64,000 nt of DNA, taken from assembly GCF_019737615.1 (NCBI RefSeq), contig NZ_JAHKKS010000001.1:310001-374000 (forward strand). Direction: 5' to 3'. A model generated the notes under the pieces. The model did not search any database. It was not told where the DNA came from and saw only the letters and a list, made by a program, of their open reading frames with translations. This stretch comes from Sphingobium xanthum (GTDB lineage Bacteria > Pseudomonadota > Alphaproteobacteria > Sphingomonadales > Sphingomonadaceae). This document shows, piece after piece, positions 1 through 64,000 of this stretch. Positions within the stretch are counted from its first letter, which is position 1, and the number at the start of each line of letters is the position of its first letter. The translations under genes and the position numbers were made by a program.

Positions 1-3143
<3,143 letters not shown>

Positions 3144-3294
3144 GGGTCGCGTGAGGACTCAACATGCTCGCTTTTCATTGAGCGCATGATTTGCAGCAAT
3201 TTCCGGCATTGCGCATGAACGCGGAACAGGGAATCGTTGCAAAGCTCATGATTGAGCGATTTCATCCTCGCGCGCCGCGTCAAGGAGAGAAGGC
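3144..3294 (+). promoter_or_regulatory. Presumed ligD promoter region with a small inverted repeat
   Basis: This is the 151-base gap between glgX and ligD. It is locally AT-richer than its neighbours. An inverted repeat, GCTCA-TGAT-TGAGC, lies at 3244-3257, about 40 bases before the ligD ATG, and could be an operator. The ribosome-binding sequence AAGGAGAGAAGGC directly precedes the ligD start. No convincing -35/-10 pair could be picked by eye. Confidence 0.3.
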
Positions 3295-4209
3295 ATGAAG
3301 GATTTCGAGGGTCAGCTCGCTTTTATCACAGGCGGCGCGTCCGGCGCCGGCTTCGGGCAGGCCAAGGTTTTTGGGCGTGCCCGCGCAGAGATCGTCATTG
3401 CCGATGTGCGCGCCGAAGCGGTCGAGAAGGCCGTTGCCGAGCTGCGCGAGGAACAGATCAAGGCGCATGGCGTCGTCCTCGACATCATGGATCGCGACGC
3501 TTATGCGGCAGCCGCCGACGAGGTCGAGGCGGTCTGCGGCCGCGCGCCGACCATCCTCTCGAACACGGCGGGCGTGAACAGCTTCGGTCCGATCGAAAAC
3601 ACGACTTATGATGACTTTGACTGGATCATCGGCGTCAATCTGAACGGCGTGATCAACGGCATGGTCACCTTCGTGCCGCGCATGATCGCAGCGGGCGTGC
3701 CCGGCCACATCGTCACCGTCTCCTCGCTGGGCGGATTCATGGGCAGCGCGCTGGCCGGCCCCTATTCCGCCGCCAAAGCCGCGAGCATCAACCTGATGGA
3801 AGGCTATCGTCAGGGTCTCGAGAAATACGGCATTGGCGTCTCGGTCGTAACCCCGGCCAATATCAAGTCGAACATTGCGGAGGCGAGCAAGCTGCGTCCG
3901 GCGAAATACGGTACCAGCGGCTATGTCGAGAATGAGGACAGCATCGCCTCGCTCCACTCGATCCACCAGCATGGCCTTGATCCCGAAGCGCTCGGCCAGG
4001 CGATCAAGAAGGGGATCGAGGAGAATGCGCTCTACATCATCCCCTATCCCGAAGTGCGCGAGGGGCTGGAGAAGCATTTCGCCGCGATCGTGGACTCGGT
4101 CGCCCCGATGGAGAGCGATCCCGAAGGCGCAAGGCTGCGGGTCGAGGCCCTGGTCAACTGGGGCAGGGACCGCACCCGCGTCTTCTCCGAAGGCAAGGAA
4201 GGCGCCTGA
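3295..4209 (+). CDS. ligD: Calpha-dehydrogenase LigD (SDR family)
   Basis: NAD-dependent oxidation of the benzylic Calpha-OH of beta-O-4 lignin dimers (GGE-type substrates) to the ketone, the first step of beta-aryl ether cleavage. The protein is 304 aa with a classical SDR layout: cofactor motif TGGASGAG (12-19), NTAG in place of NNAG (90-93), and catalytic Ser143/144, Tyr157 and Lys161 in YSAAK. The sequence closely follows what I recall of Sphingobium SYK-6 LigD over its full length, and the gene is followed by ligF, ligE and ligG in the SYK-6 order. LigL, LigN and LigO are related Calpha-dehydrogenases, but synteny favours LigD. It starts at an ATG with a strong AAGGAGAGAAGG site. Which alcohol stereoisomer it oxidises cannot be read from sequence. 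Confidence 0.93.
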   Translation: MKDFEGQLAFITGGASGAGFGQAKVFGRARAEIVIADVRAEAVEKAVAELREEQIKAHGVVLDIMDRDAYAAAADEVEAVCGRAPTILSNTAGVNSFGPIENTTYDDFDWIIGVNLNGVINGMVTFVPRMIAAGVPGHIVTVSSLGGFMGSALAGPYSAAKAASINLMEGYRQGLEKYGIGVSVVTPANIKSNIAEASKLRPAKYGTSGYVENEDSIASLHSIHQHGLDPEALGQAIKKGIEENALYIIPYPEVREGLEKHFAAIVDSVAPMESDPEGARLRVEALVNWGRDRTRVFSEGKEGA

Positions 4210-4219
4210 CGAAATCCCG

Positions 4220-4250
4220 GGGCGTGGCGGCTACTGCGCCGCGCCCTTTT
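4220..4250 (+). terminator. Terminator-like hairpin between ligD and ligF
   Basis: A ten-pair stem with one T-G wobble (GGGCGTGGCG against CGCCGCGCCC), a seven-base loop and a TTTT run lies just after the ligD stop, 38 bases before ligF. It looks like an intrinsic, perhaps partial, terminator. It could make ligD transcript more abundant than ligFEG transcript, or imply a separate promoter for ligF. Confidence 0.5.
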
Positions 4251-4287
4251 CGCACATGATAACCGAACAAGATGCCAGGAGATAAGA

Positions 4288-5064
4288 ATGACCCTCAAAC
4301 TCTACAGCTTTGGCCCCGGCGCCAATTCGCTGAAGCCGCTCGCCACGCTCTATGAGAAAGCGCTGCCGTTCGAGCCGGTCTTCGTCGATCCGGCCAAGTT
4401 CGAGCAGCATTCCGACTGGTTCAAGGCAATCAACCCGCGCGGTCAGGTGCCGGCGCTGTGGCATGACGGCAAGGTCATCACGGAATCGACGGTGATCTGC
4501 GAATATCTGGAGGACGTGTTCCCGGATGCCGGCAATTCGCTGCGTCCGGCCGATCCGTTCAAGCGCGCCGAGATGCGCGTGTGGACCAAGTGGGTCGATG
4601 AATATTTCTGCTGGTGCGTCTCCACGATTGGTTGGGCGTTCGGTATCAAGGCGATCGCCCAGAAGATGAGCGACAAGGAGTTCGAGGAACACATCGAGAA
4701 GAACGTGACGATCCCCGAGCAGCAGCTGAAGTGGCGCCGCGCCCGCAACGGCTTCCCGCAGGAGATGCTGGACGAGGAATTCCGCAAGGTCGGCGTGTCG
4801 GTCGCGCGGCTGGAGGAGACGCTTTCCAAGCAGGATTATCTGGTCGACAGTGGCTACAGCCTCGCCGACATCTGCAATTTCGCCATTGCCAATGGCCTGC
4901 AGCGACCCGGCGGCTTCTTCGGCGATTACGTGAGTCCGGAGAAGACTCCCGGCCTGTGCGCCTGGCTCGACCGCATTAACGAGCGCCCGGCGATCAAGGA
5001 GATGTTCGCCAAGGCTCAGCGCGAGGCGCTGCTCAAGGACGCGGACAAGAAGGTCGATGCGTAA
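4288..5064 (+). CDS. ligF: Glutathione S-transferase beta-etherase LigF
   Basis: Glutathione-dependent cleavage of the beta-O-4 ether of the ketone made by LigD. It releases an aryl alcohol such as guaiacol and leaves a glutathionyl-hydroxypropanone adduct. The protein is 258 aa, with an N-terminal thioredoxin-like GST domain (1-80) that contains GPGANSLKP with Asn13/Ser14, the glutathione-activating position discussed for LigF, and an all-alpha C-terminal domain. It closely follows the remembered SYK-6 LigF along its length, including the characteristic WCVSTIGWAFGIKAIAQKMS segment. The ATG is preceded by AGGAGATAAG. LigE and LigF act on opposite beta stereoisomers in known systems, so having both implies use of racemic dimers. 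Confidence 0.94.
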   Translation: MTLKLYSFGPGANSLKPLATLYEKALPFEPVFVDPAKFEQHSDWFKAINPRGQVPALWHDGKVITESTVICEYLEDVFPDAGNSLRPADPFKRAEMRVWTKWVDEYFCWCVSTIGWAFGIKAIAQKMSDKEFEEHIEKNVTIPEQQLKWRRARNGFPQEMLDEEFRKVGVSVARLEETLSKQDYLVDSGYSLADICNFAIANGLQRPGGFFGDYVSPEKTPGLCAWLDRINERPAIKEMFAKAQREALLKDADKKVDA

Positions 5065-5076
5065 GACATTTCACTG

Positions 5077-5200
5077 CTCCCCGGCACGGGGAGGGCGACC
5101 AGCCGCAGGCTGGTGGAGGGGCTCTGCGAGGCAGCGTTACGCCTGACGCCCCCTCCACCACCAGCTGCGCTGGCGGTCCCCCTCCCTTTGCACGGGAGGA
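5077..5200. repeat. Palindromic intergenic repeat, family A (copy 1)
   Basis: About 124 bases between ligF and ligE can fold into a long imperfect hairpin. Its outer arms are CTCCCCGGCACGGGGAGG and a matching CCCCTCCC...GGGAGG, and its inner arms are GACCAGC...GGTGGAGGGG against CCCCTCCACCACCAGC. A related element lies at 13817-13943. REP/BIME-like elements of this kind are common between sphingomonad genes. It has no coding potential. Confidence 0.7.
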
Positions 5201-5225
5201 TCCTCAAGAACGGAAAGGCTGAGCC

Positions 5226-6071
5226 ATGGCCAAGAACAACACCATCACCCTCTATGATCTGCAGCTCGAAAGCGGCTGCACGATCAGTCCCTATGTCTGG
5301 CGCACCAAATATGCGCTGGCGCACAAGGGCTTCGACATCGACATCGTGCCCGGCGGCTTCACCGGCATCGCCGAGCGCACCGGTGGCCGTTCGGAGCGCG
5401 TGCCCGTCATCGTCGATGATGGCGAGTGGGTGCTCGACAGCTGGGTGATCGCGGAATATCTCGACGAGAAATATCCCGACCGGCCGATGCTCTTCGAGGG
5501 GCCGACCCAGAAGAACCTCATGAAGTTCCTGGACAACTGGCTGTGGGCGACGGCGATCGGTCCGTGGTTCCGCTGCTACATCCTCGATTATCACGACCTC
5601 TCGCTGCCGCAGGACCGCGACTATGTCCGCTGGAGCCGCGAGCAGTGGTTCCTGGGCGGCCAGAAGCTGGAGGATGTGCAGGCCGGGCGCGAGGATCGCC
5701 TGCCGCTCGTCTCGCCGACGCTGGAGCCGCTGCGCAAGATCCTGAACGAGACCAAGTGGCTGGGCGGCGATACGCCGAACTTCGCCGACTATTCGGCGCT
5801 GGCCGTGTTCCTCTGGACCGCCTCGGTCGCGCGCACGCCGCCGCTGGTCGAGGATGATCCGCTGCGCGACTGGCTGGATCGCGGCTTCGATCTGTTCGGC
5901 GGCCTTGGCCGGCATCCCGGCATGAACCCGCTGTTCGGCCTCAAGCTGCGCGAGGGCGATCCCGAGCCGTTCGCCAGGCAGACCGGCCCCGCCGGCGCGG
6001 GCGGCCAGCGGGTCAATACCGGCCCGCAGGCGACGAAGATGCCGGAGCGCGTGGACGCCAAGGCGGAATAG
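5226..6071 (+). CDS. ligE: Glutathione S-transferase beta-etherase LigE
   Basis: Second stereospecific glutathione-dependent beta-aryl etherase, cleaving the enantiomer not used by LigF. The protein is 281 aa. The N-terminal thioredoxin fold contains SGCTISPYVWR with Ser21, the glutathione-contacting serine of LigE, and the helical domain (about 95-245) contains the long WFRCYILDYHDLSLPQDRDY stretch typical of LigE/LigP. Length and sequence follow the remembered SYK-6 LigE throughout. LigP is a close paralogue, but position in the ligDFEG order favours LigE. ATG with GGAAAGG upstream. The 161-base gap from ligF is filled by a palindromic repeat. Confidence 0.93.
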   Translation: MAKNNTITLYDLQLESGCTISPYVWRTKYALAHKGFDIDIVPGGFTGIAERTGGRSERVPVIVDDGEWVLDSWVIAEYLDEKYPDRPMLFEGPTQKNLMKFLDNWLWATAIGPWFRCYILDYHDLSLPQDRDYVRWSREQWFLGGQKLEDVQAGREDRLPLVSPTLEPLRKILNETKWLGGDTPNFADYSALAVFLWTASVARTPPLVEDDPLRDWLDRGFDLFGGLGRHPGMNPLFGLKLREGDPEPFARQTGPAGAGGQRVNTGPQATKMPERVDAKAE

Positions 6072-6080
6072 CAAAGAATA

Positions 6081-6194
6081 GCCCCTCCTCTTCAGAGGAG
6101 GGGTAAGGGGTGGTGGCGATGCGCCAGCATCGCTCGCGTAGCGATCTCACGGCATCGTCCAGCACCACCCCAACCCCTCCTGAAGAGGAGGGCT
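6081..6194. repeat. Palindromic intergenic repeat, family B (copy 1)
   Basis: About 114 bases between ligE and ligG. The left end is CCCCTCCTCTTCAGAGGAGG, itself a hairpin, and the right end is the near-identical inverted CCCTCCTGAAGAGGAGGG. Inside, GGGGTGGTG pairs with CACCACCCC around a variable core. A second copy sits after glmS at 46195-46314. No coding potential. Confidence 0.75.
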
Positions 6195-6212
6195 AAGGCA
6201 AAGGACGACAGC

Positions 6213-7013
6213 ATGCCTCAGGAACTGACCATCTATCATATCCCCGGCTGCCCCTTTTCGGAGCGGGTCGAGATCATGCTGGAGCTCAAGGGCCTGGCGA
6301 TGAAGGATGTCGAGATCGACATCTCCAAGCCGCGCCCGGACTGGCTGCTCGCCAAGAGCGGCGGCACGACCGCGCTGCCCCTGCTCGATGTCGAGAATGG
6401 CGAGAGCCTCAAGGAGAGCATGGTCATCCTGCGCTATCTGGAGCAGCGCTATCCCGAGCCGGCCGTGCAGCATAGCGACCCGTACAAGCATGCGGTCGAG
6501 GGCATGCTGGCGGAGCTGTCCGGGCTGTTCTCGGGCGCGGGCTATCGCATGATCCTCAATCGCGACGAGACCAAGCGCGACGAGATGCGCGCGGCGGTCG
6601 ATGCCGAATTTGGCAAGGTCGATACCTTCCTCAAGCGCTATGCGACGGGCAAGGATTTCCTGTTCGAGGATCGCTTCGGCTGGGCGGAAGTCGCCTTCAC
6701 GCCGATGTTCAAGCGGCTCTGGTTCCTCGATTATTACGAGGGCTACGACGTGCCGGCCCAATATGACCGCGTGCTGCGCTGGCGCGAGGCCTGCTTGTCG
6801 CATCACGCCGCGCAATATCGCAGCAAGGAAGAGCTGCTGAAGCTGTACTACGACTACAGCCAGGGCGGCGGAAACGGACGCATTCCGGAAGGCCGCGCCA
6901 TCTCGAGCTTCTCGCCGGATTTCGACTGGCGCACACGGCCGATGCCGCCTCGCGACAAATGGGGCCATGCCGCGACCGACGCGGAGCTTGGGTTGGCCCC
7001 GGCCGCCGCCTGA
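6213..7013 (+). CDS. ligG: Glutathione lyase LigG (omega-type GST)
   Basis: Removes glutathione from the alpha-glutathionyl-beta-hydroxypropiophenone-type adducts produced by LigE/LigF, yielding the free hydroxypropanone and completing the pathway. The protein is 266 aa. The omega-like active site PGCPFSE places the catalytic cysteine at residue 13 (Cys15 in SYK-6 LigG, which is two residues longer at the N-terminus). The C-terminal tail, with FSPDFDWRTRPMPPRDKWG, is also LigG-specific. ATG with AAAGGACGAC upstream. It is the last gene of the ligDFEG cluster. No hairpin terminator is obvious in the 90 bases that follow. Confidence 0.93.
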   Translation: MPQELTIYHIPGCPFSERVEIMLELKGLAMKDVEIDISKPRPDWLLAKSGGTTALPLLDVENGESLKESMVILRYLEQRYPEPAVQHSDPYKHAVEGMLAELSGLFSGAGYRMILNRDETKRDEMRAAVDAEFGKVDTFLKRYATGKDFLFEDRFGWAEVAFTPMFKRLWFLDYYEGYDVPAQYDRVLRWREACLSHHAAQYRSKEELLKLYYDYSQGGGNGRIPEGRAISSFSPDFDWRTRPMPPRDKWGHAATDAELGLAPAAA

Positions 7014-7103
7014 TAAAAGCGGACAGTCCGGACCCGACGCCATTGCGGACATAGCGATGCCATGTCACTCTCGTGGCCTGCTGAGGGACTATAGGAAGAG
7101 CAC

Positions 7104-7952
7104 TTGACGTTCCAACCTTTCGGACACCGTTTCGAAATCACCTCGGAACTTACTCCGACGGAGGCAAAGGCGGCAATTCGGTCGAAGAAGACAACAGTAT
7201 TCGACGCCAAGAACGGCGCTCGCGGGTGGATCGTCGGGCCGTTCATATGCCTATGGTTCAGCGCTTTTGACCGGTACGGGCCAATGTTGTTTGGTCTCAT
7301 CTCAGCCGACAATTCCGGCACTCGCGTGAAAGGCAGGACGGGGTCAGACCTAAACGGCGTAGTGACGTTCACGTTGTTGATCCCGATGATGGCTTGGCTG
7401 GTCTTCATGATGATTTCTGAAGGGCAAGCCTCATTTGGGCGGCTGTTAGTCATAGCGTTGCTGTTCCTCGTTGGTGGCCCAGTGGTCTATTGGTCTGCGC
7501 ACAAACAGCGGAAGGATGCCGAACCGCTTGAGCGCTTCTTGCGCAAGAACCTCACCCCCTCCGCTGCTCGCCCTAAATCGACGGGAGGCGGTCTCGATAT
7601 TCGAGAGGGATTTCGACTGATTTTGAACGGTGACCATCTTGATACCCCAGTAACGCAGGAGGCCGCCCAAAGCGCGTTAATGCGTGTAGGGAATGGAGAT
7701 TTTTTGATAATTGAGACCGGATCACAGAATTACATTCAAACAGCTTGCCGAGATGCGGAATATGTTCTTGAGGTTCGCAAGGGTAGGCCGGATAAACATT
7801 ACAGAGCAGTTCGGAATGACTCTGCGGCAACTGGTCACTCTGTCTTAGATGATACCTTCACCTATGAGGAAGTGGGTGCGACATTGGCTTCGCACCTATC
7901 TGGCTTTCCCCTTCCACGTTTTCTGCGATTGGAGCCAATCGACGCACGGTGA
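7104..7952 (+). CDS. Hypothetical membrane protein, TTG start
   Basis: 282 residues, no family recognised. The only suitable start is TTG, preceded by ATAGGAAGAG. Two adjacent hydrophobic segments (about 92-112 and 117-137) form a hairpin in the membrane. They are flanked by a roughly 90-residue N-terminal and a 145-residue C-terminal soluble part, the latter containing LRVGNGDFL-like and EVRKGRPDKHYRA segments. Base composition is visibly lower in GC and codon use less biased than in the neighbouring lig genes, which hints at later acquisition. It lies 90 bases behind ligG in the same direction and could be read through, but nothing links it to ether cleavage. Confidence 0.75.
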   Translation: MTFQPFGHRFEITSELTPTEAKAAIRSKKTTVFDAKNGARGWIVGPFICLWFSAFDRYGPMLFGLISADNSGTRVKGRTGSDLNGVVTFTLLIPMMAWLVFMMISEGQASFGRLLVIALLFLVGGPVVYWSAHKQRKDAEPLERFLRKNLTPSAARPKSTGGGLDIREGFRLILNGDHLDTPVTQEAAQSALMRVGNGDFLIIETGSQNYIQTACRDAEYVLEVRKGRPDKHYRAVRNDSAATGHSVLDDTFTYEEVGATLASHLSGFPLPRFLRLEPIDAR

Positions 7953-8118
7953 AGGTCCGCTCATCACCCCATTTCACACGCTCTGCCCCACACCACGATG
8001 TCCGAAAGCCGGCGCGAGATTGGCCCAATTCACTGGTTCCCAACTTGTGCAATTTCACGCCAGACGGCATAATCGGGCGGCTCGGACATCACGAAAACAA
8101 ATCTCTTCAAAACGGAAA

Positions 8119-8147
8119 GGGGCCCGGCGAGCAGATCGCCGGACCCC
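8119..8147 (-). terminator. Intrinsic terminator of the PEP-CTERM gene
   Basis: Read on the minus strand it is a 12-base stem with one mismatch (GGGGTCCGGCGA against TCGCCGGGCCCC), a five-base loop, then TTTCCGTTTT. It lies about 29 bases past the stop of the minus-strand gene ending at 8176. Confidence 0.7.
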
Positions 8148-8175
8148 TCTTCACTGGGGCTCGCCCGATGATCGA

Positions 8176-8808
8176 TCAGGCGAAGGCGACTTTGGCGCGC
8201 GCGCGGCGCATCGCGTAACCGGCGGCCCCGAGACCGGCGATCATCATGCCCCAGGTCGCCGGCTCCGGTATGGCCGGGGTCGGCGAAAAGACGCGGATCA
8301 CGAACTGCGCCGCGTCATCGTTGCCCGGCACGGCTTCCAGGAATCCGGAGCCGCGCAGGCCGTTGCTGAAATCGACATAGACGGCGGAGCCGATCAGCTC
8401 ATTGCCGAAGATCGTCGCTGTCGAGGGCGAATCCACGTCGATGTTCCAGATGAAGCTCTCACCCGCGTCGAAGTCGTTGAAGGTGAAGGCGATGCTCGTG
8501 GCGCCATCGGCAAAGACGCCCGGACCGGTATAGCCCGTCGTGACGTCGGTGCCGCCGACCGGCGCGAAAGCCGTCGAATTGTCGATGCCGAAGCCGCCGT
8601 TGACGGTATCGAAGCCGAACGGCGCGATCAGCGTGATCCCGAAGCCGACGACCGTCTCACCGGCGTCGCTATTGTTCGTGATCGAATAGGGCTGGCTGAA
8701 TGTGTCGCCGTCGATGATGAAGAACAGGCTGCCCGTGGCGTTGGCCGGGACCGACGAAAGGGCAAAGGCGGTAGCCGCCGCGAGGGCGGTCGCTTTCAAA
8801 GTGCGCAT
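8176..8808 (-). CDS. PEPxxW-CTERM secreted protein
   Basis: A 210-aa exported protein. An N-terminal signal peptide (MRTLKATALAAATAFALSS, cut after PANA) precedes a beta-rich Gly/Asp/Thr body of about 150 residues. A C-terminal sorting signal follows, PEPATWGMMIAGLG, with a hydrophobic helix and an RRAR basic tail. Such tails are substrates of exosortase/PEP-CTERM systems, but no exosortase is in this window. The start chosen is the ATG at 8808 with GGAG nine bases upstream. The longer reading frame upstream lacks protein-like character. The body shows no recognised enzymatic domain. It is divergent from the TonB-receptor-like gene, with about 280 bases between them. Confidence 0.88.
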   Translation of the reverse strand: MRTLKATALAAATAFALSSVPANATGSLFFIIDGDTFSQPYSITNNSDAGETVVGFGITLIAPFGFDTVNGGFGIDNSTAFAPVGGTDVTTGYTGPGVFADGATSIAFTFNDFDAGESFIWNIDVDSPSTATIFGNELIGSAVYVDFSNGLRGSGFLEAVPGNDDAAQFVIRVFSPTPAIPEPATWGMMIAGLGAAGYAMRRARAKVAFA

Positions 8809-9086
8809 CCTTAACTCCCACGTGTCTGGTTCTGTTTCGATGCGACCGACTTTTCTGGTTTCGTTAACCATATTCCCGCGCCGGGCGATCGTCGCCGTCC
8901 GCGAGACGAGCCGTTGCTTTTCACCGGTGACGTAACGGCAATTCGGACAGACTGTCGCTCCACGGCAACGGCATGCGGCGTCGTGTGTTTCCACACCCCA
9001 ACAGACCTTGCATTGGTGCCGCTACGCCGCGTAGCCATGGCGGCGCGCGGTCGGCAAATCGTCCGATCGATATGGAGGAGGGATTT

Positions 9087-11135
9087 GTGGGAGGCCGCGT
9101 TGCCCTGATCGCCGCATTGGCGATATCGCTGTCGGCGCAAGCCGCATATGCACAGCAGACGGATGCCAACGGTCGGCTCGTTTATGAGGCTGCGTTCTTC
9201 CAGCCCTTTTCGCCCGCCAACGCCTTGCAGATCGTCGAGCGCGTGCCGGGTTTCACCTTCGATGAAGGCGACGATGAGGTGCGCGGCTTCAGCCAGGCCG
9301 CGGGCAATGTCGTGATCAACGGCCAGCGCCCGAGTTCGAAGAGCGAGACGCTGGAAACCGTGCTGACGCGCATCCCCGCCTCCAGCGTGCTGCGTGTCGA
9401 GCTTGCCTCGGGCGAGCAGTTCGGGTCCGACTATGCCGGCAAGCCGCAGGTCGTGAACATCGTCCTGTCCGGTGCCGGCGGACTCGCCGGCACGGCCGAG
9501 GCGACCTTGTACCGCGAGTTCACCGGAGCGATCGTCCCGGAAGGCAGCGCGTCCGCGCTCATCCGGCGAGGCCCGTCCACCTTTAACGTGGCTGTCAATC
9601 TGCGCGCGAACGCGACCACGGAGAACGGCACCGACCGGCTGACCGATCTGCCGGGTGGTGCGGAGCGAGAGCTGCGCATCAAGATGAACCGGATCAAGGA
9701 ACCCTATGCCACCGGCTCGGTGAGCTGGGCGCTGGAGGACGGCAACAATCGCAGTGCGCATCTCAATGCGAGCTACGGCGCCGGCGCGTTCATCCTCAAC
9801 CAGACCAGTCATGTGATCCCGCGCGGCGCGCCCGAGCGCGACGACACGCTCTACAACAATTATTACGCCCGCACGATCGAACTGGGCGGCGACGTCACGC
9901 GCCCGCTCGCCGGCGGCGGCATCAAGCTGGTCGGACTCATCACGCGCCGCAAGCGCGATCGCGACGACATCGCGACGCTGATGACGACGACCGGAACCGC
10001 GCTCGGCGGCGTCTCGCAGAACCAGAAGGACTGGCGCGAGGAGAGTGTCGCGCGGCTTAGCTGGACGCATCCCAAGCTTGCCGGCTGGACCGTCGAGTTC
10101 GGCGCGGAAGGCGCGCTCAACCGGCTGGAGAGCAAGGTCAATCTCGTGCAGACCGACGGCGCGGGCAACAAGACCGCAGTCGATCTGCCGATCGACGATG
10201 CCGTGGTGAAGGAATATCGCGGCGAGGTCTTCGCCAATGCCGGGCGCGCGCTGACGCGCGGCATCCGGCTCGATCTGGGCGTCACTTACGAGGCCTCGCG
10301 CCTTACCGTCACGGGCGACGCGCAGGCGAAGCGCTCGCTGCAGTTCCTAAAGCCCAAGGCGACGATCGACTGGCGGTCGGGCGTCTGGCACGGTCAGTTC
10401 ACGGCCCAGCGCACGGTCGCGCAGCTCGCTTTCGAGGATTTCATCAGCGGTGCCGATCTTGGCAGCGACCGGGTCAATGGCGGCAACGCCGAGCTGCTGC
10501 CGCAGCGTGCGTGGGAATTTCTCGCCAGCGTCGATCGCCCGGTGCTGGGCGATGGCCGCGTCAAGCTGGACGTCGGCTATAATGCCGTCTCTCTCGTGCA
10601 GGACCGCGTCCCGACGCCGCAGGGTTTCGATGCGCCGGGCAATCTCGGCAGCGGCACGGAGTTCATCGTGCGCGGCAATCTCGATCTGCCGCTCGGCACC
10701 GTGGGCGTGACCGGCGGGCGACTCAGCCTCTACGGGTCCTATGTCGAGACGTCCGTGCGGGACCCCTATACGCTCCGGAAGCGGCCCTTCTCGGGCAATT
10801 CGCTGTTCTATTTCACGGCGAACTTCCGTCAGGATCTCGGCCGCTTCGCCTGGGGCCTCGAACTGGAGGGCAACACCTCGTATACGAACTATCGCCGTGA
10901 CGAGACGGATGAGCTCGTCGGCCTCATGCCGCAGCTCGACGCTTTCGTTGAATATCGCCCCACGTCGAAATGGACGGTCGTGCTGGGGGCGCGCAACCTG
11001 ACGGACGCGGCCGTCAGTCGCGGGCGCGACTTCTACACGCCGGATCGCCGGTCGCCGGACCCGGTGATCCACGAGGACCGCCTCCGCAGCACCCATGTGC
11101 TCGGTTACATCACGGTGAAGCACAGCTTCGGATAG
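9087..11135 (+). CDS. TonB-dependent receptor-like outer membrane protein
   Basis: Predicted outer-membrane beta-barrel with a plug domain. After a signal peptide ending SAQAAYA, residues of the form GRLVYEAAFFQPFSPANALQ begin a plug with NVVINGQRP and a VNIVLSG strand. Some 500 residues of alternating amphipathic strands follow, ending VLGYITVKHSFG. The best start is GTG at 9087, five bases behind a perfect GGAGGAGG. An in-frame ATG at 9072 overlaps that site and is less likely. At 682 aa it is normal for TonB receptors, but the plug is divergent and I see no clear TonB box. Ligand unknown. It lies between two PEP-CTERM genes on the opposite strand. Confidence 0.85.
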   Translation: MGGRVALIAALAISLSAQAAYAQQTDANGRLVYEAAFFQPFSPANALQIVERVPGFTFDEGDDEVRGFSQAAGNVVINGQRPSSKSETLETVLTRIPASSVLRVELASGEQFGSDYAGKPQVVNIVLSGAGGLAGTAEATLYREFTGAIVPEGSASALIRRGPSTFNVAVNLRANATTENGTDRLTDLPGGAERELRIKMNRIKEPYATGSVSWALEDGNNRSAHLNASYGAGAFILNQTSHVIPRGAPERDDTLYNNYYARTIELGGDVTRPLAGGGIKLVGLITRRKRDRDDIATLMTTTGTALGGVSQNQKDWREESVARLSWTHPKLAGWTVEFGAEGALNRLESKVNLVQTDGAGNKTAVDLPIDDAVVKEYRGEVFANAGRALTRGIRLDLGVTYEASRLTVTGDAQAKRSLQFLKPKATIDWRSGVWHGQFTAQRTVAQLAFEDFISGADLGSDRVNGGNAELLPQRAWEFLASVDRPVLGDGRVKLDVGYNAVSLVQDRVPTPQGFDAPGNLGSGTEFIVRGNLDLPLGTVGVTGGRLSLYGSYVETSVRDPYTLRKRPFSGNSLFYFTANFRQDLGRFAWGLELEGNTSYTNYRRDETDELVGLMPQLDAFVEYRPTSKWTVVLGARNLTDAAVSRGRDFYTPDRRSPDPVIHEDRLRSTHVLGYITVKHSFG

Positions 11136-11264
11136 GCTATCTCGCGTTTCGGTCGACATGGGGCGAACACGGGGACAACCCGCGTGCTTCCTGGCCGACA
11201 GCCGTGCTGAGCCCTCTGAAGGGAAGGAGTTCACGCGATAGTCCGTCGGATTCGGCGGCGCTTC

Positions 11265-11972
11265 TCAGGCGGTCGCGGCGCGCGCCTTATGGCGGCCGCG
11301 CAAAGCTCCGCCGACGAACGCCAAACCGCCGATCATCATCGCCCAGCTCGCCGGCTCGGGTACAGCCGTCGGCACGGCGACGAGCGCGACATTATCGAGG
11401 CCGGGCGCGCCGCGCGCGCTCGAGCCGCTGTTGCCGGAAAAGACGACGCTGACCTGTCCGGAAACCGGCACCACTGCGCTCAGGAAATATTGCGTCCACT
11501 GGCTGGTCGTCGCGCCAGGATTATAGGGATAATCGATGCTCTTGTTGGCCAGCACGGCCATGTTGGCGGCGTCCACCAGATAGGCGGTCAGATTGCCCGA
11601 GCTGTTCTGCGCCCAGCTGCCACTCCAGAAGCTGAGCTTCAGCAACGATCCCCCCGTCAGACCGGAAACGGTCTGGCGGATGGCACCGGTCGGGCTCGCT
11701 CCATTCATGTCGAGATAGCGATCGCCGTCCTGGGGTCCCAGCAACTGTGCGAAGCCCGCGCCCGTCTGATGATAGCCGCTGCCGAGAATGTCCGGCGTTT
11801 CCCAGCCTGGAGAGGACGACCAGCTGGTCGGCAGGCCGCCGCGATTATAGCCCTGAACATTGAGGGCCGGGCCCTGCTCGAAGCTGCCGTTGGTCAGCAG
11901 CGAAGCCGCCGAGGCAGGCATGCTCATTGCCGTCGCGGCCAGCATCGCCACATTCCCCAAAATAGTGCGCAT
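11265..11972 (-). CDS. PEPxxW-CTERM protein with DUF642-like N-terminus
   Basis: 235 aa. A signal peptide (cut near ASAAS) is followed by LLTNGSFEQGP, the start signature seen in DUF642/galactose-binding-like PEP-CTERM proteins. A beta-sandwich of about 170 residues follows, with DGDRYLDMNG and VSVVFSGNSGSSARGAPGLD, and then the sorting signal PEPASWAMMIGGLAF with a hydrophobic helix and a GRHKAR basic tail. Likely a cell-surface or secreted carbohydrate-binding protein handled by an exosortase encoded elsewhere. It is convergent with the TonB-receptor-like gene (129 bases between stops). ATG with GGAGGAAT upstream. Confidence 0.88.
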   Translation of the reverse strand: MRTILGNVAMLAATAMSMPASAASLLTNGSFEQGPALNVQGYNRGGLPTSWSSSPGWETPDILGSGYHQTGAGFAQLLGPQDGDRYLDMNGASPTGAIRQTVSGLTGGSLLKLSFWSGSWAQNSSGNLTAYLVDAANMAVLANKSIDYPYNPGATTSQWTQYFLSAVVPVSGQVSVVFSGNSGSSARGAPGLDNVALVAVPTAVPEPASWAMMIGGLAFVGGALRGRHKARAATA

Positions 11973-12320
11973 TTTTCATTCCTCCCACATGAGCTGGCAG
12001 GAGGAAGAGCGAGGCGGACCGCGACGTCAACGCGGTGAAGACATTCTTCATCTTCCTAACGGCAACTGTCATCTTTGCCGTTCCGATGCGGCACAGATCG
12101 GGATTTTCGAGCCGATGGCCGGAGCAAATCAACGGCCCCGGCTACGAGTGCAGGCTCTTTCGCAACCTCGCCCGACTCAGCCATGTCCCGTTCACCCGCG
12201 CCACGCCATGGTCCAGATACGGCCACAATCATTGCCTAGCGGACCAGTGTGAAAATGACTACATACGCCCCCGCTGCGGGGGCAAGCGACTGTTTGAAGC
12301 TGCTGATCGGGAATGACTGT
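11973..12320. other. 348-base intergenic region
   Basis: Gap between divergent genes. It must hold promoters for the PEP-CTERM gene and for the membrane-protein operon. The only structure seen is a short GC hairpin, GCCCCCG-CTG-CGGGGGC, at 12267-12283. A GTG-started frame at 12035 begins with a signal-like stretch but then loses coding character. No RNA gene recognised. Confidence 0.5.
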
Positions 12321-13283
12321 ATGGATAAAGGCGGGGAATTGGTCGCGCCCGGCAGCGATGCCCCCAATGCAGCGGCGGCTGCCGGCGCCAGCGTCGGCCG
12401 GTTCATCGATCCCAAGCCGCTGGTCGAGAAAAGCCGAAACTGGCCGAGCTATTTCGGTCCGGCTGTGTCGATTCTGCTACTGGCGGGAGCGGTCTGGCAG
12501 CTGCGCGACATGGACTTCAGCAAGGTCGGCGATCTCATGCCGACCTCGCTCTTGTTCTGGCTGGTCTTCCTCTTCAGCTATTTTCAGGCGCCGCTCACGG
12601 ACTGGATCATGTTCCGCCGGCTCTGGCAGCTTCCCTTTTCCGGCATGGGCGCGCTGCTGCGCAAATATGTCAGCAACGAGATCCTGCTGGGTTACCTGGG
12701 CGAGGTCTATTTCTATGCCTGGGCCAAGCGGCATGTGACCAGCATTGCCTCGCCGTTCGGCGCGATCAAGGATGTGACGATCCTTTCCGCGCTCACCGGC
12801 AACATCTCGACGATCCTGATGGTCGTGCTCGCCGCGCCGATGATCGGCCAGCTCAATCTCGGCATCTCGAGCAACACCTTCGCCTGGTCGATCGCCTTCG
12901 TGATGGGCACCTCGATCCTGTTCCTGCTGCTGCGCCGCCAATTGTTCACGCTGCCCGCGAGCGATCTCTGGTTCGTCGCCAATGTCCATTTCGTGCGCAT
13001 CTTCTCCTATGCGCTGCTGAGCGGCCTGCTCTGGCACCTGATCCTGCCGGGCATCAGCTTCACCTACTGGCTGTTGCTGGCGACCATGCGGCAATTGCTC
13101 TCGCGCCTGCCGTTCCTGCCCAACAAGGACGTGATTTTCGTCAGTCTCGCAACTTTCTTCGTCGGCCGTGACACCGAGGTGTCACATGCCATGCTCCTGC
13201 TCGCCACCTTGACGGTGGCAGCTCACTTCGTGATCGGTCTCGTGTTCGGCGTGACCGGTCTCATCAGGGAGAAATCCAGCTGA
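12321..13283 (+). CDS. Multi-pass inner membrane protein (flippase-like)
   Basis: 320 aa with about eight hydrophobic segments, starting around AVSILLLAGAVWQL and ending near AHFVIGLVFGVTGL. The overall look resembles the lysylphosphatidylglycerol-synthase-type/UPF0104 membrane family, but key motifs are not certain. The chosen ATG at 12321 gives a plausible short cytoplasmic N-terminus. An in-frame ATG at 12249 would add 24 unconvincing residues across a GC hairpin. It is translationally coupled to the next gene (TGATG) and followed by a glycosyltransferase and a polysaccharide-deacetylase-like gene. A role in moving or modifying a lipid-linked sugar is inferred from that context. Confidence 0.82.
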   Translation: MDKGGELVAPGSDAPNAAAAAGASVGRFIDPKPLVEKSRNWPSYFGPAVSILLLAGAVWQLRDMDFSKVGDLMPTSLLFWLVFLFSYFQAPLTDWIMFRRLWQLPFSGMGALLRKYVSNEILLGYLGEVYFYAWAKRHVTSIASPFGAIKDVTILSALTGNISTILMVVLAAPMIGQLNLGISSNTFAWSIAFVMGTSILFLLLRRQLFTLPASDLWFVANVHFVRIFSYALLSGLLWHLILPGISFTYWLLLATMRQLLSRLPFLPNKDVIFVSLATFFVGRDTEVSHAMLLLATLTVAAHFVIGLVFGVTGLIREKSS

Positions 13284-13807
13284 TGTCCATGACCATGCTT
13301 CTCGCTCTGGCCGCTGCCGCCGGAACGGTGAAGGCCATTCCTTCCACGCCCGATCTCGGCACTGCCGAGGGTCGCTGCCGCCCCAATGAGAGCGGGCCGT
13401 CCTTTCTCATCAACCTTGTCGGTCTCAAGGACCGTCAGGGCCGGGTGAAGGTCGAGCTCTATCCGCCCAATGACGAGGATTTCCTGCAGGACGACAACAA
13501 GCTCGTCGCTGCCGGCAAGACGTTCCGCCGGGTGGAGATGGACGTGCCGGCGACCGGCCCCGTCGTCCTGTGCGTGCGCGCGCCCTCGGCCGGAACCTGG
13601 ACCTTGAGCCTGCTCCATGACCGCGATGCCAATCGTAAGTTCGGCTTGTCGACCGATGGCGTCGGCTTCCCGACCGATCCCAAGCTCGGCTGGTCCAAGC
13701 CCAAATGGCGCAGCGCCGCCGCGGTCGCGGGCAACGGGCCGACGCGGATTAACGTCACCATGCAATATCGCAGGGGCCTCTTCAGCTTCGGTCCCGTCAA
13801 CCGATAG
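13283..13807 (+). CDS. DUF2141 domain secreted protein
   Basis: 174 aa with an N-terminal hydrophobic signal (MSMTMLLALAAAAG). It carries the DUF2141 fold: LINLVGLKDRQGRVKVELYP, a central CVRAPSAGTW, and the HDRDANRKFGLSTDGVGFP segment diagnostic of the family. It is a predicted periplasmic beta-sandwich of unknown function. Its ATG overlaps the stop of the upstream membrane protein by one base, so the two are surely one operon. In many sphingomonads DUF2141 genes sit beside sugar-transfer genes, as here. Confidence 0.9.
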   Translation: MSMTMLLALAAAAGTVKAIPSTPDLGTAEGRCRPNESGPSFLINLVGLKDRQGRVKVELYPPNDEDFLQDDNKLVAAGKTFRRVEMDVPATGPVVLCVRAPSAGTWTLSLLHDRDANRKFGLSTDGVGFPTDPKLGWSKPKWRSAAAVAGNGPTRINVTMQYRRGLFSFGPVNR

Positions 13808-13816
13808 AGATCAAAT

Positions 13817-13943
13817 CCTCCCCGGAACGGGGAGGGGGACCGCCAACCAGCCAGGTCGGTGGTGGAGGGGGTGGCCCGGCCGTGCGCTGTCGCAGACCCC
13901 CTCCGTCAGCCCTGCGGGCTGCCACCTCTCCCACCGGGGAGGA
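13817..13943. repeat. Palindromic intergenic repeat, family A (copy 2)
   Basis: About 127 bases related to the element between ligF and ligE. The outer arm is CCTCCCCGGAACGGGGAGG, then GACCGCC...GGTGGTGGAGGGGG, a variable core, ACCCCCTCC, and a closing CACCGGGGAGGA. It sits between the DUF2141 gene and the glycosyltransferase. No coding potential. Confidence 0.7.
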
Positions 13944-14061
13944 TTGTTCGGACTTCGCGCGGCGGAGAATGCGCATGCCTGGAAGCGGAACGATTCCCTC
14001 GGCTGCCGAAACGCGCTAGGGGTCGGGTCGTGACCTTCATGACCCGTTCCGTCTGACCCTG

Positions 14062-15240
14062 ATGCGCATCGTCGATGTCTGCGCCTTCTATTCGCCCCAT
14101 GGCGGCGGGGTGAAGACCTATGTCGAGCGCAAGCTGGCGGCAGCGCGCCCCGGACGGGAAGAGGTCATCATCCTCGCGCCCGGCAAAAGCGACGGCGTCA
14201 TCCATGAGGCACCGGGCGGATCGATACGCACCGTCAAGGCGCCCTTCTTCCCGCTCGACCGGCGCTATCGCTACTTCCAGGACGAGCCCGCGCTGCATGC
14301 CGCGCTCGATGAGTTGCGGCCGGATTTCGTCGAATGCTCCTCGCCCTGGGGCAGCCCGTCCATGGTGGCGCGCTGGGAAGCCGATGTGCCGCGCGCGCTC
14401 ATCATGCATGCCGATCCGCTCTCGGCCTATGCTTATCGCTGGTTCGGCCATGTCGCCTCGCGGGAGATGATCGACAAGGGCTTCGACTGGTTCTGGCGGC
14501 ATCTGCGCAAGCTCGACGAAAGCTTCGAGCTGGTGATCAGCGCTAGCCCCAGCCTCAGCGCCCGGTTGATCGAGGGCGGTATGACCGGCGTGCATACGAT
14601 CCCGATGGGCGTCGAGAAAGGCCTGTTCGATCCGGCCCGGCGCGATACCGATTTGCGTGCGCGGCTGCTCCAGCGATGCGGTCTCGGGCCGGAGGCGACC
14701 CTGCTCGTCGCGCTCGGCCGCCATGCGAGCGAGAAGCGCTGGCCGATGGTGTTCGATGCGGTCACGGCGGCCGCCTATCAGCGGCCGATTGGCCTCATCC
14801 TGTTCGGCGACGGGCGCGAGCGATCGCGCGTCGTGCGCGCCGCCGGCCTCAATCCGCATATCCATCTCGCCGCGCCCGTGACTGACCGACAGGACCTCGC
14901 GACCATCCTCGCCAGTGCCGATGCGTTGGTCCATGGCTGCGAGGCGGAGACATTCTGCATGGTCGCGGCGGAAGCCAAGGCCAGCGGCCTGCCGATCATC
15001 GTGCCGGACGAAGGCGGCGCCAGCGACCAGTTCGTCGAAGGGCAGGGCGCGCGCTACCGCGCACGCAGCGGCGCGGCGCTGGCCGCGGCGATTGCCGATT
15101 TTCTGGCGGGCGATCCGCAGGGCGCGCGCTGGCGCGCCACCGCGACGGCGGCGAGTGTCCCGACCATGGAAGCGCATTTCGAGAGCCTGTTCGACCTCTA
15201 TGCCCGCCAGCAAGTGACGATCCCGCATGTCGCCGCCTGA
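14062..15240 (+). CDS. GT4-family glycosyltransferase
   Basis: Retaining GT-B glycosyltransferase, 392 aa. The N-terminal domain begins MRIVDVCAFYSPHGGGVKTY, with the glycine-rich acceptor loop. The C-terminal donor domain has LLVALGRHASEKRW and GLILFGDGRERS, and an E-x7-E motif in EAETFCMVAAEAKASGLPII. This resembles mannosyl- or hexosyltransferases acting on lipid acceptors. Donor and acceptor are unknown. Its last 14 bases overlap the deacetylase-like gene, and the membrane and DUF2141 genes precede it, separated by a palindromic repeat. No signal peptide, so cytoplasmic or membrane-associated. Confidence 0.92.
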   Translation: MRIVDVCAFYSPHGGGVKTYVERKLAAARPGREEVIILAPGKSDGVIHEAPGGSIRTVKAPFFPLDRRYRYFQDEPALHAALDELRPDFVECSSPWGSPSMVARWEADVPRALIMHADPLSAYAYRWFGHVASREMIDKGFDWFWRHLRKLDESFELVISASPSLSARLIEGGMTGVHTIPMGVEKGLFDPARRDTDLRARLLQRCGLGPEATLLVALGRHASEKRWPMVFDAVTAAAYQRPIGLILFGDGRERSRVVRAAGLNPHIHLAAPVTDRQDLATILASADALVHGCEAETFCMVAAEAKASGLPIIVPDEGGASDQFVEGQGARYRARSGAALAAAIADFLAGDPQGARWRATATAASVPTMEAHFESLFDLYARQQVTIPHVAA

Positions 15241-15982
15241 CCGCCTGCTGCTGACGTCCATCCACGACGTTGGCCCGCGTTCCGAAGCGCAGGTCGATGC
15301 CCTGCGCGATCATCTCGGTGCCCACGTCCCGGTCGAAAGCCTCGCCATGCTGGTCGTGCCCGATCATTGGGGCGAGGCGCCACTCAAGGCCGGCACGCCC
15401 TTCGCCGCGCGCCTGCGCGCCTGGGCGGAGGCGGGCAGCGAGATGTTCGTGCATGGCTGGTATCATCGCGACACCTCCGAGCATGAGAGCTTCGCCGCGC
15501 GCATGAAGGCGAAGCATATGACGGCGTCGGAAGGCGAGTTTCTCGGCCTCGACGAAGAGACCGCCTATCGCCGCATGACCGAAGGCCGCGCGCTGATCGA
15601 GGATATCATCGGCCGCCCGGTCACCGGCTTCATTGCCCCGGCGTGGCTCTACGGCCCCGGCGCCCATGCCGCCATGGCGCGCGCCGGCTTTGCCTTGGCC
15701 GAGGATCATTGGCGCATCTGGAAGCCGGCCGCACCCGATGCGCCGCTTGCCAAGGGACCGGTGCTCACCTGGGCCAGCCGCAGCAAGCCCCGCATCGCCT
15801 CATCCCTGTTCGCAGCCGCCGCGCTGCCGCCGCTGCTCCGCCGCATGCCCGTCGCCCGCATCGCCGTGCATCCCGGCGACACCGGCGTCCCCGCGCTCCT
15901 GCGCAGCATCAGCGGCGCGCTGGCCAAGGTTGCGCGTAGTCACCGGCCAGGGCGGTATGCGGAATTGCTGACCGGCGGCTGA
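15227..15982 (+). CDS. DUF2334 polysaccharide-deacetylase-like protein
   Basis: 251 aa, CE4-related NodB-like fold. The motifs seen are SIHDVGPRSE (metal-site Asp at the N-terminus), FVHGWYH (the paired histidines), GFIAPAWLYG and a C-terminal VARIAVHPGD. These match the DUF2334 branch, thought to deacetylate N-acetyl sugars. No signal peptide is visible, so it probably acts on a cytoplasmic, lipid-linked intermediate made by the overlapping glycosyltransferase. The ATG lies inside the glycosyltransferase gene, a tight coupling that supports consecutive steps of one pathway. Confidence 0.88.
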   Translation: MSPPDRLLLTSIHDVGPRSEAQVDALRDHLGAHVPVESLAMLVVPDHWGEAPLKAGTPFAARLRAWAEAGSEMFVHGWYHRDTSEHESFAARMKAKHMTASEGEFLGLDEETAYRRMTEGRALIEDIIGRPVTGFIAPAWLYGPGAHAAMARAGFALAEDHWRIWKPAAPDAPLAKGPVLTWASRSKPRIASSLFAAAALPPLLRRMPVARIAVHPGDTGVPALLRSISGALAKVARSHRPGRYAELLTGG

Positions 15983-16014
15983 GCCGTCGTGGCAAACATT
16001 GGGGGAAAGTGAAG

Positions 16015-16800
16015 ATGTTCTCGTTCGTTATGTTTGCGTTGGTGACAGCTACGCCACCGGAGACCCACGTAGAAAACTGGGATGCGGCATATCATGATGG
16101 GCACTGCATAGTTCAACGGAATGGCAGCGTTTCCGCCGATGAGGTCGAGGTCACGTCGATCTCTTGGGACATCGTGTTCAATTATTTCAAGGTGACGATT
16201 TCTGCTCCTGTATCAGGCGTTGGATGGAAGACAATGGGAGAGCCAACTTACGAAGTTGCGAGCGAGCCCATGCGAGTTCCCAAGCCGAGCTTCACTTCGC
16301 GAAAGTTGTCGGGCAAGCGTTATGATGTGGAGGTCAGGCTTTCCCGGGATTGGGCGAAGTCTGTTTCCTTTAGTGGGCTTGGCCTAAAAACTGCCGATGG
16401 CCGAAGAGTGGTATCGCCCGACGGCCTCACCGATGGGCAAAATTTGCTGAACGCCTGTCGATCGCAATACCTTCAACAGCTGGATATCGATCCTGCAGAG
16501 GTCGGATATTCTTTCACTCGTGCTATCCCATCACCGAATCCCAAGATTTGGTTTGACGAAGCCGATTTGCCGCGCTCACGGAGCGATCGAGCGCTCTACC
16601 GGCCGTTCGTGATCTGGCGAGTTGACACCAATGGTCAGCCGTCACGTTGTAAGCTGGTTTCCAGTTCTGGAAAGGTCGAACTGGATGTCGCGATCTGCTC
16701 TTCCTTCATGAAGCGGGTTCGCTATTCAAAACCGGCGATAGACGCGAATGGTAACCCCATCGCAAGTTGGGACGGCCGCCGGATCGCGATCATCTACTGA
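16015..16800 (+). CDS. Secreted protein with C-terminal TonB_C-like domain
   Basis: 261 aa. A short signal peptide (MFSFVMFALVTA) is followed by a roughly 165-residue region of no known family. The C-terminal 75 residues, from RPFVIWRVDTNGQPSRC through SSSGKVELDVAIC to KPAIDANGNPIASWDGRR, resemble the TonB C-terminal/energy-transducer fold. It lacks the Pro-rich linker and membrane anchor of a true TonB. ATG at 16015 is preceded by GGGGGAAA. A GTG two codons upstream is too close to that site. GC content is lower than in neighbours. Probably periplasmic. Function unknown. Confidence 0.8.
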   Translation: MFSFVMFALVTATPPETHVENWDAAYHDGHCIVQRNGSVSADEVEVTSISWDIVFNYFKVTISAPVSGVGWKTMGEPTYEVASEPMRVPKPSFTSRKLSGKRYDVEVRLSRDWAKSVSFSGLGLKTADGRRVVSPDGLTDGQNLLNACRSQYLQQLDIDPAEVGYSFTRAIPSPNPKIWFDEADLPRSRSDRALYRPFVIWRVDTNGQPSRCKLVSSSGKVELDVAICSSFMKRVRYSKPAIDANGNPIASWDGRRIAIIY

Positions 16801-16889
16801 GACGGAACGATGCTCTTCCTTTGCGAAATTGGCTGATTCGCAGATGGAACGCTGCCGGACTATCCTGATCGGCCAAAAACTTAGCCTGC

Positions 16890-18266
16890 CTAAAACGCCC
16901 GCGTAATCCCCACATCGACCGTTGCGCGGCGATAGTCGAACAAGGTGACCGACGAGATATTACGCTCATAGGCGAAGCGCAGCACGGGCGAGAAGCCGGC
17001 GACCTCGATCTGCCGAAAAGTCGCGCCGATGCCGCCGCGCAGAAACCATTCCTTGCGGCGCGTTCCCGTGAGCAGATAGGGCGCGTCGGATTCCAGCCGC
17101 CGCACCGTTGCGTTGGCGAAGAAGGTCATCCGTCCCGCCTCCCGCCAGCCCAGCAGGGTCGCGCCGCCTGACGTGGTCGCGAACTGCGGGTCTGCCGCCG
17201 TCTGCCGCTGGCCGCTCAGGCTGATGCCGACACCCGCTCGTGCATTGAGTGCCCGTTCGATGCTGGCGGTCAGGCCGAACAGGTCGCCGTCCTGCTGGGC
17301 GTTGCGCATATAATGTGTCCGCGCATAGGACAGGCCGATGTCGGACTGGGCGCGCTGCCCCAGCCGATGCGTCCAGCGCAGGTCTGCGCTCGTCGTGCGC
17401 GAATAAGCGTTGCCGCCATAGGTGCGCCAGGTCCGGCCCACCGAGGGAATGATCCGGTCGCCGCCCGACTGCCATTCGACGCCGATCAGCGCGCTGCCCG
17501 CAAGATCGTTGAACTGGCTCTTGCCGTAGAATGTGCCATCGCCAGAAACCCGCGGAACCAGCGTGAAATTGCCGCCGAGGCCGAGCCGGGCATAGATCTG
17601 ACCAGTCAGGTGAAAACCGAGGCCCGATTGCTCGCGCGCATCGTCCGAGAGCGTGAACTCGCCGAGGGCCGTATCGAGCGTCTTGGAGCGCGTCGCGCGG
17701 TTCAGATTGGTATCAGGCGCGAAAGCGGCTTCGAAATTGCCGCCGAAGCTCTTGTTGGAGCGGAGCGCCGACGCGAAGCGATTCACGACCTGCTGCACCT
17801 CCGGCGGCAGGCCCGCCGCCTGCGCCTGGCGCAGCTGCTGCCGGGCGCGGCCCTCGTCGCCCATGGCGGCGAGCACGCGGGCCAGTTCCAGCCGGACGCG
17901 CGTCGCCTCCGGCTGCTCGTCGAGAATGGCGCGAAAAGCCAGCGCGGCGTCCTGATAGCGCTTCTGGTCCGAGAGCATCATGCCGAGCCGGAAGCGCGCC
18001 TCCGAGCGGATCTCCTGCGCGGCATCCTGCGTCAGCGCCCTGTAGATCGCCTCGGCATCGGCCAGGCGACCGGCCACGCGCGCCTGATCGGCAATGTCGA
18101 ACAGCTGGGCGGCGCTCAGGCCGGTGAGGGCGGTGCCGTCGGACGACACCTGCGGCCCCGCCGACTCCTGGCCCAGCGCCGGCGCCGAGAGGGCGATGGC
18201 GAGGACAATGGTCAGGGGCGCCAGTCCGCCAAGCAGGCGGGCTCTGGTTGCCGGGCGGCGAATCAT
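16890..18266 (-). CDS. Slam-like outer membrane protein (TPR plus DUF560-type barrel)
   Basis: Candidate surface-lipoprotein assembly modulator, which would move lipoproteins to the outer face of the outer membrane. The 458-aa protein has a signal peptide (cut near ALGQES), then TPR-like helices at about 50-165 (LFDIADQARVAGRLADAEAI, FRLGMMLSDQKRYQDAALAF). A barrel of about 14 strands runs from NFEAAFAPDTNLNRAT to the terminal RRATVDVGITRAF, ending in Phe. NFE..., TNLN... and the C-terminus are typical of the DUF560/Slam family. It is the second gene after the TbpB-like lipoprotein, 31 bases apart on the same strand, the classical Slam-substrate arrangement. AGGAAG precedes the ATG. Confidence 0.82.
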   Translation of the reverse strand: MIRRPATRARLLGGLAPLTIVLAIALSAPALGQESAGPQVSSDGTALTGLSAAQLFDIADQARVAGRLADAEAIYRALTQDAAQEIRSEARFRLGMMLSDQKRYQDAALAFRAILDEQPEATRVRLELARVLAAMGDEGRARQQLRQAQAAGLPPEVQQVVNRFASALRSNKSFGGNFEAAFAPDTNLNRATRSKTLDTALGEFTLSDDAREQSGLGFHLTGQIYARLGLGGNFTLVPRVSGDGTFYGKSQFNDLAGSALIGVEWQSGGDRIIPSVGRTWRTYGGNAYSRTTSADLRWTHRLGQRAQSDIGLSYARTHYMRNAQQDGDLFGLTASIERALNARAGVGISLSGQRQTAADPQFATTSGGATLLGWREAGRMTFFANATVRRLESDAPYLLTGTRRKEWFLRGGIGATFRQIEVAGFSPVLRFAYERNISSVTLFDYRRATVDVGITRAF

Positions 18267-18297
18267 GGGACTTCCTAGCCGAGATGGCGGGGTCGGT

Positions 18298-20364
18298 TCA
18301 ATTTCCCGTGCGTGTGCCCACGATGACGCCGGTCAGATAAGCCGCATTGGCGCCCGGGGCCGAGCCGCTATCGGTGTTCTCGGTCTGCATGCCGAAGCTG
18401 CCGCCGATTTCCGATGCGGTCGGGCCGTAGAGCGCGCCCTGGAAATAGCCCAGATAGGCATTGCTGCCGTTCACGATGTCGGCATTCAGGCCGGCATCGA
18501 GGTCGATCGCGCCGCGGGCGAAGGTGAAGCTGCCGAAATTGCGCGTCGATCCATCGGCGAGGCTCGTGCCGACCGGGCTGATCGATCCGGTGAAGCTGCT
18601 GTTGCCGAAATCGAGGGCGAAATTCGCGGTTCCGGCCAGCGAGTAGAGCGCGCCGCCGTTGAAGCGGTTCGCCGTGCCGCGGATGATGCCGACATAGGTG
18701 CCGGTGCCGCTGGGAATCTGGAAGCCGTTGGTGCGGATGCCATAGGTGAACCAGCGATCGAGCTTGTCGCTGCCCGCCGCCTGCAGCCGTTCCCAGTGGC
18801 CGAAGCTCGCATAAGTGAGTGCGATGGTCGAGTTGCCGCTGCCCGCCTTGTTGAGCGAGAGCTTGTAGGTGAGGCCGTCCATCGCGGTCATCCGATAGAC
18901 GGCGAGCGCATCGGTCGTCTCGCCCGCGACCAGATTGGCCGGAGTGAAGCTCGTGTCGATGCTGCGCGCGCTGTCCACATAACGATAGCTCTGCGTGGAG
19001 GCAGCATAGCGAAGCTCGGCCTCGGCGCGCAGATCGTCGAAGCCCGTCGCGCTGTTGCCCGTGCCGAGATCGGTGAAGCCGACCTGGCTGAACTGATGCT
19101 CGAACAGGTCGTCATAGACCAGCGCCGTCAGCGTCGTGTTGAGGCCCGCGACGGTCGCGTCCTCGCGACCGATCAGATAGCCGGCCGCCGCTTCGCCATC
19201 CGCGCTGCGCAGATACCATGTGGCGCCGACTTCCTCGGCGTCGGGGCCGTAGAAGCGCCCGTCCCACCCGCCGGTGAAGCGCTTGCCGTCATCCATGAAG
19301 AAGGCGCCGGTGAAATCGTTCGTCGTGCTCGAAAGCGCGCCGGAGCCGAAATAGACGCCGATGCTCTTGATGAGCCCGGTCTCCACGTCGATGCTCGTGA
19401 GCACGCCGCTGCTGGTGAGCGATCCGCCCAGGAAATCGACCTGCATCGTGCCGCTGCCGGCCATCGCATAGGGGGCGTCCATTGCGCGGGCGCCGACCAG
19501 GCTCACGGCGTAAAGGCCGGTGCCGCTGCGCACGAGCGCATTGTCGGGCGTCTCGACGCCATAAGTGAAGGGGTCATAGCTGAAGTCGAGCTGATCGCCG
19601 GAGATCGTGGCGCGCTCCCAGGCGCCGCCGGATACATAGCGATAGGTGAGCGCGCCGCTCGTGCCCGGCCGCGTCATGGTGAGCGCTTCGCTGGTCGCGC
19701 CGATCTTCTCGTAGCTGACGAAATCCGGTGAACCGGAGCCGACGAGATCCGCCGGCGCGAACGTTGCGGTGCGGCCCGCAGTCGTGATCGTGTAGCTCTG
19801 CGTGCCGGCATCATAGGCGATGGTGAGCGCGCCGGCGCCCGCCGTGCCATTCTCCACCGGACGCTCGTCGTCATAGAAGCGGCCGGAGGCATTGGCACCG
19901 TTGCTGGTGAACGTCTCGGTCTGGAGCGTTCCCATCAGGCTGCTGTTCGGACCGGTGACGTTCGGCGTGATCGGTGTTGGTGTCGGTGTCGGGGTAGGCG
20001 TGGGCGTCGGGGTTGGCGTGGGCGTCGGCGTCGGAGTTGGCGTTGGCGTTGGCGTTGGCGTTGGCGTTGGCGTTGGTGTCGGTGTCGGTGTCGGGGTCGG
20101 GGTGGGCGTCGGTGTCGGTGTCGGGGTTGGCGTGGGCGTCGGCGTCGGAGTCGGCGTCGGCGTCGGAGTAGGAGTAGGAGTAGGAGTAGGAGTAGGAGTA
20201 GGAGTAGGAGTAGGAGTAGGAGTAGGAGTAGGAGTAGGAGTAGGAGTGGGCGATCCGGCCGGTGTCGGCGTCGAGCCTACACCGCCTCCGCCGCCGCCAC
20301 CGCAAGCGGTGGTGCTAAGCAGGAGGAAAAGGGTGGGGGCGGCCCAATGCCTGTTGCGAACCAT
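18298..20364 (-). CDS. TbpB-like surface lipoprotein with Pro-Thr linker
   Basis: 688 aa from the ATG at 20364. The signal sequence ends in a lipobox with Cys21 (LSTTAC), followed by seven glycines. About 47 Pro-Thr pairs (residues roughly 38-131) form a stalk. The remainder holds two repeats of a transferrin-binding-protein-B-like handle/barrel domain. Diagnostic strands include [16 protein letters not shown] in the first and [19 protein letters not shown] in the second, each preceded by a TGAFFMDDG- or FTGSISPV-like strand. Predicted to be anchored in the outer membrane and displayed by the Slam-like protein encoded just downstream. Ligand unknown. The two domains could be two lobes as in TbpB. 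An earlier ATG at 20427 would bury the signal peptide. Confidence 0.85.
19972..20249. repeat. Hexanucleotide repeat tract encoding the Pro-Thr stalk
   Basis: About 278 bases of GGNGTN-type hexamers on the plus strand. The part at 19972-20164 is degenerate (GGCGTT, GGTGTC, GGGGTC units). The part at 20165-20248 is 14 tandem units, 13 of them exact GGAGTA. Changes by whole units keep the minus-strand frame of the lipoprotein and only alter stalk length. The exact block is the part expected to be unstable. Confidence 0.95.
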
Positions 20365-20607
20365 GGTCTCGGAAACTCCGGATTTGCGGGCGCACGCCGG
20401 TGCGCTGTCGATCCGAACCCTGCCCACATCATGCTTTAGGAAAAGTTACCGCGCCCCATTTTCCACCCGTCCGAGACGTCGCCGCACGCCGAGCCGAGTG
20501 AGATCAGGCCATGAAATGCATGCGTGCCTGTCCCGGAACGGCGCAGCTTTCCGTTAACCTTGTTTTAACCTTTTCAATTCGTTAACGCCCCGGTAACTCT
20601 TGCGGTC

Positions 20608-20799
20608 ATGAAACGAACATTGGTCCTGACGCATGAGGAAGCCCGGCATCCGTTCCGGCGCAGTCTCGCCCGCCACGTCTTCGTCGACGCGGCGAAGGAG
20701 CCGGCCCCGCGCGCCGCGCGGTCGGACGATCAGGACTGGAAGCTCTTCCTGTTGAGCTTTGCGGCTTTCTTCACGGTGGCTTACACGTTCATCGCCTGA
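20608..20799 (+). CDS. Small single-span membrane protein
   Basis: 63 aa of unknown function. A basic N-terminal region (MKRTLVLTHEEARHPFRRSL) is followed by a C-terminal hydrophobic segment (KLFLLSFAAFFTVAYTFIA), which would make a tail-anchored or single-pass protein. It stands alone between two minus-strand genes, downstream of an AT-rich stretch (20555-20600) that could hold its promoter. No strong ribosome-binding site is seen. Codon use is ordinary for the genome. Confidence 0.5.
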   Translation: MKRTLVLTHEEARHPFRRSLARHVFVDAAKEPAPRAARSDDQDWKLFLLSFAAFFTVAYTFIA

Positions 20800-20868
20800 G
20801 CGAGCGCACCGGCGTCGTCAGGCGTGATCTGATGCCCGGAACTTACCGAAATCGAAGAGGTTTGACGG

Positions 20869-22230
20869 TCAGCCCACCCGTTCCTGCTGCGGGCGGGAGA
20901 CATGGCCTTCCTTCTCGCAGGCGCGCTGCAGCTTGATGGCGAGCAAGGCGCAGACGAAACACATGCCGCAAACGATCAGCAGCGCATGCTGCGTGCTGAG
21001 CCCGGCGCCGGTCGCCGCCAGGATCACACCCGCGCCGAACACCATCGCGCCCGAATTGACGACATTGTTGGCCGCCACGGTCCGCGCCGTCTCGTCCTTG
21101 CGGACGGTGGTGGTGAGAAAAGCATAGAGCGGCACGACGAACATGCCACCGAACACGGCGATGCCGAACAGGGCGAAGAGGATGCGCCAGCTGTGCGGCG
21201 CCGCCAGGAAGTCCGAGACGGTGTAGAGCGCGCCGGCCGGCGCCTGTGTCCACCCTTCCGAGACGAACTGGAAGAACCAGACGAAGGCGGCCATCATGAT
21301 CACCGAGATGGGCGCATAGCGCGCCGAGACATGGCCCTGCAGCAGCCGGTTGATCGCGACCGAGCCGACCGCGACGCCGACCGAGAAGATCGCGAGGAAC
21401 ATGCTCGCCACTTCCTTGCTGGCCGTGAAATCGTTCTTCACCATCGGCGGGAAGATGATGATCAGCACCGTCGCGACCATCCAGAAGAAGCTGATCGACA
21501 TGATCGCCAGGAACAGCCGGCGGATGTGCATCGTGGCATAGATCAGGCGCCAGGAAGCGCGGAACGGGTTGTAATCGAGTACCAGCGGCGGACCGACGCG
21601 CGGCGCGGGCGGTACCATGCGGCCGGAGAAATAGCCGATGACGGCGATGACGAGCACGGCGATCGCGGCCGTCGCCGGATTGATCCAGCCGGCGACGATC
21701 GTGCCGGCAAGGATTGCGATATAGGTGCCCGCCTCGACCAGCCCCGTGCCGCCGAGCACATGGTCGGGCTCCAGATGCTGCGGCAGGATGGCGTATTTGA
21801 TCGGGCCGAAAAAGGTCGAGTGGACGCCCATGGCCGCCACCGCAACCAGCATGAGGCCGACGCCGATCATCGGATAGCTCTGCGACATCAGCAGCCCGGC
21901 CGCGCCGAACACCATGATCACGATCTCGGCGAGCTTTACGACGCGGATGATGCGCGCCTTGTCGATATTGTCGGCCAGCTGTCCCGAAAGCGCCGAGAGC
22001 AGGAAGAAGGGCAGAATGAACAGGCCCGTCGCGATGGCGTTGAAATAGCTCTCCTGCTGCGGATCCTGAAACACGACATAAGTCGCGAACAGGATCATCG
22101 CCGTCTTGAACAGATTGTCGTTAAAAGCGCCGAGAAACTGTGTGACGAAGAGTGGGAGAAACTTCCGGTGCGCCAGTAATCGCAGGGATGCCTGCATAAG
22201 TGCATCAACTCTTGTGGCGCGGCTGTCCAT
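20869..22230 (-). CDS. MFS transporter, LplT-like
   Basis: 453 aa with 12 predicted membrane spans. The N-terminal FVTQFLGAFNDNLFKTA motif is the hallmark of the lysophospholipid-transporter (LplT/Aas-type) branch of MFS. FFGPIKYAILPQHL in the fourth span region and DETARTVAANNVVNSGAMV near the tenth also match that family. In enterobacteria LplT flips lysophospholipids inward for reacylation. No acyltransferase is adjacent here, but pgsA, a phospholipid synthesis gene, is divergent 125 bases away. The start could also be the ATG 11 codons in (22197), giving MQASLRLLAH. The family call is solid, the substrate inferred. Confidence 0.88.
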   Translation of the reverse strand: MDSRATRVDALMQASLRLLAHRKFLPLFVTQFLGAFNDNLFKTAMILFATYVVFQDPQQESYFNAIATGLFILPFFLLSALSGQLADNIDKARIIRVVKLAEIVIMVFGAAGLLMSQSYPMIGVGLMLVAVAAMGVHSTFFGPIKYAILPQHLEPDHVLGGTGLVEAGTYIAILAGTIVAGWINPATAAIAVLVIAVIGYFSGRMVPPAPRVGPPLVLDYNPFRASWRLIYATMHIRRLFLAIMSISFFWMVATVLIIIFPPMVKNDFTASKEVASMFLAIFSVGVAVGSVAINRLLQGHVSARYAPISVIMMAAFVWFFQFVSEGWTQAPAGALYTVSDFLAAPHSWRILFALFGIAVFGGMFVVPLYAFLTTTVRKDETARTVAANNVVNSGAMVFGAGVILAATGAGLSTQHALLIVCGMCFVCALLAIKLQRACEKEGHVSRPQQERVG

Positions 22231-22355
22231 GCGCCGCGCGGGCCTTCTAGCCGTGAAATGAGTCAGAGAAAAGACGGCATCGTTGCGGCATTCGTCCCGG
22301 TTTCAGCCTCTTGTCTGCCCGCCCGGCCTGTGGCAGGCCAATCCTCGCCGTGTTG

Positions 22356-22919
22356 ATGCTCCTGCCCAATATCCTGACGCTCTCCCGCATTCTCGCGGTG
22401 CCGCTGCTCGTGGCGCTGCTCTGGCCGGCCGAGACCGGGCATGAATGGCGCCTCGGCTATCTGCTGGCCTTCGCGCTCTATTGCCTGATGGGCATCACCG
22501 ATTATTTCGACGGCTATCTGGCCCGCGCGCAGGGCACCGTTTCCCGGCTCGGGGTCTTCCTCGATCCGATTGCCGACAAGATCATGATCGGTGCGGTGAT
22601 CCTCATCCTGTGCTCCACGGGGGATATTCAGGGCCAGCATATCGTGCCCGCGCTCGTCATCCTTCTGCGCGAGATCGCGGTTTCGGGTCTGCGCGAGTTT
22701 CTCGCCGGCCTGCGCATCTCCGTGCCGGTCTCGCGTCTCGCCAAGTGGAAGACCGCTTTCCAGCTTATCTCATTGGGCGCGTTGATCCTGGCGGGCGGCG
22801 TGCCTCAATTCGCTTTCGTGAAGATCACCGGGCTGGTGACACTCTGGGCGGCGGCGGTCATCACGCTCATCACCGGCTGGGATTATCTGCGCGTCGGCCT
22901 CAAGCACATGAAGGCCTGA
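22356..22919 (+). CDS. pgsA: CDP-diacylglycerol--glycerol-3-phosphate 3-phosphatidyltransferase
   Basis: Makes phosphatidylglycerol-phosphate from CDP-diacylglycerol and glycerol-3-phosphate in the inner membrane. The CDP-alcohol phosphotransferase signature is complete in TDYFDGYLARAQGTVSRLG followed by VFLDPIADK (D-x2-DG-x2-AR-x8-G-x3-D-x3-D). It has several membrane spans and starts MLLPNILTLSRIL, the usual PgsA N-terminus. The ATG at 22356 gives 187 aa, typical of PgsA. A TTG at 22311 would add 15 atypical residues. moaD follows after three bases, so pgsA-moaD-moaE probably form one operon. Confidence 0.95.
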   Translation: MLLPNILTLSRILAVPLLVALLWPAETGHEWRLGYLLAFALYCLMGITDYFDGYLARAQGTVSRLGVFLDPIADKIMIGAVILILCSTGDIQGQHIVPALVILLREIAVSGLREFLAGLRISVPVSRLAKWKTAFQLISLGALILAGGVPQFAFVKITGLVTLWAAAVITLITGWDYLRVGLKHMKA

Positions 22920-22922
22920 GCG

Positions 22923-23183
22923 ATGGCGTCGCTCCGCATTCTCTACTTCGCCTGGGTGCGCGAGCGCATCGGGCAGGATGAGGAAGTGGTGGAGCGGCCC
23001 GCCGCTGGCGCGACCATCGCAAGCCTGCTCGATACGCTCGGCGCGGCCGATGAGGCGCACGCTGCCGCCTTTGCCGAGCGGTCGAGGTTGCGCGCGGCAC
23101 TCGATCAGCGCTTCGTGCCGCTCGATACCGAGATCGGCGAGGCGAGCGAGCTGGCGATCTTCCCGCCGGTCACGGGCGGCTGA
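22923..23183 (+). CDS. moaD: Molybdopterin synthase small subunit MoaD
   Basis: Ubiquitin-like sulfur carrier whose C-terminal thiocarboxylate donates sulfur to precursor Z in molybdenum-cofactor synthesis. The protein is 86 aa, with a beta-grasp pattern (LRILYFAWVRERIG at the start, ELAIFPPVTGG at the end) and the obligatory C-terminal Gly-Gly. It lies three bases after pgsA and one base before the moaE start, as expected for subunits made together. Activation would need MoeB, which is not in the window. Confidence 0.95.
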   Translation: MASLRILYFAWVRERIGQDEEVVERPAAGATIASLLDTLGAADEAHAAAFAERSRLRAALDQRFVPLDTEIGEASELAIFPPVTGG

Positions 23184-23184
23184 C

Positions 23185-23634
23185 ATGCCCGCCGTGCTGA
23201 GCGTGCGCGTCTCGACCGAGGATTTCGATCCCGGCGCGGAACTCGCCGCGCTGGAGGCGCTGCCCAGCGGCGCCGTGGCGAGCTTCACCGGCCTCGTGCG
23301 CAACGATGGCGGGCTGGAAGCGCTGCATCTCGATCATTATCCCGGCATGACGCAGCGCCAGATCGAGGAGATCGTCGCACAGGCGGCTGCGCGCTGGCCT
23401 CTGCTCGGCGTCACCGTCATTCACCGCCACGGTACGATGAAGGTCGGCGACCGCATCGTCTTCGTCGGCACGGTCTCCTCACACCGCGTCGCCGCGCTGG
23501 AAGCCTGCGCTTTCCTCATCGACTGGCTGAAGGTCTCGGCACCGTTCTGGAAACAGGAACTCCGCCGCGATGGCTCGCGGGGATGGGTCGAGGCGCAAGG
23601 TGCCGACGATGCGCGAGCGGAGAAGTGGCGCTAG
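23185..23634 (+). CDS. moaE: Molybdopterin synthase catalytic subunit MoaE
   Basis: Large subunit of molybdopterin synthase, 149 aa. Family features are GAVASFTGLVRNDGG at residues 31-45, the LDHYPGMTQRQIE segment, HRHGTMKVGDRIVFVG with the active-site Lys, and PFWKQE with the second conserved Lys. It starts at the ATG one base after the moaD stop (TGACATG). It forms the MoaD2-MoaE2 tetramer in the cytoplasm. The coding region ends before a run of lower-GC sequence. Confidence 0.95.
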   Translation: MPAVLSVRVSTEDFDPGAELAALEALPSGAVASFTGLVRNDGGLEALHLDHYPGMTQRQIEEIVAQAAARWPLLGVTVIHRHGTMKVGDRIVFVGTVSSHRVAALEACAFLIDWLKVSAPFWKQELRRDGSRGWVEAQGADDARAEKWR

Positions 23635-23710
23635 GGCCGGCTGAGGACCTAAGCCGACCAATTGCGTGCGTGTGGTGCTCTGCTATTTCCGTGTAGGAAG
23701 CTTTGTGGAT

Positions 23711-24151
23711 ATGGATTCCGAAATTATCGATAGGCTGCGCGCTACGATGTGGCGGCGCTCGGAGGTTGAGGAAAACCTTTTCGTCGAGACTGTCGAATCC
23801 ATCGCCTCCCCCCTATCGAAAGAACTCACTCGCGCCCTATTCGATACTTTTCTACCGATTGACGATTTCGGTTCACAGGAGAGCGTGAATGAAAGGCTGT
23901 CACTAGCCGAAGATCAAGTCTATTTCTGTGTTCTCGGAGAAGAGGTCGCAAGAATATGTGACAGGGCACCGGATCATGCTGATGATATTATCGTCAGAGC
24001 TGCCATATACTATCGTCCATTTCTCATAAATCTGATTGTTTCTCTCTCCGAGGAAGACAGGGAAAGTGTACTGCTATTCATGCGTGAGCGACTCTTCATA
24101 GAACCGGAAATTCGGCAGGTTGTTGAGCAGATCGGGGAGCGGGGCTGTTAA
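23711..24151 (+). CDS. Hypothetical protein, low-GC
   Basis: 146 aa, acidic, largely helical by eye (DSEIIDRLRATMWRRSEVEEN, EDRESVLLFMRERLFIEPE), with no signal peptide and no family recognised. The ATG at 23711 is chosen because GTAGGAAG lies upstream. A GTG at 23666 would lengthen it by 15 residues. GC content and codon use are clearly below those of moaE and ohr on either side, suggesting a separately acquired gene. It is isolated between moaE and the ohr terminator. Confidence 0.7.
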   Translation: MDSEIIDRLRATMWRRSEVEENLFVETVESIASPLSKELTRALFDTFLPIDDFGSQESVNERLSLAEDQVYFCVLGEEVARICDRAPDHADDIIVRAAIYYRPFLINLIVSLSEEDRESVLLFMRERLFIEPEIRQVVEQIGERGC

Positions 24152-24227
24152 GGAGTTTACTACCTCAAGTCATGTTTTCGCCCATCATTAGCGTACCTTT
24201 CATACTCGCGCACATTAAACGCACAAA

Positions 24228-24248
24228 CGGGCGACTCTAGGTCGCCCG
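24228..24248 (-). terminator. Terminator of ohr
   Basis: Perfect eight-pair stem CGGGCGAC against GTCGCCCG with a five-base loop. Read on the minus strand it is followed by TTTGTGCGTTT. It lies 16 bases past the ohr stop. Confidence 0.7.
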
Positions 24249-24264
24249 CTCATCGGTGTCCAAC

Positions 24265-24702
24265 TCAGGCCAGTTCCGCCACCTTCAACTGCACATCGAT
24301 ATTGCCGCGCACCGCGTGCGAATAGGGGCAGATCGTGTCGGCTTCGGCGATCAGCGCTTCGGCGGCGTCATGCTCCACACCCGGCAGCGCGATGTCGAGC
24401 GTGACGGCGAGGCCGAAGCCCTTGTCGGCGCGCGGGCCGATGCCGACCGTCGCGGTCACGGTCGTGTCGGCGGGGACGCGGGCGAGGTCCTTGTTCTGCG
24501 AGGCGGCGAACTTCAGCGCGCCGAGGAAGCAGGCGGCATAGCCGGAGGCGAACAGCTGCTCGGGATTGTTGCCCTGCCCGTTGCCGCCCAGTTCCCTGGG
24601 CGTGCCGAGCGTTACTTCGAAGCTGCCGTCCGCAGTGCGGGCCTTGCCGTCGCGGCCGCCGGTCGCGGTGGAGCTGGTCGAGTAGAGGATCTTGCTGGTC
24701 AT
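24265..24702 (-). CDS. ohr: Organic hydroperoxide resistance peroxidase Ohr
   Basis: Thiol peroxidase that reduces organic and fatty-acid hydroperoxides, using lipoylated proteins as reductant in characterised members. The protein is 145 aa of the OsmC/Ohr fold. The two redox cysteines are at the expected places, Cys58 in GYAACFLGAL and Cys125 in CPYSHAVRG. NPEQLFASGYAACF is the strict Ohr (not OsmC) signature. AAAGGA precedes the ATG. It is transcribed divergently from ohrR across an AT-rich region carrying operator-like palindromes, so it is probably OhrR-repressed. Confidence 0.96.
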   Translation of the reverse strand: MTSKILYSTSSTATGGRDGKARTADGSFEVTLGTPRELGGNGQGNNPEQLFASGYAACFLGALKFAASQNKDLARVPADTTVTATVGIGPRADKGFGLAVTLDIALPGVEHDAAEALIAEADTICPYSHAVRGNIDVQLKVAELA

Positions 24703-24744
24703 GTCTGGGTCCTTTCAGGGTCGTCGAGCGGAGTTAAAATCGAT

Positions 24745-24811
24745 CACGATTAAATCGTGTACGATTTATCTAGGTGAATTGCCTTCGGATGTCAACCTTG
24801 CGATTTAATCG
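24745..24811. promoter_or_regulatory. OhrR operator palindromes between ohr and ohrR
   Basis: Two related palindromes lie in the divergent promoter region: a perfect CACGATT-A-AATCGTG at 24745-24759 and CGATT-T-AATCG at 24801-24811, which continues as GTG. A further half-site, TACGATTTA, follows the first. The AT-rich core matches what MarR/OhrR dimers bind. The first site is about 45 bases from the ohr start. Confidence 0.7.
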
Positions 24812-24952
24812 TGTGCGATATATATTGGTTTTCGCTGTCCTACAGGCGCAGCATTTGGTAATTTTTATGTAATCAAGATATTGAAATTAAACATTTTTGT
24901 TCGTCCACATGGCGCATATGCGCGAAGTTAGTGAAGTTAGGAGCCGCAGAGC

Positions 24953-25423
24953 ATGACCCTTTCAGCTCAAGAGCCGCAGAAAAGCGAGGATGCCGGGCCC
25001 TTCGACCGCTTCCTCTGCTTTGCCGCCTATTCGACCAGCCTGGCGTTCAATCGCCTCTACAAGAGCGTTCTGGACGATCTCGGCCTGACTTATCCGCAAT
25101 ATCTCGTCATTGTCGCGCTTCTGCACCGCGACCGACAGGCGGTCAGCGAGCTTGGTGACGCGCTGTTCCTCGAGTCGAACACGCTGACGCCGCTCATCAA
25201 GCGCCTCGAAGCCGCCGGGCTGGTGACGCGCCAGCGCGACAGCGCGGACGAGCGCGTCGTGCGTGTCTCCCTGACGGCGCAGGGCAGGGGCCTTGCCGAT
25301 CGCATTGCCTGCGTCCCGACCGATATCCTCAAGGCGACGGGCATGAGCATCGAAGAACTCGGTGCGCTCCAGCAGGGCCTGATGAAGCTCGGCGACAATC
25401 TGCGCGCGAGTCAACGCGACTGA
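24953..25423 (+). CDS. ohrR: MarR-family organic peroxide sensor OhrR
   Basis: Repressor of ohr that is released when its reactive cysteine is oxidised by organic peroxide. The protein is 156 aa. The N-terminal FLCFAAYSTSLAFNRLYK contains the sensing Cys22. LTYPQYLVIVAL and a winged helix-turn-helix with LESNTLTPLIKRLEAAGLV plus the wing RDSADERVVRVSLT follow. A second cysteine (IACVP, about residue 121) may make this a two-Cys-type sensor. ATG with AGGAG upstream. Its stop is two bases from the stop of the convergent oxyR. Confidence 0.94.
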   Translation: MTLSAQEPQKSEDAGPFDRFLCFAAYSTSLAFNRLYKSVLDDLGLTYPQYLVIVALLHRDRQAVSELGDALFLESNTLTPLIKRLEAAGLVTRQRDSADERVVRVSLTAQGRGLADRIACVPTDILKATGMSIEELGALQQGLMKLGDNLRASQRD

Positions 25424-25425
25424 TG

Positions 25426-26352
25426 TCAGGCTGCGACCGCCTCGCGCTGCCGGACGGCAGCATTGCGGAGAATGTCCGCCATCAGCCGAAAGTCGGCCTC
25501 GCGCGGCGAATTGCGGCGCCAGATGAGCGCGATCTCGCGATGCGCACTGGGCGAGCGGATCGGCCGGGCGACGATGTCCGTATTGGCGAGGATGCCGCCA
25601 CGGATCGCCATTTCGGGCAGCAGGGTAAGGCCCAGCCCATTATCGACCATCTGAACGAGCGTGTGCAGCGATGTGCCGGTGATCGTCGCCTCGCTGCGCA
25701 GCTCGGCCCGGTTGCAGGCGGCGAGCGCATGCTCCTTGAGGCAATGGCCGTCCTCCAGCAGGAGCAGCCGGTTGCCGTCGATCATGTCGGGCGTAATCTG
25801 CGCGGGCGGATCGCGCGGATCGTCCTTTGGAAAGGCGACGAAGAGCGCATCGTCGAACAGCACTTCCTTCTCGACATCGCCGCAGGGGAAGGGGAGCGCG
25901 AGCAGCACGCAGTCGGCATGGCCGTGGCGCAGGCTGTCGAGCGCGGTGTGGCTGGTCTCTTCCCGCAGATAGAGCTGCAAGGCGGGCCGCTCGGCGCGCA
26001 GGCGGGGCAGCAGGCTCGGCAGCAGGAACGGCGCGATGGTCGGGATGACGCTCATGCGCAGCTCGCCCGCCAGCGGCGTGCCGGAAGCCTGCGCGATCGC
26101 CGCCAGCTCCTCCGCCTCGCGCAGCACGCGGTGCGCCTTCTCGACGATGCGGTCGCCGAGCGCTGTGAAGCGGACGATGCGGCGGGTGCGCTCGACCAAA
26201 GTGACGCCGATCAGCGATTCCAGCTCGCGGATGCCGGCCGAGAGCGTCGACTGGGTCACGAAACAGGCGTCGGCCGCCCGTCCGAAATGGCCATGCTCCT
26301 TCAGCGCCACCAGATATTGGAGCTGTTTGAGCGTGGGCATGTAGATCGACAT
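25426..26352 (-). CDS. oxyR: LysR-type peroxide sensor OxyR
   Basis: Hydrogen peroxide-responsive activator, 308 aa. The N-terminal helix-turn-helix is at about 7-65 (LKEHGHFGRAADACFVTQST). In the regulatory domain the redox pair is Cys204 and Cys213 in EDGHCLKEHALAAC, the same nine-residue spacing as Cys199/Cys208 of E. coli OxyR. The TSLHTLVQMVDNGLGLTLLP segment is also OxyR-like. It starts at the ATG with GGGAAGGA upstream. It is convergent with ohrR, so two distinct peroxide sensors sit back to back. No catalase or ahpC is next to it in this window. Confidence 0.93.
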   Translation of the reverse strand: MSIYMPTLKQLQYLVALKEHGHFGRAADACFVTQSTLSAGIRELESLIGVTLVERTRRIVRFTALGDRIVEKAHRVLREAEELAAIAQASGTPLAGELRMSVIPTIAPFLLPSLLPRLRAERPALQLYLREETSHTALDSLRHGHADCVLLALPFPCGDVEKEVLFDDALFVAFPKDDPRDPPAQITPDMIDGNRLLLLEDGHCLKEHALAACNRAELRSEATITGTSLHTLVQMVDNGLGLTLLPEMAIRGGILANTDIVARPIRSPSAHREIALIWRRNSPREADFRLMADILRNAAVRQREAVAA

Positions 26353-26391
26353 TGATCGTCCTTCCCGATGGTTCGAGAAGAAATAAGTGAC

Positions 26392-27165
26392 TTAACCGAT
26401 CAATGCAAGCGAGCGCAACGCGCCATAGCCAGCGGTGAGGGTAAGGATGAAGCCAACCATGATCATCAGCGGCTTGGCCGGGACATGCCGGGCGACCCAG
26501 GCGCCCATCGGCGCGGCGATGACGCCGCCGATGAGCAGGCCGATCGTCACCGTGGTGAATGTCTCCCAGCCCAGATGCACCAGGAATGTCGCACTGATCG
26601 CCAGCGTCAGGAAGAACTCGACCGTGTTGACGGTCCCGATCGTGTAGCGCGGCGCGGAGCCCTGGATGAGGAGATTGGAGGTGACCACCGGTCCCCACCC
26701 GCCGCCGCCCGTAGCGTCGAGAAAGCCGCCGACAAGGCCGAGCGGCGCGACGAAGCGGGCATCGCGCGGCTTGGGCGGATATCTGAACCCGCGCCAAAGC
26801 AGCCAGAGGCCGATGCCGACGAGATAGGCCTGGATCCAGGGCTTCACGAGATCGCCATCGATGTTGGACAGGAAATAGGCGCCCGCGACACCGCCCGCGA
26901 CACCGGGCACCATCAGGCGCCAGAACAGTTTCCAGTCCACATTACGGTGAAGCACGTGGCTTATTGCGGACACGGCCGTGGTGCAGGTCTCGGCGGCATG
27001 GACGCTGGCCGAAGCCGCCTTGGGCGGCACGCCGAGCGCCAGCATCAGGCTGCTGGAGATGACGCCATAGGCCATGCCGAGCGCGCCATCGATGATCTGG
27101 GCGCCAAAACCGACGAGGATGAACGGCAGCAATGTCTGCAGGAACTCGACCCAGCCTTCAGCCAC
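26392..27165 (-). CDS. TauE/SafE-family sulfite or sulfonate exporter
   Basis: Inner-membrane protein of about 257 aa with eight predicted spans arranged as two similar halves. GFGAQIIDGALGMAYGVISS and GLVGGFLDATGGGGWGPVVTS are the paired motifs of the TauE/SafE (DUF81) family. The start is probably GTG at 27165, seven bases behind AGAAGG. A TTG two codons earlier is too close to that site. It is divergent from a CysE-like serine acetyltransferase, so a role in sulfur compound export is likely. It lies 40 bases upstream of the oxyR coding start on the same strand, with no clear promoter between them. Confidence 0.9.
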   Translation of the reverse strand: MAEGWVEFLQTLLPFILVGFGAQIIDGALGMAYGVISSSLMLALGVPPKAASASVHAAETCTTAVSAISHVLHRNVDWKLFWRLMVPGVAGGVAGAYFLSNIDGDLVKPWIQAYLVGIGLWLLWRGFRYPPKPRDARFVAPLGLVGGFLDATGGGGWGPVVTSNLLIQGSAPRYTIGTVNTVEFFLTLAISATFLVHLGWETFTTVTIGLLIGGVIAAPMGAWVARHVPAKPLMIMVGFILTLTAGYGALRSLALIG

Positions 27166-27322
27166 ATTCAATCCTTCTCAATTAATCCGATGGACAAATA
27201 CGAAGGAGCCGAGAGAATGCAAGTAGATTGTCCTGGGACAGTTGACCAGCGCAACGCTATGGAAATTTCCGGGCGCAAGCACTAGATAGCGGCTCTTGTC
27301 ATCAATGCAGAGGCGCCGCGCC

Positions 27323-28024
27323 ATGGGACTTCTGTCCTATCTCGATTCGATCAAAGCGCGCGATCCCGCGCCGCGGTCCCGCATGGAGATTCTGATCTAT
27401 CCCGGCGTATGGGCACTCGGTCTTCATCGCGTCGCGCACCGGCTGTTTCGCGCCCGCCTCTATTTCCTGGCCCGGCTGGTCAATCACTTCTCGCGCTTCC
27501 TGACCGCGATCGACATTCACCCCGGCGCGAAGATCGGGAAGAATTTCTTCATCGATCATGGTTTCACGGTCATCGGCGAAACGGCCGACATCGGCGACGA
27601 CGTCACTATCTACCAGTGCGTGACGCTGGGCGGTACCGATCCGGCCAATGGCATTGCCGGCAAGCGGCACCCGACGATTCTTGATGGCGCCATCCTCGGC
27701 TCGGGATGTCAGGTGCTGGGGCCGATCACGGTCGGCGTGCGCGCCCGGATCGGTGCCAATGCCGTCGTGACCAAGGACGTGCCGGAAGGCGCGGTGATGA
27801 TCGGCATTCCGGCGCGCGCGACGCTGATCGACGCCAAGGAGTATCAGAAGCCGTTCGTACCTTATGGCACCCCTTGCTCGGAGGCCTACGATCCGGCAAC
27901 GCAAAAGCTCGAAATCCTCCAGTGCGAAGTCGAGAATCTGCGCAAGCGACTGGCCGAACTTGCCGCCGAGCGGGACGCCGGACGGAGTGCGGAGCCTGAA
28001 AGCCCGTCGCGCACATCGGCCTGA
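27323..28024 (+). CDS. cysE: Serine O-acetyltransferase, CysE/EpsC type
   Basis: Makes O-acetylserine for cysteine synthesis. The protein is 233 aa. After a short helical N-terminus come left-handed beta-helix hexapeptides, with DIHPGAKIGKNFFIDHGFTV containing the catalytic His. VTIYQCVTLGGT and KRHPTILDGAILGSGCQVLG follow. It is shorter at the N-terminus than E. coli CysE, as in the EpsC/short SAT class. The last 40 residues form a predicted coiled coil (LEILQCEVENLRKRLAELAA), an unusual tail. The ATG at 27323 has GAGG nine bases upstream. Earlier in-frame starts (27296 TTG, 27305 ATG) are possible. It overlaps the next gene by one base. Confidence 0.92.
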   Translation: MGLLSYLDSIKARDPAPRSRMEILIYPGVWALGLHRVAHRLFRARLYFLARLVNHFSRFLTAIDIHPGAKIGKNFFIDHGFTVIGETADIGDDVTIYQCVTLGGTDPANGIAGKRHPTILDGAILGSGCQVLGPITVGVRARIGANAVVTKDVPEGAVMIGIPARATLIDAKEYQKPFVPYGTPCSEAYDPATQKLEILQCEVENLRKRLAELAAERDAGRSAEPESPSRTSA

Positions 28025-28380
28025 TGAGCAACATCACCCCGTTTCCGCGTTCGCACTCAGGCTCAACCGCCGCTCCGACACAGACGGGTTTCGACCGGCT
28101 CGAACTCTCCCGCATCATGGACCTTTATGGCCGGATGGTCTCCGCCGGCCAGTGGCGTGATTATGCGATCGATTTCAATCGCGATGTCGCGATCTTCTCG
28201 GCTTTCCGCCGCGCGGCTGAACGGCCTGAGTTTCGTATCGAAAAGCGTCCGTCGTTGCGTCATCGCCAGGGCATGTGGGCGCTCATCGGAGAGACAGGCG
28301 CGGTGCTGCGCCGCGGGCAGGAGTTGGCCGGCGTGCTTGCGCCGGTCGAGCGTCGATTGCTGAAAATAGTCGAAGACTAG
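28024..28380 (+). CDS. DUF2794 domain protein
   Basis: 118 aa of the alphaproteobacterial DUF2794 family. Recognisable features are FDRLELSRIMDLYGRMVSAGQWRDYAIDF and the SAFRRAAERPEFRIEKRP stretch, together with the basic, compact character of the family. Function unknown. No signal or membrane segment. Its ATG overlaps the stop of the serine acetyltransferase (TGATGA), so the two are co-translated. Confidence 0.9.
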   Translation: MSNITPFPRSHSGSTAAPTQTGFDRLELSRIMDLYGRMVSAGQWRDYAIDFNRDVAIFSAFRRAAERPEFRIEKRPSLRHRQGMWALIGETGAVLRRGQELAGVLAPVERRLLKIVED

Positions 28381-28515
28381 GTGCCGGCCGCGCGGAAATG
28401 GCGGTTCACCGCGCGCGATCGCCGGCGCCATAAAATTGACTTTCGCATGATGCAGGGGGCTGACGTGAGCAGAGAGTAGTACGCAGAGGTATGTCGTATT
28501 AACTTCGTCGCAAAA

Positions 28516-28533
28516 CTGTAATCAAAATGTCAT
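28516..28533 (+). promoter_or_regulatory. Pho box upstream of the phosphate porin
   Basis: CTGTAAT-CAAA-ATGTCAT is two seven-base half-sites with four-base spacing. It differs from the CTGTCAT consensus by one base in each half. It is 41 bases before the porin start. Predicted PhoB binding site. Confidence 0.75.
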
Positions 28534-28573
28534 AGCCGCGCCCTTCTGCCCCCAGACCCACCGGAGCGAATTC

Positions 28574-29950
28574 GTGCGATCCACTGCTTGTTTCACTGTC
28601 CTGGCCGCTTCTCTGTGTCTCATGCCGGTATCGGCCATGGCACAGGAAGGCGAAACGGACGTCGCTGCCATGCGGGCCGAGATCGCGCGTCTGCGCGCGC
28701 AGCTTGAGCAGTTGGAAGGGCGCTTGAACAAGGTCGAAACGCAGGCGGTCGTGGCGGCGCCCTCGGCAACCTCGACGCCCGTCGCGCCCGCGCCGCAGCA
28801 AGCCGCAGCGGCAGCGCCCGAGACCAGCATCACCTGGCGCGGTGCTCCGCAAATGTCGAACGGCAAGGGCATCACCTTCAAGCCGCGCGGGCGCCTGCAA
28901 CTCGATACAAGCTATGTATCGCGGCCCGGCAACTCGGGCGCTCCGACGCTCGGCTGGTCGTCGGATGTGCGCCGCGCCTATATCGGTGTGGACGGCGCAT
29001 TGGGCGGCGGTTTCGGTTATCGGCTGGAGGTGGATGTCGCGACCGGCTCGGCTTTGTTGACTGATGCGTGGCTCACTTTTGAGAAGGGGCCGCTCACCGT
29101 CACTATCGGCAACCACAAGACTTTCGGAGGCCTCGACGAGCTGACCAGCGATCTCGAGACGAGCATGCTGGAACGTGCGTCCTTCACGCAGGCCTTTGGT
29201 TTCGAGCGGCGCCTCGGCGTTTCGGTCGCGCTGGCAAAGGGGAATTTTCTGCTGAATGTCGGCGCCTTCGCGGACGACCTTGAGACGATGGGCACGGGCG
29301 TGAAGGATGACAGCTTCTCGCTGAACGGGCGCCTCGTCTACATGCCGAAGATCGGCGGCACGCAGCTTCATGTCGGCGGTTCGTTGCATCGGCGGGAATT
29401 GCAGGGCCTGTTTGCGCCTCTGCGCTACCGGGCGCGGCCGGGCGCACGAACCACTGACATGCGGTTTGTCGATACGGGGGCGTTCAGCGCCACGTCCGAA
29501 ACGGGCTATGGTCTGGAATTCGCTTTGGGCCACGGGCCGTTCCATGTCGCGTCGGAAGCGTTCTGGCAGCATGTCGACCGCCCGAACTTCAGCGATCCGA
29601 CCTTCTTCGGCGGCTATGGCGAGATCGGCTATGTCTTTGCGGGCGGGAAGGGCCGCGGCTACAGCAAAGGCGCGTTCGGGGCCATCCGGCCGACCAAGGG
29701 CATCGACAAGGGCGGTGCCGGCGCCTGGCAGGTCAACCTGCGGTACGACTGGCTGGATCTCAACGATGCAAGCGTGCGCGGCGGCACGCAGCGCACGCTG
29801 GGCGCTTCGCTGGTCTGGGTGCCGATCGAGCGCGTCAAGTTTCTGGCCAATTATCTTCGGGTCAGCGTCGAGGACACACCGGTCCTGATCGGCGCGCTCA
29901 ACGACTATGATGTCGATGTGTTCGGCCTCCGCGCGCAGTATGATTTCTAA
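28574..29950 (+). CDS. Phosphate-selective porin (OprP/OprO family)
   Basis: Outer-membrane channel for phosphate or polyphosphate, 458 aa. Signal peptide (cut after SAMA). A short coiled coil (MRAEIARLRAQLEQLEGRLNKVE) for trimerisation follows, then a Pro/Ala linker and a 16-strand-like barrel. GRLQLDTSYVS, SDVRRAYIGVDGALGGGFGYRLEVD and LGASLVWVPIERVKFLANYL are OprP/O signatures. The barrel ends in Phe. The start is GTG, with CGGAG eight bases upstream. A Pho box precedes it and the pst operon follows 1.2 kb later, so PhoB control is expected. Confidence 0.92.
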   Translation: MRSTACFTVLAASLCLMPVSAMAQEGETDVAAMRAEIARLRAQLEQLEGRLNKVETQAVVAAPSATSTPVAPAPQQAAAAAPETSITWRGAPQMSNGKGITFKPRGRLQLDTSYVSRPGNSGAPTLGWSSDVRRAYIGVDGALGGGFGYRLEVDVATGSALLTDAWLTFEKGPLTVTIGNHKTFGGLDELTSDLETSMLERASFTQAFGFERRLGVSVALAKGNFLLNVGAFADDLETMGTGVKDDSFSLNGRLVYMPKIGGTQLHVGGSLHRRELQGLFAPLRYRARPGARTTDMRFVDTGAFSATSETGYGLEFALGHGPFHVASEAFWQHVDRPNFSDPTFFGGYGEIGYVFAGGKGRGYSKGAFGAIRPTKGIDKGGAGAWQVNLRYDWLDLNDASVRGGTQRTLGASLVWVPIERVKFLANYLRVSVEDTPVLIGALNDYDVDVFGLRAQYDF

Positions 29951-29969
29951 GCGCGCATAGCGCCGCGCG

Positions 29970-31064
29970 TCAGGCTGCCGCTGCCCGCGAAGCAGGTCCA
30001 GGGTCGCTTGCCGGCGGCAATCTCATGGCGAGATCGCCCGGCAACCAGCCGACAACCAGCGCACGAGCCTTGTGCCAGAGCGCCGAGAGCAGCAGGAGTG
30101 CGGACCCGATTACCAGCGCGGTGAGGGCCATGCCGAATTGTAGTGCACCGACCTGCTCGAACAGGCTCTGCAGTGCCCAGAGCACATAAGCCAGCGACGA
30201 TACCAGCAGCGCGCGCCGATCGACCGCAAGGGCTACAAGTCCGAAGAGCATATAGAGCAGCACCACCAGAAGGCCGGTGCCGGTCGAGAGATCGTGATCG
30301 AAGGCGTGCAGCAGATGGAAGAGCGCGTGCGCGATCAGCGGCGCGGCAAGCATGTGCAGCCAGAAGGCGACATCCGAGCGGCGCGTGCGGCGATCCCGAT
30401 CCGACATGTCCCAGCGCATGGCGAAGGCGAACACCCCGATGCCACAGATCAGCATCGGCCAGTAAAGTAGATCGTCGATCGCGTTGTTGGCGCCAACAAA
30501 GCCGATGACGGCCCCGACAAGCGCCGCAACAAGAGCGGCGATCGTGATTGGAACCGCGAAGCGGCGCCAGTGCAGATAGGTCGCCAGCGCCGTCAGGATA
30601 CCGCTGATGCCGATCGTGATGCCGACGGCCATCTGATCGTCATGGTCCTGCCCGACGATCATGAGGCCGCTCGCCGTCAGGCTCCAGAACATCCCGATCG
30701 AGAAAGCCAGCAGGAAGATGATGGAAGGCAGCGCCATGCGCCTCTGCCGCGTGAAATATTCGCCGAGCGCCCAGGCCGTGCCGGCGACCAGGATGCCGGC
30801 CAGAGGCGATTCCATATGGGCATGATCGCGGACCATCCCGGTCGATGTCCCTATCAGCGTGCCGAGGCTTCCGACGGCAACGAGCAGGATGACGCCCGCG
30901 ATGGCGACGAAAATGTCGTTGAAACCCGTCAGCAGGCGGAATTGCTCTTCGTCCACCAGGCTGGTCTTGTGGCGCTCCGCGATGAAGCTGCGGAACGCGA
31001 GTAGGGTGTCGCTGGTCAGGACACCCGCATCGACGGCATCGTCGAGATCGGCATTGGAGTACAT
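29970..31064 (-). CDS. Multi-pass membrane protein of unknown function
   Basis: 364 aa. A soluble N-terminal helix-rich segment (YSNADLDDAVDAGVLTSDTL) is followed by about ten hydrophobic spans, the first near DIFVAIAGVILLVAVGSLG. The layout recalls the DUF2157/DUF4401 group of membrane proteins, but I am not certain. GGGGAGG lies just before the ATG. It is downstream of phoB on the same strand (63 bases), yet has its own AT-rich upstream region, so membership of the pst-phoB transcript is uncertain. Confidence 0.8.
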   Translation of the reverse strand: MYSNADLDDAVDAGVLTSDTLLAFRSFIAERHKTSLVDEEQFRLLTGFNDIFVAIAGVILLVAVGSLGTLIGTSTGMVRDHAHMESPLAGILVAGTAWALGEYFTRQRRMALPSIIFLLAFSIGMFWSLTASGLMIVGQDHDDQMAVGITIGISGILTALATYLHWRRFAVPITIAALVAALVGAVIGFVGANNAIDDLLYWPMLICGIGVFAFAMRWDMSDRDRRTRRSDVAFWLHMLAAPLIAHALFHLLHAFDHDLSTGTGLLVVLLYMLFGLVALAVDRRALLVSSLAYVLWALQSLFEQVGALQFGMALTALVIGSALLLLSALWHKARALVVGWLPGDLAMRLPPASDPGPASRAAAA

Positions 31065-31127
31065 CTGTTACCTCCCCTGTTTGGCGGAGAAGGTAACATT
31101 AGTGCCTTAGTGATACAATACAGCAAT

Positions 31128-31829
31128 TCAGGCTGCGTCGGCGTCCAGCGAGTAACCGGCCGAGCGCACGGTCCGGATGATATCGGGTGCGCCGCCGGCA
31201 TTGATCGCCTTGCGCAGGCGCCGGATGTGGACATCGACCGTCCGCAGCTCGATCTCGCTGTCCTGCCCCCACACGGAATCCAGCAGCCGCTCGCGCGAGA
31301 ACACCCAGCCGGGATGCTCGAGCAGATGGCGCAGCAGGCGGAACTCGGTCGGACCCAGCGGAACGAGAGCGCCGGCGCGCCGCACCTTGTGGGCGACCGT
31401 GTCCATCTCCAGATCCCCGAAGATCAGCACTTCGCCCGCCAGCGCAGGGCGCACGCGGCGCAGCACGGCGTTAACCCGCGCGATCAGCTCCCGCGGGGAG
31501 AAGGGCTTGGTGACATAGTCGTCGGCCCCCGTTTCGAGACCGCGCACGCGATCCTCTTCCTCGCCGCGCGCGGTCAGCATGATGATCGGCACATTGGCCG
31601 TCTCGTTCATGCGGCGCAGGCGGCGGCAGACCTCGATGCCGGAGAGATTCTCGACCATCCAGTCGAGCAGGACGATGTCCGGCGTGCGCTCCTGGGCGAG
31701 GATCAGCGCCTCCTCGCCGTCCGGCGTCTGAGCGACGTCGAAGTCTTCGCGCTGGAAATGCCACGTCAGCAATTCCGCCAGCGCGGCATCGTCCTCGACG
31801 AGAAGCATCTTGGCGCGGGCCACGCTCAA
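31128..31829 (-). CDS. phoB: Phosphate regulon response regulator PhoB
   Basis: OmpR/PhoB-class regulator, 233 aa. The receiver domain (5-120) has acidic residues Glu12/Asp13, phospho-acceptor Asp56 in VLLDWMVENLSG, Thr86 and Lys108 in TKPF. The C-terminal winged helix carries LGPTEFRLLRHLLEHPG and RTVDVHIRRLRKAIN. The VENLSGIEVCRRLR stretch is specific to PhoB. Its ATG overlaps the phoU stop by four bases. In this operon the regulator is the last gene while its kinase phoR is the first. It should bind the two Pho boxes described at 28516 and 37186. Confidence 0.96.
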   Translation of the reverse strand: MSVARAKMLLVEDDAALAELLTWHFQREDFDVAQTPDGEEALILAQERTPDIVLLDWMVENLSGIEVCRRLRRMNETANVPIIMLTARGEEEDRVRGLETGADDYVTKPFSPRELIARVNAVLRRVRPALAGEVLIFGDLEMDTVAHKVRRAGALVPLGPTEFRLLRHLLEHPGWVFSRERLLDSVWGQDSEIELRTVDVHIRRLRKAINAGGAPDIIRTVRSAGYSLDADAA

Positions 31830-32521
31830 CGCTCCACCGTATCGATGATCGTCGCCTTCTCGCGCTCGGGCGGCTTCTCGCCGGTCGCTACATAGTGGAC
31901 CATCTCGGCGATGTTGGTCGCATGGTCGCCGATACGCTCCAGATTTTTCGCGATGAAGAGCACGTGTGCGCTCTCGGAGATCATCTTCTGATTTTCCATC
32001 ATGAAGGTGACCATGGTGCGGAAGATGGAGTTGTAGAAATCATCGACCGCCCGATCCCGCTCGATCACGGCGAGAGCCAGCTTGGCGTCACGCGCGGCGA
32101 AGGCATCGAGCGCAGACTTGACCATCTCGCGCGCGATTTGCGCCATGGAAGGCAGGAGTGCGAGCGGCTCCATGCGGCTTTGCGCGGTGACCGTCTCAAC
32201 CCGCTTCGCGATATTCTTGGCATAGTCCGCCATGCGCTCGACAATGCCCGAAATCTTGAGGACGGCGATGATCTCGCGCAGATCGTCCGCCAGCGGGGCG
32301 CGTAGGGCGATGGTCTGCACGACCAGCCGCTCGATATGCGCGTCCAGTTCGTCGATCCGCGCATCGCCCGCCACGACCGTGCGGGCGAGTTCGACATTGC
32401 GCGTGGACAGCGCCTTCATGGCATTGTCGATCGCATCTTCGGTGAGGCCGCCCATCTCGGCGATCAGCGCGCGCAGCGCGTTGATGTCGTCGTCGAACGC
32501 CTTGACCGTATGTTCCGTCAT
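31826..32521 (-). CDS. phoU: Phosphate signalling protein PhoU
   Basis: Negative regulator that links the PstSCAB transporter to the PhoR kinase. The protein is 231 aa, all helical, built of two three-helix bundles. The metal-binding E-x3-D-x3 patterns appear as ERMADYAKNIAKRVE and ERIGDHATNIAEMVHYV, one per repeat. Length and motifs are standard. It starts 26 bases after pstB, with GACGGACAGG upstream, and overlaps phoB. Confidence 0.95.
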   Translation of the reverse strand: MTEHTVKAFDDDINALRALIAEMGGLTEDAIDNAMKALSTRNVELARTVVAGDARIDELDAHIERLVVQTIALRAPLADDLREIIAVLKISGIVERMADYAKNIAKRVETVTAQSRMEPLALLPSMAQIAREMVKSALDAFAARDAKLALAVIERDRAVDDFYNSIFRTMVTFMMENQKMISESAHVLFIAKNLERIGDHATNIAEMVHYVATGEKPPEREKATIIDTVER

Positions 32522-32546
32522 GGTCCGTATCCTGTCCGTCGCTGTT

Positions 32547-33323
<777 letters not shown>

Positions 33324-33331
33324 TGGTGTCG

Positions 33332-34621
33332 TCACCATTTCTTTTCGAACTTGTTGCGCAGGTAGATGGCGATGCTGTTCATCGTCAGCAGGAAGATCAG
33401 CAGCACGATGATTGCCGCCGATGTCTTCTCGATGAAGCCCTTGCCGACCTCGTCGGACCACAGGAAGATCTGGACGGGCAGCACGGTCGCCGGATCGGTG
33501 ATTCCGCCCGGAGGCGAAGCCACGAAGGCGCGCATGCCGATCATCAGCAGCGGTGCGGTCTCGCCGAGCGCGCGGGCCATGCCGATGATCGTGCCGGTGA
33601 GGATGCCGGGCAGCGCCAGCGGCAAGACATGGTGGAACACGACCTGTATCGGCGACGCGCCGATGCCGAGGGCGGCATCGCGGATCGACGGCGGCACGGC
33701 CTTGATGGCATTGCGTCCGGCGATGACGATGACCGGCATGGTCATGAGCGCGAGCGTCATGCCGCCGACGAGCGGCGCCGAGCGCGGCAGGTGCATCATG
33801 TTCAGGAAAATGGCGAGGCCAAGCAGGCCGAAGATGATCGAGGGCACGGCCGCGAGATTGTTGATCGACACCTCGATGATGTCGGTCCAGCGATTGCGCG
33901 GTGCATATTCCTCCAGATAGAGGGCCGCGAACACACCGATCGGGAAGCTCAGCGCCAGCGTGATCGCCATGGTCAGCAGCGAGCCCTTGAGCGCTCCCCA
34001 GATACCGACCACGGTCGGGTCCGTGCCGTCGCTGGAGGTCAGGAAGCCGCCATTGAAACCGGTCGAGAGTGCGCGGGCCTGTTCGAGTTTTACAACCGCT
34101 GCCTCGTCGGCCTCGCTGCCGTCGCTCTTGGCAGCGAGGTCGATGCCGGCGGATGCGGGGACCGTGATCGTCACCTTGCGCGTCAGAATGCCGGGGTCGG
34201 CGATGATCGCCTTGCGCAGGGCCGCGACCGCCCCGGATGAAATATAGTCGTCGCCATCCTTGCCGAAGGCGGCCTGCGCCGAACTTTCGATCACTTGCGG
34301 CAGATTGGCGTTGGCCAGCACCTGATCCGGATTGGTCGAGAGCATCGCGGGGTCGATCATGATCGGTGAACGGGGAAAATCGACCGGCAGCTTGATCTGC
34401 GTGCTCATGAAGCCGCGCGCGCCATTGGCGCCCATCGAGATCAGCAGGAAGGCCAGAAAGCCCGCCGAGATCAGCACCGCGCAGAGACCCAGTAGCCTGA
34501 AACGGCGCTCGGCTGCGTAGCGAAGCGCAATGCGCCGGCGCATCGCCTCGCCATTCCAGTCAGTCGGCGCGCGGGATGTGGCAACAGGTGTCGCGGACAT
34601 GGGGAGAACAGCCTCGCTCAT
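33332..34621 (-). CDS. pstA: Phosphate ABC transporter permease PstA with enlarged periplasmic domain
   Basis: 429 aa, about 130 more than E. coli PstA. Span 1 ([20 protein letters not shown]) is followed by a soluble insert (about 70-205) with [20 protein letters not shown], resembling the DUF3333 region of alphaproteobacterial PstA. The permease core with five more spans comes next. The EAA loop is [24 protein letters not shown], and SIRDAAL precedes it. It overlaps pstC by four bases (ATGA). The insert probably lies in the periplasm near PstS. Confidence 0.94.
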
Positions 34622-36000
34622 TCATAGGCCTCGCGATATTTCTTCACGACGCGCAAGGCGACGATGTTGAGGAGCAATGTCACGATGAACAGCACGAGGC
34701 CGAGCGCGAAGGCTGCGAGCGTCTTGGCACTGTCGAACTCCTGATCGCCGGTCAGCAACTGGACCATCTGCGTGGTCACCGTCGTCACGCTGGCGAAGGG
34801 ATTGAGCGTCATATTGGCAGCGAGGCCCGCCGCCATCACCACGATCATCGTCTCGCCGATCGCGCGGCTGACGGCGAGCAGGACGCCGCCTACCACGCCG
34901 GGCAACGCCGCGGGGATCAGGACGCGCCGGATCGTTTCACTGGTCGTGGCGCCCATAGCGAGACTGCCGTCGCGCATCGACTGCGGCACGGCGGCGATGC
35001 TGTCATCGGCCATCGAGGAAACGAATGGGATGATCATGACGCCCATGACGAGGCCGGCCGCGAGCGCGCTTTCTGACGATGCGCCGGGGATACCGATCCC
35101 GGCGGCGAGATTGCGCAGTGCGGGCGCCACGGTGAGCGCGGCGAAATAGCCATAGACCACGGTCGGTACGCCTGCGAGCACCTCGAGCATCGGCTTCATC
35201 CACTTGCGTGTCCGTGGTTTGGCATATTGGGTGAGATAGATGGCGCTCATCAGCCCGAGCGGGATGGCGACGATCATGGCGATGATCGCGCCGATGAAGA
35301 TCGTGCCCCAGAAGAGCGGAACGGCACCGAATGCGTCTTCATTGCCATAGCCCATGGCTGCCGATTGCGGACTCCACTTGAGACCCAGGAGGAAGTCGAG
35401 CGGATTGACCATCGAGAAGAAGCGCAGCGACTCAAAGAGCAGCGAAGCGACGATGCCGGCGGTCGTTATGATCGCGATGAGCGACGCGAGAAGCAGCGTC
35501 CACATGACGACGCGCTCGACACGGTTGCGCGCGGTGAACGAGGGGCGGACGCGCGAAAAGGCATAGGCGCCGCAGGCAAAGGCGAGGATGGCGGCGAGCA
35601 CGGCGCCGATTGTCGAATAGCGGCCATAGGCGGCGCGATAGGGCTCGACCAGCGACATCGACTGCGGATTGAAGGCGGCGGTCTGCGCGCCGCTGGCGAT
35701 CGCGCCGGCTTCGGACAGGATTGCGCCGCGGGAGAAATCGTCGGCCGGAAGCGACTGTGCGGCAGGCGAGGTCAGCACGCTGTCGAGCACGAGGCTCGGC
35801 ATGACATTCGCCCAGACCGCCAGAAAAGCCAGTGCCGGCAGGGCTGTCCACAGCGCCACATACCAGCCATGCTGGCTCGGCCGGCTGTTGGTCGCGAGCC
35901 GGCCGGCCTCGATGCCGAGGCGTGTCGCTCGGGCACGCGCCACGATCCACCCGATGAGGGCGAGCGCGACTATGATCATCACGATCATCATGCCGGTCAT
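34618..36000 (-). CDS. pstC: Phosphate ABC transporter permease PstC
   Basis: 460 aa, also longer than E. coli PstC (319). Two N-terminal spans flank a periplasmic segment (about 68-125, LVLDSVLTSPAAQSLPADDF). A third span and the permease core follow, with WGTIFIGAIIAMIVAIPLGL and the EAA loop SMRDGSLAMGATTSETIRRV. It forms the membrane channel with PstA. It is separated from pstS by a 76-base gap containing a perfect hairpin, so its expression may be lower than that of pstS. Stop overlaps the pstA start. Confidence 0.94.
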   Translation of the reverse strand: MTGMMIVMIIVALALIGWIVARARATRLGIEAGRLATNSRPSQHGWYVALWTALPALAFLAVWANVMPSLVLDSVLTSPAAQSLPADDFSRGAILSEAGAIASGAQTAAFNPQSMSLVEPYRAAYGRYSTIGAVLAAILAFACGAYAFSRVRPSFTARNRVERVVMWTLLLASLIAIITTAGIVASLLFESLRFFSMVNPLDFLLGLKWSPQSAAMGYGNEDAFGAVPLFWGTIFIGAIIAMIVAIPLGLMSAIYLTQYAKPRTRKWMKPMLEVLAGVPTVVYGYFAALTVAPALRNLAAGIGIPGASSESALAAGLVMGVMIIPFVSSMADDSIAAVPQSMRDGSLAMGATTSETIRRVLIPAALPGVVGGVLLAVSRAIGETMIVVMAAGLAANMTLNPFASVTTVTTQMVQLLTGDQEFDSAKTLAAFALGLVLFIVTLLLNIVALRVVKKYREAYE

Positions 36001-36035
36001 CTTGCCGTGTTCCCCTGGATTCGCGGGCGGAAGGC

Positions 36036-36064
36036 GGCATGGCGAGCGCGCGGCTCGCCATGCC
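36036..36064 (-). terminator. Perfect stem-loop between pstS and pstC
   Basis: A 12-pair stem, GGCATGGCGAGC against GCTCGCCATGCC, with a five-base loop and no mismatch lies in the pstS-pstC gap. No T-run follows on the minus strand. It is more likely an mRNA-stabilising or partially attenuating structure, raising PstS over the permease, than a full terminator. Confidence 0.6.
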
Positions 36065-36076
36065 GATCGATGGCCA

Positions 36077-37120
36077 TCACTTCAGGTCTGCGCCCGTCAT
36101 GACGGTGAGATTGGTGACCACGTCGCTATTGGTCTTGCGAACATCTTCCGGTGCCACGACCATGCCGCGCTTGGCGAGCGCGCCGTCGGGATTCCAGTTC
36201 TTGGCGATCGCTTCGACATAAGCTTTGAGGCCCGGCACCGCAGCGACATGCGCCTTCTTCACATAGATGTAGAGTGGGCGGGCGCCGGGATAGGTGCCGT
36301 TGGCGACCGCATCATAGGTCGCCTCGATGCCGTTCAGTGGAATGTCCTTCAGGGTCGCACGATTGGCGTCGAGGAAGGAAAAGCCGAAGATGCCGACCGC
36401 TTGCGGGTTTGCCGAGAGCTTCTGGACGATCAGGTTGTCGTTCTCGCCGGCATCGACATAGGCACCGTCCTCGCGCACCTGGGTGCAGAGCTGCTTGTGC
36501 CTGGCTTCGTCGCTGCCCTTGAGAGCCTTCATCGCCGGGTCGCTCTCGCAGCCGGCGGTCAGCACCAGCTCTGCAAGCGAGTCGCGCGTGCCGGAGGTGG
36601 AAGGCGGTCCGAAGACGGAAATGGCGACGGCGGGCAGGGAGGGGTCGACATCCTTCCAGGTCTTCGCCTTGTTCTCGCCTTTGCCATAGGGATTGGCGGC
36701 GAGCGCCTCATAGACCTGCTTCGTGGTGAGCGAGAGACCAGGGCCTTCCTTGGCTTCAGCGAAGGCAAGGCCGTCGAGGCCGATCTGGACTTCGACGACA
36801 TCCTTGACGCCATTGGCCTGGCACTGATCGAACTCGGACTTCTTCATGCGGCGCGACGCATTTTCGATGTCGGGGTGCTGGCTGCCGACGCCGGCGCAGA
36901 ACAGCTTCATGCCCGCACCGGTGCCGGTCGACTCGATGATCGGCGCCTTCATTCCCGGATTGGTCTGGGTGAACAGACCCACGGCTTCCTGCGCGAACGG
37001 ATAGACGGTCGATGAGCCGACGGCCCGGATCTGGTCGCGTGCGGCGCTGGCGCCGCCGCCCGACTGACCCTGGCAAGCTGCGAGCGCGAACACGGATGCC
37101 GCGACGAATGCGTAACGCAT
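36077..37120 (-). CDS. pstS: Phosphate-binding protein PstS (lipoprotein)
   Basis: Periplasmic phosphate receptor, 347 aa. The signal peptide ends in a lipobox (ALAAC, Cys16), so it is probably anchored in the inner membrane rather than free. The binding-site loops are GSSTVYPF near residue 36, STGTGAGMK near 65 and GTRDSL near 175 (in FGPPSTSGTRDSL), the PstS family pattern. GGAGAATCTC precedes the ATG. A triple Pho box lies about 65 bases upstream, and this is the likely main promoter of the pst transport genes. Confidence 0.95.
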   Translation of the reverse strand: MRYAFVAASVFALAACQGQSGGGASAARDQIRAVGSSTVYPFAQEAVGLFTQTNPGMKAPIIESTGTGAGMKLFCAGVGSQHPDIENASRRMKKSEFDQCQANGVKDVVEVQIGLDGLAFAEAKEGPGLSLTTKQVYEALAANPYGKGENKAKTWKDVDPSLPAVAISVFGPPSTSGTRDSLAELVLTAGCESDPAMKALKGSDEARHKQLCTQVREDGAYVDAGENDNLIVQKLSANPQAVGIFGFSFLDANRATLKDIPLNGIEATYDAVANGTYPGARPLYIYVKKAHVAAVPGLKAYVEAIAKNWNPDGALAKRGMVVAPEDVRKTNSDVVTNLTVMTGADLK

Positions 37121-37185
37121 GGAGAATCTCCTGGGGCGATTTGCGTGGGACCCGGAATCGCCTTGAACCGGGTTCGTCGCCGCAA

Positions 37186-37214
37186 TGTGACGGTTTGATT
37201 ACGCTTTTGTGACA
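37186..37214 (-). promoter_or_regulatory. Triple Pho box upstream of pstS
   Basis: On the minus strand, TGTCACA-AAAG-CGTAATC-AAAC-CGTCACA is three seven-base half-sites at 11-base spacing. It lies in the phoR-pstS gap and overlaps the last codons of phoR. Predicted PhoB tandem binding site controlling pstSCAB-phoU-phoB. Confidence 0.75.
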
Positions 37215-38479
37215 TCGCCCGGCATGCCGGCCGGGATCATCTCTGCTTCACTGCCGCCGCCCTTGCGAAACTGCGGCAATTCCACCCTTACGGTCGTGCC
37301 GACACCGACACTGCTATCGAAATTCAGAACGCCGCCATGTCGCTGCACGATATGTTTGACGATCGCCAGACCGAGACCGGTGCCGCCCATGGCGCGACTG
37401 CGACTCGAATCGATTCGATAAAAGCGTTCGGTAAGGCGCGGCAGATGTTCGGCGGTGATGCCGTCGCCTTGGTCGGCCACGGCCACTTCGATCATATCGT
37501 CGTCCAGCGCCCTCGCCGAGAGCGTGACCGGAGTGCCCGGCGCGCCATATTTGAGCGCATTACTGACGAGATTGTGGAGCAGCTGGCTCATCTGCGCGCG
37601 GTCGGCGCGAATGGCCGGGACCGTATTGCTGACGTCGACGACGATGTCCTGCGCGCGCTTGTTCTGGCTCTGGCGAAAGACCGCGACGACTTCCTCGACG
37701 AGAGGCAGCAGGGCGACCGGCTGCTCGGGCGCGCGATATTTGTCCGCCTCGATGCGGGAGAGCGACATCAGGTCATCGACGAGCCGCTGCATGCGCCGCG
37801 CCTCGCCTTCCATGATCGTGAGGAAGCGCTCTCGCGTCGCGGCGTCGGCCCCAGCGACGGGGTCCCGCAGGGTTTCGACGAAGCCCAATATGCCGGCAAG
37901 CGGCGTGCGCAATTCGTGGCTTGCATTGGCGACGAAGTCGACCCGCATGCGCTCGGTCGCCTGACGCCCGCTCTGATCGAACAGGAAGACCAGCAGCCGG
38001 TCGTCGCGCAGCGGCTGGATGTCGAGCTCCCAGCTTTGCTCAGCCGTGCCCAGCCCGACGATCTCGACGCGGGCGGGCGCGTCCAGAGTCTTGGGACCGG
38101 TCAGAAGATCGATGGCGGCCGGGTGACGCAGCGCAAGGCGCACATCCTGGCCGATGATGTGGCGGCCGAGGAGGGCCAGAGCGGCCTCGTTGCAATATTC
38201 GATCCGCCCGCGATGCGCGATGAAGCAGGGATGCGGGAGTGCCTGGAGCAGCGCATCGATCTCGTCCAGGCTGGAAACGCTTTTTGCCGGTGACAGCATT
38301 GGCGCGCGCGGAGAAGCTGTGCGTCGTTCCAGCGCATCGAACAGCATGGCCATGGCGAACAGCCCTGCAATGGCACAGGCGAAGGTTGCTTCCCAATTCC
38401 GGGTGAGCGTGAAAACCATCACGGCGGCCGCCGTCCCAGAAAGGAACAGAATCCATATCGAGCGATCGATGCGACCCAT
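37199..38479 (-). CDS. phoR: Phosphate regulon sensor kinase PhoR
   Basis: Membrane histidine kinase, 426 aa. Two N-terminal spans (about 8-26 and 31-47) with almost no periplasmic loop are as expected for a kinase sensing via PstSCAB/PhoU. A PAS-like domain follows (70-170, LLQALPHPCFIAHRGRIEY). The H-box is FVANASHELRTPL with phospho-acceptor His188. The N-box is LLHNLVSNALKYG, with G-boxes VADQGDGI and GGTGLGLAIVKHIV. It begins the seven-gene pho/pst array. AGGGGG lies eight bases before the ATG. Confidence 0.95.
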   Translation of the reverse strand: MGRIDRSIWILFLSGTAAAVMVFTLTRNWEATFACAIAGLFAMAMLFDALERRTASPRAPMLSPAKSVSSLDEIDALLQALPHPCFIAHRGRIEYCNEAALALLGRHIIGQDVRLALRHPAAIDLLTGPKTLDAPARVEIVGLGTAEQSWELDIQPLRDDRLLVFLFDQSGRQATERMRVDFVANASHELRTPLAGILGFVETLRDPVAGADAATRERFLTIMEGEARRMQRLVDDLMSLSRIEADKYRAPEQPVALLPLVEEVVAVFRQSQNKRAQDIVVDVSNTVPAIRADRAQMSQLLHNLVSNALKYGAPGTPVTLSARALDDDMIEVAVADQGDGITAEHLPRLTERFYRIDSSRSRAMGGTGLGLAIVKHIVQRHGGVLNFDSSVGVGTTVRVELPQFRKGGGSEAEMIPAGMPGDVTKA

Positions 38480-38579
38480 GGCGAGGCCCCCTAGATTATT
38501 TTGCTAAAGACTGCGATGCCGAATAAAGGATGCCGTGTGACACGGCGCCGGTGCGCAGCATGGGCATAAGGGCAGACGC

Positions 38580-39005
38580 ATGAACGAGGGCAAAGGGCCG
38601 GACGCGCAGCACGAGCCTGGCCAGGATGAGGCCGGGCATGCGGGTGCGACCTCGCGCCGCCAGCTTCTGCGCCTGAGCGCGGCCGCCGGCGCAGTCGTGT
38701 TGACCGTGCGGCCGGGCATTGCCCAGGCGGCGACGTCCGTTCTGGCTTGTGAGATACCGGTGCCCGATCCCGCCCGTGCCGGTCAGGCGGTTGCCCCCGA
38801 CGGCACGATGGTGCCAAAGGGCACGAGCGGATCTTTCCCGGGCGGGCGGACCTTCACCGGCGAGCAGGTGCGCACTGGCCTTCGCGGCGGCAATCTGCCC
38901 GGCACCAGCTACCAGGAGAGTCAGGCCTATCTCAACTATGTGCGCCGCCTGCAGCATGGCCGCAGCGGCTTTACCTGCTACGCCTCGCTCATGGCCGCGC
39001 GCTAG
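38580..39005 (+). CDS. Small Tat-signal protein at the head of the HPr-rel-A cassette
   Basis: 141 aa, family not recognised. The N-terminal 25 residues are hydrophilic, then a twin-arginine motif SRRQLLRLSAAAG and a hydrophobic core end at GIAQA, predicting Tat export of a folded or cofactor-bearing product. The mature part is only about 92 residues. It is rich in Gly, Ser and Thr (GTSGSFPGGRTFTGEQVRTG), with one cysteine near each end (LACEIP and FTCYAS). It is followed after 21 bases by a PqqD-like gene, a kinase and a nucleotidyltransferase, all on the same strand. That position makes it a candidate substrate of those enzymes, an inference only. AAGGGCAG precedes the ATG. Confidence 0.75.
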   Translation: MNEGKGPDAQHEPGQDEAGHAGATSRRQLLRLSAAAGAVVLTVRPGIAQAATSVLACEIPVPDPARAGQAVAPDGTMVPKGTSGSFPGGRTFTGEQVRTGLRGGNLPGTSYQESQAYLNYVRRLQHGRSGFTCYASLMAAR

Positions 39006-39026
39006 GGCCGCACGGGTTCGCCGGCG

Positions 39027-39311
39027 GTGGCCGTGACCTACCGGGCCGAGGCGCCTGACCAGATCATTGTCGAACGTCTCGGCGCCATCGACGCGCTGTA
39101 TCATCGCCGTTCGGGCACGACGCACCTTGTCGCCGCGCCGGTTCCGCAAATCCTCGAAGCCCTGGGCGAAGGGGCCACGGACGTCGCCGGCCTGCTCGCG
39201 CGCCTCGCGGCGCGCTTCGATCTCGACACTCCGGATGACGAAGCGAAAGCGGCATTGGAACAGCGGCTGGCGGAACTGATCGACCTTGGCCTGGTCCGGG
39301 GCGAGCGCTGA
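39027..39311 (+). CDS. PqqD-like protein of an HPr-rel-A system
   Basis: 94 aa. PqqD folds are RiPP recognition elements that bind leader peptides. Here LGAIDALYHRRSGTTHLVAAPVPQILEALGEG and LLARLAARFDLD ending ELIDLGLVRGER follow the PqqD pattern (a strand pair plus three helices). The start is GTG at 39027 or GTG two codons later at 39033. An HprK-like kinase follows after eight bases. This is the arrangement called HPr-rel-A in protein-family databases, whose function is unestablished. Its partner peptide is unknown. The upstream Tat protein is the nearest candidate. Confidence 0.82.
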   Translation: MAVTYRAEAPDQIIVERLGAIDALYHRRSGTTHLVAAPVPQILEALGEGATDVAGLLARLAARFDLDTPDDEAKAALEQRLAELIDLGLVRGER

Positions 39312-39319
39312 GCTTCGGC

Positions 39320-40189
39320 ATGCGGCATCAGCTTGGCCTCGCCGTCGGGCCGGCGACCTTTCGGATCGGCTCGGCCTGGCGTGGGCCGATCGATGCGCTG
39401 GCGCGGCTGTATGCGGCGTATCCGCCCATCGACTTCGCGCGGCGCGTGCCGGATTTTACGGTCAGGCTCCAGCCGGTGCAGCCGTGGCGGCGTTTCATCC
39501 GCTCGTCGATCTTCATTGCCGGCGATCACATGCTGCCGGACGCCGCGCCGATGGCGCTGGAGCATGGCCTGCTGGCAGCCGAGATGGGGATGAACCTGCA
39601 GATGGCGCTCGGCTGGCGCAGGCATGTGCTGCTCCACGCCTCCTGCGTCGAGAAGGACGGCAAGGCGCTGGTCATCACCGGCGAGTCCGGCAGCGGCAAA
39701 TCGACGCTTGCGGCGATGCTCGGCGAGCGCGGCTGGCGCCTGATGGGCGACGAGTTCGCGCTCCTCGATCCGGCGAGCGGCATGGTGTTCGCCTTCCCGC
39801 GGCTCGTGAGCCTCAAGAACGAGGCCATTGATATCGCGACTGCCGGCATCACGCCGGAGCGGATCGGCCCTCGCCTCGAAGGCACGCCCAAGGGCGCGAT
39901 CCGCCATCTCGTGCCGAATGCCGAGGCGATCGCGCGCATGGCCGAGCCTGCGGTGCCTCGTTTGCTGTTGCTGCCGCGCTACGGCTTTGCCGAGGCGCAC
40001 CGGCCGGTCGAGCAGGGCGAGGCGTTCGTCCGGCTGACCGAGGCATCGACCAATTATATCGCGCTGGGGGAAGCGGGCTTCGGCGCGCTGGTGCGGTTCG
40101 TGCGCACTGTGCCGGCGGTCGCGCTCGACTATCCGGACAGCGCGACCGTACTTGCCGCTGTCGAGGCACTGTGGGGCGAGGTCGCATGA
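39320..40189 (+). CDS. HprK-related kinase A
   Basis: 289 aa related to the C-terminal catalytic domain of HPr serine kinase. P-loop ITGESGSGKSTLA (about 118-130) is followed by the GWRLMGDEFALLDP segment, which supplies the conserved Asp as in HprK. The first 110 residues are family-specific. HLLHASCVEKDGK-like sequence just before the P-loop is typical of this kinase group. It lacks the HprK N-terminal domain, and no HPr or PTS gene is nearby, so the substrate is unlikely to be HPr. Related kinases in lasso-peptide clusters phosphorylate the peptide's serine. It overlaps the nucleotidyltransferase by four bases (ATGA). Confidence 0.88.
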   Translation: MRHQLGLAVGPATFRIGSAWRGPIDALARLYAAYPPIDFARRVPDFTVRLQPVQPWRRFIRSSIFIAGDHMLPDAAPMALEHGLLAAEMGMNLQMALGWRRHVLLHASCVEKDGKALVITGESGSGKSTLAAMLGERGWRLMGDEFALLDPASGMVFAFPRLVSLKNEAIDIATAGITPERIGPRLEGTPKGAIRHLVPNAEAIARMAEPAVPRLLLLPRYGFAEAHRPVEQGEAFVRLTEASTNYIALGEAGFGALVRFVRTVPAVALDYPDSATVLAAVEALWGEVA

Positions 40190-41208
40190 GCGCCGCTCTG
40201 CTCGCGGAGACGCTGATCGACCCGGGGCTCGTCACGCGCTTCGATGCGCCGACATGGACAGCGCTCCTCACGGCAGCGCGCGCGGAAAGGCTGCTGGGGA
40301 CGATCGCGGACAAGCTGGACGGCCTTGCCATGCCTCCCGATGTCGCCGCGATCCTCGCGGACACCCGCGTGGACGCGCGGCGCGACCGGCAGCAGGCGCT
40401 TTGGGAAATCGACAGGGCCATGGTCGCGCTCGCCCCGCTCGATTGCCCTGTGGTGCTGCTCAAGGGGAGCGCTTTCGCGGCCGCCGGACTGCTCGCCGCG
40501 CAAGGCCGCGCGATCGGCGATCTCGACATATTGGTACCACGCGACCGGCTGGACGAGGTCGAGGCCGCCTTGCGAGGTGCCGGCTGGGAATGGGTGAAGC
40601 CCGACCCCTATGATGAGGCATATTATCGCCGCTGGATGCACGAGCTGCCACCTCTCATCCATGTCGAGCGCGACCGGATGATCGACGTGCATCACACGAT
40701 CCTGCCGCTGACCGCGCGACCACGCCCGGATGCGGCGGCGATGATTGCCGATGCCATGCCGCTGGCAAACGGCATTTCTGTGCTGCGGATCGACGACATG
40801 CTTTGCCATGCTGCCGCGCATCTGATTGCCGACGGGGATATGGCGGGCGGCCTGCGCAATCTGTGGGATATTCATTGCCTGCTGATTGAGCATGGAGAGG
40901 ACCAGAGCTTCTGGAATGGCCTGGACGCGCGCTCACGACATCATCAGTTGCGCGCACCGATGCGACGGGCCGTGCGGCTGTCGCATCGCATCTTCGGAAC
41001 GGAGGTGCCCAAGGACTGGCTGGGCGGCGGCGTACTTGACGGTCTGTTCGCGGCGCGCCTGCTGACCCGGACGTCATGGGGGCAGGAAGCGCGTCCCTTT
41101 CTGCGCCTCGGCTTCTATTTCCGTTCGCACCTGCTGCGCATGCCGCCGCTCATGCTGGCGCGGCATCTCTGGACGAAATGGCGTAAAGGCTATCGGCCGA
41201 TTGGGTGA
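40186..41208 (+). CDS. Nucleotidyltransferase-family protein of the HPr-rel-A cassette
   Basis: 340 aa of the DUF1814/NTP_transf_5-like group. The core KGSAFAAAGLLAAQGRAIGDLDILVP has the GD-x-D-x-hydrophobic metal site (Asp residues in IGDLDILV). IHVERDRMIDVHHTILPL supplies the third acidic residue and the DVHH motif typical of these proteins. RIDDMLCHAAAHLI follows. Such enzymes accompany HprK-like kinases in lasso-peptide clusters, where they are thought to modify the phosphorylated peptide. Start overlaps the kinase stop. Its own stop is six bases from that of the convergent gph. Confidence 0.85.
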   Translation: MSAALLAETLIDPGLVTRFDAPTWTALLTAARAERLLGTIADKLDGLAMPPDVAAILADTRVDARRDRQQALWEIDRAMVALAPLDCPVVLLKGSAFAAAGLLAAQGRAIGDLDILVPRDRLDEVEAALRGAGWEWVKPDPYDEAYYRRWMHELPPLIHVERDRMIDVHHTILPLTARPRPDAAAMIADAMPLANGISVLRIDDMLCHAAAHLIADGDMAGGLRNLWDIHCLLIEHGEDQSFWNGLDARSRHHQLRAPMRRAVRLSHRIFGTEVPKDWLGGGVLDGLFAARLLTRTSWGQEARPFLRLGFYFRSHLLRMPPLMLARHLWTKWRKGYRPIG

Positions 41209-41214
41209 CGGCGC

Positions 41215-41904
41215 TCAGGTCGCGGGCCAGCGTTCCAGCAATGATATGAGTTCGTCATAATGATCGATCCCGGCATCAGCGCCGAGTTCCTCTGCCGTGC
41301 AGGGGACGAAGCCAAAGCTGACGGCAATCGACGGGATGTCCGCCGCGCGCGCAGCCAGCGTATCATTGTCCGTATCGCCGAGGAAGATCGTGCGGCCGCC
41401 GCCGGCCTTCTCGACCATGTCGAACAGCAGATCGGGCAACGGCTTGTGCCGGTTTGGCCCGAGCGTGTCGCCGCCCACGATCGCCGCGAAGCGCGCGGAG
41501 AGCCCAAGCTCGTCCAGCAGCTTGCGTGCCAGGGCCTCGCGCTTGTTGGTGCAGATGGCGAGCCGGATGCCGCGCGCAGCCAGGTCGTCCATCGCGTCGA
41601 TCAGGCCGGGATAGGGAACCGTCTGGACAGCGATGTTCGCGCCATAGAAGTCGAGCAGCACAGGTAGCAGCTCGTCGATCAGCGCCTGATCGACGATACC
41701 GGCGGCCGCGAGGCTCCGCTCCAGCATGCGTCGCGCGCCCTTGCCGATGAATGGCTTGATCTCGTCGATCGGATAGGAGCCGTGGCCGATGGTCGCCAGC
41801 GCATGATTGACCGCTGCCGCCAGGTCCGCGCTGGTATCGAGCAGGGTGCCGTCGAGATCGAATCCGACGATGTCGAAAGGAATATTTGCCATCGGCGCGC
41901 CCAT
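41215..41904 (-). CDS. gph: Phosphoglycolate phosphatase (HAD superfamily)
   Basis: Hydrolyses 2-phosphoglycolate, 229 aa. HAD motif I GFDLDGTLLDTS has the nucleophile and general acid Asp, motif II is ICTNK, motif III Lys lies near NRHKPLPDLL, and motif IV is FLGDTDNDTLAA. The helical cap FIGKGARRMLERSL is the Gph type. Convergent with the nucleotidyltransferase gene and divergent from glmU, 76 bases apart. The ATG could be the second one (MANIPFDIV), four codons in. Related HAD phosphatases with other substrates cannot be excluded. Confidence 0.9.
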   Translation of the reverse strand: MGAPMANIPFDIVGFDLDGTLLDTSADLAAAVNHALATIGHGSYPIDEIKPFIGKGARRMLERSLAAAGIVDQALIDELLPVLLDFYGANIAVQTVPYPGLIDAMDDLAARGIRLAICTNKREALARKLLDELGLSARFAAIVGGDTLGPNRHKPLPDLLFDMVEKAGGGRTIFLGDTDNDTLAARAADIPSIAVSFGFVPCTAEELGADAGIDHYDELISLLERWPAT

Positions 41905-41980
41905 GCCCGTTGCGCGGTGGCGCGATCAAGTCAAACATGGCAAGGGCGTCGCGCGTTTCGAGGAAAGAGAGGTTCCGCCC

Positions 41981-43354
41981 GTGTCGACGTCGTCAAGTGC
42001 CCCTCTGGCCGTGATCGTTCTTGCCGCCGGGCAGGGCACGCGGATGAAGTCCAGCCTGCACAAGGTCCTTCATCCCATCGCCGGCCGGCCGATGCTGCTG
42101 CATCTGCTCGCCAGCGTCGCGGCACTGGCGCCGGCGCGGCAGGTCGTGGTCGTGGGGGCAGGGCGCGAACAGGTGGAGACGGCGGTCGCGGGCAAGGGCA
42201 TCGACATCGCCATACAGGCCGAGCAGCTCGGCACGGGTCATGCCGTTGCGCAGGCCAGGCAGGCACTCACCGGCTTTGTGGGCGACGTACTCATTCTTTA
42301 TGGCGACGTGCCGCTGGTTACGGGCGAGACGATGCGCGCGATGGTCGAGCGGCTGCATCGCGCCGATGCGCCAGCCTGCGTCGTACTCGGCTTCCGGCCG
42401 GACGATGCCGCCGCTTATGGCCGGATCATCGCGACGCCGGATGGGCGGATCGAGAAGATGGTCGAGTTTAAGGACGCGAACGAGGCCGAGCGGGCGGTGG
42501 ACCTCTGCAACAGCGGGCTGATGGCGGTACGATCGGACGATCTGTTCGCGCTGCTCGCGCGGATCGGCAACGACAATGCCGCGGGCGAATATTATCTGCC
42601 GGACATTGTTATGCTGGCCATGGGTGACGGGCGGCCGAGCGCGGTCATCGAGACGGGCGCGAGCGAAGTCGCGGGCGTCAACAGCCGCGCGGAACTGGCG
42701 GCGGTCGAGGCGAGCTGGCAAGCGGCGCGGCGCGCGGAGGTAATGCGCGATGGCGTTTCGCTGATCGCGCCGGAGACGGTCTTCTTCGCGCATGACACGC
42801 AGATCGCGCGCGACGTGACGATCGAGCCGAATGTCGTCTTCGGCCCCGGCGTGACGATCGAGGAAGGAGCGGTCATCCATGCCTTCTGCCACCTGGAAGG
42901 CGCGCAGGTCGGGCGCGGTGTTTCGGTCGGCCCGTTCGCGCGGCTGCGGCCGGGCGCCGTGCTGGGCGAGAAGGCGCGAGTCGGCAATTTCGTGGAGATC
43001 AAGAACGCGACGCTGGGCAAGGGCGCGAAGGCCAACCATCTTTCCTATGTCGGCGATGCGACGGTCGGCGAGGAGGTGAACATCGGCGCCGGATCGATCA
43101 CCTGCAACTATGACGGCTATTTCAAGCATCGGACGATCATTGGCGATCGCGCCTTCATCGGGTCGAACAGCGCGCTGATCGCGCCGGTGAAGATCGGTCG
43201 CGATGCTATCGTCGCTGCGGGCAGTGCGGTCTCGCGCGATGTCGCGGACGGGGAGCTGCGGCTGGTGCGCGCGGAACAGTTCGTGAAGCCGGGCTGGGCC
43301 GACCGTTTTCATGATGCGATGCGAAAGCGCAAGGCCGCCGAAAAGAAGAGCTGA
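41981..43354 (+). CDS. glmU: Bifunctional UDP-GlcNAc pyrophosphorylase / GlcN-1-P acetyltransferase
   Basis: Last two steps of UDP-N-acetylglucosamine synthesis for peptidoglycan and LPS. The start is GTG with GAGAGG nine bases upstream, giving 457 aa (E. coli 456). The N-terminal uridylyltransferase has LAAGQGTRMKSSLHKVLHP, EQLGTGHAV and YGDVPLV. The C-terminal left-handed beta-helix acetyltransferase runs from about 250, with VGPFARLRPGAVLGEKARVGN, KANHLSYVGDA and IGAGSITCNYDG. Reading frames further upstream run into gph on the other strand and are not real. glmS, which supplies glucosamine-6-phosphate, lies 1 kb downstream beyond vapBC. Confidence 0.96.
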   Translation: MSTSSSAPLAVIVLAAGQGTRMKSSLHKVLHPIAGRPMLLHLLASVAALAPARQVVVVGAGREQVETAVAGKGIDIAIQAEQLGTGHAVAQARQALTGFVGDVLILYGDVPLVTGETMRAMVERLHRADAPACVVLGFRPDDAAAYGRIIATPDGRIEKMVEFKDANEAERAVDLCNSGLMAVRSDDLFALLARIGNDNAAGEYYLPDIVMLAMGDGRPSAVIETGASEVAGVNSRAELAAVEASWQAARRAEVMRDGVSLIAPETVFFAHDTQIARDVTIEPNVVFGPGVTIEEGAVIHAFCHLEGAQVGRGVSVGPFARLRPGAVLGEKARVGNFVEIKNATLGKGAKANHLSYVGDATVGEEVNIGAGSITCNYDGYFKHRTIIGDRAFIGSNSALIAPVKIGRDAIVAAGSAVSRDVADGELRLVRAEQFVKPGWADRFHDAMRKRKAAEKKS

Positions 43355-43690
43355 AAGCGGCATCATGTTACATCCGCGCCAAAACGTTCTCCACTTGCGA
43401 TGAATTGAAACGTCGAACGCGGCCACGTCGAAATCGTCCAATCATCGCGCTGCTCGGCGTGACACATGCAGGGGCAAGGAAGCGACGTCGGAGCGAACTC
43501 CGGCAAGCTCTCGGCCCGAAGGGTTCAGCACCCGCCGGCAAGGCTCTGACAAGGGCGAAAAAATCTGTTTCCCGGGTCAGTCCGCTGGCTCGAAAGCTTG
43601 CCTCCGTGGGAGGTGCGTCCTTGCGGGCGCATGCGAGGCATATTGTGTGGGAAGGGAAGAGGGCGGCTCATGTCGCCCTCTTTTCTTTTG
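43355..43690 (+). ncRNA. Structured untranslated region, possible small RNA
   Basis: Some 300 bases between glmU and vapB contain no credible gene but several stem-loops: CGGAG-CGAA-CTCCG at 43489-43502, CCTCC-GTG-GGAGG around 43611-43623, and a clear terminator at its end. A plus-strand transcript ending near 43690 is likely, either a long glmU 3' UTR or a separate RNA. The segment CGGGTCAGTCCGCTGGCTC faintly recalls part of 6S RNA, but I cannot assign a family. The 5' end is unknown. Confidence 0.3.
43659..43689 (+). terminator. Intrinsic terminator before vapBC
   Basis: Stem GAGGGCG against CGCCCTC with an eight-base loop, followed directly by TTTTCTTTT. It is a strong plus-strand terminator for glmU or for the untranslated RNA described here. 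Confidence 0.85.
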
Positions 43691-43703
43691 CCCAGGCTTG
43701 CAA

Positions 43704-43724
43704 TGATATCACGATATGATATCA
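43704..43724 (+). promoter_or_regulatory. vapBC operator: paired TGATATCA palindromes
   Basis: Two identical eight-base palindromes, TGATATCA, at 43704-43711 and 43717-43724 (13-base spacing) lie just before the vapB ATG, in the only strongly AT-rich stretch nearby. Likely the site of autorepression by the VapB/VapBC complex. Confidence 0.65.
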
Positions 43725-43731
43725 ATATATC

Positions 43732-43965
43732 ATGCGTTTCCTTGCCGAACTGCCCGATGACGAGGTTGCCGAGCTCGATGCGCTTGCGCGTCGCAACAAT
43801 CGATCCCGCGCCGCCGAAGTCCGCGAAGCCGTGCGCCTCTATGTGCGAGGACGCAAGGGCAACGACTGGATCGCGCGCGGCTTTGGCTACTGGAAGGATC
43901 GGACGGATATCGGCGATGCGGTCGAGTATCAGCGCGCCATGCGCGACGACCGGGATTTCGGCTGA
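43732..43965 (+). CDS. vapB: Antitoxin, VapB-type ribbon-helix-helix
   Basis: 77 aa. The N-terminal MRFLAELPDDEVAELDALARRNNRSRAAEVREAV fits a ribbon-helix-helix DNA-binding fold (a strand, then two helices with NRSRAAEVREAV). The acidic/aromatic C-terminus would wrap the toxin. It lies six bases before the PIN toxin gene, and its ATG immediately follows the paired palindromes. Leaderless or very short-leader translation is possible, because no Shine-Dalgarno is visible. Confidence 0.85.
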   Translation: MRFLAELPDDEVAELDALARRNNRSRAAEVREAVRLYVRGRKGNDWIARGFGYWKDRTDIGDAVEYQRAMRDDRDFG

Positions 43966-43971
43966 CGCGCA

Positions 43972-44337
43972 ATGGCCGATCCGGTTTTCGACACCAATAT
44001 TCTGGTCGACTGGCTCTCGGAGCGCTCGCAGGCGGCGACCGAACTGGCCCGTTACCGGCGACACCGGATAAGCCGGATCAGCTGGATGGAGATACTGGCG
44101 GGCGAGCCGTTTGAGACGCGCGACCATATCCAGTCCCTGATCGCACCGTTCGAGGTGATCGAGGTGGACAGCCGGATCGCGGTGGCCGCCGTCGATATCC
44201 GTCATCGCTCGCGGATGAAGCTGAGCGATGCGATCGTCCTGGCGACGGCGCAGGTGAACGGCTCCATCTTGGTGACACGCAATACCAAGGATTTTCCGGC
44301 AAACATGCCGGGGATCCGAATCCCCTACACTCTCTGA
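43972..44337 (+). CDS. vapC: PIN-domain toxin VapC
   Basis: Probable Mg-dependent ribonuclease, 121 aa. All PIN acidic residues are present: Asp7 in VFDTNILVDWL, Glu40 in WMEILAG, Asp86 in LSDAIVLATA and Asp107 in NTKDFP, so the toxin looks active. Many VapC toxins cut tRNA or rRNA, but the target here is unknown. It ends 18 bases before glmS, within the otherwise housekeeping glmU-glmS interval. Confidence 0.92.
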   Translation: MADPVFDTNILVDWLSERSQAATELARYRRHRISRISWMEILAGEPFETRDHIQSLIAPFEVIEVDSRIAVAAVDIRHRSRMKLSDAIVLATAQVNGSILVTRNTKDFPANMPGIRIPYTL

Positions 44338-44355
44338 CAGACGGAAGGCTCGCTC

Positions 44356-46182
<1,827 letters not shown>

Positions 46183-46194
46183 TAGCTCCAATTA

Positions 46195-46314
46195 GCCCCT
46201 CCTCTTCAGAGGAGGAGTTGGGGTGGTGCCAAAACGTTGCGATTGATCGCTCGCGAGCGCCGCTGGCGCATCGCCAGCACCACCCACTAAACCCTCCTCT
46301 GAAGAGGAGGGGGC
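46195..46314. repeat. Palindromic intergenic repeat, family B (copy 2)
   Basis: About 120 bases between the convergent glmS and scfR genes. The ends CCCCTCCTCTTCAGAGGAGG and CCCTCCTCTGAAGAGGAGGG match the copy between ligE and ligG, as do the inner GGGGTGGTG and CACCACCC arms. The core differs. It may act as a bidirectional transcription block here. Confidence 0.75.
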
Positions 46315-46331
46315 AGCAACCGCTCAGTCCC

Positions 46332-47735
46332 TTAATCCGCCGCGAAGGCGAACGGGACGCCGGTGTCGCGATAATCGTCCGTGCGCAGGTCGCGGCCGAT
46401 AGGCGGTGCGGCGCGGGCGACGCATTTCGGGCGGTGGCAGAGGTGGCAGGCGACCCCGATCGGCGTCGGCTCGGCTGCGGGGCCTTCGGCATAGATGAGT
46501 GTGCCGACATGCTCTTCCGCGCAGGCGAGAGCGACGGCGCGGGAGGCGCTGGAAGCCTGCCAGCCTCCTCCTCCCGACATGACCGTGCGCGCGACCGAGA
46601 AGAAGCGCTGTCCGTCTGGTAGTTCAAGATGTTGCGTGAGGAGTCTGCCGGGGGTCTGGAAGGTCTCGTGGACATTCCAGAGCGGGCAGGCACCGCCATG
46701 GCGCGCGAAGGGGAAGCCGGCGCCGTCCAGGCGCTTGGAAACATTGCCGGCGGGATCGACGCGGATGAAGAAGAAGGGCACGCCTTCCTCGCCGGCGCGC
46801 TGCAGCGTGGTGAGGCGGTGCGCTGCCTGCTCGAAGCTGACGCCGAAGCTGCGGGCCAGCGCTTCCACATCGTAGCGCGATTGCCGAGCGGCGCGCAGGA
46901 AGCGGCGATAGGGCATGAGCAGGGCCGCTGCCCAATAGGCAGCAAGCGCGCGGCGGGCCATGCGCCGGGCATTGTCGCTGGTGAACTGGCCTTCCGAGAC
47001 CAGCCGCTCGATATCGTCGCGCGCTTCGAGCAGGGCGAGTTGCAGCGCGAGCTGGAACAGGCGGCCGCCATGATCGAGCTGCTGGCTGATCATGAGTTGG
47101 CGGCGGTGCAGATCGTGGAACCGGCGAGCGCCGAGGATCAGGCTCGGCTCCACGAACAGCACGCGCAGATCGTGGACGCTCTCGAAGCGCTGGACGAGCG
47201 CATCCAGGCCTCGCACCGTCTCGGCGAGTGCGCCTGCGGCGTCGTCGAGCAGGGGGAAGCAATTGCGCCGGGCGGCCAGGAAATTGCGGGCCTCGGCGAC
47301 GGGGTCGGTGGCGAGGCCGGCGCGCGCCGATCCTGTGGCTGCGCCTTCGCGGCGCTGGGCGAGTTCCAGCCGTTCCTCGCTATAGGCGGTGTGGAGCCGG
47401 AGCAGCGCCTCGGCGAAGGCGGGGTAACTGGTCGCGACGTCGGCGATGTCCAGCGCCGGGAGGTCGATGTCGGCGAAGAGCGGTTCCTTGAGGACGGCAC
47501 TCAGGCGCGCGGGCAGCTCGTCGCTGCCGTCATCGGCGAGGGCGGCGAGGTCGATGCCATAGGTCCGCGCGAGCTTCAGCAGCAGCTCGGCCGTCACGGG
47601 CCGCTGATTGCGTTCCATGAGCGCGATGTAGGACGGCGAGATGTCGAGATCGGTCGCCATATTGGCCTGGGTGAGGCCGAGATCGCGTCGGATGCGCTTG
47701 AGGCGGGGCCCCATATAGAGAGCATTTCGAGCCAT
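46332..47735 (-). CDS. ScfR/RamB-type short-chain fatty-acyl regulator
   Basis: XRE-type transcriptional regulator, 467 aa. The N-terminal helix-turn-helix (about 8-62, GPRLKRIRRDLGLTQANMATDLDISPSYIALMER) is followed by a central IrrE-like domain and the ScfR C-terminal domain, which ends with a cysteine cluster CHLCHRPKC. RamB and ScfR proteins control the glyoxylate shunt and propionate genes in response to acyl-CoA level. It is divergent from aceA, with a perfect palindrome between. The ATG at 47735 is preferred over one six codons earlier because of the GCGGGACC just before it. Confidence 0.88.
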   Translation of the reverse strand: MARNALYMGPRLKRIRRDLGLTQANMATDLDISPSYIALMERNQRPVTAELLLKLARTYGIDLAALADDGSDELPARLSAVLKEPLFADIDLPALDIADVATSYPAFAEALLRLHTAYSEERLELAQRREGAATGSARAGLATDPVAEARNFLAARRNCFPLLDDAAGALAETVRGLDALVQRFESVHDLRVLFVEPSLILGARRFHDLHRRQLMISQQLDHGGRLFQLALQLALLEARDDIERLVSEGQFTSDNARRMARRALAAYWAAALLMPYRRFLRAARQSRYDVEALARSFGVSFEQAAHRLTTLQRAGEEGVPFFFIRVDPAGNVSKRLDGAGFPFARHGGACPLWNVHETFQTPGRLLTQHLELPDGQRFFSVARTVMSGGGGWQASSASRAVALACAEEHVGTLIYAEGPAAEPTPIGVACHLCHRPKCVARAAPPIGRDLRTDDYRDTGVPFAFAAD

Positions 47736-47776
47736 TAGGTCCCGCCTGAACAAAGCGTTGAACGGTTATTACAACA

Positions 47777-47795
47777 TTACAAAACAGTTTTGTAA
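47777..47795. promoter_or_regulatory. Perfect 19-bp palindrome between scfR and aceA
   Basis: TTACAAAAC-A-GTTTTGTAA, in a 144-base AT-rich divergent promoter region. Partial repeats (ATTACAACA, AAGTTACACAAGGTTACAC) flank it. Very likely the binding site of the ScfR-type regulator. Confidence 0.75.
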
Positions 47796-47879
47796 AGTTA
47801 CACAAGGTTACACGGATCGGTCTTCTCGTGCTTGATCGTGCCTGTCATCTCCGCCGCACATATTCGGAGGAGCAGACAG

Positions 47880-49475
47880 ATGACCTATCATTCGGAGATC
47901 GAGCGGCTCGGCGAAGCCATTGAGGAGCGCGGTTCCGTCTGGGCCGCGATCAGCCCCGAGGCGGCCGCGCGCATGCGCTGGCAGAACCGGTTTCGCACCG
48001 GCCTCGACATTGCCCGCTACACCGCCAAGATCATGCGGCGCGACATGGCGGCCTATGATGTCGATCCGGCCAATTACACGCAGTCGCTCGGGTGCTGGCA
48101 CGGGTTCATCGGGCAGCAGAAGCTGATCTCGATCAAGAAGCATTTCGGCTCGACGCGCGGGCGGTATCTCTACCTCTCGGGCTGGATGATCGCGGCGCTG
48201 CGCAGCGAGTTCGGGCCGCTGCCCGACCAGTCGATGCACGAGAAGACCAGCGTCCCGGCGCTGATCGAGGAACTCTACACCTTCCTGCGCCAGGCCGATG
48301 CGCGCGAGCTCGGCATGCTGTTCCGTCAGCTCGACGAGACGCGCCGCACGCACAACCAACTCGACGAGCTGCGCCTGATCAACGCGATCGAGTCGCACGA
48401 GACGCATGTCGTGCCGATCATCGCGGACATCGACGCGGGCTTCGGCAATGCCGAGGCGACCTATCTGCTTGCGAAGAAGATGATCGAGGCAGGTGCCTGC
48501 GCGCTGCAGATCGAGAACCAGGTCTCGGACGAGAAGCAGTGCGGCCATCAGGACGGCAAGGTCACCGTGCCGCACCAGGACTTTCTCCAGAAGATCCGGG
48601 CGATCCGCTATGCCTTTCTCGAGCTCGGCGTTGAGGACGGGATCATCGTCGCGCGCACGGACTCGCTGGGCGCGGGTCTCACCAAGCAGATCGCCTACAG
48701 CGCGGCGCCGGGTGATCTCGGCGACCAGTATAACGGCTTCCTCGATTGCGAGACGGTCGATCCGGCCGCGATCGGCAATGGCGAGGTGTTCATCAGCCGG
48801 GATGGCAAGCTGCTGCGCCCGAAGCGGCTGCCCTCGAACCTCTACCAGTTCCGCGAGGGGACGGGCGAGGACCGCTGTGTGCTCGATTGCATCACGGCGC
48901 TCCAGAACGGCGCGGACCTGCTGTGGATCGAGACCGAGAAGCCGCATATCGGCCAGATCGCCGGCATGGTGGATCGGGTCCGTGCGGTCGTCCCCAATGC
49001 CAAGCTCGTCTACAATAATTCGCCGAGCTTCAACTGGACGCTGAACTTCCGCCAGCAAGTCTATGACAATTGGGAGGAAGAGCTGCGCGATGTCTCGGCC
49101 TATGACCGGGCGAAGCTGATGAGCGCGGACTATGACGATACCGATCTTGCCCGAGAGGCGGATGAGAAGATCCGCACCTTCCAGCGCGACGCGGCGAAGC
49201 GGGCCGGCATCTTCCATCACCTGATCACGCTGCCGACCTATCACACGGCGGCGCTCAGCACCGACAATCTCGCCCGCGACTATTTCGGCGAGCAGGGCAT
49301 GCTGGGCTATGTCGCGGGCGTACAGCGCCAGGAAATCCGCCAGGGCATTGCCTGCGTGAAGCACCAGAACATGTCCGGATCGGACATTGGCGACGACCAC
49401 AAGGACTATTTCGCCGGTGAGGCCGCCCTGAAAGCGGGCGGCACCGCCAACACCATGAACCAGTTCGCAGCGTGA
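47880..49475 (+). CDS. aceA: Isocitrate lyase (531-residue family)
   Basis: Splits isocitrate into succinate and glyoxylate, opening the glyoxylate shunt for growth on acetate, fatty acids and aromatics giving acetyl-CoA. The protein is 531 aa from the ATG behind GGAGGAG. This length and the catalytic loop EKQCGHQDGK (Cys221, instead of the classical KKCGH) mark the longer Pseudomonas-type isocitrate lyase. IADIDAGFGNAEATYLLAKK (metal and substrate site) and NNSPSFNW are also present. Malate synthase is not in the window. Divergent from the scfR-like regulator. Confidence 0.96.
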   Translation: MTYHSEIERLGEAIEERGSVWAAISPEAAARMRWQNRFRTGLDIARYTAKIMRRDMAAYDVDPANYTQSLGCWHGFIGQQKLISIKKHFGSTRGRYLYLSGWMIAALRSEFGPLPDQSMHEKTSVPALIEELYTFLRQADARELGMLFRQLDETRRTHNQLDELRLINAIESHETHVVPIIADIDAGFGNAEATYLLAKKMIEAGACALQIENQVSDEKQCGHQDGKVTVPHQDFLQKIRAIRYAFLELGVEDGIIVARTDSLGAGLTKQIAYSAAPGDLGDQYNGFLDCETVDPAAIGNGEVFISRDGKLLRPKRLPSNLYQFREGTGEDRCVLDCITALQNGADLLWIETEKPHIGQIAGMVDRVRAVVPNAKLVYNNSPSFNWTLNFRQQVYDNWEEELRDVSAYDRAKLMSADYDDTDLAREADEKIRTFQRDAAKRAGIFHHLITLPTYHTAALSTDNLARDYFGEQGMLGYVAGVQRQEIRQGIACVKHQNMSGSDIGDDHKDYFAGEAALKAGGTANTMNQFAA

Positions 49476-49501
49476 GTACGCGAGACGAAAGGAGACAGAC
49501 G

Positions 49502-49654
49502 ATGAGTGAACCCCAGAGAGCCCGTGCGGTCTTTTCGACCGAGGATTTCCGCCTGCTGCGGACGGCCGTCGCGCATTATCTGCGCGAGGTGAAGGACCGG
49601 CCGGAGTCCCTTAAATATTCGCACCTCTATCACCGGCTTGGCCGCGTAGGCTGA
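49502..49654 (+). CDS. Small protein co-transcribed with aceA
   Basis: 50 aa, MSEPQRARAVFSTEDFRLLR at the start, highly charged and probably helical, no signal or membrane segment. A very good ribosome-binding site (GAAAGGAGAC) precedes the ATG, 26 bases after aceA. Family not recognised. The frame is open upstream but the ATG at 49502 is the natural start. Position suggests a role tied to the glyoxylate shunt. Confidence 0.7.
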   Translation: MSEPQRARAVFSTEDFRLLRTAVAHYLREVKDRPESLKYSHLYHRLGRVG

Positions 49655-50093
49655 GGAGAGGCCGGGCGGCGGCGGGGAAACCCGTCGCCGTCTGTGCGTT
49701 CGACTCGCGGGAGTTGGCGCCGGATCGCGGCTATTCGGCGCTTGCGGCATCGATCGGATTGCTAGCTTCATCCTTATGCCGCGAAATGGGCTGCTCCCCG
49801 TTTCAGATGCCAAGCGGGAAAGCACGGTTTTCTGCGGTTTTGGGTGCCTGTCTTCGCTAACTTCCCTCGTGTGACGCATGGTGAGCGCGCGAAACTTTGT
49901 TCGAGGGCGATTTAAGGCATTGATTTCTGAGGTATTTTTACGGGGTCAAAGAGCGGCGATGCTTCGGGCGTCGTGCGAAGGTCATGCCATCGATGTCCGG
50001 AATAGGACAGGCAGAGATGAGGTGCCAGTCCCTGCCCGAGACGTGCAGGAACAGGCTTTCCTCATGTTCGTGTCGATGCGGCGCCGCCGCTCT
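49655..50093. other. 439-base intergenic region with terminator-like hairpin
   Basis: Gap between convergent genes. At 49668-49691 a GC-rich hairpin (GGCGGCGGGG-aaa-CCCGTCGCC) may terminate the aceA transcript, although no T-run follows. The rest has no convincing gene. A short plus-strand frame around 49878-50123 is arginine-rich and overlaps the amidohydrolase stop, and looks spurious. Confidence 0.4.
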
Positions 50094-51113
50094 TCATCCG
50101 GCCGGTTGCGGGATGCCGAGTAGCGTGGCCGGGTTCTCGACCATGATCTTGCGCAGGTCCGCGGTGCTGAGGCCCTTGGCGCGCAGTTGCCCGGCGACCA
50201 TGGCAATCATCTCGTCCGGCGGAGCGCGGCCGACCTGGCCGGAGTCGCTGCTCAGGATCACATGATCAAGGCCGATCGCCCGCATCGCGTCGACATATTG
50301 CTGGGTCGTGAAAGTCGAGCGCTCGCCGACCAGGAAGCCGGCGGCGAACTCGATAAAGGCCCCGAGTCCGGCGGCTTCCTTCATTTGCGCAAGGCTCATC
50401 TCGATCGGATGGGCGATCGCATGTGTGACGATGATGCGCGCGATACCCTGCTTCTTCGCCTCGCGGATGACCATCAGGGCTTCGGCCGGCGACAGGTGCC
50501 CGGTGGAGAGGGCGAGCGGAACGCCCGTATCGCGAACCTTGGCCGTTGCGATCGCGGCAATGACGGCCTTCGTCTCGGGCAGAAGCGCGCCGTCCTTCGA
50601 CACGCGCACGAACGGATTGTTCGGCGTTTGCGAATGGCGAATATTATTCTCGCTGTCCCAGGTGGGCATGCTGACGATACGAGCCCGGCCACCCTTCACC
50701 TCGGCGAAATGGTGGACGGCCGCCGGATTGAGGCCGCCGACGGTCAGGTTCAGGCTGAGCTGCCCGAAAATCTCGACGCCCGGCACCACCTTGTTTGCGA
50801 GATAGGCGAGCTGTGCCGTCTGGTCATAATGCTGCTTGATGAGGAAGCCGCGCATCCCCGCGGCCTCTGCGCGCCTGGCCATGTCGATGATGTCGAGCGA
50901 ACGGGCCATTTGCGCGCTGTGCGGGCCGAAGCTGTCCGGATCCAGATGCGAATGGATGTCGATCGCTTGCCGGAGCAGAGCCTTGTCGGCAGCCGTGGCC
51001 GGCGGATAGTTCTTGCCGGACGGCTCGCCCTCATGCGCATGCAGGGGCGCCGCGCCGGCGAGCAAGAGGGCAGGCGTGATCGCGGCGAGCCAGCGGCTTC
51101 TGGAAATCGGCAT
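50094..51113 (-). CDS. Secreted amidohydrolase-superfamily protein (DUF6282-like)
   Basis: 339 aa. Signal peptide (cut near LHAHEG), then a TIM-barrel metallohydrolase pattern: AIDIHSHLDPDSFG (HxH metal ligands) at about 52-65, IKQHYD near 93, LSTGHLSP, VTHAIAHP and the closing LSSDSGQVG (metal Asp). MRGFLIKQHY and FGQLSLNLTVGGLNP point to the DUF6282 group. Substrate unknown. It is divergent from a carboxymuconolactone-decarboxylase-like gene and could take part in degrading a lactone or amide in the periplasm. ATG behind AGGGAGCTTAACCC. Confidence 0.82.
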   Translation of the reverse strand: MPISRSRWLAAITPALLLAGAAPLHAHEGEPSGKNYPPATAADKALLRQAIDIHSHLDPDSFGPHSAQMARSLDIIDMARRAEAAGMRGFLIKQHYDQTAQLAYLANKVVPGVEIFGQLSLNLTVGGLNPAAVHHFAEVKGGRARIVSMPTWDSENNIRHSQTPNNPFVRVSKDGALLPETKAVIAAIATAKVRDTGVPLALSTGHLSPAEALMVIREAKKQGIARIIVTHAIAHPIEMSLAQMKEAAGLGAFIEFAAGFLVGERSTFTTQQYVDAMRAIGLDHVILSSDSGQVGRAPPDEMIAMVAGQLRAKGLSTADLRKIMVENPATLLGIPQPAG

Positions 51114-51325
51114 GGGTTAAGCTCCCTGTTGGCGGCAAGAAAAGGATGGGCAGCGCGGATCGCCCCGCTGCGAACCGGTCGGCTGTGTATGAAAAGGCAT
51201 TGATTCGCGCGCGCGGGCGTCTAGGATGGCGGGCGCAATGACGGACAAGGCCGACGAGGCCCTTGCTCGCCTGACGCGGGGCCTTTGTTCCTGCACCCTC
51301 ACGACTCCCTGCATCACTCCCCTTC

Positions 51326-51344
51326 GACAAATAGGCTATTTGTC
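51326..51344. promoter_or_regulatory. Perfect 19-base palindrome in a divergent promoter region
   Basis: GACAAATA-GGC-TATTTGTC lies in the 421-base gap between the amidohydrolase (minus) and the carboxymuconolactone-decarboxylase-like gene (plus). It looks like an operator for a dimeric regulator. The MarR-type gene at 55369 is the nearest candidate. The remainder of the gap (51114-51534) shows no gene. Confidence 0.5.
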
Positions 51345-51534
51345 TTTGTCAACTTGCGTTCGTCATTGATGAATCGACGAATATGCGCGCCGCCGAAAGG
51401 GGAATTTTCGGAAGTTCCTCCTGCCGGAATGTTCCCGGCTCCGAGGCATGGTGCGACGCTCCGCGCGCACGCAATGGCATTGTCCAAGCCGTTGCGACGA
51501 TGCGATGGATACCGGACCTGTCAGGAGTCCGACG

Positions 51535-52089
51535 ATGAACCGCATTCCCTATCCCGATCCCGCGAGCCTGTCGGAGGCGAAGCGCGCCTATCTCGACGCG
51601 CCGAACCTGCGGCTGCTCAACATCGCGCGCATCTCCATGGTGGCGCCCGATCCGATCTGGCGGGCGACCGTCGATATGGCGCTGGCGGTGGTCAACAACA
51701 CGCTGATCGATGACCGGATGCGCGAGATCATCGTGCTGCGCGTCGCCTATCTTTCGAACAGCGCCTATGAGCTTTTCCACCACGTCTCGCTGGCCCGCTC
51801 GCTCGGCATCGGCGATGCGGCGATCGCGGGACTCGAAAGCGGGGACTTCTCGGCGCTGGCGCCCGATGAAGCGGCGGTGGCGCAGTTCACGACCGAAGTG
51901 GTGCGCGACGTCTCGCCCACCGACCAGACGCTGGCCGCGATGCGTGCGCTTTATTCCGACGAACGTATTTTCGAAATGCTCGGCATCATCGGCAGCTATA
52001 TGAACGCGGCGCGGGTCGCCGCGGTCGCCGGCATCGAGAATGACGACATCGCGATCACCTCCTGGGCCAAGGAGCGACAGGACAGCTGA
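51535..52089 (+). CDS. Carboxymuconolactone decarboxylase family protein lacking CxxC
   Basis: 184 aa, AhpD/CMD all-helical fold: RMREIIVLRVAYLSNSAYELFHHVSLARSLGIGDAAIA has the family's E...H arrangement. The CxxC pair of AhpD peroxidases is absent (SNSAYE stands in its place). It is thus more like the 4-carboxymuconolactone decarboxylase/uncharacterised branch often seen in aromatic catabolism. The start is ATG at 51535 with AGGAGTCC upstream. Upstream in-frame codons are not protein-like. A large TonB receptor follows 183 bases on. Substrate unknown. Confidence 0.85.
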   Translation: MNRIPYPDPASLSEAKRAYLDAPNLRLLNIARISMVAPDPIWRATVDMALAVVNNTLIDDRMREIIVLRVAYLSNSAYELFHHVSLARSLGIGDAAIAGLESGDFSALAPDEAAVAQFTTEVVRDVSPTDQTLAAMRALYSDERIFEMLGIIGSYMNAARVAAVAGIENDDIAITSWAKERQDS

Positions 52090-52272
52090 TTGTGGCCTGC
52101 GCGCAACAGGGGCTTCGAGCGGTTTTTCTAGGAATTGAGCCGATAATGCGCTGCCGAGGGGGGCGGAGCGCACTCGAGTTGTGACCGGTCGCAAAGAAAG
52201 TAGATTGCAACCTAATCGATTTCGGTGGATATCTACCTCCCTACATACAGAAGAAACCAGGGAGAGAGATTG

Positions 52273-55191
52273 ATGAAATATTCTGCTGTGGGGTTGCGCG
52301 AGCGCACCTGCCTCCTGGCCGTCGCCACGAGCCTGCTGGCGGCTCTGCCTGCCGTCGCCCAGACCGGCGCCGATGACGCCGCGAGCGACGAAGAGGAAGC
52401 AATCGTCGTCACCGGCTCGCGTATCGCGTCCGGATTCGACCGCCCGACGCCCGTCTCCGTCATGGGCGCCGAGCGCCTCGAAGCGCGCGGCGCAACCAAT
52501 CTCGGCGATGCGCTGAACGAGCTGCCCGCCTTCCGCGCGACCAACACGCCCGCCTCGACCGGACTCGGCGCTGCCGGCGGCTATGTCGGCGGCCGCATCC
52601 TCGACTTGCGCGGCCTTGGCGCCGTGCGCACGCTCACCCTGCTCGACGGCAAGCGCTTCGTCCCCTCGACGACGCAGGCGACAGTCGACACCAACATGAT
52701 CCCGTCGATCCTGCTGCAGCGCGCCGAAGTCGTGACCGGCGGCGCATCGGCCGTCTATGGTTCGGACGCGGTCTCGGGCGTCGTCAACTTGCTGATCGAC
52801 AAGAAGATGACCGGCTACAAGGTCAACGGGCAGCTGGGCTTCTCGCAGGAAGGCGACAATTTCACCCGCCAGTTCGGCGCGGCCGGCGGCTGGCAGCTGG
52901 GCGAGACCGTCCACCTCATCCTGGGCGGCGAGTTCGAAAAGGCCGAGGGCGTGGAATCCTGCCCGCAGCGCGACTGGTGCGCCAACGGCTTCATCAACAT
53001 CAGCCGCAATCCCGGCGTGACCAGCATTCCGGCCAACAATATCCTCGCCGGCGTCTATCCCTGGACGGCGGCCTATAACGGCATCACCACGCCGCCGAGC
53101 TCGGCCTATACCGGCCGCCTCGTGCCGACATTCCGCGCGATCGACGGGATCGGCTTCCGCGCCGACGGCACGCCGTTTCGCACGACGCAGGGCGTCCTGG
53201 CCAACAATCTCTATCAGCAGGGCGGCACCAATGACGGCCCGGGCGAGAACATCTATTTCGACTTCCCGATCGTCTCGCCGACCGAGCGCTACAACGGCAT
53301 GGGCTTCCTCAGCTGGGACGCGACGCCGGACCTGACCGTCGAGCTCGGCTTCAACTATGGTCATGGCGAGGGCCGTCACCGCGCGGTCGCCTATCGCAAC
53401 ACGGCGATCGCGATCCAGGCGGACAATCCCTTCATTCCGAGCTCTTCGGACCCGACGCTCGACCTGCGCACGATCATGGCGCAGTCCGGCCTCACGAGCT
53501 TCACGCTGGGCAAGGGCTTCAAGGACATCGGCCCTGGCGACCTGATCGTGAAGAACAATGTCTATCGGTTCGTGGCCTCGGCCGCCTATGACATCGGCAA
53601 CAGCTGGAAGGCGGACATCTACTACCAGTACGGCCGCAACGAGTTCCGCAGCGACATCATCGGCGGCACGATCACCTCGCGCATTCTGAAGGCTCTGGAT
53701 GCGGCGCCGGGCCCGAACGGGACCGTGGCCTGCCGCGTGAACGTCGATACCAACACAACGAATGACGATGCGGCTTGCGTTCCGCTCAATCCGTTCGGAT
53801 CGGGCCAGGGCGCGACCTTCGCCGCAGCCAAGGCCTATGTGAAGGCCAATGCCTGGCAGACCAACAACACGACGCAGCACGTGGTCGCCGCCAACCTCAC
53901 CGGTTCGCTGATCGAGCTGCCGGCCGGCCCGCTCGGCGTCGCGGTCGGCGCGGAATATCGCAGCGACACGGTGAGCGGCGATGCGGACGCGAATTCCAAG
54001 GCGCTGGCCTTTTTCACCGGCAATGGCTCGGTCATTTCCGGCAAGATCGAGGTCGCGGAAGCCTATGGCGAGGCCGAGGTTCCGGTCCTGCGCGACGTCA
54101 CCGGCTTCCAGGAGCTGAGCCTCAACGGCGCTGTCCGCCGGACGCACTACAAGCGCTCCAGCGCGACGGTCCCGAGCAGCACCGTCAACGTGACGACCTG
54201 GAAGGTCGGCGGTGTCTGGGCGCCGGTCGACGCGATCCGCTTCCGCGCCACCAAGTCGCGCGACATTCGCGCGCCGAACGTGGTGGAACTGTTCGGGCCG
54301 CTCACCAGCGCGCAGGGCATCCTCAACGATCCAGCGCGCGGCGGGCAGCAGACGGTTGCACCGATCACGCTCGGCTCCAACCCCAATCTGCGTCCGGAAA
54401 AGGCCGACACCTTCACGGTGGGAGTCGTGTTGCAACCGAGCGATGGCGTGCTTGGTCGCTTCCGCGCCTCGGTCGATTATTACGACATCAAGATCAAGGA
54501 CGCGATCAGCACGCTCGGCCAGCAGAATATCGTGACGCGCTGCTCGCAGGGCGATACCCTGAGCTGCTCGCTCATCACACGCGAAGGCGGCAGCCCGACC
54601 GGTGTCATCACCAATATCCGCGACGTCGTGCAGAATGTGAGCCAGCTCAAGGCGCGCGGCATCGACATTGAACTCGGCTATCGCCAGCCGATCGGCGGCA
54701 GCAGCTCGCTCAACCTGTCCGTTCTGGCGAGCCACATGATCGATCTCATCACGGTCGATGCGGTCGGGCCGGTGGAGCGTGCGGGCCAGACCGGCCTGCG
54801 CGGCGGTACGCCTCCGGGTATCCCGGACTGGACGGTCGATGCGACCGCCGGTCTGGACATCGGCGAGCGCTTCTCCTTCTCGACCCACCTGCGCTGGATC
54901 AACAAGGGCTTCTACAACGCGGCCTTCGTCGGCGCCGAGCAGCCCGGCTACACGGTCACCCGCCCGGACAGCTCCAGCACCAACGCCATGCCCGCGCGCA
55001 CCTATGTCGATATCCTCGGCACGGTGAAGGTGCCGGTGAGCGATCGCTCGAAGCTGAACGTCTATTTCGGCGTCGACAATCTGTTCAACGTCGATCCGCC
55101 GGCATTCCCGGGCGCGAACGGCAGCGGCAACAACGTGCTCTTCAACCCCGTTGGCCGCATGTACAAGGCGGGCATCCGGGCGACTTTCTGA
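52273..55191 (+). CDS. TonB-dependent receptor
   Basis: 972 aa outer-membrane receptor. The signal peptide is cut near AVAQTG. A plug domain (about 50-200) opens with EAIVVTGSRIASGFDRPTPV and contains LRGLGAVRTLTLLDGKR and EVVTGGASAVYGSDAVSGVVN. The large 22-strand barrel ends GRMYKAGIRATF. It shares the plug wording with the receptor at 57136, so both belong to the same oligo- or aromatic-substrate receptor group common in sphingomonads. Ligand unknown, but the neighbourhood is catabolic. ATG with GGAGAGAG upstream. A strong terminator follows. Confidence 0.93.
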   Translation: MKYSAVGLRERTCLLAVATSLLAALPAVAQTGADDAASDEEEAIVVTGSRIASGFDRPTPVSVMGAERLEARGATNLGDALNELPAFRATNTPASTGLGAAGGYVGGRILDLRGLGAVRTLTLLDGKRFVPSTTQATVDTNMIPSILLQRAEVVTGGASAVYGSDAVSGVVNLLIDKKMTGYKVNGQLGFSQEGDNFTRQFGAAGGWQLGETVHLILGGEFEKAEGVESCPQRDWCANGFINISRNPGVTSIPANNILAGVYPWTAAYNGITTPPSSAYTGRLVPTFRAIDGIGFRADGTPFRTTQGVLANNLYQQGGTNDGPGENIYFDFPIVSPTERYNGMGFLSWDATPDLTVELGFNYGHGEGRHRAVAYRNTAIAIQADNPFIPSSSDPTLDLRTIMAQSGLTSFTLGKGFKDIGPGDLIVKNNVYRFVASAAYDIGNSWKADIYYQYGRNEFRSDIIGGTITSRILKALDAAPGPNGTVACRVNVDTNTTNDDAACVPLNPFGSGQGATFAAAKAYVKANAWQTNNTTQHVVAANLTGSLIELPAGPLGVAVGAEYRSDTVSGDADANSKALAFFTGNGSVISGKIEVAEAYGEAEVPVLRDVTGFQELSLNGAVRRTHYKRSSATVPSSTVNVTTWKVGGVWAPVDAIRFRATKSRDIRAPNVVELFGPLTSAQGILNDPARGGQQTVAPITLGSNPNLRPEKADTFTVGVVLQPSDGVLGRFRASVDYYDIKIKDAISTLGQQNIVTRCSQGDTLSCSLITREGGSPTGVITNIRDVVQNVSQLKARGIDIELGYRQPIGGSSSLNLSVLASHMIDLITVDAVGPVERAGQTGLRGGTPPGIPDWTVDATAGLDIGERFSFSTHLRWINKGFYNAAFVGAEQPGYTVTRPDSSSTNAMPARTYVDILGTVKVPVSDRSKLNVYFGVDNLFNVDPPAFPGANGSGNNVLFNPVGRMYKAGIRATF

Positions 55192-55201
55192 TCCTCCTCA
55201 C

Positions 55202-55236
55202 TGTGCCGGACCGTCTCGGTCCGGCACATTTTTTTT
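55202..55236 (+). terminator. Strong intrinsic terminator after TonB receptor
   Basis: Perfect eleven-pair stem TGTGCCGGACC against GGTCCGGCACA, five-base loop, then eight T residues. It begins ten bases after the receptor stop. Textbook rho-independent terminator. Confidence 0.95.
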
Positions 55237-55368
55237 GACCGGCGTCGAACCGACCTCTTCGCTGGCGTTGACGGGAACGGGATACATGGGCGAGGGTCTT
55301 CCTCTGTCATGTCGATCGGATAGCGCAACAAAGCGCCGCCGCCGGCAAGGCGCTGGGGGAAAGAGATA

Positions 55369-55938
55369 ATGGTCAGGGAGGCTTTGCCCGCGAGCGCTGA
55401 GCGGAACGTCAGGCAGACGGCGCCGCATGGCGGCTATTCGGTCGATGTCGTCGCGCGCCACCTCGATAACTTCTACGGCGGCGATCAGCCGAACGAAAGC
55501 GACCATCGCTACTTCCGGACCACGCGGGAGCTGGTCGTGGTCGCGCGGCGCTGGCGCAAGCTCGCCAATGACCGGATCAAGAATATCGGCCAGAACATGG
55601 CGCGCTGGGAAACGCTCTATCTGATGGCCAGCTCGGACGAGGAACTGACGCAAGGAGAGCTGGCCCGCGTGGTCGGCGTCAAGGGGCCGACCATGGTCCA
55701 TATGCTCAATTCGCTGGAGCGAGACGGCCTGATCGAGCGCTATCAGGGCGCGCAGGACAAGCGCATCACGCACAATCGCATCACGCCCAAGGGCGAGCAG
55801 GCGACGCGCGACATCATGGCGATCACCAACAATCTGCGCGCCGAGGTACTGCGCGACATCGATCCCGCCAAGCTGGACATTGCGTTGGACGTGCTCGAGG
55901 CCATCCATGCGAAGCTGGACGATCTGTCGGGAGCGTAA
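55369..55938 (+). CDS. MarR-family transcriptional regulator
   Basis: 189 aa. A roughly 45-residue N-terminal extension with SVDVVARHLDNFYGGDQPNES precedes a winged helix-turn-helix: MARWETLYLMASSDEELTQGELARVVGVKGPTMVHMLNSLERDGLIER, with wing QDKRITHNRITPKG. No sensing cysteine, so it is probably ligand-responsive (aromatic acid or CoA-thioester type). Bracketed by the TonB receptor and an alpha/beta hydrolase, it likely controls this catabolic region. The 19-base palindrome at 51326 is a candidate target. Start ATG with GGGAAAGAGA upstream. Confidence 0.88.
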   Translation: MVREALPASAERNVRQTAPHGGYSVDVVARHLDNFYGGDQPNESDHRYFRTTRELVVVARRWRKLANDRIKNIGQNMARWETLYLMASSDEELTQGELARVVGVKGPTMVHMLNSLERDGLIERYQGAQDKRITHNRITPKGEQATRDIMAITNNLRAEVLRDIDPAKLDIALDVLEAIHAKLDDLSGA

Positions 55939-56048
55939 CTTGATCCGGCTGAGTTAGTGCTCCTGCGAAGGCAGGAGCTCAAGGCCCCTGAGCCCTAGAC
56001 TCCTGCTTTCGAAGGAGAACAAGGGTGGCCCAAGCCAGATGTCGTATC

Positions 56049-57008
56049 TCAGCCGCGCCGCTTCATGAATTCGAGTACGGTCGCGTTGAACAGATCCGGC
56101 CGTTCCCAATAGCCCGAATGGCCGCACTCGGTGAACATGACGAACTCGCTGTTCGGGATCGTCCTGTTGAACAGACGGCCGAGCGGCGGCGTCGAGCCGG
56201 GATCGGCATCGCCGTAGATCAGCAGCGTCGGCGCGCTGATCTTCGCCAGGTCCGCCATGCTCGCCGGACCGCCATAGGGCTGGGCCGGCAGCCCCTGCTG
56301 CTGCACGCGTGCCTTGTGAGCGAAATCCTTCCACAGCGCCCAACCTTCCTTGGCCAGCGCGCGATAGGAAGGGCTCAGCTCATTATAGTCGTGCGGCACT
56401 GCGGCATTCCAGGCCTGGCCCACGGTAGTGAAATAAGGGGCAAGCTCGGGTGCGCCGATCAGCACGATCGAATGCGCGATCGTGATCGTGCGCGTGCGCT
56501 GCGGGTAGCGCAACGCCCAGCCCGCCGCGAGCAGCCCGCCGCCCGCCGTGCCGACGACATGGCACTTGTCGATCTTCAGATGGTCCATGAGCTGCCGCAT
56601 ATCCTCGACGGCCGTGCTACCGCCGGGATTGTCCGACGTGGTCTCGCGATAGCTGCGGCGGGAATAGCCGATCACGCGATAGCCGGCGGCTCGGAAGACC
56701 TGCTGCTGATAGCCCCAGACATGGCCGCTGCCGGTCATGGCGTGCTGTAGCACCACGACTTCACCGGGGCCGCCCGTGTCCCAGTACCAGATGTTGACGC
56801 CGTCCAGCTTCGCGATGCCCGCAGGAGCTGTCATGGCCGGGGGCAGGGGAGGCACGGTGAAGGGATTGGGATCGCGCGGTGGCAGGATCTTGCCCTTGGC
56901 TGCCGAGGTCTGGGCCTGGGCCGAGGTGGCGGCTCCCGCAAGAACGGCGGCGCCCATCAGGGCGCCGCCGGCAAGAAGGTCTCGGCGGTTGGGATTGCCG
57001 GTCGTCAT
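56049..57008 (-). CDS. Exported alpha/beta-hydrolase fold protein without nucleophile serine
   Basis: 319 aa. N-terminal Tat-like signal (NRRDLLAGGALMGA, cut near AQAQT), then an alpha/beta-hydrolase core with LQHAMTGSGHVWGYQ (oxyanion region) at 88-102. The acid Asp is in IYGDADPG and the His in ECGHSGYWERPD. The nucleophile elbow, which should be G-x-S-x-G, reads HVVGTAGGG, with Ala155 in the serine position (codon GCG, one base from TCG). It is therefore a non-hydrolytic family member or an inactivated enzyme. The remaining fold is intact and the frame undamaged. It sits between the MarR gene and a TonB receptor. Confidence 0.85.
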   Translation of the reverse strand: MTTGNPNRRDLLAGGALMGAAVLAGAATSAQAQTSAAKGKILPPRDPNPFTVPPLPPAMTAPAGIAKLDGVNIWYWDTGGPGEVVVLQHAMTGSGHVWGYQQQVFRAAGYRVIGYSRRSYRETTSDNPGGSTAVEDMRQLMDHLKIDKCHVVGTAGGGLLAAGWALRYPQRTRTITIAHSIVLIGAPELAPYFTTVGQAWNAAVPHDYNELSPSYRALAKEGWALWKDFAHKARVQQQGLPAQPYGGPASMADLAKISAPTLLIYGDADPGSTPPLGRLFNRTIPNSEFVMFTECGHSGYWERPDLFNATVLEFMKRRG

Positions 57009-57135
57009 GACGATCTCTCTCCAAAGTAAGGCATGTTGGTCAGCACCCCCTCACGTCGAGCCGGGGCGCGATGCGTCCCGCCCTTCGCCCGGACGGGCAT
57101 CACCTCGCGGCGGCGCCCGTCCGGTCGTCTGTGTC

Positions 57136-60100
57136 TTAGAACTGCACGCGCATACCGGCCTTCCAGCGCATGCCGAACGTGTCGAAATACACCGGGTTGG
57201 TCGGATAGGCGGCCGGGTTCGTGGGGCTTGTGCCCACAGCGATCGGCGGCCGCTTGTCGAACAGATTCTCGATCGTGCCGAATACCTCGATATTCTGATC
57301 CTCGGATCCGATCGGAATTTTGTAGGACATGGCGATGTTGACATAAGTCGCCGATTTCACGCGGTTGAACGAGACACTGTTCGCCGCGCTCGGGGAATAG
57401 CCAGGGTCTTCCGGCCCGATCCGCTCGACGTTGAGGATGCCCTTGCCGATATGGCGCACGCCGACGGTGTAGTTGAAACGATCCGTCGTATAGCCGACCA
57501 GCGCATTCCACATCCATTTCGGCGTGGGGTAGAAGTCGCCGCCTTCGATGACGGGACCGGTCTGTCCGGCATAGTCCCTCGCCACGGCACCGGGACCCTG
57601 CTGCACGATGAAGTCATATTGGTGATTGAGCAGGAAGCGCGCGTCGAGAGCGCCGGGCAGTGACGCCGCTATGTCCGACAGCGGCAGGCGGTAAGACGCC
57701 TCGAAGTCGAAACCGCGCACTGTCATCAGCCCGACATTCGCCGAACCGGCATCGACGCGGGTGATGTCGGTGGGTGAGGCGAAGGTCACCCGGTGGCACA
57801 ACAGATTGGCTCCGATGCAAAGATCGACCACGCGCTGTCCGCTGAGGTTGCTGATCGCATCCTTCAGCTTGATCTGGTACCAGTCGAGCGACACACGGAA
57901 GCCCGGCAGGAACTGCGGTGAGAAGACCGCGCCGATGGTCGTGGTGTCCGCCTTTTCCGGAGCGAGGGTGAAATTGCCGCCGCTGTAGATCGGCGTCGCA
58001 TCCGCCGCGTCTGCGCCAGGCGTTCCGCCGACGGCGGGATTCGTCTTGTTCGGATTTTGCACACGCCCCTGAGCCGTGCCCGATTCGGTCGGAGCCGTCT
58101 TCAGGAACAGTTCGCGGAAGCCGGCTGCCCGGAAGTCGCGCGACTGGGTGGCGCGCAGACGCAGCCCGCCCGCGATGTCGTAGATGCCACCGATCTTCCA
58201 GCTGGTGCCGTTCACCGTACGCGACTGGTTGGTGAGGGTGTCGGTGCTCTTGTTTTTCGTGAAGCGGACGGCGCCATTGAGTTCCAGCATCTCGCCCAGC
58301 GCGAAATCGCGGAATACCGGGATATTCGTCTCGGCGAAGCCTTCGACAACCCTGATCTTGCCAGCATAATCGAGGCCGAACGAGAAGGCGAAGTCGTTCG
58401 GGTTCACGCCGCCATGGGTCACGTCGCCCTTTTCATCGCGATAGTCCACGCCCAGCGCCATGCTGATCGGGCCGGCGCCCCAGGGATCGACTAGGTCGCC
58501 CTGGACACTGCCCGCGAGCACATGCTGCCGAAATTCGAAATCCTCGACGGCCGGCCGCCAGGCGAAGGCGATGGCATCGGCGCTCATGTTGCCGCTGCCG
58601 AACAGATTGAGCGGTCTGCACGCGGCGTTGAGCGCTCTCAGTCCGGCGACATAGTCGCTCGAGAACCGCCCCGTCGCCACGCCGGCCGAAATGACGCTCT
58701 CGTCGAGCGGACGGCAAACGATCTGGCTGTTGGGGTTGTTGGGATCCTGCCGCACGGCATCGATCGCCATGAAGAAGGCGTCGTTGTGGCGCGAATAACG
58801 AACGGACGAGTGCCGCTTGTTCTTGCCATATTGATAGTAGAAGTCCCAGGTCCAGTTCGCGAACAGCTCACCATTGAGGCCCAGCACGCCGCGGAACGCC
58901 TGAGCATCGACCGAAAGCTCGTTGTCCAACTCGTCATCAGGGTCCTTGCCCAAGCTGAACGTGTAGGGCGCGATCGGGTAAGGCGACGAACCCGGCGCCT
59001 GCGGCGCGTTCATGATCGCCGCCACGGAAGCGGGAAGAAAGGCGTTGTCGGCCCGGATCGACATCGTCGAGCGCGTGGCTGCCGTCAGCGAGCGGCTGTT
59101 CGCCTTCCGATCCGCATAAGAGAGTTCCGTGGAGACCGTCAGCGTGTCGGTAAGATCGTACCGGCCGGCGAGATAGGTCGAGTAACGGCGCACGGGCGTC
59201 TGGATATATTGATCGCGATAGGCGGAGTCATTGTCGCCGCCGTGCGCGACGCCGCCGACGAGCTTGGGCCCATAGAGGCCGGGATCGTAGGGGATCAGCC
59301 TTTTGCCGTCAGGCGTGAAGACTTTGTCTATCAACTCCGGCGGCGGGTTAATCGCGGGGAAGATCGCGCTGTAAACGGAGCCGGTGGTGCTTCCCCCCTG
59401 GTAGAAGTTGCGGATCACGCCGTCGATGGCGTTGTAGACGAGGCCGAGGCCCGGCCCGATGATATATTGAGGCAGGCCGAAGCCGACCGATCCCGGCACG
59501 TTGTAGCCGGATGTATTGTTGCTGCTCGAGCGGCCGGCCTGGTTCTGGTTGAGCGTCGTGCGATCGTTGATGTTGTAGTCGGGACGTATGGTGCCCTGGT
59601 TCAGGACCGTGCCCCAGCTTTCGCCGCACCAGTCGCGCGTGTCCGCGCATTGCTGGATGCCCCAGTTCCGCTGATATTCACCGCCGACCATGATGTGACC
59701 GCGCCCGTCGCCGAACTTGAGGCCATAGGCAGCTGCGGCGTGGAACGACTTGCCGTCGCCACGACCAGTCTGGCCATAGTCGAGTTGGCCCTTGAAGCCT
59801 TCGAGATTGTTGTCGAGAATGATGTTGACGACACCGGCGATGGCATCGGAGCCATAGGCGGCCGAGGCGCCGCCGGTGACCGTCTCGACGCGGCCGATCA
59901 TGACCGAGGGAATGAGGTTGAGATCGACCTGGCCGCCATCCGAGGTCGGGATGAAGCGCCGCGTGTTGACCAGCGTCAGCGTGCGCGTGCCGAAGGTCGG
60001 GTTCAGGCCGCGCAGGTTGGCGAATTGCGAACCGGCGTTGGCCGACAGGCTGGTGCCCGAGGTGGCATCGGACTGTGAGGCGATGTTCTGCGGCATGAGC

Positions 60101-60345
60101 TTGACCACTTCGGCCGCGTTGGTCTGGCCGAGCTGCTGGATCAGCCCCGAGTCGACGACGGTCACGGGGACCGGCGAGTCGAAGCCGTTCTTCTTGATGC
60201 GCGACCCGGTGACGAGGATTTCGCCCACATCGGCGCTTTCCGCCGCTGCCGCCGTGTCCGTCTGCGCAAAGCTGGCCGTTGGCATCATCAGGGCCGCAAC
60301 GGCGGTCCCGCAAACGAGTATGGCCCTTTTCGATGAGATATTCAT
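57136..60345 (-). CDS. Large TonB-dependent receptor
   Basis: 1069 aa outer-membrane receptor from the ATG at 60345 (GGGGAG five bases upstream). Signal peptide (cut near SFAQT). The plug has EILVTGSRIKKNGFDSPVPV and LRGLNPTFGTRTLTLVNTRR, then VETVTGGASAAYGSDAIAGV. The long barrel carries large extracellular loops with paired cysteines (QQCADTRDWCGESW) and ends WKAGMRVQF. Same receptor group as the gene at 52273. The ECF sigma factor immediately upstream on the same strand probably controls it. Substrate unknown. Confidence 0.93.
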   Translation of the reverse strand: MNISSKRAILVCGTAVAALMMPTASFAQTDTAAAAESADVGEILVTGSRIKKNGFDSPVPVTVVDSGLIQQLGQTNAAEVVKLMPQNIASQSDATSGTSLSANAGSQFANLRGLNPTFGTRTLTLVNTRRFIPTSDGGQVDLNLIPSVMIGRVETVTGGASAAYGSDAIAGVVNIILDNNLEGFKGQLDYGQTGRGDGKSFHAAAAYGLKFGDGRGHIMVGGEYQRNWGIQQCADTRDWCGESWGTVLNQGTIRPDYNINDRTTLNQNQAGRSSSNNTSGYNVPGSVGFGLPQYIIGPGLGLVYNAIDGVIRNFYQGGSTTGSVYSAIFPAINPPPELIDKVFTPDGKRLIPYDPGLYGPKLVGGVAHGGDNDSAYRDQYIQTPVRRYSTYLAGRYDLTDTLTVSTELSYADRKANSRSLTAATRSTMSIRADNAFLPASVAAIMNAPQAPGSSPYPIAPYTFSLGKDPDDELDNELSVDAQAFRGVLGLNGELFANWTWDFYYQYGKNKRHSSVRYSRHNDAFFMAIDAVRQDPNNPNSQIVCRPLDESVISAGVATGRFSSDYVAGLRALNAACRPLNLFGSGNMSADAIAFAWRPAVEDFEFRQHVLAGSVQGDLVDPWGAGPISMALGVDYRDEKGDVTHGGVNPNDFAFSFGLDYAGKIRVVEGFAETNIPVFRDFALGEMLELNGAVRFTKNKSTDTLTNQSRTVNGTSWKIGGIYDIAGGLRLRATQSRDFRAAGFRELFLKTAPTESGTAQGRVQNPNKTNPAVGGTPGADAADATPIYSGGNFTLAPEKADTTTIGAVFSPQFLPGFRVSLDWYQIKLKDAISNLSGQRVVDLCIGANLLCHRVTFASPTDITRVDAGSANVGLMTVRGFDFEASYRLPLSDIAASLPGALDARFLLNHQYDFIVQQGPGAVARDYAGQTGPVIEGGDFYPTPKWMWNALVGYTTDRFNYTVGVRHIGKGILNVERIGPEDPGYSPSAANSVSFNRVKSATYVNIAMSYKIPIGSEDQNIEVFGTIENLFDKRPPIAVGTSPTNPAAYPTNPVYFDTFGMRWKAGMRVQF

Positions 60346-60476
60346 GCTCACTCCCCTACTCCGGCTGCATTGGTCGCAGGCCCTGTTAGGGAGAAGATGC
60401 GCGGTGGGATGAAACCCGCCGCCGTGACGCAAAATTTCTGCCTGGCGAAAACTGCCGGCCCTGCGGCACCGCCGCC

Positions 60477-61076
60477 TCAGGAGCGGATTTCCCAACCCTC
60501 CATCACGTCCGCGCCTGTTCGGCCGAGCTGACGGACGAAGCTCGACAGGCTGCGGGAGAGGCACTTCTGGACAGCGTTCGCCGTCATGCCCAGCCGGTCG
60601 CCGATCTCGTTGTGCGACAGGCCATGGGACAGGCGCAGCGTCATCGCCGTGCGGCTGGCCTTGGGCAGATCGGCGATCATGCTCGCGAGCAGCCGCAACT
60701 GCTGGCGGTCGGCCGCCTGAACGTCAGGCCCGGGCTCGTCCGACGCGATGCCGATCTGCTCGATCTGCTCGACTGCCTGAATGTCCACGACGCGCGAGCG
60801 GCGCGCGTGCATGAGCACGACAGAGCGCGCCGCCTGGAAGAAATAAGCGCGCGGATAGCGGATGCTCTCGACATCATCGAGCGTGGCGAGCTTCGCATAA
60901 GTCTCCTGGACGATGTCGTCGATGTCGAGATCATGCGGCACGCGCCAGCGCAGGAGCTGCGCGCGCAGTGCGGGTTCATGGGGCAAGATGTTCCGGCTGA
61001 GCCACGCGGCGCGCGCGTTCGAAAAATCGAACGAGCGTGGCAATGCGTGCCGCTCCCTTCTGCTTCCCTCCGGCAT
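60477..61076 (-). CDS. ECF sigma-70 family RNA polymerase sigma factor
   Basis: 199 aa. Sigma region 2 includes DIDDIVQETYAKLATLDD and IRYPRAYFFQAARSVVLMHARR. Region 4 is LPKASRTAMTLRLSHGLSHNEIGDRLGMTANAVQKCLSRSL. This is the FecI-like iron/TonB-receptor class. Start ATG at 61076 with AAGGTGGG upstream. The 131-base gap to the TonB receptor on the same strand suggests regulation of that gene. No FecR-type anti-sigma lies on either side, which is unusual for the FecI group. How it is activated is unknown. Confidence 0.92.
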   Translation of the reverse strand: MPEGSRRERHALPRSFDFSNARAAWLSRNILPHEPALRAQLLRWRVPHDLDIDDIVQETYAKLATLDDVESIRYPRAYFFQAARSVVLMHARRSRVVDIQAVEQIEQIGIASDEPGPDVQAADRQQLRLLASMIADLPKASRTAMTLRLSHGLSHNEIGDRLGMTANAVQKCLSRSLSSFVRQLGRTGADVMEGWEIRS

Positions 61077-61228
61077 TTTCCCACCTTGCGTGGTGCTATT
61101 GTGTTTGGCATGCACTGCCGTGCCGCAAAACATAACATGATAAGTATATCCCCGCCGGCAAGCTGTCAACGAGGCGATCCTGCCTCGAATGCCGGTGCCG
61201 CAATGGGAAAGACCGGAGAGTCAGCAAG

Positions 61229-62923
61229 ATGAAGAAACTGATCAATGACCCCGTTCATGTGGTCGATGAGATGGTGGAGGGCCTTGTCCGCGCGGACGAC
61301 CGCCTGATTCTCCTTGCCGACGAGACCGTCATCGTCCGAGCGGACTACGATGCGGTGAAGCAGGCGGGCAGGGTCGCGATCCTTTCGGGCGGCGGCTCGG
61401 GCCATGAGCCGGCCCATGCCGGCTATGTCGGTGCGGGCATGCTGACCGGCGCGATCGCCGGTGCCGTCTTCACCTCGCCGAGCGTCGATGCGGTGCTGAA
61501 GGCGATCCTGACGGTCGGCGGCGCGGCGGGCGTGCTGCTCATCATCAAGAATTATACGGGCGACAAGCTCAATTTCGGCCTCGCCGCCGAGTTTGCGCGG
61601 GCGCGCGGTATTCCGGTCGAGATGGTCATTGTGGGTGACGACGTCGCGCTCGGTGACGGCAATGTTGCGGTCGGGCGTCGGGGCATTGCGGGCACGATTC
61701 TCATCCACAAGATCGCAGGTGCGGCGGCCGATGCGGGACTCAGCCTCGCGCATGTGCGCGACGAGGCGCAGGCGGCGGCCGACAATCTTGCCAGCATGGG
61801 CCTCAGCCTCACGCCCTGCACGGTGCCTGCCGCCGGCAAGCCCGGCTTCGAGCTCGGCGAGGACGAAGTCGAGTTCGGCCTCGGCATTCATGGCGAGAGT
61901 GGCGTGCGCCGGGGCAAGATCGCCCCGGTGGACGAGATGCTGGAGGAATTGCTTGCCCAGATCGTCAAATATGGTGGCTACAAGAGCGGCGATCGGGTCG
62001 CGTTGCTGGTCAATGGCCTTGGCGGCACGCCCGCGCTCGAGCTGGCCATCGTGACGCGCTATGCGCTGCGGCGGCTGGCCGAACTGGGCATCAACGTTGA
62101 GGCCGCGATGAGCGGGACGTTCCTGAGCGCGCTCGAAATGGCGGGCTGCTCGCTCTCGCTGCTGCGCCTTGACGAGACGCGCGCTGGCCGCTTGCTGGCG
62201 CCGACGCAAGCGGCCGCCTGGGTGCCGCCGAGCCGTCCGGCCGACGAGGTCCGGCGCACCGCCGCGATCGACCTCGGCATCGACGACAGCATCGTCGGTC
62301 CGCAATGGAGCGCCGGGCACGCCGCTGTCTTCGCCAGCGCCATCCACTCCGTCACGGCTGCCCTGCGCGCAGCCGAGCCGGAACTGACGCGGCTCGACAG
62401 TGCAGTCGGCGATGGCGATCTCGGCATCAGCATGTCGCGCGGCGCGGACAGCATCGAGGCGGCCTTCGCCACGCTCGACCTTGAGCATCCGGCCCGCGCG
62501 CTAGCGCAGGTCTCGGCCCTGCTGCGGCGCTGGCTCGGCGGAACGTCCGGCCCGCTCTACGCCATGTTCGTGTTGCGTGCGGCCTCGACCCTGACGCAGG
62601 AGGAGCGCGCCGAGGACCCGGCTGCATGGGGGCGGGCGCTCAAGGCGGCCTGCTTCGGCATGATGGAGCTTGGCGGCGCATCGCCGGGCGACCGCACGAT
62701 GCTGGATGCGCTCGTACCTGCCGCCGATGCTTTTGCGGCCGCGTCGGGCGATGCCGCCACGCGGATCGCCGCGATGCACGAAGCCGCACTGGCCGGTGCC
62801 GAAGCGACGCGGGCAATGCAGCCGCGCCGTGGCCGCTCCAGCTATATTGGCGACCGCGCGACCGGCCATCCCGATCCGGGTGCCGTCGCGGTGTCGATCT
62901 GGATGGGCGCACTCCGGGGCTGA
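61229..62923 (+). CDS. Dihydroxyacetone kinase, DhaK-DhaL fusion
   Basis: ATP-dependent kinase of dihydroxyacetone (or a similar triose or sugar ketone), 564 aa. The N-terminal DhaK domain has LSGGGSGHEPAHAGYVG and the substrate-binding His221 in GLGIHGESGV. The C-terminal DhaL domain, from about residue 365, has DSAVGDGDLG (Mg-ATP site) and GGTSGPLY. This matches the single-chain Citrobacter/eukaryote-type enzyme rather than the PTS-dependent DhaKLM. The ATG follows GGAGAGTCAGC. A putative esterase starts 14 bases after its stop, so both are probably one operon. No glycerol dehydrogenase is visible. Confidence 0.93.
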   Translation: MKKLINDPVHVVDEMVEGLVRADDRLILLADETVIVRADYDAVKQAGRVAILSGGGSGHEPAHAGYVGAGMLTGAIAGAVFTSPSVDAVLKAILTVGGAAGVLLIIKNYTGDKLNFGLAAEFARARGIPVEMVIVGDDVALGDGNVAVGRRGIAGTILIHKIAGAAADAGLSLAHVRDEAQAAADNLASMGLSLTPCTVPAAGKPGFELGEDEVEFGLGIHGESGVRRGKIAPVDEMLEELLAQIVKYGGYKSGDRVALLVNGLGGTPALELAIVTRYALRRLAELGINVEAAMSGTFLSALEMAGCSLSLLRLDETRAGRLLAPTQAAAWVPPSRPADEVRRTAAIDLGIDDSIVGPQWSAGHAAVFASAIHSVTAALRAAEPELTRLDSAVGDGDLGISMSRGADSIEAAFATLDLEHPARALAQVSALLRRWLGGTSGPLYAMFVLRAASTLTQEERAEDPAAWGRALKAACFGMMELGGASPGDRTMLDALVPAADAFAAASGDAATRIAAMHEAALAGAEATRAMQPRRGRSSYIGDRATGHPDPGAVAVSIWMGALRG

Positions 62924-62937
62924 ACAGGAGCAGGATC

Positions 62938-63933
62938 ATGGCCGATCAGGAAGCGCCTTTCACCCCGGTTCGCGTCGGGGCGCGCGACATATTCCCGCCT
63001 TCGACGATCAGTCCCGCCGCGCAAAAGGCCCTGTCGGACGGCGCGGCAGGGCCGGGCCTGAGCTGGCCTGCCGCCGACAATGCGGATGGCTGGCGGCGCA
63101 ACGCGGCGGAGAGCGACGCCAACTGGGAGAAGATGGCGGCGCCGTTGCTCGCCACGATCAGGGCGACCATCGACACGACTCATATCGCGGGCGTGCTCTG
63201 CTATGATTGCGCGCCGAGCGACGGCGTCGCGGCCGACAGCCCGGTCTATCTCTTCGTCCATGGCGGTGCGTTCGTCGTGGGTGGCGGCGCGTTTGCCAAA
63301 CTGCTGGGCGCGCGCGCCTCCGTCCGGCTTGGCGCGCGGACGGTCTCTGTGGACTATCGCATGCCGCCGGATCATCCCTTTCCAGCGGCGCCGGAGGATG
63401 TCGTCGCCGTCTACAGGGCGCTGCTGGAGACCGTCGATCCACGGCGCATCGTCATCGGCGGCAGCTCGGCGGGCGGCAACATTGCAGCGGCGGCGACGCT
63501 CATGATCCGCGACCGGGGTATACCCATGCCGGCTGGCACCGTGTTGATGACACCAGAGGTGGATTTGACCGAATCGGGCGACAGCTTCCGCACCAATGAG
63601 GATCTCGACGTCGTGCTGCGGCGCGGCCTGACGGAAGCCAATGCGATCTATGCCAATGGCCACGACCTGACCGATCCCTATCTCTCGCCCTCGTTCGCGG
63701 ACTTCACCAAGGGCTTCCCGCCGACCCTGATCCAGACCGGCACGCGCGATCTCTTCCTGTCCAACTCGGTGCTCATCCACCGCAAGCTGCGCAATGCCGG
63801 TATCGATGCCGAGCTCCATGTCTGGGAAGCCATGCCGCATGGCGGCTTCCTGCCGAGCGAAGCGCCGGAGAATGAGGATATCCAGAAGGAAGTGGCGCGC
63901 TTCATTCGGCGCGTGACGGGCACGGCGGGCTGA
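62938..63933 (+). CDS. HSL-type alpha/beta hydrolase (acetyl-esterase-like)
   Basis: 331 aa of the hormone-sensitive-lipase family. The HGGAF oxyanion motif is at about 108-112 (LFVHGGAFVVG). The nucleophile elbow GSSAGGN has Ser177. Acid Asp lies in TGTRDLFL, and the base His in EAMPHGGF. All catalytic residues are present, so it should be an active carboxylesterase. No signal peptide, so cytoplasmic. Located 14 bases after the dihydroxyacetone kinase gene with AGGAGCAGG upstream. It may deacylate a polyol or ketose ester before phosphorylation, an inference from context only. Confidence 0.92.
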   Translation: MADQEAPFTPVRVGARDIFPPSTISPAAQKALSDGAAGPGLSWPAADNADGWRRNAAESDANWEKMAAPLLATIRATIDTTHIAGVLCYDCAPSDGVAADSPVYLFVHGGAFVVGGGAFAKLLGARASVRLGARTVSVDYRMPPDHPFPAAPEDVVAVYRALLETVDPRRIVIGGSSAGGNIAAAATLMIRDRGIPMPAGTVLMTPEVDLTESGDSFRTNEDLDVVLRRGLTEANAIYANGHDLTDPYLSPSFADFTKGFPPTLIQTGTRDLFLSNSVLIHRKLRNAGIDAELHVWEAMPHGGFLPSEAPENEDIQKEVARFIRRVTGTAG

Positions 63934-64000
63934 GCAGGGTAGAGGCAGGGCGGATGAAGTTCGCCGCAAGGGCTGATTTGGGGTGGAGAGCCGTCACTAA

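Follow-up and report, generated by a model that had tools for sequence, protein, structure and literature searches.

Organization of the four-gene cassette

Which molecule is modified by a kinase and a nucleotidyltransferase that are encoded in Sphingobium xanthum together with a PqqD-like protein and a small protein carrying a twin-arginine (Tat) signal? The four genes lie within the window, by which we mean the whole 64,000-nucleotide stretch of DNA that was analysed. An earlier reading based on the sequence alone had described them as a row of plus-strand genes and had pointed to the Tat protein as the candidate target. Open reading frame coordinates and family matches bear out this layout, with intergenic gaps of 21, 8 and -4 bases, the kinase and nucleotidyltransferase genes sharing an ATGA overlap. 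The first gene (38580..39005, plus strand) encodes the 141-aa Tat-signal protein, the proposed dedicated substrate, which has homologues across loci and scores 18.1 bits with TIGR01409 (cut-off 16.7). It is followed on the same strand by the genes for a PqqD family peptide chaperone of 94 aa (39027..39311; TIGR04353, 67.1 bits, cut-off 35), an HprK-related kinase A of 289 aa (39320..40189; TIGR04352, 215.9 bits, cut-off 200) and a PF14907 (NTP_transf_5) nucleotidyltransferase of 340 aa counted from the ATG (40186..41208; 164.4 bits, cut-off 31.2; E 4.5e-48). We take these families to be the markers of NCBI's uncharacterised 'HPr-rel-A system', of which the cassette is a complete example. A search of the open-access literature on this system found no paper. 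As the sequence-only reading had noticed, a lasso cyclase and protease are missing locally, none being present among the neighbours of the cassette.

The Tat gene accompanies the PqqD and kinase genes

The sequence-only reading had left it to homologous loci to decide whether a Tat-signal gene is always adjacent to such cassettes or absent from most of them. Tat signals were scored by profiles and by inspection by eye in a family sample of 151 genomes and a phylum sample of 399 genomes. In the family sample, the kinase was found in 45 genomes and the Tat profile matched 45, with an overlap of 44. The Tat protein of the 45th kinase genome (G101), ending ...GLTCLVSLTNNLNLHI, was recognized by eye, so that all 45 kinase genomes possess a Tat protein; the sole kinase-free match (G120, E 1.3e-4) lies inside a 673-aa frame and is spurious. 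The corresponding Fisher p value is 8e-36, without correction for phylogeny. Of the genomes in the phylum sample, 41 were matched by another Tat profile, A2; 39 of these carry the kinase, and the two remaining matches, in kinase-free genomes, have E values of 0.004 and 0.0096. A kinase with no Tat profile match was seen in a 57% complete MAG (G334).

Linkage follows the same trend. The Tat gene was scored in 79/80 sphingomonad loci, every time on the kinase strand, so that the arrangement is not fortuitous. A homologue of the Tat protein was found in 108 of the first 112 loci, and with few exceptions the distant lineages inspected have a Tat-signal protein upstream of the cassette. Where PqqD and kinase genes are split, the Tat gene adjoins PqqD in four of the five genomes checked (G172, G218, G273 and G042), and one genome (G330) encodes two Tat proteins, both paired with a PqqD of their own. 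This outcome is the reverse of an absence from most cassettes and supports the earlier choice of the Tat protein as substrate. The tie of the Tat gene to the cassette extends beyond the sphingomonads, and in unlinked arrangements the Tat gene usually goes with PqqD.

These data bear on a first alternative, in which the Tat protein would be a pathway partner or effector, for instance a periplasmic product-binding protein, and the other three proteins would modify another peptide or a small molecule. One genome (G044) speaks for it, since its PqqD gene stays beside the kinase gene, with the Tat gene at a distance of 163 kb. Against it stand the four split-cassette genomes in which the Tat gene remains with PqqD, and the fact that, in the loci read with a 60-aa minimum for gene calls, no small open reading frame besides the Tat gene recurs next to PqqD. 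The almost constant co-occurrence of the Tat protein with a dedicated set of peptide-modifying enzymes, made up of the PqqD-like binding protein, the kinase and the nucleotidyltransferase, points to a system that has so far gone unstudied. It would be distributed across Pseudomonadota and place a chemical modification close to the C-terminal end of a single exported protein, and the Tat protein is very probably its dedicated client.

A serine near the C-terminus of the Tat protein is conserved

The N-terminal region of the Tat protein (residues 1-49; 38580..38726, plus strand) has the features of a Tat substrate, namely a twin-arginine motif (R26R27), a hydrophobic stretch and an Ala-x-Ala near residues 46-48. 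The arginine pair is conserved in the alignments, R27, L30, P45 and A48 are invariant in the alignment of the window's class (A1), and the host genome encodes TatC. The mature part is, as first described, a Gly/Ser/Thr-rich stretch of 92 aa (G13, T8, S7) with two cysteines, C57 and C133. The first of these (codon 38748..38750, plus strand) is present in 108/108 homologues and invariant in A1, as is its counterpart in A2; the two conserved cysteines of the exported protein may form a disulfide.

The second cysteine belongs to the C-terminal motif T132-C-Y-A-S136-L (38973..38990, plus strand), in which we propose S136 (codon 38985-38987) as the phospho-acceptor. The form [ST]-C-[WYFLIV]-x-S-[FLIV] is kept in 108/108 sphingomonad homologues, with the serine 4-8 residues from the C-terminus, and C-W-x-S is invariant in 26 distant homologues. 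This serine is the only mature Ser/Thr that is invariant in both alignments, those of the window's class and of its largest distant relative. The C-terminal serine is likewise conserved in G101, G005, G054, G087 and G008, and is retained in a reduced Tat protein of about 20 mature residues (G326, STQCDTATASCLDSFNGL).

The AlphaFold model of the mature protein shows a small domain, folded with confidence, over residues ~61-120 (block pLDDT 82-94). Comparison of this domain with the PDB gave nothing better than E 2.9, and no known fold was assigned. That the mature protein is predicted to be folded, and not a peptide, agrees with the partner or effector alternative. The tail speaks the other way: block means drop to 68, 57 and 45 over residues 121-141, yet the motif, for which the model shows hardly any structure, does not vary, and the G326 protein keeps little beyond the signal, two cysteines and S-C-L-D-S-F.

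Beyond the window's class, the partner of the cassette is again a Tat protein. Class II Tat partners, found in the exosortase-linked clade, do not have the C-terminal C-x-x-S motif, a further point for the same alternative, and share just the RR signal, a single aligned cysteine and a loosely conserved SPG-[YW]-W segment; the Tat partner in G250 also has no C-terminal motif. Either class II proteins have another target site, or the motif has been wrongly taken for the target. The kinase phylogeny tracks these classes, class II Tat proteins falling in one clade of 10 (98/90) and class I in the remaining two clades, joined at 98/90. Homology of whole mature domains between clades was considered and rejected, the comparison of profiles giving no support. 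Because that comparison aligns only the signal and the first mature cysteine, the between-clade claim is restricted to these and the short C-terminal motif, whose homology is motif-level only. Weighing both sides, we consider it unlikely that the Tat protein is only a partner or effector, and we retain it as the client. The C-x-x-S motif, the second Tat class, the XrtA context and the sulfotransferase or glycosyltransferase companions described below go beyond the earlier reading.

The PqqD-like protein is predicted to fold as a RiPP recognition element

The AlphaFold model of the PqqD-like protein (pLDDT 92.6) consists of strands followed by three helices, the beta3-alpha3 winged-helix fold of a RiPP recognition element. 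Its best fold match in the PDB is TbiB1 bound to its leader (5v1v; E 9e-4, probability 1.00, 20% identity). Together with the linkage described above, this makes it likely that the PqqD-like protein binds the Tat precursor, and we infer that the N-terminal Tat signal region may double as the leader that it reads.

Conserved active sites in the kinase and the nucleotidyltransferase

The kinase carries the Walker A motif GESGSGKST (39680..39706, plus strand), and its residues H106, K127, D144 and E145 are retained by all 80 sphingomonad kinases and by all 47 others. Compared by eye with the His-Lys-Asp-Asp set of the lasso-type kinases, D144 is followed by Glu (E145) and not by a second Asp. The lasso kinases PadeK, ThcoK, SyanK and PsmK phosphorylate the C-terminal serine of their precursors (PMC9266682, PMC7533575).

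A second alternative is that the kinase is a variant of HPr kinase/phosphorylase whose substrate is HPr or some other regulatory protein, with the Tat gene merely co-transcribed. A weak similarity to the HprK families around the P-loop would fit (TIGR00679, 25.2 bits; Hpr_kinase_C, 24.5 bits), but these scores are far under the cut-offs (240 for TIGR00679), and the host has a separate short HprK with an I-R-H-L-G-L segment, adjoining a RapZ-like gene. HPr was rejected as the target on these grounds. Moreover, co-transcription cannot alone explain the co-occurrence of unlinked genes, as in G044, in G124, where the Tat gene is 280 kb from the kinase gene, and in G230, where the Tat, PqqD and kinase genes lie on three contigs. 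We thus regard this alternative as very improbable. The Tat protein is the likely target of the kinase, and S136 is the site that we favour somewhat over any other.

In the nucleotidyltransferase, the G-S ... D-x-D active site of PF14907 is present as K93-G-S ... D112-L-D114 (40462..40527, plus strand), and K93, G94, G111, D112, L113 and D114 are each conserved in 93% or more of 75 homologues. A sequence search for a related solved structure found none. The prediction that this enzyme acts on the phosphate has about an even chance of being correct.

Genomic neighbourhood of the cassette

The divergent neighbour of the cassette is phoR (37199..38479, minus strand; family search), which adjoins it in 76/80 sphingomonad loci and is given here as context. 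Control of the divergent promoter by PhoB was rejected, the Pho-box being no more enriched than in random stretches. The same genome also contains a separate lasso-type locus (contig C21), apparently without a kinase. Its lasso peptide was rejected as a client of the kinase: the putative 44-aa precursor ends in ISND, with no C-terminal serine, and no kinase was found among the open reading frames read.

Distant cassettes lie inside XrtA/PEP-CTERM exopolysaccharide loci, next to the XrtA glycosyltransferases TIGR03087 and TIGR03088, the amidotransferase TIGR03108, TIGR03006, PrsT and PrsK. Because of this location, an end use in exopolysaccharide or the envelope is a reasonable prospect, for which we see the balance as even. 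A third alternative goes further and holds that the cassette links the Tat protein covalently to exopolysaccharide or another glycan through a phosphodiester at its C-terminal serine, the kinase providing Ser-P and the nucleotidyltransferase and a glycosyltransferase the sugar, to yield a glycan-linked envelope protein. The TIGR03087, TIGR03088 and TIGR03108 neighbours are consistent with it, as are the presence of XrtA in 41/45 kinase-bearing against 56/106 kinase-free family genomes, an insert of ~1.3 kb that separates Tat from PqqD in 22 sphingomonad loci (a GT4 gene in the single insert read) and the addition of hexoses to Ser-P by PsmN in pseudomycoidin (PMC9266682). However, the sphingomonad cassette sits beside phoR-pst, outside the polysaccharide locus, and four kinase-bearing family genomes have no XrtA over the cut-off. 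Such a linkage is therefore a distinctly improbable outcome, and we prefer decoration of the Tat client before its export.

A proposed pathway

Taken together, these results lead us to propose, with a probability of roughly two in three, that this HPr-rel-A system modifies a Tat client that is held by PqqD, phosphorylated at S136 by the kinase, elaborated by the nucleotidyltransferase and then exported. The RiPP recognition element would bind the precursor while this is still in the cytoplasm. The Tat signal region is the probable binding site and would double as a leader, with the precursor held back from export. The kinase would then phosphorylate the invariant motif serine in the manner of the lasso kinases, and the PF14907 enzyme would elaborate the phosphate with a nucleotide or a sugar, as PsmN does. 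Cassettes of relatives include a sulfotransferase or a GT4 glycosyltransferase, which might join in the modification. The modified protein would finally be released and exported by Tat.

A broader proposal is tentative and, on balance, doubtful: a phylum-wide pathway in which a Tat signal serves as RiPP leader, a recognition element holds a folded substrate in the cytoplasm, and an HprK-type kinase with a nucleotidyltransferase, sulfotransferase or glycosyltransferase builds a phospho-sugar or phospho-nucleotide on a serine near the C-terminus before export, possibly with joining to exopolysaccharide. With a specific substrate and a candidate residue for an uncharacterised and widespread cassette, a question that had no handle becomes testable. 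If the proposal is true, folded proteins that leave through Tat also undergo recognition of the RiPP type and tailoring of the lasso type, and an exported protein may be bound to XrtA-type exopolysaccharide by its covalent decoration.

Comparison with known systems

Both HPr-rel-A markers of NCBIfam (TIGR04352 HprK_rel_A and TIGR04353 PqqD) are above cut-off, adjacent and in one operon here. The model names cover these two markers only; the obligatory Tat partner and the C-terminal motif are absent from them. As for the Tat partner, maturation chaperones such as TorD, DmsD and NapD are cytoplasmic proteins that bind a Tat signal until maturation is complete. To our knowledge, they have no relation to the RiPP recognition element fold, and their likeness to the PqqD of the cassette is a functional analogy only. 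XrtA/PEP-CTERM loci are home to the distant cassettes, whereas the Tat proteins have not been classed as PEP-CTERM proteins.

Another close parallel is with lasso clusters that include a kinase. Unlike these, the cassette has neither an asparagine-synthetase-like cyclase nor a B2 protease, its putative client carries a Tat signal and would be exported in folded form instead of being a lasso precursor, and its serine is 4-8 residues from the C-terminus and not at it. The lasso recognition protein TbiB1, the best PDB match of the predicted PqqD fold at 20% identity, was solved bound to its leader, whereas the partner of PqqD is putative here. Nevertheless, the clusters of paeninodin (PadeK), ThcoK, SyanK and pseudomycoidin (PsmK/PsmN) combine, as here, an HprK-like kinase, an annotated nucleotidyltransferase and a PqqD-like B1 or RiPP recognition element, and kinase-bearing lasso peptides share with the cassette an invariant serine at or near the C-terminus of the precursor (PMC9266682, PMC7533575).

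A four-gene cassette of the HPr-rel-A system

The sequence-only reading had described four consecutive plus-strand genes at window positions 38580-41208, separated by 21 and 8 bases and then overlapping by 4, and both coordinates and spacing were borne out on the window sequence. They encode a Tat-signal protein of 141 residues, a PqqD-like protein of 94 residues with a GTG start, an HprK-related kinase A of 289 residues and a nucleotidyltransferase of 340 residues whose gene overlaps that of the kinase at an ATGA. The first three products score above the curated cut-offs of TIGR01409, TIGR04353 and TIGR04352, respectively, and the fourth above that of PF14907. Because TIGR04353 bears the name 'HPr-rel-A system PqqD family peptide chaperone', the kinase/PqqD pair belongs to a system that is named but functionally undescribed; no paper on it was found in the open literature, the scope of our search.

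The Tat gene accompanies the kinase gene

A Tat gene missing from most homologous cassettes had been named as the observation that would refute modification of the Tat protein by the cassette enzymes. Instead, 108 of the first 112 loci (80 being named contigs, nearly all sphingomonad) contained a Tat homologue, 107 contained PqqD and 110 the nucleotidyltransferase, several misses being short loci. The family sample comprised 151 whole genomes, of which 45 had a TIGR04352 kinase above cut-off and 45 a match to the Tat profile, with 44 common to both sets (Fisher p 8e-36, not corrected for shared ancestry). The kinase genome without a profile match, G101, encodes an upstream Tat protein ending in GLTCLVSLTNNLNLHI. 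The sole match in a kinase-free genome, G120, was rejected as spurious; it lies inside a 673-aa frame resembling an amidohydrolase. Across the phylum sample, the kinase was present in 61 of 399 genomes, including several families outside the class, and a second profile (A2), built from distant Tat proteins, matched 41 genomes, 39 of them with the kinase. Kinase genomes without an A2 match were sphingomonads, which have their own Tat class, the exosortase-linked clade carrying class II Tat partners (inspected save for G481) and G334, a MAG that is 57% complete.

In G172, G218, G273 and G042, kinase and PqqD lie on separate contigs and the Tat gene adjoins PqqD. Two Tat proteins and two PqqD matches are paired off on two contigs of G330, and in G283 Tat and PqqD lie together on the strand opposite to the kinase. 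Counter to tight linkage, 163 kb separate the Tat gene from the kinase in G044 and 280 kb in G124, and Tat, PqqD and kinase are spread over three contigs in G230; PqqD adjoins the kinase in G044 although the Tat gene is distant. The genes of these three genomes co-occur despite their separation.

A conserved serine near the C-terminus

Alignment of 40 sphingomonad Tat proteins revealed invariant mature residues that include S53, C57, G130-F-T-C133 and S136 (numbered as in the window's protein). The tail pattern [ST]-C-[YFLW]-x-S-[LI] is found in 108/108 homologues of the first set, its serine lying 4-8 residues from the C-terminus. The mature part of 26 distant Tat proteins has as its invariant residues two cysteines in the N-terminal half and C-W-x-S near the C-terminus. 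The tail-motif serine is the only mature Ser/Thr invariant in both alignments. The Tat partner of G250, without the tail motif, is an exception. Because profiles of the Tat classes align only over the signal and the first cysteine, we count the tail motif as a short shared motif of no more than possible homology. In the AlphaFold model, the middle domain is confident, with no counterpart found in the PDB, and the tail is low (block means of 68, 57 and 45 over residues 121-141).

A reduced Tat protein in G326 (locus L139, 2688-3017, minus strand) consists of the signal and about 20 mature residues (STQCDTATASCLDSFNGL) and keeps two cysteines and the tail motif, here S-C-L-D-S-F; this single case, from a MAG 76% complete, is either a real minimal substrate or a truncation. 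In G104, another Tat-signal protein, rich in Gly, Pro and Asn (L191, 7073-7495, minus strand), lies near a distant HprK-like match (69 bits) and might form a further kinase-client pair with it.

The cassettes of a single kinase clade (support 98/90, 10 rows) encode a longer, class II Tat partner, which has an RR signal and SPG-[YW]-W as a loose stretch and lacks a C-terminal C-x-x-S. As this supported clade carries class II Tat, the kinase phylogeny sorts by Tat class, as enzyme/client pairing predicts.

Genomic context

In distant lineages, the cassette sits amid XrtA/PEP-CTERM exopolysaccharide genes. XrtA exceeded its cut-off in 41/45 kinase-bearing versus 56/106 kinase-free genomes of the family, and both XrtA and TatC are present in the window's genome. 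Locus L170 encodes a TPR and sulfotransferase (PF13469) protein directly downstream of the kinase (10635-12332). Proteins clustering with it occur in L172 and L159, PF13469 being shown for that of L170, and L159 also has the nucleotidyltransferase; these proteins stand instead of or beside it.

The sphingomonad cassette and phoR-pstS-pstC (window 34618-38479, minus strand) lie divergently side by side, phoR being present in 76/80 loci. This arrangement seems to be inherited synteny; upstream of the window's Tat gene, Pho boxes were not enriched. An insert of about 1.3 kb separates Tat from PqqD in 22 sphingomonad loci; the one read (L042, 4494-5651) is a GT4 glycosyltransferase gene, nearest to TIGR03088 and under its cut-off. 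At window positions 43732-44337, the gene of a ribbon-helix-helix protein precedes that of a PIN-domain protein, and the two resemble a VapBC toxin-antitoxin pair. Elsewhere in the window's genome, contig C21 carries a lasso-peptide-type locus (L215, 4177-10890) with a possible 44-aa precursor, a PF13471 protein and a cyclase-like protein, neighboured by isopeptidase-like and TonB-receptor-like proteins; no kinase gene was seen in it.

Proposed mechanism and comparison with lasso-peptide systems

An economical model would place modification in the cytoplasm, before Tat export: the PqqD protein, as an RRE, would bind the Tat precursor, the kinase would act on S136 using ATP or GTP, the nucleotidyltransferase or its substitute would elaborate this modification and the folded product would leave through Tat. 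The Tat route fits, since modification depends on nucleotides of the cytoplasm and on a protein that is folded or decorated. The Tat signal might itself be the leader, as it is the best region common to the classes, a weak argument because Tat signals resemble one another anyway. The proposal of the Tat protein as substrate withstood the check set for it, presence of the Tat gene in homologous cassettes, and gains S136 as a residue-level prediction.

Kinase residues H106, K127 (Walker A), D144 and E145 are kept in 127/127 aligned members, and lasso kinases are reported to require a His-Lys-Asp-Asp set (PMC9266682). The G-S and D-x-D residues of the nucleotidyltransferase are conserved. The lasso kinase SyanK comes from a Sphingobium (PMC7533575). 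The PqqD model (pLDDT 92.6) has an RRE layout, and its best PDB match is the lasso protein TbiB1 with its leader. The cassette probably represents lasso-type recognition and tailoring put to use on a Tat-exported protein.

Follow-up and report, generated by a model that had tools for sequence, protein, structure and literature searches.

The principle of nucleophile-less proteins on the alpha/beta-hydrolase fold is already known, and the clade that we analyse here looks undescribed: no description of it was found in the literature searched, by titles and the starts of abstracts, and the searches yielded no member that has been characterised. Among the known cases, the cofactor-free dioxygenase HOD (numbered S101/D126/H251) uses its His–Asp pair to deprotonate the substrate; as reported in PMC10548524, S101A leaves kcat unchanged and increases KM 60-fold, and the related AqdC naturally carries Ala at the elbow. 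By this numbering, the acid of HOD is placed 25 residues beyond its elbow. Carboxy-lyases of this fold are described, in PMC11878206, as having a D/E–H dyad without Ser. The reaction of Escherichia coli RutD is unsettled: a revised model suggests carbamate hydrolysis, and E. coli can use uridine without rutD (PMC8113886). Families that keep the Asp–His pair and lack the nucleophile show a common hydrolase fold moving to new chemistry.

The window analysed here, a 64,000-nucleotide stretch of Sphingobium xanthum DNA, encodes such a protein on its minus strand. The open reading frame (56049..57008, -) starts with ATG at 57008 and specifies 319 aa, which score 68.2 bits against the PF00561 (Abhydrolase_1) profile (cut-off 25.8), 52.4 bits against PF12697 (cut-off 26.3) and 29.4 bits against PF12146 (cut-off 27). 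The protein has the alpha/beta-hydrolase fold, given both the PF00561 score above the gathering cut-off and the order of the core strands and helices. In an AlphaFold2 model built from three sequences (mean pLDDT 57.5, pTM 0.62; 124 of the 319 residues at or above 70 and 144 under 50), confidence is good in the core that surrounds the elbow and poor in the cap, residues 181-243 falling below a pLDDT of 50. Strand 149-154 leads straight into helix 157-167, forming the nucleophile elbow G153-T-A155-G-G157 (56538..56552, -; residues 152-158 read VGTAGGG), which was located by alignment, the profile set and the predicted structure alike. At its apex, where a serine hydrolase or esterase would carry a Ser, Cys or Asp nucleophile in GxNxG, the protein has Ala155, encoded by GCG (56544..56546, -). 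Strand 261-266 precedes Asp269 (56202..56204, -), the acid after strand beta7, and strand 287-292 precedes His297 (56118..56120, -), placed by alignment and predicted structure at the site of the catalytic His after beta8. His89 (56742..56744, -) follows strand beta3. The first-pass annotation had read an Ala in the nucleophile elbow, numbered 155, with the acid and the His kept; the translated reading frame and the alignment bear out the former, and Asp269 and His297 supply the latter.

The top Foldseek matches of this protein in the PDB are ordinary Ser-type enzymes (PcaD enol-lactonase, whose entry 2xua is the best fold match, BpoC, MGS-M2, a P. fluorescens esterase and Est816), and the top 50 include Ser-to-Ala mutants of known hydrolases, which appear there because they have the same fold. 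A profile search of the PDB likewise listed ordinary Ser-type enzymes first, the best being esterase 5egn at 107.7 bits. With Ser-type enzymes at the head of its list, the fold search does not discriminate between the rival functions discussed below, and neither search contained a pointer to any non-hydrolytic function. Assignment to PcaD-type 3-oxoadipate enol-lactonases (TIGR02427), the best-scoring NCBIfam family, was rejected, with 66.2 bits against a cut-off of 255.85.

The absence of the nucleophile is not a recent accident. Across 20 aligned homologous domains, 34-85% identical to the window protein, His89, Ser116, Ala155 and Asp269 are invariant (20/20) and His297 is present in 18 of the 20. 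The profile search was then extended to further genomes and plasmids, where 30 domains scored at least 269 bits against the family profile; their elbows comprise 29 Ala, 1 Gly and no Ser, Asp269 is kept in all 30 and His297 in 28. A gap in score separates this clade from the next row, at 155 bits. Of the rows at or below 155 bits, 33 could be read at the elbow, where Ser stands in 29, Ala in 3 and Thr in 1 (9 of the 72 profile rows lacked a readable elbow and were excluded from these counts). The Ser-type rows are the best matches of searches aimed at the window protein and do not sample the superfamily evenly; two later rows outside this count (L113 and L114, 111-115 bits) both have Ser. The elbow codons of the 30 clade domains are 13 GCC, 12 GCG, 2 GCA, 2 GCT and 1 GGG. 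Between the window gene and its relative in another genome of the genus (G058), dS is 0.76 and dN 0.10, giving a dN/dS of 0.13, or 0.10 when the first 40 alignment columns are left out, and the gene is thus under purifying selection. Ala throughout the clade, four synonymous Ala codons and this dN/dS together indicate that Ala155 is a shared residue in a selected gene.

These observations dispose of one suggestion of the first-pass annotation, namely that a single base change (TCG to GCG) had killed an esterase. GCG is indeed one step from TCG, as that explanation requires, and yet Ala occupies the position in every aligned domain, including the closest relative, at 85% identity, which comes from a Sphingomonadales MAG record; a strain-specific mutation or sequencing error was rejected on the same grounds. 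The alignment of close homologues had been proposed as a check, with Ser in all of them as the refuting outcome, and Ser was found in none. Considering also the varied Ala codons and the low dN/dS, we regard the chance that a point mutation inactivated a serine esterase, or that the Ala is a sequencing error, as negligible. Judging from the aligned sequences, it looks like a member of an old, conserved nucleophile-less family and not a broken esterase.

When 59 rows are placed on a tree, all 30 domains without Ser form one branch (SH-aLRT 99), joined with a support of 87 to a group of five Ser-type rows. RutD from E. coli is placed elsewhere, paired with the Ala row L018 (support 99), and since these two group apart from the clade, Ala rows occupy more than one place on the tree. 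The tree was made by a quick method, contains several long branches and is unrooted, which leaves its deep nodes and the polarity of the change uncertain, and it does not show whether Ser was gained or lost; from the prevalence of Ser we infer that it is the ancestral state. Ala-elbow proteins of the hydrolase fold were also seen outside the clade in L018 (G007:C73) and in a minus-strand reading frame of L078 (G587).

The distribution of the clade is patchy, as few genomes were positive at any taxonomic level. Of the 94 genomes of the genus, 5 or more carry a member (G000, which is the window's own genome, G058, G027, G028 and G031; matches above 170 bits). In samples that include the own genome, matches at the set thresholds were found in 8 of 397 genomes of the family, 7 of 296 of the order, 5 of 385 of the class and 3 of 398 of the phylum. 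One of the order matches (G554) and two of the class matches (G729 and G804) are Ser-type, leaving 6/296 and 3/385, and all these counts are lower bounds, given that thresholds differ between searches and that scoring in the wider samples was limited to 5 to 7 candidates per genome. No relative of the Ala protein was found in the viral contigs scanned.

A second position marks the clade. Residue 116, at the end of strand beta4 (56661..56663, -), is Ser in the window protein and Asp in most Ser-type relatives, as judged from the alignment, the tree set and the predicted structure: the 30 clade domains have Ser in 28, Ala in one (L075) and Asp in one (L083), and the 29 rows with Ser155 have Asp in 28 and Phe in one, with Asn in the later Ser155 rows L113 and L114. 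Such a near-complete exchange would be expected if the nucleophile had moved, with Ser116 replacing Asp and serving as a substitute nucleophile or as a proton donor together with His89 or His297. This reading is, however, at odds with several observations. The residue sits at the end of beta4 and not at the elbow in the predicted structure, one Ala-elbow member (L075) has Ala116, and the Gly-elbow member (L083) has Asp116; moreover, Phe or Asn at this position in some Ser155 rows implies that Asp116 is not required there, and the Asp-to-Ser swap may be mere compensatory packing. We therefore consider a relocated nucleophile very improbable. The Gly-elbow member itself (L083:7867-8775, +) comes from a genome, G1183, that also has a regular Ala155/Ser116 member (L081).

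Nearly all members retain both Asp and His without a nucleophile, which favours catalysis and is best explained by general acid/base chemistry. Our preferred reading, which we hold to be probable with a good deal of room for doubt, is that the window protein belongs to a distinct, conserved clade that lacks the Ser nucleophile and keeps the Asp–His pair, and that it is probably a Tat-exported catabolic enzyme in which Asp269 and His297 would provide general acid/base catalysis without an acyl-enzyme. Export, enzymatic activity, reaction class and substrate are what we infer for the window protein. The dyad would act as a general base, the loop that forms the oxyanion hole would bind the substrate, and no covalent acyl-enzyme would arise; the reaction might be that of a lyase, hydratase or decarboxylase, the hydrolysis of an enamine or enol, or a cofactor-free oxygenation, and the product could be an aldehyde or a keto acid.

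The predicted export rests on the N-terminus. The sequence MTTGNPNRRDLLAGGALMGAAVLAGAATSAQAQ was read by eye as a twin-arginine-type signal with a hydrophobic stretch, spanning residues 1-33 (NRRDLLAGG ... AQAQ; 56910..57008, -), and RR occurs within the first 30 residues of 14 of the 16 single-domain rows of the 20-domain alignment. The protein is thus probably exported to the periplasm in folded form via Tat.

In the window, a TonB-dependent receptor (57136..60564, -; Pfam) lies directly upstream of the gene on the same strand, across a gap of 127 bases, and a second one (52225..55191, +; Pfam) and a MarR-family regulator (55369..55938, +; Pfam) lie on the other side. Profile scans further identified a dihydroxyacetone-kinase family protein (61229..62923, +) and a DUF6282 protein, which is amidohydrolase-like (50094..51113, -), and an ECF-type sigma factor and a CMD-family gene are also near. 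In G058, a TonB receptor, the Ala protein, a relative of the dihydroxyacetone-kinase family gene (which adjoins the Ala protein), an MFS transporter and a relative of the DUF6282 gene follow one another on a single strand. Of 17 searched genomes with a clade member, 10 have DUF6282 genes, and these lie on the same contig within 20 kb of an Ala gene only in G000 and G058. The own genome has three of them (window 50094-51113, -; G000:C1:381622-382209; C4:95129-95743), one lying ~7.6 kb past the window end. In the preferred reading, the window copy would most likely act on a small molecule that enters by way of a TonB receptor, is converted in the periplasm, and is then imported and broken down further in the cytoplasm. 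The first-pass annotation had offered, besides the dead esterase, a non-hydrolytic member, for example a lyase, an isomerase or a binding protein, acting on a compound imported by the adjacent TonB receptors; this alternative fits the data better than the dead esterase, with the activity, the substrate and the TonB link standing as conjecture.

The same surroundings would suit a protein that does no chemistry at all: an exported binder or chaperone that offers a ligand to TonB or MFS import and whose Asp and His are structural. A nucleophile is lacking from each of the 30 domains, and the TonB receptor lies directly upstream of the gene both in the window and in G058. The tandem proteins of 592-594 aa point the same way. 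Two of these, each with two Ala-elbow domains, were observed, one in the own genome (G000:C1 607340-609115; L096:10335-12110, -) and one in G031 (C24; L098); Thr replaces the catalytic His in their N-terminal domains, and their C-terminal domains keep both Asp and His. The His-less halves have nevertheless been retained, which, on the sequences at hand, suggests that the fold can at times persist where the Asp–His dyad is incomplete, and since the His is lost in both N-terminal domains, at least these may be only binding or structural. For the clade as a whole, however, Asp269 in 30/30 and His297 in 28/30 domains are not what a pure binder would obviously need, and we give a non-catalytic role an appreciable minority chance.

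Across genomes, the neighbours are heterogeneous. In nominally 26 neighbourhoods (25 loci and the window; the crude GC3-based gene calling failed in the AT-richer L076 and L082 and missed some genes elsewhere, and G027 and G028, which carry near-identical copies, are both counted), aldehyde dehydrogenases occur in 7, Amidohydro_2-type proteins in 6, and TonB receptor relatives in 12, a count that has no control and may reflect how common such receptors are in this group. Genes were assigned by BLAST clustering, and Pfam was used to check some of them, namely eight TonB receptors (two of these from the window), three amidohydrolases and one aldehyde dehydrogenase. Six aldehyde dehydrogenases were compared with NCBIfam: two score above the MMSDH cut-off, one above that for SSADH and three above none of the 25 families shown. 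The MMSDH genes adjoin members in G028 and G284, the G027 copy being assigned by BLAST clustering only. Four neighbouring amidohydrolases have 4-sulfomuconolactone hydrolase as their nearest family, with scores below its cut-off. In L032 and L033 (G028 and G027, near 3.02-3.05 Mb), two Ala-clade genes lie ~3 kb apart with TonB receptors beside them, and an aldehyde dehydrogenase (MMSDH in G028) adjoins one of the two. In the Agrobacterium plasmid pTi_Tun176, the homologue adjoins an intradiol dioxygenase gene. Because the neighbourhoods differ between members, the clade may not share one reaction. An aldehyde or semialdehyde product is hinted at by the semialdehyde dehydrogenases that adjoin some members; the window genes scanned include no aldehyde dehydrogenase.

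A more specific proposal draws on such neighbours: the protein would resemble RutD in function and would turn enamine, carbamate or enol intermediates, formed as N-heterocycles or amino acids are broken down, into a semialdehyde. The residue pattern is shared with E. coli RutD, and in Bosea sp. F3-2 a RidA-family gene ends 4 bases upstream of the homologue, an order that recalls rutC–rutD, with an annotated succinate-semialdehyde dehydrogenase before the RidA gene; the MMSDH genes beside the members in G028 and G284 fit as well. That dehydrogenase of Bosea, however, scores above no cut-off among the 25 NCBIfam families shown, the window genes scanned include neither RidA nor any other rut-type gene, and export of the window protein is probable. 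Identity with RutD (TIGR03611) itself was rejected, with 54.2 bits against a cut-off of 238.5 and RutD outside the 30-row branch on the tree, and the parallel would lead to a reaction that is itself unsettled, from a gene that is not needed for growth on uridine in the sense of its use by E. coli (PMC8113886). On balance, a RutD-like role is unlikely. A composite picture, in which sphingomonads and other Proteobacteria use a mostly Tat-exported Ala155/Ser116 family for base-catalysed bond cleavage by Asp–His in the periplasm, perhaps helped by a relocated catalytic Ser116, and the resulting semialdehydes pass to MMSDH/SSADH-type dehydrogenases, strikes us as rather doubtful. The preferred reading remains the broader one, an Asp269–His297 acid/base enzyme.

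The clade carries a clear sequence mark, Ala155 with Ser116, and its neighbouring group on the tree has Ser155 with Asp116; together with the tandem proteins and their His-less domains, this makes gain and loss of function testable by simple swaps. It also serves as a warning about annotation: the members from Bosea and Agrobacterium are labelled 'alpha/beta hydrolase', a name behind which the lack of the residue that cleaves esters can go unnoticed.

Compared with the described systems, the window protein shares with the Ser alpha/beta-hydrolases (PcaD, BpoC, the haloperoxidase-type esterases and the C–C hydrolases BphD and MhpC) the fold, the Asp after beta7 and the His, and differs from them in having no Ser nucleophile, Ser116 in place of Asp and a Tat-type signal. 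E. coli RutD (b1009) has the Ala elbow with Asp and His kept, reading GHALG where the window protein has GTAGG, with its Asp before LLVP and its His in GGHA; unlike the window protein, it keeps Asp at position 116 and, by eye, is without a signal sequence. The cofactor-free dioxygenases HOD, QDO and AqdC, as described in PMC10548524, have a His–Asp base that does not need Ser, as we propose for the window protein. The acid may be placed differently: the invariant one of the clade is Asp269 after beta7, and that of HOD lies about 25 residues after the elbow, after beta6. At the corresponding offset (25 after the elbow, the S180 column), compared by the HOD offset rather than on an aligned HOD sequence, no Asp or Glu occurs in any of the 20 rows, which weighs against a place in the HOD/AqdC group. 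Acids are found further on, 31 residues after the elbow (position 186) in 17 of the 20 rows, where the window protein has Ala, and at Glu188 (33 after) in the window protein, so that a shifted HOD-like acid, and with it such a kinship, is conceivable. For the carboxy-lyases of this fold and the methylketone synthase MKS1, an acid–His dyad or a His without Ser has been reported as well (PMC11878206, PMC10548524).
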